Shown here: positions 1 to 21,376 of the stretch, piece by piece
How the letters are laid out: each line of letters opens with the position of its first letter
Position numbering within the stretch: position 1 is the stretch's first letter
Origin: a virus
DNA: 21,376 nt
IMG/VR virus record: IMGVR_UViG_3300028361_000142
Coordinates: 1 to 21,376 of that record
Strand: one strand, 5' to 3'
The notes under the pieces: model-generated
Databases searched by the model: none
Told to the model about the DNA's origin: nothing
The model's input: only the letters and a program-made list of their open reading frames with translations
Made by a program: the position numbers and the translations under genes

Positions 1-1023
1 CTTGGAGAGACGTTAGAACTTGATCAACACGTATTAGACGAAATGAAACAAGCAAGACTTGAAATAGAAATGGAAAGAAAAAAGAAACAAACAGATTCAA
101 TTTATTACAATAGAATATTAAGAGAGCATTCAAGAGAAGAAATGTTAAAAGAAAAAGTGGTTGATGCAATAGCGAACGCTGACAAGATTCCATTGCCAGA
201 ATTTCTACCATTACAGAAAAATGAAAACGGAAAATCTGAGTATTTACTTGGTGTGTCTGATGTACATGCATACAAGAAATTTGTATCTTTGACGAATGAA
301 TACAGTAAAGAGATACTAGAAGATAGAATGGCTAATTTATTACTTGAAATAAAACAAATAGTAATTGAGCAAAAAATAGAAGAAATAACTGTTGTGAATG
401 GTGGAGACAGTCTGGAAGGATTACTCAGAGTTTCGGCATTAGGAATGCTAGAATTAGGAGTTATTGACACAGTTGTTGAATTTAGAAGATTTATGGCATC
501 ATGGCTAAAGGAATTATCTACTTTTGTTAAAGTAAAATACATTCATTTAATTAGTGCTAACCATTCAGAAACAAGACCATTAAATACAAGAGCTGGACAA
601 ATGCCAAGTGAGGATTTTGAAAAGGATATCGCAAATTATATTCATGACATATTAGAAGACAACAAAAGAATAGATGTCATCTTACCAGATTTAGCATTCT
701 ATGAATGGTCAATGGCTGGATATGAAATAATTGCACATCATGGACATGGCATATCGAGTAGTCCAGAAAAGTTTATTGATAAAATGACTAGAAAAAGAAG
801 AAAGTTTTATGACTATGGAATATTTGGACATCTACACACAGAGATGATTAAGCCAATTGACGAAGGGCCGACTAATGATTGCGAGATATTAAGATTGCCT
901 TCTATTGTTGGGTCATGTACATTTGCAGATTCAATATTAAAAGGATCTAAAGCTTCTGCTGTAATGTTTAGATTTACAGAAAATAAAGGCAGGGATAGAG
1001 AGTTTAAATTTATACTAAATTAA
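1..1023 (+). CDS. Calcineurin-like metallophosphoesterase, 5' end missing
   Basis: The reading frame is open from base 1, so the gene starts upstream of the window. The in-frame ATG at 43 has no good ribosome binding site. Counting from that Met, the metallophosphoesterase motifs appear in order: SDVH (D73, H75), GGDSLEG (D122), SANHSE (N173, H174), AHHGHG (H233 region) and FGHLH (H263, H265). These residues normally bind two metal ions and hydrolyse phosphoester bonds. The first 50 residues are charged and helical. The fold resembles the phosphoesterases seen in many phage genomes and SbcD/Mre11-type nucleases, but no partner subunit is visible, and the substrate (DNA, RNA or nucleotide) cannot be told. 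It is the only gene here without an obvious structural role. It may end the early or middle gene block, since a hairpin-rich gap separates it from the packaging genes. Family assignment is secure; function is inferred. Confidence 0.87.
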   Translation, partial: LGETLELDQHVLDEMKQARLEIEMERKKKQTDSIYYNRILREHSREEMLKEKVVDAIANADKIPLPEFLPLQKNENGKSEYLLGVSDVHAYKKFVSLTNEYSKEILEDRMANLLLEIKQIVIEQKIEEITVVNGGDSLEGLLRVSALGMLELGVIDTVVEFRRFMASWLKELSTFVKVKYIHLISANHSETRPLNTRAGQMPSEDFEKDIANYIHDILEDNKRIDVILPDLAFYEWSMAGYEIIAHHGHGISSSPEKFIDKMTRKRRKFYDYGIFGHLHTEMIKPIDEGPTNDCEILRLPSIVGSCTFADSILKGSKASAVMFRFTENKGRDREFKFILN

Positions 1024-1030
1024 CACACAG

Positions 1031-1064
1031 ATACTGTTTACTCTCCTTTACAGTGTTTGTTTTA
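1031..1064 (+). terminator. Possible weak terminator after the phosphoesterase gene
   Basis: A 7-bp stem (1031-1037 with 1050-1056, one U-G pair) with a 12-base loop is followed by TTTGTTTT at 1057-1064. The position, 8 bases after the stop codon, fits an intrinsic terminator. The stem is short and AT-rich, so it is weak at best. Confidence 0.35.
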
Positions 1065-1074
1065 ATCCTATCCT

Positions 1075-1123
1075 GTCACGAGTGATGGTCTAGGTTTTGG
1101 ATTTAGATCATCACTTGGTGATA
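1075..1123 (+). promoter_or_regulatory. Structured leader with mutually exclusive hairpins
   Basis: The segment AGTGATGGTCTA (1081-1092) pairs with TAGATCATCACT (1104-1115) to give a 12-bp stem with one G-U pair and an 11-base loop. The same bases can form two smaller alternatives: TCAC-GA-GTGA (1075-1084) and ATCAC-TTG-GTGAT (1110-1122). The result is an alternating TCAC/GTGA/TCAC/GTGA arrangement in which the large stem and the small ones compete. No T-run follows, so the large stem is not itself a terminator. It lies about 50 bases before the start of the packaging genes. A role in RNA processing, attenuation or protein binding is possible; none is shown. Confidence 0.4.
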
Positions 1124-1166
1124 AATTGGATTGCGATACTTGGAGGAGAAAGGACTGAACATAAAT

Positions 1167-2366
1167 ATGGAAAATGATGAAGTTTTAAAAAAGGATATTA
1201 AAAGTACAGTAAGAACAGATAAAGTTAAAATAAGTAAGGCTGCTAAAAAGAAATCTGATAACAGAAAACCTCAAGGAGAAGCTATCGTATGTACATATCA
1301 TGGTGGACTTCCATTAAGCGTTCACAACGATAATTTCTACAAAAGCAACGAGCAATCATTATTTAAGGCAATAGGTTATATTCCTATTTGTAAGAAATGC
1401 GTAAAAGATATATTCTTAAGATACTATTATGATAATAATAATGACTATATAAAAGCTCTCTATTTAATGTGTAGAAAATTAGATATATTGTTTGAAGTTA
1501 ATTCTTGTGAAGGAGCTTTTAAAAAATCTAAAGGCAGAACTGAAGCTATATTTGGAAACTATCTAGGCATTATTGGTGGTGGTGCGAGACAAGACAGAGG
1601 GTTACTAAATTTTGATGATTCTGAATATATAGACGAAGATAAAGACTCTATAGATATGAAAGTCAGTAAAATAAGAGATGGATATCAACTTTGTGATAAT
1701 GATTTACAACACATGAAAGATGTGGTAAAGAAACTTGGGTATGATCCTTTCAAAAGCTCTGGTCTAAAAGAATATGATTTGGCACAATTATACAGTGAGA
1801 TGGTAACATATCTTGAAGATGATGATTTAGTAACTGACTCATATAAGTTAAATGTAGTTTTGCAAATAATTCATAACAATCAACAGATAAGACAAACAGA
1901 TTTATATTTATCAATATTGAATAGTGGGATAGGAGATTTTACAGAGAATGCAAGTAGAATAAATACTCTCATAGGTCAGAAAGAAAAACTAATAAAATTA
2001 AACAATTCTACAAAAAAAGAAAACGGTTGGTTAACAATGGACACTACTGGCAGAAACACTTTAAGTGGAATGATGAAAAAATTAGGTGAATATGGGTTTG
2101 ATGAAATTCATGCGAACTACTTTGATATTGCAACATCTAAATCTGCAAAAGAGATGTTGGATGCTTCTCATAAATCAATAATAGAAACTTTAAATTTTGG
2201 AGATGAAGAAGCAAAAGATGTTTTGGTAATGCAAAGAGAATTAATTACAGAAAAAGATGATGAGATTGCTAAAATATTTGAAGAAAAAAGACAACTTGCA
2301 CTAGAGCTGGTTGATATAAAGAAAAAACTAAGACTAGAAAGAGAAACAGAAAAATATAATTTATAG
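1167..2366 (+). CDS. Zinc-finger and coiled-coil protein, candidate terminase small subunit
   Basis: A 399-residue protein lying directly before the large terminase. ATG 1167 is chosen because AAAGGA (1149-1154) and GGAGG (1142-1146) lie before it. The frame also opens at a TTG at 1131, but that would place this ribosome site inside the gene. The N-terminus is very basic (lysine-rich to about residue 35). It is followed by a CxxH...CxxC set (C42, H45, C75, C78), a likely zinc-binding site, with the phage-typical surroundings FYKS and GYIPICKKC. The middle is mostly helical, and residues about 355-395 are highly charged and coiled-coil-like. Small terminases bind the packaging site on DNA and oligomerise. 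Basic, zinc-binding and coiled-coil parts fit that job, and the place next to the large terminase is the usual one. It is longer than most small terminases (about 100-200 residues). The function is inferred from position and composition; it could instead be another DNA-binding accessory protein. Confidence 0.55.
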   Translation: MENDEVLKKDIKSTVRTDKVKISKAAKKKSDNRKPQGEAIVCTYHGGLPLSVHNDNFYKSNEQSLFKAIGYIPICKKCVKDIFLRYYYDNNNDYIKALYLMCRKLDILFEVNSCEGAFKKSKGRTEAIFGNYLGIIGGGARQDRGLLNFDDSEYIDEDKDSIDMKVSKIRDGYQLCDNDLQHMKDVVKKLGYDPFKSSGLKEYDLAQLYSEMVTYLEDDDLVTDSYKLNVVLQIIHNNQQIRQTDLYLSILNSGIGDFTENASRINTLIGQKEKLIKLNNSTKKENGWLTMDTTGRNTLSGMMKKLGEYGFDEIHANYFDIATSKSAKEMLDASHKSIIETLNFGDEEAKDVLVMQRELITEKDDEIAKIFEEKRQLALELVDIKKKLRLERETEKYNL

Positions 2367-2369
2367 AAA

Positions 2370-2399
2370 GAGAGCATCAACTTATTGGTGCTTTTATTT
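2370..2399 (+). terminator. Terminator-like hairpin between candidate small and large terminase genes
   Basis: AGCATCAA (2373-2380), loop CTTA, TTGGTGCT (2385-2392): an 8-bp stem with one U-G pair, followed by TTTTATTT (2392-2399). It begins 6 bases after the stop codon of the upstream gene. This is a good intrinsic-terminator shape of modest strength. Readthrough or antitermination must occur for the downstream genes unless they have their own promoter, and none is evident. Confidence 0.6.
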
Positions 2400-2445
2400 G
2401 TGTTAATTGTATCTTATATGTAAAAATAAAAGGAGTTGAAAATGG

Positions 2446-4269
2446 ATGGCTAAAAAAGTAGATAAAAGTATGTTGACCAAAGCTCAATTGAGATTATCAA
2501 AGGCTAACCTTGATACTATAAATATGTATAGATCCAACCCTTGTGTTGCCTGTAGAGATTTGCTTGGAATACAATTATTAGATTACCAAGCAGTTATATT
2601 ACAACAATCTTGGATAGCTGAGAACGTTGTTTGGCTATTGACAAGAAACGGCGGGAAAACTGTATTGGCTGCAATATATATGATGTTGGATCAATTGCTT
2701 TTCCCAGAGAGAGAATTATGGATATTAGGAACAAACGGAAAACAGTCTAAGAAATTATATTCTTATGTTGAAAGACTTGGCACTAATACAATAAAGTCAT
2801 TTGGTGATTTACCAGATATATACTTTAAAGAAATAAAAAGGACAAATAGTGTAGGAAGTGGATTTGGTCATGATGCTTCTGGACACAGGGTTAAGTTAAT
2901 GAATGAGAGTTATATAAAAACATTAAATGATAACCCAGATGGCAACAGGGGTGAAAGGGGATCGACGTTTTTTGATGAGGCTTCATTTATTCCTGAGAAA
3001 AGTATAGTTGCAGTAGAGCCATATTCTGCTCAAGACACAAGCTTTCAAAGTTCAATAGACCCCGACTTCGACCAAAGAGCATTAACAAAGAAAAGACCAT
3101 TGCAAAGAATATATTTCTCATCTGCTGGTGATAAGACTTGTTATTTTTATCAGAAGTATGTAGAGTTTAGCAAGAGAATGATTGCTGGAGATACTAGGTA
3201 TTTTGTTGCAGACATAACGATAGACATACCACTTGAGCCTACAATTAGAGGTAAAAAATGTGGTGCATTATTAAGTAAGTCTGTATTATCACAAGCACTT
3301 GCAACGAATCCTACAAAAGCAATGCGTGAGTTTTATAACAAATGGGATGTAGATGGTGGAGATGATCAGATAATAAAATCTTCAACAATGAATAATAACT
3401 CAACATTCCAATTACCAGAAATGATTCCTGATTTTACAGAAGGTGAAAAGGTAAAATATGGTATATTCTACGACCCAGCAGCAATTGCAGATAATGCAGT
3501 AGTTTTAATAGGGAAATTTATTTACAATAGTGATATAGGTTGGTATGGCAAAGTTGTTAATATGGTTAATTTTAAGGATTTAACTGATACAAAAGGCAAT
3601 AGACAAAAAACATATCCAGAGCAAATAGAAGAATTGAGAAGTTTAATTGTTAGATATAATGATAGTGATGTTGAATATGAAAATATCCATAAAGTCGGCA
3701 TAGACGCTGGTACTGGTGGTGGTGGTATTTTATACGGACACACTCTTATAATGGACTACCAAGACAAATACACAAAGATGAATCACAGAGGAATAACAGA
3801 TAAAGAATTATTTGCTGATAAGCAATATGAATATCCAAATGCTTATCCAATTCTAAGGATGATTGAGCCTACAAAATGGAAACCCATAATGTCTCCTAGA
3901 TTGGTGGAATTGATGAACCTTGGACTAATACATTTCCCAAAAGAATATAACAACTCTGGACACTTGGATATTGAAGCAGATAATGACGAAGGATTTGTTA
4001 GAAGAAATCTAAGTCAAGATGAACAATTGGCATTAATGAATATTGATATATGTAAAGAAGAAGCTAAAATGATTCACAGATTTAAACTTGGAAACGAAAG
4101 ATACACTTACAAGTTAAGAAGCGATATGCAAAACAATATGCATGATGATAGATTTTATACTCTCTTAATGTTTGCAGATGAATTATATACACTAAGAGAT
4201 AATGATGCTATGAATAAAGGAAGAAGCAAGAAAACAAAAGATAGAACAATATTATCTTTGTTTAACTAA
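2446..4269 (+). CDS. terL: Terminase large subunit (packaging ATPase and nuclease)
   Basis: A 607-residue motor protein that drives phage DNA into the prohead and cuts it. Visible motifs: a Walker A-type loop TRNGGKT (66-72; R67, K71, T72), Walker B with catalytic Glu STFFDEAS (D177, E178), and a coupling motif FSSAG (224-228). The C-terminal RNase H-like nuclease has acidic residues in the expected order: YDP (D343), GIDAG (D420) and MHDDRF (D567/D568). Length fits the family, which is usually 450-650 residues. Start: AGGAG at 2431-2435 precedes ATG 2446 by 10 bases. Another ATG at 2442, better spaced, reads only MDG and stops, so it is not the gene start. The walker loop has Asn-Gly-Gly where many terminases have a Gly-x-Gly or Gly-Gly-x pattern, which is tolerated in the family. 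It would act with the portal encoded 27 bases downstream. Confidence 0.95.
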   Translation: MAKKVDKSMLTKAQLRLSKANLDTINMYRSNPCVACRDLLGIQLLDYQAVILQQSWIAENVVWLLTRNGGKTVLAAIYMMLDQLLFPERELWILGTNGKQSKKLYSYVERLGTNTIKSFGDLPDIYFKEIKRTNSVGSGFGHDASGHRVKLMNESYIKTLNDNPDGNRGERGSTFFDEASFIPEKSIVAVEPYSAQDTSFQSSIDPDFDQRALTKKRPLQRIYFSSAGDKTCYFYQKYVEFSKRMIAGDTRYFVADITIDIPLEPTIRGKKCGALLSKSVLSQALATNPTKAMREFYNKWDVDGGDDQIIKSSTMNNNSTFQLPEMIPDFTEGEKVKYGIFYDPAAIADNAVVLIGKFIYNSDIGWYGKVVNMVNFKDLTDTKGNRQKTYPEQIEELRSLIVRYNDSDVEYENIHKVGIDAGTGGGGILYGHTLIMDYQDKYTKMNHRGITDKELFADKQYEYPNAYPILRMIEPTKWKPIMSPRLVELMNLGLIHFPKEYNNSGHLDIEADNDEGFVRRNLSQDEQLALMNIDICKEEAKMIHRFKLGNERYTYKLRSDMQNNMHDDRFYTLLMFADELYTLRDNDAMNKGRSKKTKDRTILSLFN

Positions 4270-4296
4270 AATATAAAAAAGAAAGGGGGAAAATCA

Positions 4297-5958
4297 ATGA
4301 GTAATGCTCAAAACAAAGGCGAATTATTACTTTCAGACTTGTATATGGATTATAAAAAATCAGATATTGCAAATGGATTAACTGAAGAAGAAATAAGAAA
4401 AAATGTAACAGACATTTACACGAAAGTTAATAAAAGTTTTGAATCAAGTTTTAAAGATATTGGGAATAATAGATCAAGATTTTCAGTAAATGATTTTCTA
4501 GACGGAGTAATTGGCAAAATGAGACATTCCATGAATACCCCAAGGAAATATACGGCAGAGTCGATTAATAAAATAATGGAGTTTCCTTATAATTATAAAG
4601 ATGATTTAATAAGAATGTCTACATACTTTTATTTAAGATCTCAAGAGTATAAAGGTATAATAAGCTACAAATCTGATATGCTGACTTATTCAAATGTTAT
4701 GTACCCTGTGGGGAGCGTTGATGATAATTTTGATGTAGATGATTACATGAGAAAACTAGAATTTGTAAAAGATTATCATATACAATCAAAGTTTAGTCAA
4801 GCGACAAAATCTTTAGTAAAGACAGATTTATACTTTGCTTATGAATTAAGCGACAATGGTGGTAAAAACTATATATGGAAAAAACTACCAGTTGAGTTTT
4901 GCACAATATTAGGCAAGGATAGATTTGAGACTTATAGAGTTGGATTCGATATGTCATATTTTGACAAATATCCTAGTGATTTAAATTCATATCCAAAAGA
5001 GTTTAAAGACAAATATGAATTATATAAATTGAGGAAAGATAGTTTTGCAGATAAATATAAATCACAATCTTCAAAGAACAGAAGCAGAAATATAAATGCT
5101 GATTACGAAATGCAAACAGTTTATGAGCTTGATAATTCAAAAGCAATAGCATTTAAGTTTGATGAGTCTGTTGATTATGTAGTTCCTTATTATAGTGGAA
5201 TGTTTGTTGATTTAGTAAGATTGTCTGAGTTAAAAGATGTAGATGTAATAAATACAGTATCTGATAATTATAAATTGATACATCAACAAGTTCCTATGAA
5301 TAAAGAATCAGGGCAAGAAGACGACTATTTAATTAGTGGAGATTTTTTATCTAAATTTCATGATAGCTTGGTAAAAAATGCCCCCGCTGGAGTTGGAGTA
5401 GCAACTACGCCAATGCCACTAACGGCAGTTACATTAAAAAATGGTATTGGCTCGGCAGAAGAAAGTATTACAAGTAAGCAAGTTAGTAATATACTTACGC
5501 AGTCTGGAACTTCAAATTTATTATTCAATGGAAGTTCAACAAGTGCATTAGGTTTAAATAAAAATATACAAGTTGATGAAAATATGATGTTTGGTGTCTT
5601 AAAACAATACCAATTATTTATGAGAAAAAGATTATACCAATTATGTAAAAATTCGTATAAATATGAATTAAGATTTTTAGAAAATTCTCATTTTAATACT
5701 GAAGATTTAATTGATAGATATATGAAAACTGGATCTGCTGGTTTCAACACCGAGTTTGAAGTAAACGCATTACTAGGAAGAGATCAAATTGATTTTATAA
5801 ATTCTGGAAAGATATTGGATAAATTAAATATGAGAGACTCTATGATACCTTTTAAATCTTCTCATGTTGGTGATGCTACATCTGTGGAAACTGGTGGTAA
5901 AGTAAAAACTTCTGACTTAACTGATGACGGAGCTGAATCTAGAGAAAGAGATTTGTAG
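4297..5958 (+). CDS. Portal protein
   Basis: A 553-residue protein placed between the large terminase and the capsid protease, the standard place for the portal. A strong site (GAAAGGGGG) precedes ATG 4297. The N-terminal 100 residues are helical. The stretch around residues 105-136 (YFYLRSQEYKGI followed by YKSDML) resembles the start of the portal core in Firmicute phages. The middle is alpha/beta, residues about 350-440 are rich in Gly/Ser/Ala and would contain the stem and tunnel-loop region, and the C-terminus is polar. The portal forms a dodecameric ring at one capsid vertex, docks the terminase, and later joins the neck. No single catalytic motif exists for this family, so the call rests on length, position and overall pattern. 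The stop is followed 9 bases later by the protease start. Confidence 0.88.
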   Translation: MSNAQNKGELLLSDLYMDYKKSDIANGLTEEEIRKNVTDIYTKVNKSFESSFKDIGNNRSRFSVNDFLDGVIGKMRHSMNTPRKYTAESINKIMEFPYNYKDDLIRMSTYFYLRSQEYKGIISYKSDMLTYSNVMYPVGSVDDNFDVDDYMRKLEFVKDYHIQSKFSQATKSLVKTDLYFAYELSDNGGKNYIWKKLPVEFCTILGKDRFETYRVGFDMSYFDKYPSDLNSYPKEFKDKYELYKLRKDSFADKYKSQSSKNRSRNINADYEMQTVYELDNSKAIAFKFDESVDYVVPYYSGMFVDLVRLSELKDVDVINTVSDNYKLIHQQVPMNKESGQEDDYLISGDFLSKFHDSLVKNAPAGVGVATTPMPLTAVTLKNGIGSAEESITSKQVSNILTQSGTSNLLFNGSSTSALGLNKNIQVDENMMFGVLKQYQLFMRKRLYQLCKNSYKYELRFLENSHFNTEDLIDRYMKTGSAGFNTEFEVNALLGRDQIDFINSGKILDKLNMRDSMIPFKSSHVGDATSVETGGKVKTSDLTDDGAESRERDL

Positions 5959-5967
5959 AGGTGAAAT

Positions 5968-7536
5968 ATGAGTAATAAAATAGAAAAAAATATTTATACA
6001 CATTTAGATAATCTAACTTTTGAAGTTGGTGAAACTGTAATTGGTGAAGAAAATAATAGATACACAAAAGTAAAAGCTTGGATAGCACATGTTGATAAAA
6101 ACTTAAATAAATCTAATTTTTCAAAAGAGATGTTGCAAGCTATGATTCCAAGTTTAACTTATGCTCCAATCGTAGGATATATTCAAGTTGGAGATGATAA
6201 TGTTCCTGATTTTGCTGGTCATGAAGAAAGATATATTGTTGATAAAGATGGTGTAAAAACTGAATATCTTGGAAGAATGTATGGTTTTGTTCCAGCGGAT
6301 AATGATGCAAGATTTGAAAAGAAAACAGTGAATGGAATAGAGAGAGAGTATCTTGTTACTGATGGCATAATGATAAATAAATTTGCAAAGGCTACTGAGA
6401 TACTTGAAAGAGATGGATCAAAAGGTCAATCAATGGAATTAGACAGAAGTTCTTTTGATGGATATTATGATAAAGTAAATGATCAGTTTATGGTAACTTC
6501 TGCTGAAGTTGAAGCATTGTGTTTACTTGGGGATTCTAGAATTCCAGCTATGTCTGGTGGTTCAATTGAGAAAACCCAATTTACAAATATAAGAACAGAG
6601 CTATCATCAGTATTTGAAAAGATGGAAAAGGATTATATGACCAAGTATAGTGCTTTAAAAACAAACGAGGAAAATAAGAAAGGAGGAAATGAGTTGGATA
6701 TTAAAACTTTAGAGAAAATGTTAGTTAATTACACGCTTATTTCTAACGAGTTTGTTGAGGATTTAAAAGGCAAACTTGAAACATTTGAAACAGAAGAAAA
6801 TCTAAAAGAGGTTTTAGATGCAGAACAATCTACCCAATTTGAATTGACTGCTTCAGCACAAATGGAAATTCTTAATAGAGAAGTTTCTAATTTAGAAGTT
6901 TTTATTGACAGATGGGGAGATAAAATTAGTAAGTACGGATTTAAAGATGTGAATATTGAATCAAGTGAAGTTTATGCAATTGACAGATCAGATTATTCAG
7001 ACGTTGGTTTCGAGTTTATTAAAAATGGAGATTCTTATGAGATTGATAAAGATTCTAAATTTAACATATCTTGGCAACCAGTTAGATTAGAAGAAGGTCA
7101 AGCTACTAATTTTAGTTTAAAAGAAGAGATTGATTTACTTTATGAAGTTGCCGATTCTAAAATTGAGGCTTCTAAAGAAGATACGAAAACTGAATTTGAA
7201 TCTAAATTAGAGACGCAAAAAGTTGAATTTGAAAAATTAGTTTCTGAAAAAGATGTTGAACTTTCTGATCTTCGTGATTACAAATTTTCAATTGAATCTG
7301 ATTTAAAAACTAGTTTTGTTTCTAGTATTGAAAATCTAGAAGAAGTAGAAAAAGAAGATTTAATTGGTAGAGTTTCAGACTTTACAATGGAAACATTGAA
7401 AGATGAGATTTTTAAAATGATAGGTAAAAAGTCAACTAAATTTTCAGTAGAAAAAATTGAAGATATTAAAGATGATTTTAAGTCACATGAAAATGATGTA
7501 GAGAAAAAATCTTACGATCACTTAATGGTTAAATAA
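5968..7536 (+). CDS. Prohead protease with C-terminal scaffold domain
   Basis: A 522-residue protein between portal and capsid genes. GAGGTGA lies just before ATG 5968. Residues 1-200 look like a phage prohead protease of the HK97/herpesvirus assemblin fold: the conserved-looking block KAWIAH (36-41), PSLTYAPIVGY (61-71), FAGHE with candidate catalytic His85, and GQSMEL with candidate nucleophile Ser155. Residues from about 243 to 522 are acidic and mostly coiled-coil (385-450 strongest), interrupted by a small beta-like stretch at about 335-372, and end in a Lys-rich tail. This matches a scaffold that fills the prohead and is then degraded. The major capsid protein downstream has no long N-terminal delta domain, so scaffolding in trans by this part is expected. 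An internal start giving the scaffold alone is listed separately. The protease family call is good; the exact catalytic residues are inferred. Confidence 0.85.
   Translation: MSNKIEKNIYTHLDNLTFEVGETVIGEENNRYTKVKAWIAHVDKNLNKSNFSKEMLQAMIPSLTYAPIVGYIQVGDDNVPDFAGHEERYIVDKDGVKTEYLGRMYGFVPADNDARFEKKTVNGIEREYLVTDGIMINKFAKATEILERDGSKGQSMELDRSSFDGYYDKVNDQFMVTSAEVEALCLLGDSRIPAMSGGSIEKTQFTNIRTELSSVFEKMEKDYMTKYSALKTNEENKKGGNELDIKTLEKMLVNYTLISNEFVEDLKGKLETFETEENLKEVLDAEQSTQFELTASAQMEILNREVSNLEVFIDRWGDKISKYGFKDVNIESSEVYAIDRSDYSDVGFEFIKNGDSYEIDKDSKFNISWQPVRLEEGQATNFSLKEEIDLLYEVADSKIEASKEDTKTEFESKLETQKVEFEKLVSEKDVELSDLRDYKFSIESDLKTSFVSSIENLEEVEKEDLIGRVSDFTMETLKDEIFKMIGKKSTKFSVEKIEDIKDDFKSHENDVEKKSYDHLMVK
6681..6696 (+). 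promoter_or_regulatory. Internal Shine-Dalgarno and TTG start for scaffold
   Basis: A perfect AGGAGG at 6681-6686 lies inside the protease gene, 7 bases before an in-frame TTG (6694-6696, codon 243). The adjacent ATG at 6689 is out of frame and reads only 7 codons before a stop. The site sits exactly at the junction between the protease domain and the scaffold domain. Confidence 0.6.
6694..7536 (+). CDS. Nested scaffold protein, same frame as protease C-terminus
   Basis: Translation from TTG 6694 would give a 280-residue protein identical to the C-terminal part of the protease-scaffold fusion. It is acidic and coiled-coil-rich, with no protease motifs, which is what a free scaffold looks like. 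Nested, same-frame scaffold genes are known in lambda (Nu3 inside C) and other phages; they supply scaffold in excess of protease. Here the evidence is the exact AGGAGG, the 7-base spacing, the in-frame TTG (TTG is also the likely start of the last gene of this window), and the placement at the domain boundary. It is not proven that the site is used; a GGN pair in the linker could produce AGGAGG by chance. Confidence 0.55.
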   Translation: MDIKTLEKMLVNYTLISNEFVEDLKGKLETFETEENLKEVLDAEQSTQFELTASAQMEILNREVSNLEVFIDRWGDKISKYGFKDVNIESSEVYAIDRSDYSDVGFEFIKNGDSYEIDKDSKFNISWQPVRLEEGQATNFSLKEEIDLLYEVADSKIEASKEDTKTEFESKLETQKVEFEKLVSEKDVELSDLRDYKFSIESDLKTSFVSSIENLEEVEKEDLIGRVSDFTMETLKDEIFKMIGKKSTKFSVEKIEDIKDDFKSHENDVEKKSYDHLMVK

Positions 7537-7584
7537 GCCATTACAAATAATAAAGTAATTTAAAATTACAGGAGGAAATATATT

Positions 7585-8061
7585 ATGATGAATTTGGAAA
7601 AATGTCAAGCAATTTACAACGGTAATATCGAAAACGTACAACACACATCAGCAATGAAGAATGGTTCTTTTATCAATCTTGGTGCTAAAATTAAAGACGA
7701 TGTTTACGCAGTTGGAGTTCCAGCTACAGCAACATTAGGAACTGCTGAAGTTTTAGTAGTATTCTCTGATGAAACATCTTATGAGTCTGGAAAGTCTATT
7801 AGTGATTTTACAAACAAAGCAAATGTTCCAGCAAGAGCTTATCACTTAACTGAAGGTGATTCATGGTTAATTGCAAATGAAGATTTCACAGGAACAGCAG
7901 CAGTTGGCAAATATTTAATTCCAGCAAATGGAACTGTAGTGCCAGCGGCTTCAGCAACAGCTACAGGAAAAGGCTTACAAATTGTTGTTGATCAAATTGA
8001 TCAAACTATTGGATATGCTAAGAAAGCAGCAACTAGAGTAAAGGTTGCTAACGTATTATAG
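7585..8061 (+). CDS. Probable capsid decoration protein
   Basis: A 158-residue protein between protease/scaffold and major capsid genes, the usual place for a decoration or head-stabilising protein. AGGAGG at 7570-7575 is 9 bases before ATG 7585; a second ATG follows at once. The sequence is rich in Ala, Val, Thr and Gly with alternating hydrophobic residues, predicting beta structure (for example TLGTAEVLVVFSD, GKYLIPANGTVVPAA). It has no signal peptide, membrane segment or enzyme motif. Such proteins bind the outside of the expanded capsid shell and are needed in hundreds of copies; the strong ribosome site fits high expression. Role inferred from position and composition; no family motif is recognised. 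Confidence 0.55.
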   Translation: MMNLEKCQAIYNGNIENVQHTSAMKNGSFINLGAKIKDDVYAVGVPATATLGTAEVLVVFSDETSYESGKSISDFTNKANVPARAYHLTEGDSWLIANEDFTGTAAVGKYLIPANGTVVPAASATATGKGLQIVVDQIDQTIGYAKKAATRVKVANVL

Positions 8062-8119
8062 TAACTAATCTATAGAAATGTTGGTAAACTAAACTTATAA
8101 ATTACGGAGGAAAAAGAAT

Positions 8120-9130
8120 ATGAATGAAAATATGAAAGTAATTAGAGATTTAATGGTAGATATTGATTCTGCTAGTAAAGGTATGTCTACAAAGTTTTCT
8201 CAAGATGCTCTAGAGGCAACTTTAAGAGCTGAGATTGTAAAAGTATTTGGTAAAGAAAACCCAAGCCTTATTGAAGTTAAAAGAAATCCAAACTCAGGTG
8301 CATTTTTTGAAGTAATGGAAGAATTTATTGGTAATGCTGGTACTGCTGCATTACAATTAGCTATTCCGTTTGCAGAATTTAAAAGCATTGGTTGGGGAGA
8401 TGAGAACAGATTTGAAATCGAGAACGCAGATCTATTTGACGTTATCACATTAGCAAAAGGAAACGCTAATATTAGAAGACAAAGATTAGAGAATGGTTAC
8501 ATGTCTATTCCTACTGAAGCAAAAGGTATTAAGATCTTTGAAAACTTTAAGAGATTTTTATCTGGTAGAGTAAATTGGGTTGCTATGGTACAGAAAGTTA
8601 CTGCATCATACGTTAAGCATGTGCAAGAATTAGTTTACACTGCATTTTATGCTTCTACACCAGTTAACTCTAACGCAAAGTTCAATGTAAATGAAGCTGG
8701 TGCATTAGATAAAGATAACGTTTATGAAATGGTTGAACATGTACAAGCAGAAAACCAAAACTCAGACGTTATCATTATGGGTACTAGATTGGCTTTAAAA
8801 GCTTTAACTCCTGTTATTGTTACAGAAGAAGCTAATAAGCAAATGCACGAACTAGGCTACTACAAAACTGCTGAAGGTTATTCTTTAGTTGTGGTTGATC
8901 AAATGCACGTAGCAAATACTTATGAGTTTTTATTGTCTAATAAGCAATTCATGGTTATTCCAGCAGACTTAGGTGGATTAGTTAAGATTATGGAAGAAGG
9001 AACTCCATTAATCATTGACACTCCAATTGGTAAAAATGCTGACATGTCTGTAGAGCATATGTTCTATAGAGAAGTTGGAGTTGGTATTGTTACTGGTAGA
9101 GCTTATGGTAAATACACTTGGACTAACTAA
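8120..9130 (+). CDS. Major capsid protein (HK97 fold)
   Basis: A 336-residue protein that would form the icosahedral shell. CGGAGG stands 9 bases before ATG 8120. Length, position after protease and decoration genes, and pattern fit a HK97-fold capsid protein: a helical N-arm (1-45), a beta hairpin-like region (65-110), a long helix of the peripheral domain around 155-185, and an axial domain near the C-terminus with the block TPIGKNADMSVEHMFYREVG and the closing GRAYGKYTW. The N-terminal part before the shell domain is short, so it has at most a small delta domain. That fits a separate scaffold supplied by the gene two places upstream. A strong hairpin directly after the gene suggests that its transcript is made in excess. 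Confidence 0.88.
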   Translation: MNENMKVIRDLMVDIDSASKGMSTKFSQDALEATLRAEIVKVFGKENPSLIEVKRNPNSGAFFEVMEEFIGNAGTAALQLAIPFAEFKSIGWGDENRFEIENADLFDVITLAKGNANIRRQRLENGYMSIPTEAKGIKIFENFKRFLSGRVNWVAMVQKVTASYVKHVQELVYTAFYASTPVNSNAKFNVNEAGALDKDNVYEMVEHVQAENQNSDVIIMGTRLALKALTPVIVTEEANKQMHELGYYKTAEGYSLVVVDQMHVANTYEFLLSNKQFMVIPADLGGLVKIMEEGTPLIIDTPIGKNADMSVEHMFYREVGVGIVTGRAYGKYTWTN

Positions 9131-9138
9131 TATTTAAC

Positions 9139-9169
9139 TGGGCGAAAGCCTATTGAGTATTATTCAATA
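9139..9169 (+). other. GNRA hairpin and alternative stem before the capsid-gene terminator
   Basis: GGC-GAAA-GCC (9141-9150, extendable by two pairs outward) forms a small hairpin with a stable GNRA tetraloop. Next to it TATTGA (9151-9156) can pair with TCAATA (9164-9169), which uses the first bases of the terminator stem at 9166. The second pairing would therefore weaken the terminator hairpin. Confidence 0.4.
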
Positions 9170-9210
9170 TACTAGGGTAAATTAAAACTTGCCCTAGTAT
9201 ATTATTATAA
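9166..9210 (+). terminator. Strong hairpin after the major capsid gene
   Basis: AATATACTAGGG (9166-9177) pairs perfectly with CCCTAGTATATT (9192-9203), 12 bp, extendable inward by three more pairs to leave an 8-base loop. The tail is ATTATAA rather than a T-run, so it may terminate only partly or act mainly as an RNA-stabilising stem-loop for the capsid message. It lies in the 125-base gap between the capsid gene and the next gene. Confidence 0.65.
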
Positions 9211-9255
9211 ATGATGAAATTAAACTAAACGGATTATAAAATGGAGGGTAATAAA

Positions 9256-9873
9256 ATGGCTAGACCTAAAGGTTCAACAAATAAAGTATCAGAAGATAAC
9301 AAAGTAGTAGAGGACAATTTAAAAAATGTTTCTGAAATTGAAACAAGTGATGTAAAATCTATCACAGAGAATATCACAGAAAAAGTAACAAAAGCAAAAA
9401 CTGATGGTGTTACAAAAGTCGTAAAGAAAGTATTTGATGATGAAGATTTAGTGCCAGTTGCAACATTTGTTGGTGGCTTAACTAGATTTACAAATCCAAT
9501 TGCTCCTTTTGAAAGATATGTATGGGGAAAATTTGGTGATATTGAACAGGTTAGATTCGGTGCTTTAAAAGGACTTAAACAAAGAAGATCATCTGCATTT
9601 AAAGAAATGTTATATGTATTAGACGATAGCGTAATTCAAGAGCTTGGATTACAACATACTTATTCAAAAATTGGCAAACTAGAAGATTTGGTTAATATTT
9701 TAGATAAAGACTTATCAGAATCTATAGCATATATTGAAAATGCTTCAAAAGAGATTAAATCAGTATTGATAGAAATTATGACAAATAAATTAGAAAGAAA
9801 AGAGCCAATTGATGTATTCAAACTTAAAGCACTTGGCGAAAAACTAGAAATGGATTGGAATTTAGATGATTAG
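9256..9873 (+). CDS. Unknown head/neck protein with basic RPKGSTN N-terminus
   Basis: A 205-residue protein. ATG 9256 is preferred over the in-frame ATG at 9241 because GGAGG at 9243-9247, the only good ribosome site, lies between them, 8 bases before 9256. It opens with MARPKGSTNK, a short AT-hook-like basic sequence also common at the start of phage DNA-binding proteins. A polar, low-complexity linker follows to about residue 60. The folded part includes FVGGLTRFTNPIAPFERY and WGKFGDIEQVRFGALKG, then a helical C-terminus. It lies between capsid and connector genes. I recognise no family. It may be a head-neck or DNA-contacting protein in the capsid, but this is guesswork from position. Confidence 0.75.
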   Translation: MARPKGSTNKVSEDNKVVEDNLKNVSEIETSDVKSITENITEKVTKAKTDGVTKVVKKVFDDEDLVPVATFVGGLTRFTNPIAPFERYVWGKFGDIEQVRFGALKGLKQRRSSAFKEMLYVLDDSVIQELGLQHTYSKIGKLEDLVNILDKDLSESIAYIENASKEIKSVLIEIMTNKLERKEPIDVFKLKALGEKLEMDWNLDD

Positions 9874-9889
9874 AGAGTAGGTGAGGTTT

Positions 9890-10312
9890 ATGACACCATA
9901 CCAAAACATATACGATATATTTGAAGGCATGATTACAGATTATGACTTGAATGATTTGATCCCAGAAAATAAGGCAGAAGTTGAGTTAAGGCTTTTAAAA
10001 CAAGCAATATCAACATATTTTTCTTCAAGTCAAGATTTGTCACAAAGAGATGATGCAACCTTTATATTCAACATTGATATATCAGAAATAAAGCAACAAA
10101 TATTAGCAAATTATATGGTAATGGCTTGGGTAAAACCTTATTTGAATAATCAAGATTTATTTGAGACTCACTTTTCAACAAGTGAATACAATGCATTTTC
10201 TTCGGCTAACAAGATGAGGGCGTTAAAAGAAACATTTTTACTTGCGTCCTCTGAAGCTGGAAGATTGGCTACAAAACAATCTATTAAAGAAGTGTTGGGA
10301 GGTTTAGGATAA
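9890..10312 (+). CDS. Probable head-tail connector (adaptor) protein
   Basis: A 140-residue, mostly helical protein (start ATG 9890, preceded by AGGTGA at 9879-9884; a GTG at 9881 would add three residues but lies within that site). Small helical proteins encoded shortly after the capsid gene are commonly the first connector ring bound under the portal, as in HK97 gp6 or SPP1 gp15. Visible features fit: an N-terminal helix-rich segment, a central region with KQQILANYMVMAWVKPYL, and a helical C-terminus. The stop overlaps the next start by one base (TAATG), implying translational coupling. The connector role is inferred from size, composition and gene order. Confidence 0.6.
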   Translation: MTPYQNIYDIFEGMITDYDLNDLIPENKAEVELRLLKQAISTYFSSSQDLSQRDDATFIFNIDISEIKQQILANYMVMAWVKPYLNNQDLFETHFSTSEYNAFSSANKMRALKETFLLASSEAGRLATKQSIKEVLGGLG

Positions 10313-10611
10313 TGATTTTAGACCTTAAAGCATATGGTAATTCTGTAATAAAAAGATTATTTAGTGTAATAGATTTAACTAAAGATGCAATGACTGAAAA
10401 AGATAAAGATGATATATCTAAATTTATATCAAAATTAATAATAGAAGTTGAAGGATCTTTGGAATACTTTAGTCATGTCAAATATGGTTCTAGAATGCAA
10501 AGTGTTTTAATGAAGTTGAGTGGCGTGAAAAATATAAATGATTTTCAAATAAGAAGATGTGCTATGTTAGATTCAATAGAAATTATAAATAAGATTATAG
10601 TGAATTTATAA
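10312..10611 (+). CDS. Small helical neck-region protein, unknown function
   Basis: A 99-residue protein whose ATG overlaps the previous stop codon by one base (TAATG); GGGAGG lies 11 bases ahead inside the previous gene. It is predicted to be helical throughout, with no membrane segment, cysteine cluster or recognisable motif. Tight coupling to the connector gene suggests equal production and perhaps a common complex in the neck. Confidence 0.75.
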   Translation: MILDLKAYGNSVIKRLFSVIDLTKDAMTEKDKDDISKFISKLIIEVEGSLEYFSHVKYGSRMQSVLMKLSGVKNINDFQIRRCAMLDSIEIINKIIVNL

Positions 10612-10641
10612 TAGCATAAATATAATAAAGGAGGTGATTAA

Positions 10642-11595
10642 ATGAGTATCTATAACCAATCTGGTACTGGTGGATATAAAAACAGATTTGTAGAATCTCA
10701 AAAGAATTTAATAAAAAGAAATTTTGATAAATCTGATGGATTCGGAATATACAAAGTTTATCGTCTTGGAGAATATACATTAGAAGATTTTCCAATACAC
10801 ATATTTATAACAAGGACAGATGGACGTAGAAAATTTGTTAGTCACCCTGATTACCCTGTTTTAAAAGGGGATATAATTGAATACACAGAAGATGGAAATA
10901 GTTATTTAGTATTCGCTCAAGATACACATTCTGGAGTTAATAATTTTGGAGAAATGTATAGAATGGAAAATACAATATCAATCAAGAATGAGTTTGGGGA
11001 TATTGATGTTATACCTTACTACATGACAAATAATGGAATTGGCTCACAAGATAACAATAATATAGTTTCTGTTAGCAACACTAGAAAAGAAATATACGTA
11101 CAGTGGAATGACCTTAGTAAATCAATTTATAAAAATCAAAGATTTATATTAGGAAACATAGAAGCTTATAAGATTACTTCAAGAGACAATTTTAGTGTAA
11201 AAGGATTGCTTAAATTAACATTAGAAAGCACTCAAATCCTCGCTCAGGACGATTTAATTAACAACGTGGCACATAACACCACAGAACCAATAAGTCCTCC
11301 TATACAGGGCAAAACAGGGGTATTTTATAGCAATACAGAGCTTAGTATTCCAGTTGGATTGAGTAAAAGCGTTTCTGTGAATGAGTACTTAAATGATGTG
11401 ATTATTCCATCAACTTTATTCACATTTAGGATAGATGGTATTGATTCAAGTAAATATCAAATTGTTGTTCAAGATGGTAATTCAATAGAAATAAAAGCAC
11501 TTGATGATTATTTCGTAGGTGAGTTAGTGGCTATAGAAAATGTAGGTTTGGTGGAATATAAAATACCACTTACATTAAAATCTGCATTTGGTTAG
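10642..11595 (+). CDS. Head-closure-like neck protein with extra C-terminal beta domain
   Basis: A 317-residue protein with an excellent ribosome site (AAAGGAGGTGA) before ATG 10642. Residues about 40-205 are beta-rich. They contain LKGDIIEYTEDGNSYLVF (74-91), and the block IYKNQRFILGNIEAYKI (162-178) followed by GLLKLTLEST (188-197), a pattern seen in head-closure (stopper) and related neck proteins of Firmicute phages. Residues about 222-317 look like a separate small beta domain of Ig-like type: a two-layer series of short strands starting VFYSNTELSIPVG. Stoppers are usually about 100-120 residues, so this is a much enlarged version; the added domain could be exposed around the neck. The neck role is inferred from order and pattern. 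Confidence 0.6.
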   Translation: MSIYNQSGTGGYKNRFVESQKNLIKRNFDKSDGFGIYKVYRLGEYTLEDFPIHIFITRTDGRRKFVSHPDYPVLKGDIIEYTEDGNSYLVFAQDTHSGVNNFGEMYRMENTISIKNEFGDIDVIPYYMTNNGIGSQDNNNIVSVSNTRKEIYVQWNDLSKSIYKNQRFILGNIEAYKITSRDNFSVKGLLKLTLESTQILAQDDLINNVAHNTTEPISPPIQGKTGVFYSNTELSIPVGLSKSVSVNEYLNDVIIPSTLFTFRIDGIDSSKYQIVVQDGNSIEIKALDDYFVGELVAIENVGLVEYKIPLTLKSAFG

Positions 11596-11603
11596 GAGGT
11601 AAT

Positions 11604-12167
11604 ATGAGAGAACATTATAAAAAATGTGAATTAGGAAATGACTTAGAATACTCAGACGACCTTATTAATGAAATGTTGATGTTGTTAATTGATTTAGGAT
11701 CTGATGACTTTTGGAAGATTCTGAAATATGGTAAAACAGATGTTTTAATTAATCCATCTTACACTGTTAGCTTAGCTGACAAATATGAAATGGTTAAGCC
11801 TAATAATAAAACTAATGATGGTAAAGAATTGACCAGAGTTAAGACTGCTAAATTTAATGACGACATTTCTACTGAAGCACATACTGAAATTAGAATAGTT
11901 GATGGTAGTTGGAGTGTTCCAGAAAAACAAATTTATGATATTGCTATTGGAGTTGAAATAATTAGTCACAATTCACTGATAGCATTAGATGGTGTTGGCA
12001 AGAGAACAATTAATATATTAAGGCATGAGATATACAAAATATTCAATAACGCTGATGTGTATAAAAATATTGGTCAAATGACGAATGTCGGCACGAGAGG
12101 TCAAGTATCTATATTCAACAATGAGTATCAAGGCTATCAATTTAGTCTAATTGCAAGAAGTTCATAA
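11604..12167 (+). CDS. Probable tail completion / neck protein
   Basis: A 187-residue protein starting 9 bases after the previous stop, with AGGAGGT before ATG 11604. It has an acidic, helical N-terminal part (1-40), a middle part with short strands and a C-terminal alpha/beta half ending in strand-like QFSLIARSS. Between the head-closure-like gene and the tail genes, the expected products are the HK97 gp10-type and tail terminator (gpU-like) proteins that cap the tail and join it to the head. The length (about 130-190 is usual) and the alpha/beta pattern fit the terminator group, but no diagnostic motif is seen. Confidence 0.5.
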   Translation: MREHYKKCELGNDLEYSDDLINEMLMLLIDLGSDDFWKILKYGKTDVLINPSYTVSLADKYEMVKPNNKTNDGKELTRVKTAKFNDDISTEAHTEIRIVDGSWSVPEKQIYDIAIGVEIISHNSLIALDGVGKRTINILRHEIYKIFNNADVYKNIGQMTNVGTRGQVSIFNNEYQGYQFSLIARSS

Positions 12168-12187
12168 ATAGTATTGGGGATATTAAA

Positions 12188-13036
12188 ATGGGTATTAAAA
12201 AAACTATTGATAAAAACGATAAAAAATATGTGCCTATAGAATATGTCGAATCTTGGATAATTGGATTTCCTATTAAGACTGAATATGGAGATATTATCCA
12301 GTTTAAGGTTGAAGATTATTATGATATTATAGGTGAATTAGAATTATTAAAAAAACAAGGTTGGGAAATAAAAAATCAGATACTAAAAAGTGTTGAGACT
12401 AAAGAGATTAGAGATAAAATTAAAAGTGATTTTGACAATAATAGTTTTATAACATGTGTTAGAAATAATGTGTGTGGTTTAAGAAATGAGTATATAAGAA
12501 TATTCAGTATGTTCATTGATGATTTTGAAAAGAAATTTATTTGGACAATATCACAAGAAGAATTTGATAGAATTAGAAAACTAATATTAGAACTGAACAA
12601 TATAACACACCAAGAGAAAAATCCCAACGAAGAAATTGAAAGATTTAACAAAATGAAGAATTTTATGAATAGAGCTAAAGGTGGAGTGTTAGAATTCGAT
12701 ACAATTTATTCCACGCTTATGACAAAAGAAGGTGGTGGATTATTGCCATCTGAAATAAATAGTCTCACAATGAGACAGTTTTATTTAGCTTTTAAAAGGG
12801 TTGAATTTAACAAAGCTCATGATGTAACTACACTTTTTAAAACAGTGGACTCTAAAGATACTATTAAAATAGTTGATTGGAATCAATCGTCAAGAGAAGA
12901 AGAACAAGTTATTGAATTTGATAGTTTAGATGATCTTAAAAAGAACAATGGATTTATGGCTAAAAAGGGAGTTTCTAAAAAGAGTGGCAACCCTAATGCT
13001 ATGACGCCTAAATCTAATAGTTTACCTAAGCTATAA
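12188..13036 (+). CDS. Unknown tail-region protein, candidate tail assembly chaperone
   Basis: A 282-residue protein just before the major tail protein. A moderate site, GGGGA (12176-12180), precedes ATG 12188. It begins with a basic segment, then an alpha/beta N-terminal part (about 15-60), a long charged helical middle, and a helical C-terminal part with PSEINSLTMRQFYLAFKR-type sequence, which recalls the C-terminal helices of phage tail chaperones (Gp15/TAC-like). The last 35 residues are basic and unstructured (KKGVSKKSGNPNAMTPKSN). Tail chaperones normally lie after the tail tube gene, so the placement is unusual. I checked for a frameshift product near the 3' end: the -1 frame stops immediately and the +1 frame after about 13 codons. 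Function uncertain. Confidence 0.65.
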   Translation: MGIKKTIDKNDKKYVPIEYVESWIIGFPIKTEYGDIIQFKVEDYYDIIGELELLKKQGWEIKNQILKSVETKEIRDKIKSDFDNNSFITCVRNNVCGLRNEYIRIFSMFIDDFEKKFIWTISQEEFDRIRKLILELNNITHQEKNPNEEIERFNKMKNFMNRAKGGVLEFDTIYSTLMTKEGGGLLPSEINSLTMRQFYLAFKRVEFNKAHDVTTLFKTVDSKDTIKIVDWNQSSREEEQVIEFDSLDDLKKNNGFMAKKGVSKKSGNPNAMTPKSNSLPKL

Positions 13037-13105
13037 TTTTTAAATAAAAACTAAATAATCCTCTTTTAAATTGAGGCATTATAATAATGAAACGGAGGAA
13101 ATAAT

Positions 13106-13834
13106 ATGAATGGAAGAATTAGAGTTCAAGATACAGCAGATGTATTCTATCATTTCGCAAATGGTGACACTAGATATTTCGGTTGCATGAATACCGCCAA
13201 CCTTGAGAAAACAGTAGACACAGAAGATATTAGATGTGGTATTGGTTTTGGTTTAGCTTCAATTATGTATTCAAACCCTGATATGACATTGACTTTCACA
13301 CCAGCTTTCTGGAATGACTTCTTTATTGAAGATGCTACTGGAGATACATTTACAAGTGGTGAATCAGTAAATGTTTGGGATTATGAACAAGGTAATGCTG
13401 TATTAGATACAACAGATGCAACGGTAGCAATCACTGGAACTCCAGTGGATGATATTGTTAAAGTTCAAGATTCAAAAGGTAAATTCTACCCAGCAACTTA
13501 TACAACAAGTACAGTTACTATTGCTGGTGGAGCTGCATTAGCTGGTCAAGTAGTTACAGTTTCTTATAAGAAGGCTGTTACTGGTGATGTATTAGAATTT
13601 AGAACAGACAACTATCCAAAAGTTCATGGAATTACGCTAAGAACAATTGCGTATGATCCAGACACGAATGAAATTGTTTCTGATTTATACTTTGTATTTG
13701 ACAGAGTATTAGGTGATGGTGCGTTATCTCTAGGATTAGCTGGAGCAACAAACTCAATTACAGAAATTTCTGCAAGAGTATTACCAACTAACGGAAATTT
13801 ATTTGGTAAATATATTGTAGTTGATAGAGCTTAA
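13106..13834 (+). CDS. Major tail protein (tail tube)
   Basis: A 242-residue, strongly beta-rich protein with CGGAGG before ATG 13106. Position before the tape measure region, size and pattern all fit a siphovirus tail tube protein, hexamers of which stack to form the tube. The N-terminal half has NGDTRYFGCMNTANLEKT followed by aromatic-rich TFTPAFWNDFF. Residues about 96-157 (TVAITGTPVDDIVKVQD, then TVTIAGGAALAGQVVTVSY) look like an inserted small beta domain. The tube fold then resumes with DVLEFRTDNYPKVHGITL, ending with GKYIVVDRA. It is directly followed by a strong terminator, as is common for highly expressed tail tube genes. Confidence 0.82.
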   Translation: MNGRIRVQDTADVFYHFANGDTRYFGCMNTANLEKTVDTEDIRCGIGFGLASIMYSNPDMTLTFTPAFWNDFFIEDATGDTFTSGESVNVWDYEQGNAVLDTTDATVAITGTPVDDIVKVQDSKGKFYPATYTTSTVTIAGGAALAGQVVTVSYKKAVTGDVLEFRTDNYPKVHGITLRTIAYDPDTNEIVSDLYFVFDRVLGDGALSLGLAGATNSITEISARVLPTNGNLFGKYIVVDRA

Positions 13835-13840
13835 CTAATT

Positions 13841-13883
13841 ATAGGGGAGATAGATATTTATTATCTTTCTTCCCTATTTTTTT
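13841..13883 (+). terminator. Strong intrinsic terminator after the major tail gene
   Basis: Arm 13841-13855 pairs with 13863-13877: 14 pairs in 15 positions, one T-T mismatch and one G-T, loop of 7 bases, followed directly by seven T residues (13877-13883). The stem starts 6 bases after the stop codon. This is the most canonical terminator in the window. Genes beyond it must be read by readthrough, antitermination or an unseen promoter. Confidence 0.85.
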
Positions 13884-13947
13884 ATAATTAATTACTTATA
13901 TTTATATTAAAGGATTAAAGCAGGAGAGAATAAAGGGAGGCATTAAA

Positions 13948-14547
13948 ATGAATTTAGCAGATATTCAAACAGGAATGGTAATAGTATGGTTGTTTATAAT
14001 GATAGGAATATTCCTATTTATTAAATTAAACAGATATTATAAAATTAAAAAATATGAAGTGATTGAAGAAATTAATACTCAATTATTTCCAAAGAAAGAT
14101 TTGCCAGTTATTAAGTCAATTAAAATAACCAAAGATATTAGTATAGAATTATACGACTTAAAAAGACTTGATGATGGTAAAATAGATAGAGAGAGTTATG
14201 TTTATTTAAAACTATCACAAATTATAAATAAGAATACAACTATAGATTTTGAGGGTGAAGGAATAGACCTTGAAATGAATATAGATTTAATAGATTTTAG
14301 AGAAGAAGAAAATAAGTTTTTATATATGGACATAATAGAGATGTTGTCAAGTTTCAATATATCGAATTTCCTATTTAAAGGTGATGAGTTATTCAAACTG
14401 TATAATATTGAAGATGGAGTTGTTGAAGAAATTAAAGACCATGTTGACGAAATTATACATGAAGTTTTTATTGATGTGGTTGACAGATATAGTAAAACTA
14501 CTGATAGTCCAGAATTTGCAAAATTATTATCAGATATAATATTATAA
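13948..14547 (+). CDS. Single-pass membrane protein, unknown function
   Basis: A 199-residue protein after the terminator; AGGGAGG stands before ATG 13948. Residues about 9-26 (GMVIVWLFIMIGIFLFI) form one clear membrane helix, followed by a basic segment (KLNRYYKIKK), so by the positive-inside rule the large remaining part would be in the cytoplasm. There is no cleavage-like motif, so it is more likely an anchor than a secretion signal. The rest is acidic, with mixed strands and helices (VIKSIKITKDISIELYDL, then a helical Glu/Asp-rich C-terminus). It sits where tail chaperones are normally encoded but does not look like one. It could be an accessory (moron-like) gene such as a superinfection-exclusion factor, or a membrane-tethered assembly factor. 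I recognise no family. Confidence 0.8.
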   Translation: MNLADIQTGMVIVWLFIMIGIFLFIKLNRYYKIKKYEVIEEINTQLFPKKDLPVIKSIKITKDISIELYDLKRLDDGKIDRESYVYLKLSQIINKNTTIDFEGEGIDLEMNIDLIDFREEENKFLYMDIIEMLSSFNISNFLFKGDELFKLYNIEDGVVEEIKDHVDEIIHEVFIDVVDRYSKTTDSPEFAKLLSDIIL

Positions 14548-14572
14548 ATTAGATTTAGAAAGGAGTTATTGT

Positions 14573-15064
14573 ATGCCAGTATTTGAAACATTATCAGAAT
14601 TATATGGATATACTAAAAATGTAACAATGAAAGAAGTGGCTACAATAACTTCTATCGTTGCCAAAGAAAAAGTAAATGAAAGAATTGAAAATGATTTATA
14701 TGGTGATATGTTTAACGGACAAAATAGTTTGTATGACCATACTTTTGGATTAAGAGATGCTGCAATGGTTGAAAAGAGTAGTTATGGAAATGGTGTTTAT
14801 GAAAACGGTACTTCCATAAATGTGTATATCAACCCCAAAAATGATTACTTTTCAGATTTCAATGGAGAAAATGTCACAGAACATATTGTCAACTTCTTAG
14901 ACGGAGGACACAAAGGATTTTTCAAAGGTAGAGCTATTGATTATAAAGGCAAACAATTCTTTGTAAATGCTAAAAAAGATTTGACAAAAGGAAGTGAATT
15001 AAAAAGTAGAATGAAGGACTATATGAGAAGGCTAGGCTATGTTATAAGTAGACTTCAGAATTAA
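14573..15064 (+). CDS. Unknown tail protein before the tape measure
   Basis: A 163-residue protein; AAAGGAG lies 7 bases before ATG 14573. The N-terminal third is helical (KEVATITSIVAKEKVNERI). The middle, with LRDAAMVEKSS, NGTSINVYINPK and a later FLDGGHKGFFKG, weakly recalls the HK97 gp10-like group (helical start, LRDS/LRDA motif, then strands). The C-terminal 40 residues are basic (KKDLTKGSELKSRMKDYMRR). Its place between tail tube and tape measure would also suit a chaperone, but there is no overlap or frameshift partner. Real gene, function open. Confidence 0.75.
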   Translation: MPVFETLSELYGYTKNVTMKEVATITSIVAKEKVNERIENDLYGDMFNGQNSLYDHTFGLRDAAMVEKSSYGNGVYENGTSINVYINPKNDYFSDFNGENVTEHIVNFLDGGHKGFFKGRAIDYKGKQFFVNAKKDLTKGSELKSRMKDYMRRLGYVISRLQN

Positions 15065-15084
15065 ATAGAAAGGTTGTGAAATAA

Positions 15085-18000
15085 ATGGCTACAAGTGGAA
15101 CTAGCAATACCTTATCACTTAAGGTGAATCTCGTATTTGATCAAGCTGAAGCAATAAGGCAAACAAAAAAGACACAAGAAACTATAAATAAAGAAACAGA
15201 AAAGGGACTTAAAAATCAAACTGACGCTGCCAAGAAACTGAATAAAACACAAGCTACCAATAATAAAAACTTAAAAGAACAAGCTGGATTAATTGGAACA
15301 GTAAAAGCAGAATTTGGAAAAATGTTTAAAAACTATGTTAAATTCTTTTTAATGTCTCAAGTATTTTTAGCATTACAAACACAAATGAGAAGAGCAGTAG
15401 AGTTGGCGATACAATTAGACACTGCATTTACAAACTTTAAAATAGTATCTAAAGCGACTGCTTCAGAGGTTGCATTTGTCGATATAGAAGTTGGTAAATT
15501 AACCAGTAGTCTTGGTGCATTAAAAGCTGATGTAATTAATGTAGTTACAGAGTTTTCAAGAGCTGGTTTCACAATAAAAGAATCGTTAGGACTTGCAGAA
15601 ACTGCTATTATAGGTGCTAATGTTGGTATGACAGAATTAGAAAGTGTAACCACATTCTTAATCGCTGGACTTAAAGCATTTAAAATGGAAGCAGAAGATT
15701 CTACAAGAATACTAGATGTATTATTTAGAGTTGCTAATACTACCGCTATCAACTTAGAGGGTATTGGTGAAGCATTCTTACGTTCTGCTAATACATTAAA
15801 TACTGCTGGAGCAAGTTTAGAGCAATCGGCTGCTTTAATTGCGGCTGCCAATGAGTCTATACAAGACCCAGCTAAAGTTGGTACTGCATTAAAGACTATC
15901 GCTTCTAGACTTAGAGGTGTTGGTGATGAAGGTGAAGCAATTCCTACACTTGCAAAAGATTTCGATAATGTAGGTATCGCTATCCAAAATGCAGATGGAT
16001 CATTTAGAGATATATATTCTGTATTTCAAGATTTTGCAAACATATATGACACACTTGATGATTTAACAAGAGAATCATTATTAGAGAAACTAGCTGGTAA
16101 AAGACAAAAGAATATTATGATTGGTCTTTTGGAAAACTTTGATACGGCAGAGCAAGCTTTAAAAGATGCTAATGATTCTGCTGGTGAAGCTGCATTAGCT
16201 CAAGAGAAGTTTTTAGAGAGTCTCGCTGGTAGGTTGAAACAAGCCAAAGAGGCATGGAATGGTGTATTAGATGCTTTGACTAGCACTGGTGCGTTGAAAA
16301 ATATTATTAGTTTATTTACTGGGTTTGCAAAAGTTCTACAATTTGTAATTACTAAAATACCAATTTTAATTACAGTAACATCTCTGTTTGTTGCAAAACT
16401 TGCAGTTGCTAATATAGCAATTACTGTGTTCGGTGTTACTGTTGGAGGAGCTACTGTTGCAGTAGGAAGTTTAGCAACAGCTACGGCACTTGCTACGGCT
16501 GGACTATCTATCTTAATTGGTGGATTAGCTTTATTAGCTCAAGGAGCTGTACTTTCTGGCAAAAATGTAGAAAAAGTTGTAAAAACTGTAGGAGAATTGT
16601 CTACTGAAATAGAAGATTTAGAAAGTAAAATAAAGAATTTAAACAAAACTGAAAACAAAACTGATGCTCAAGAAAAAAGACTAAAACTACTCGAAGAGAC
16701 TTTAGAGGCAACAAGAAATCTAAGAGCGGAAACAGAGTTAGCTAACGCAGAGGCTAGAGACGATGAAATCAGTCCTTATTTTTCTAAAATACCGAAAGGA
16801 ACTGAAGAAGATTTATCAGATTATAGACTGGAATTAAAGAAGTTGCAATTAGAAGCTATGGAAGCTAATCTTACCATAGATGAAAATACAGCGGCTTTTA
16901 AAAGAAATGCTGAGCAAATTCCATTAATTGATGCATTGTTAGTGCATTTAGACAATCAATATGCAGATAGGTTAGGTACTACAATACCTGACGTTACTGG
17001 CAAAATAGAAGGCTCAACTTCTGCAATGTCAAAGCAAGCTATAGCTCTTAAAGAGGTAATGGATTTAACAGATACCGCAAGTGATGACTATCAAATGTTA
17101 TCAAATGCTTTATCAGAACTAGAAGATAATGGATATCTAACAATAGACACTTTAAATGCTCTACAAGATGTTTTTCCACAAATAGCTATACAGACTGGGC
17201 TTACAAAAGAAGCATTTGAAGAGTTTACAAAGAAACATGGGGAATTTACAAAAGAGCAGATACAAAATGGTATAGATTTGCTAGAATCAGAAATAACGTT
17301 ATACAAGAGTAGAATAGGATTATTAAGAGGATTGGCTGAAGTTCAAGATGAGCTTGGTTTAAATGCTGGAATTGACCTAGAGTCTAGCATTAGGGGGTTT
17401 GAAGCAAAAGTAATAAATGCTAAAAATGCCACTGTTGAGCTTAGAAATCAACTTGCATTAATTGGCTTGTTTGGGAAGGATAAACCCAAAGATGACCCAT
17501 CTACCGACAAAAAAGAAATCTCACTCTTAACAGAGAAAGAAGTCTTATACAGGAAACTCACTCAACAAATTGAAATGTATCAAAAAGAATTACAAAGAAC
17601 AGACGATACATCTCAACAAATTGTATTAAATGATAAACTTATAGATTTATATGGTCAACAAAAACAAGCTTTATTAGAGCAACAAAAAGCACTTTTAGAG
17701 CAAAACAAAGGACTTAAACGTACAGATGAAGCTTATGAGGATTTTCTTGACAACTCTGAAAAATTAGCATTGAGTATTGAAGATACGACTAATAGTATTT
17801 ATGGTTTGACTAAAGCTAATAAGGAATTATCAAGGTCTATGACTCTTGAAGGATTAATTGCATCAGGAGAATCAATCGAACAAATGAAAGATGATGTTGA
17901 TAAACTTAGAGAGTTGATTGGCAAATTAGTAGAGAAAGAATTAACTGATCAGATTGACAAGAATCAAGAGTTGATAGATAGTGCAAAAGAACAACTTGAT

Positions 18001-19020
18001 ATTAAATTAAAGCAATTAGAAGTTGAGCAAGACTTATATAATTTTACAAAGAGTAGAGAAGCAAAAGAAAAAGACATATCAAAATTAAGTAATCGTATAG
18101 CTTCTTTGAAGACTGCAAGTGATCAAGGAGATAGTAAGGCTAAAGCTTTGTTATTGCAATTAGAGCAAGAGAAAGCAGATTTACAAGAGACTTTAGATGA
18201 TGAGATTAATCAACGTGGTTTTGAGTTAAGAAAAGAAAATCTACAAAATCAATATGATGAATTTGAATCAACTAAGAACGATGAGAATAAGTTACTTCAG
18301 TCAAACTTAGAAGACGCTGAATATATGTCTAAAGCTACAAATGATAGAATGGCAGAGTATCTAAAAGGAAGTACGAGTGACTTGTATAAAAATTTAATTG
18401 GATGGAATAAAGAGTATGGCACTAACTTTGACAATGATGTTATTTCAAGATGGGAAAAATTAATATCATTAATGAAAGAAGCTTCATTGAGTGGTGGCAA
18501 CATAAACGGATCACTCGACTCTTTTGGAACAGGAACAAATTTAAACGAAGATGCGATTGTGAATAAAATGAAGCAGAATAGTTTAAGTTGGTTTAACGCT
18601 TCTGAAGTAGAAAGAAAAAGACTTGCAGAAGAAAATCAAATGTTAGGCTCTCAAATTGGGGCAAGTTACAATAATGGTTCGTGGTTTAGAAATGGAGCTG
18701 CATTATATGATAATGGTGGTAAATTTGAGCGTGGAAATATAGCACTCAAAAACTCAAATGATTCAGAGTGGATATTAAAAGATAAACAATTGTCTAAAAT
18801 AATTGGTATGGGATTGACTAGTGTTTTGGCTAGTGGCTCATTGAATCAAACTCAACAATCTCAAGTACCAGATGTTAATATAACAATTGAAGGAAGTGTA
18901 TCTGATGACAATGTTGGTCGAATTTCAAGAGATATAAAAAACATTATAAATGATGTATCTAAAGGTCAAGTCGAAGCATTTAAGTCTCAAGGTATAAAAT
19001 CCAATACTAGAATAAGATAA
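15085..19020 (+). CDS. Tail tape measure protein (TP901 type)
   Basis: A 1311-residue protein, by far the longest of the window. ATG 15085 has only a modest site (AAAGG at 15069-15073), fitting low-copy production. The N-terminal 70 residues are Gln/Lys/Asn-rich coiled coil. Residues about 105-400 match the TP901-type tape measure core, with Ala/Thr-rich helices such as LDTAFTNFKIVSKATASEV and FSRAGFTIKESLGLAE. Residues about 415-492 form a long hydrophobic Ala/Val/Gly-rich stretch with several potential membrane helices, expected to act at the host membrane during DNA entry. Beyond about 500, charged coiled coils dominate (about 505-560 and 815-1075). The C-terminus has WFRNGAALYDNGGKFERG. 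It fixes tail length and is ejected before DNA. At about 1.5 angstrom per residue, a tail near 190-200 nm is expected. No peptidoglycan hydrolase domain is seen. Confidence 0.93.
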   Translation: MATSGTSNTLSLKVNLVFDQAEAIRQTKKTQETINKETEKGLKNQTDAAKKLNKTQATNNKNLKEQAGLIGTVKAEFGKMFKNYVKFFLMSQVFLALQTQMRRAVELAIQLDTAFTNFKIVSKATASEVAFVDIEVGKLTSSLGALKADVINVVTEFSRAGFTIKESLGLAETAIIGANVGMTELESVTTFLIAGLKAFKMEAEDSTRILDVLFRVANTTAINLEGIGEAFLRSANTLNTAGASLEQSAALIAAANESIQDPAKVGTALKTIASRLRGVGDEGEAIPTLAKDFDNVGIAIQNADGSFRDIYSVFQDFANIYDTLDDLTRESLLEKLAGKRQKNIMIGLLENFDTAEQALKDANDSAGEAALAQEKFLESLAGRLKQAKEAWNGVLDALTSTGALKNIISLFTGFAKVLQFVITKIPILITVTSLFVAKLAVANIAITVFGVTVGGATVAVGSLATATALATAGLSILIGGLALLAQGAVLSGKNVEKVVKTVGELSTEIEDLESKIKNLNKTENKTDAQEKRLKLLEETLEATRNLRAETELANAEARDDEISPYFSKIPKGTEEDLSDYRLELKKLQLEAMEANLTIDENTAAFKRNAEQIPLIDALLVHLDNQYADRLGTTIPDVTGKIEGSTSAMSKQAIALKEVMDLTDTASDDYQMLSNALSELEDNGYLTIDTLNALQDVFPQIAIQTGLTKEAFEEFTKKHGEFTKEQIQNGIDLLESEITLYKSRIGLLRGLAEVQDELGLNAGIDLESSIRGFEAKVINAKNATVELRNQLALIGLFGKDKPKDDPSTDKKEISLLTEKEVLYRKLTQQIEMYQKELQRTDDTSQQIVLNDKLIDLYGQQKQALLEQQKALLEQNKGLKRTDEAYEDFLDNSEKLALSIEDTTNSIYGLTKANKELSRSMTLEGLIASGESIEQMKDDVDKLRELIGKLVEKELTDQIDKNQELIDSAKEQLDIKLKQLEVEQDLYNFTKSREAKEKDISKLSNRIASLKTASDQGDSKAKALLLQLEQEKADLQETLDDEINQRGFELRKENLQNQYDEFESTKNDENKLLQSNLEDAEYMSKATNDRMAEYLKGSTSDLYKNLIGWNKEYGTNFDNDVISRWEKLISLMKEASLSGGNINGSLDSFGTGTNLNEDAIVNKMKQNSLSWFNASEVERKRLAEENQMLGSQIGASYNNGSWFRNGAALYDNGGKFERGNIALKNSNDSEWILKDKQLSKIIGMGLTSVLASGSLNQTQQSQVPDVNITIEGSVSDDNVGRISRDIKNIINDVSKGQVEAFKSQGIKSNTRIR

Positions 19021-19033
19021 AGGAGGACGGTAT

Positions 19034-19822
19034 ATGTTTAAAGGTATAGATTTTCAATATGATGGTAAGTCTTCCTCTGATTTTAGTTTAAAGATTGGAC
19101 AAATAGGAAGAAGTGGAATTAACACAGAAATGACTGGGATTCCTTTGGAGATTGAAGAGGAAAAAATAAAAAGGAATCCCAAGCCTTTTTTCTTTGGTGT
19201 AGAAACAACTCCAAACTTAAAGTTTAAGTTGCAAATATTTTATATTCCAGAAGGCAATGATGGCTCTATGGACAAAGAATTAAGCAGAGGTGAATCTGGA
19301 GCAATTAGCAAATGGTTATTCAAAAGAGAATATAAAGAGTTTAAAATAATTGATAGTGATTATAGTAATATTGTATATTATGCTATGTTTACGAATCCAA
19401 AGAAAATAGAATCATCAAATAAAAACTTTGGCTATGAAGTTGATATTATTTGCGATAGACCATATCCAATTAGGAGACAAATTATAACAAAAACAGTTAA
19501 TGGTTCTTTAACTCTAAATATTAAGAATTTAGGATTTGATAATGACTATGTTAAACCAGAAATAGAATTTACAACTTCTGGTAATTTCTCAATAAAAAAT
19601 ATAACTGACAATAATAAAACAATGACATTTACTGGATTATCAACAAATGAAACAGTATATGTAAATACAGAAAGACAAGAAATCATTTCAAGCACTGGAA
19701 ATAATATTAATAGCAAGTTTAATTTCAACTGGTTTAGAATAACTCCAGATTATTATAATAGTATTGAGATAACAGGAACAGGAACAGTAACATTTAGAAC
19801 AGAATACCCTATGCCAGTATAA
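19034..19822 (+). CDS. Distal tail protein (Dit)
   Basis: A 262-residue protein with AGGAGG before ATG 19034, placed between the tape measure and tail-associated genes, which is the fixed position of Dit. The N-terminal belt-domain pattern is visible: FKGIDFQYDGKSSSDFSL, then GRSGINTEMTGIPLEIEE, and WLFKREYKEFKI followed by YYAMFTNPKKIE. Residues about 135-145 (YEVDIICDRPYPI) end the belt part. The C-terminal 115 residues are a beta-sandwich (galectin-like) domain with NGSLTLNIKNLGFDNDYVKP and VYVNTERQEI. Dit forms a hexamer ring joining the tail tube to the tip and is the hub of the baseplate. Length fits the short, classical form (about 250 residues), without added carbohydrate-binding modules. 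Confidence 0.85.
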   Translation: MFKGIDFQYDGKSSSDFSLKIGQIGRSGINTEMTGIPLEIEEEKIKRNPKPFFFGVETTPNLKFKLQIFYIPEGNDGSMDKELSRGESGAISKWLFKREYKEFKIIDSDYSNIVYYAMFTNPKKIESSNKNFGYEVDIICDRPYPIRRQIITKTVNGSLTLNIKNLGFDNDYVKPEIEFTTSGNFSIKNITDNNKTMTFTGLSTNETVYVNTERQEIISSTGNNINSKFNFNWFRITPDYYNSIEITGTGTVTFRTEYPMPV

Positions 19823-19835
19823 GGAGGTGAGAGCT

Positions 19836-21376
19836 TTGATTATAGATAATATTATAGCTTTGGCAGATATTGAATCACAAGAATATAGAATTATTTTATG
19901 TAAAATGAATGGTGAAACTATAAGAGAAATAACAAATCAATCTTTTGAGAAAAGCTACTCGCCTAAACTTGGTGGGTGTGATGAATTTTCATTTAGCATT
20001 TATAAAGAATATGATGGAAAGCCTGTAATGAATTATGATGATATTAGAGGTAGAAATCTAATTAAATTAATGCAAGGTGATAATGAAATTGGTTTATTTG
20101 AAATACAAAACCCAATTATTAAAAATGATGGAGTAAAAGAATTTAAAAATATAACAACATTATCATATGAGATAAAATTAATAAATAAAAAGATGTATTT
20201 AACTGAAGGTACTTTTAGGTTTTTTGATGACATTAATATAGAAAATGGTATTATAAATACTGTATTTAAAGATGTTAAATCTTGGAGTATTGGCTACATT
20301 GATCCAGTGTTAATAAATAAAGAAAGATATTTTGATATATCTGATACAAATATATACCAATTATTAGTTGGTCAAATTCAAGAAACATTTGAATGTATAT
20401 TTATATTCAACACAATAAACAAAACTGTGAATGCTTATGGTCTAGAAGGATTTGGAAATACCAGTCCTATAATTGTTAGTATGGATAATATTATACAAGA
20501 TGCTAATGTAGAAGAAATTTCAGACGAGATAGTTACTAAGCTTCATCTATATGGTGAAAATGACTTAACAATAAGAGACATAAATTATGGTCAGGACTCA
20601 ATTGTAAACTACTCGTATTTTAAGAATACTGATTTTATGAGCCAGTCTTTAATAGATGCTATTGACACTCACGATATTTTAGTAGACAGTGCTAGTGTCA
20701 CATATTCTGGATATTTAAGTACATTAAGTGTGTTAAATGCACAACTAATTGTAGTTGAATCTGACTTATCAATATTAGAAAATGAAATGACATCACTAAT
20801 GGAACAAAGGTCATATTTGCAATCTATAAATCAATCTACAACGAGTATTCAAACTCAAATAGACAATAAGCAAATAGTAATTAACACAAAGCAAAATGAT
20901 AAGACTACAATTTTATCAAACATGCTATCAAATCAAAATGCAATAAATGCAATAGTGCAAACAATATCTATGGAGAATAATTTTACTGAAGCTCAATTAG
21001 AAGAATTAGATCAATTTATAATAGAAGACACATATCAAGACTCTTCTTTTATAGCTACTGATTTAATGACATATGCAGATGAGAGAAATGTTCAAGAAGA
21101 TTTATTAGAGACAGGCAAAAATATACTTGCTAGAGTTTCATATCCCAGATATAAAATAAATATTAATGTTATTGATTTTTTAAAGAATAAAGAGTTTGCA
21201 TATTGGTGGGATAAGCTTCATATTGGAGACATCATAAAAATAAATATTGATGATTCGTTTATAGTTGAAGTTAGAGTTGTATCTTATACTCATGATTGGG
21301 ATAGTAATAAACTAACTATTCAACTAGGTGACAAATATAAGTTTGACGATTCAACAATAGAATTAATAGATATATT
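19836..21376 (+). CDS. Tail-associated protein (Tal, tail tip), 3' end missing
   Basis: An open frame of at least 513 codons that runs off the right edge. The start is TTG 19836, 5 bases after a perfect AAGGAGGTGA (19821-19830); no ATG is near. The N-terminal 270 residues match the tail-tip hub of Firmicute siphophages (phage minor structural protein/Tal N-terminus): SFEKSYSPKLGGCDEFSFSI, GLFEIQNPIIK, and a later ADVxEExxDE-like segment before KLHLYGENDLTI. Residues about 288-408 (20700-21060) are a polar Gln/Asn/Ser-rich coiled coil. A small beta-rich part then follows (about 430-510: WWDKLHIGDIIKINI), typical of the hub's later domain. Tal closes the tail end and may carry a C-terminal peptidase or receptor-binding part; that region is not in the window. 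Confidence 0.82.
   Translation, partial: MIIDNIIALADIESQEYRIILCKMNGETIREITNQSFEKSYSPKLGGCDEFSFSIYKEYDGKPVMNYDDIRGRNLIKLMQGDNEIGLFEIQNPIIKNDGVKEFKNITTLSYEIKLINKKMYLTEGTFRFFDDINIENGIINTVFKDVKSWSIGYIDPVLINKERYFDISDTNIYQLLVGQIQETFECIFIFNTINKTVNAYGLEGFGNTSPIIVSMDNIIQDANVEEISDEIVTKLHLYGENDLTIRDINYGQDSIVNYSYFKNTDFMSQSLIDAIDTHDILVDSASVTYSGYLSTLSVLNAQLIVVESDLSILENEMTSLMEQRSYLQSINQSTTSIQTQIDNKQIVINTKQNDKTTILSNMLSNQNAINAIVQTISMENNFTEAQLEELDQFIIEDTYQDSSFIATDLMTYADERNVQEDLLETGKNILARVSYPRYKININVIDFLKNKEFAYWWDKLHIGDIIKINIDDSFIVEVRVVSYTHDWDSNKLTIQLGDKYKFDDSTIELIDI

Follow-up and report, generated by a model that had tools for sequence, protein, structure and literature searches.

In bacteriophage lambda, the protease C and the scaffold Nu3 come from the same gene region and are read in the same frame. 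The window analysed here, the whole stretch of viral DNA of 21,376 nt, contains an ORF in which a predicted prohead protease is followed by a predicted scaffold, and it raises the question of whether this gene makes the fusion only or also the scaffold on its own. Our analysis argues strongly for two products. ORF 5968-7536 is very likely a prohead protease-coiled-coil scaffold fusion, within which an internal ribosome-binding site starts a separate co-terminal scaffold of 280 residues. Judging from sequence conservation, the head scaffold is very probably also produced on its own, from an unannotated internal start. The features of the locus are collected in Table 1.

Table 1. Head-gene features of the window and the nested start site, in order of position.
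Feature	Position	Strand	Basis
Terminase large subunit	2446..4269	+	phrog_2, E 1.4e-15
Portal protein	4297..5958	+	phrog_2739, E 1.6e-75
Full-length prohead protease-scaffold gene (predicted), 522 codons, ATG	5968..7536	+	PHROG_3313, 46 homologue clusters
Predicted protease domain, residues 25-203	6040..6576	+	invariant columns, pLDDT, fold matches
Helix 208-231, then low-confidence linker 230-243	6589..6660	+	AlphaFold
Putative Shine-Dalgarno AGGAGG of nested gene	6681..6686	+	duplex -16.3 kcal/mol; SD-like in 46/46 clusters
ATG in another frame, stopped by TAG after 7 codons; probably irrelevant	6689..6712	+	
Predicted nested scaffold gene of 280 codons + stop, starting at TTG	6694..7536	+	in frame + conservation
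Small beta-rich scaffold domain (predicted), residues 290-367	6835..7068	+	AlphaFold, alignment
70-residue coiled-coil helix (predicted), residues 384-453	7117..7326	+	AlphaFold
C-terminal motif YDHLM	7513..7527	+	family pattern [YF]..[LIF][FLMIV] in 33/46
Small capsid-stabilising (cement) protein	7585..8061	+	phrog_4147, AlphaFold, PDB match
Major capsid protein, 336 aa	8120..9130	+	phrog_4088; homologue so annotated in phage PJN02

The proposed start site consists of AGGAGG (6681-6686), the 7-nt spacer AAATGAG, and TTG (6694-6696), in the sequence context aagaaAGGAGGaaatgagTTGgat; the string AAGAAAGGAGGAAATGAGTTGGAT in the window contains AGGAGG, the 7-nt spacer, and TTG 6694. The TTG is codon 243 of 522, it is in frame with ATG 5968, and the stop codon at 7534-7536 is common to both, which gives the predicted 280-residue product co-terminal with the protease gene. 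These coordinates confirm the observation of the sequence-only reading that an in-frame TTG lies 7 bases after a perfect AGGAGG. The anti-Shine-Dalgarno (anti-SD) duplex is -16.3 kcal/mol at TTG 6694 vs -9.1 at the gene's own start. In the 18 main ORFs of the window, only two in-frame internal NTG codons reach a duplex energy of -9 kcal/mol or lower, and TTG 6694 is the stronger of them. Synonymous-codon shuffling of the window gene alone gives p = 0.015, and an Rfam search of 5500-8300 found no RNA element. The same reading had also counted the nearby out-of-frame ATG as support for use of the TTG, an argument that we drop: this ATG follows AGGAGG at a distance of only 2 nt, and it is missing from most homologues. 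Another internal in-frame TTG with an SD-like sequence, at 12743 in ORF 12188-13036 (dG -12.9), looks like a chance occurrence.

Over residues 25-519, the window protein matches PHROG_3313 (E 4e-49), a family to which PHROGs assigns no function, and all 30 of the homologues compared match it too. Neither the window protein nor these homologues had a match in Pfam, with the S49 and HK97-type (S78/U35) profiles included. In an AlphaFold model built with the 30 homologues, most residues between 31 and 200 have a pLDDT above 90. Among predicted structures, the model is matched by prohead proteases of phages (E down to 7e-19 for one so named), and the protease has a weak fold match to the herpesvirus assemblin pUL26N. 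A fold search of the PDB with the fusion returned nothing at E <= 0.001, and none of the top PDB and viral fold matches was reported as S49. H85, S155, and E157 are invariant in the protease domain, and their conservation makes them catalytic candidates. Based on the model, the N-terminal part is a predicted prohead protease.

Codon 243 is located in a disordered linker between the confident protease domain and the part with a beta domain and a coiled coil, so that the predicted domains agree with the earlier proposal that the TTG lies exactly at the border of protease and scaffold. A region similar to the beta-rich domain is present in some homologues and missing in others. The nested part contains 25% Asp+Glu, its profile has coiled-coil matches among PDB sequences, and one homologue matches the head scaffolding protein phrog_2932 (E 2e-6). 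It is predicted to be a charged coiled-coil scaffold. The C-terminal [YF]xx[LIF][FLMIV] motif may be a tail that binds the capsid protein.

The genes around the fusion form a head module in the order terminase, portal, protease/scaffold, cement, and capsid, an order shared by most of the phage records retrieved. The protein in the cement slot, assigned to phrog_4147 (unknown function in PHROGs), is predicted with a pLDDT of 90, and its best PDB match is the capsid stabilising protein of siphovirus TW1; it also resembles the cement proteins of phages Sf11, T1, and Pam3. A small gene occupies this slot, the position of lambda gpD, in the IMG/VR loci with homologues as well. The lambda order is TerL, portal, C, Nu3, D, and E, with lambda C listed as an S49 family peptidase (PMC10695390). 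Because the protein of 7585-8061 is cement-like, the module has the lambda order. The length of the capsid protein, 336 aa, is compatible with the absence of a delta domain.

Homologues were collected in two ways. Fifty-six phage records came from a tblastn search, and most of them are large siphophages of Firmicutes, of the SPbeta, 949, Sundance, phiCD211, and EF1 types. Because the aligned proteases diverge too far to serve as a query, an alignment of the capsid protein was used instead, which gave 80 IMG/VR loci, nearly all with a protease homologue upstream. The loci and records were reduced to 46 clusters at <80% identity, with a median pairwise identity of 31% in the protease domain. Scans with the single protein found just one near-identical fragment in viral contigs and no match in genome contigs, and a further scan of genomes was likewise negative. 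The protease gene of another IMG/VR contig (L002) is 100% identical over the first 323 residues, and this contig is probably from the same virus. No relative inspected has the gene split into separate protease and scaffold genes. In one locus (L037, 3803-5396), a decayed prophage, a deletion has fused portal and protease, and the scaffold frames are broken.

An SD-like sequence followed by an in-frame ATG, GTG, or TTG is present at the protease/scaffold border in 46/46 clusters, counting two (L020 and L029) whose starts were picked outside the fixed window after inspection of the sequence. The best internal site is 22-51 codons past the protease domain in 44 clusters; in the two exceptions, a strong SD and start follow the protease domain at a distance of ~157 codons. 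Both of these sites are at the beginning of the scaffold, and that of L020 is directly at the scaffold motif. This motif, like L-x-x-LL-x-K-[FY]-S, starts a few residues from the nested start in many homologues. The SD sites of three clusters (L013, L024, and L071) are weaker or less typical. Thus, the alignment of homologues, with SPbeta yonD in addition, supports the reading of a separate scaffold, and a homologue lacking both the site and the start, which would count against it, was not found among the 46 clusters. Relative to their relatives, L020 (3491-5353) and L029 (2482-4221) carry ~120-130 additional residues between the protease domain and the scaffold.

A site of this kind could arise for reasons other than translation initiation, for example because a linker peptide (Lys-Gly-Gly or Lys-Glu-Glu) is conserved, or by chance in A/G-rich sequence, with only the full-length protein being made. 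A/G-rich linkers do raise the chance level. When scored in a pre-set window by simple duplex energy (threshold dG <= -11 kcal/mol), 200 synonymous-codon shuffles still gave a strong site in a mean of 7.8 of the 46 genes, and three clusters (L009, L013, and L072) are individually not significant. The real sequences, however, have such a site in 43/46 genes against a shuffle maximum of 14, although the 46 clusters are related and each is not independent evidence. The linker peptide is not conserved either: its residues vary, and each of the three codon phases is used by the SD sequence (27, 15, and 4 genes). Start codons switch freely among ATG (20), TTG (14), and GTG (12), yet a start is always there. 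On the protease-domain tree, this amounts to at least 19 start-codon changes and at least 10 changes of SD codon phase. Since start codon and phase turn over while the site persists, selection acts on the initiation site and not on the amino acids. In 367 other ORFs from these loci, the frequency of comparable sites is 0.09 per 1000 codons. On these comparisons, the nested site is beyond chance, and we consider a by-product of the linker very unlikely.

Two further explanations accept a functional site or a free scaffold without internal initiation, and we give even less credence to each of them. Ribosomes can in principle be slowed by SD-like sequences within a gene, and a domain border is a plausible place for this, so AGGAGG could be a pause or frameshift-stimulating site. 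A pause would not require a start codon, but an in-frame start lies 4-12 nt beyond 35 of the 37 AGGAGG copies at the border, against a chance expectation of ~11% (NTG is 3.6% of codons, and three codons are available). Frameshifting fares no better, as out-of-frame starts beside the SD in homologues open at most 23 codons and a change of frame would yield a tiny peptide. The free scaffold might otherwise come solely from self-cleavage of the fusion near the border. Herpesvirus pUL26 is indeed cut at a release site near the UL26.5 start (PMC4498786), and the low-confidence linker in the AlphaFold model would suit such a cut, but cleavage alone selects neither a Shine-Dalgarno sequence nor a start codon throughout a family. 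Internal initiation thus remains the preferred reading, and self-cleavage may occur in addition to it.

We note that the mRNA is less folded at the nested start (-1.6 kcal/mol) than elsewhere in the gene (mean -8.7 kcal/mol), as is the start region in 40/46 clusters. The difference is a composition effect (z 0.06 vs synonymous shuffles), and selection for low mRNA structure at the start is not supported.

According to the proposed mechanism, the gene would have two products, the full-length protease-scaffold and a free scaffold from the internal ribosome site. By analogy with herpesvirus (PMC4498786) and lambda (PMC3224144), the free scaffold would be in excess and line the growing prohead. 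The fusion would be co-assembled through its identical scaffold part and would carry the protease into the prohead. When the prohead is complete, the protease would free itself by cleavage and degrade the scaffold before DNA packaging. The sequence-only reading had held that the nested site explains how a fused gene makes enough scaffold. This explanation would suit the window, where the nested SD is stronger than the gene's own, and does not extend to the family average: the nested SD is stronger than that of the main start in 14/45 genes and weaker in 31/45, with main starts chosen favourably, as the best candidates. Because the nested SD is not stronger on family average, an excess of scaffold is something we only infer.

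Nested protease/scaffold designs are already known, and the SPbeta-type family is a new, family-wide, unannotated member. The window gene resembles lambda C/Nu3 in gene order and in the predicted nested, in-frame, co-terminal scaffold. It differs in its protease, which has no Pfam match and whose predicted fold matches other prohead proteases and, weakly, herpesvirus assemblin; sequence homology between lambda Nu3 and the window scaffold was not seen. As the window protease is not S49 by Pfam, we do not file it as a lambda C homologue, though it would work like C/Nu3. An in-frame scaffold start within a protease gene is known for Mu (I/Z) and was inferred for gene 27 of PaMx73, where a GTG (Val 177) follows an SD with a 9-nt spacer and a gpD-like gene is located between the protease-scaffold and capsid genes (PMC4378225). 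In contrast to the window family, these are phages of Gram-negative bacteria, and the internal start there was inferred in few genomes. The searches made gave no sequence match between Mu-like protease-scaffolds and the window family.

Herpesvirus UL26 encodes a serine protease-scaffold fusion, and UL26.5, which is in frame and co-terminal with it, yields the scaffold alone (PMC4498786). The window gene shares this predicted arrangement of a fusion plus the scaffold alone, in addition to the weak fold match of its protease to pUL26N. The nested proteins of cytomegalovirus come from separate co-terminal transcripts, according to a title cited in PMC4498786, whereas an internal ribosome site on one mRNA is proposed for the window gene. 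It seems unlikely that the nested design is ancestral to the assemblin-like proteases of the HK97/herpesvirus lineage, with the SPbeta-type and UL26/UL26.5 arrangements sharing one origin.

The yonD gene of SPbeta belongs to the same family, PHROG_3313, and is a 'hypothetical protein' in the SPBc2 record. It has the same nested site (GAGGAAGGTGAAAAAATG), with an ATG at codon 232 and a duplex energy of -13.1, and the gene order yonF, yonE, yonD, yonC, yonB matches that of the window. Since yonD carries the nested site, B. subtilis 168 offers a laboratory model for testing the prediction. According to a 2021 review, almost nothing is known of how the SPbeta virion is assembled (PMC8270828), and YonD and its relatives gain a concrete predicted role as a protease plus nested scaffold. 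The nested gene is annotated in none of the deposited phage records inspected, SPbeta included. In the literature covered, with most subscription papers outside its scope, there was no report of YonD or of a nested scaffold in the SPbeta-type phage group. Every phage of this group inspected thus gains one unannotated predicted gene.

The family also offers a clean example of selection on a translation start within a coding sequence that is readable from sequence alone. A site that is kept while its start codon and SD phase turn over is a pattern that could reveal nested phage genes missed by gene callers. Non-ATG starts, which might tune expression, are common both at the nested sites (26/46) and among the best-SD candidates for the main start (23/45). 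The same nested site, as AGGAGGT and ATG, is present in phage Phass-1 (L015), a gut phage listed under 'Caudoviricetes code 15 clade'.
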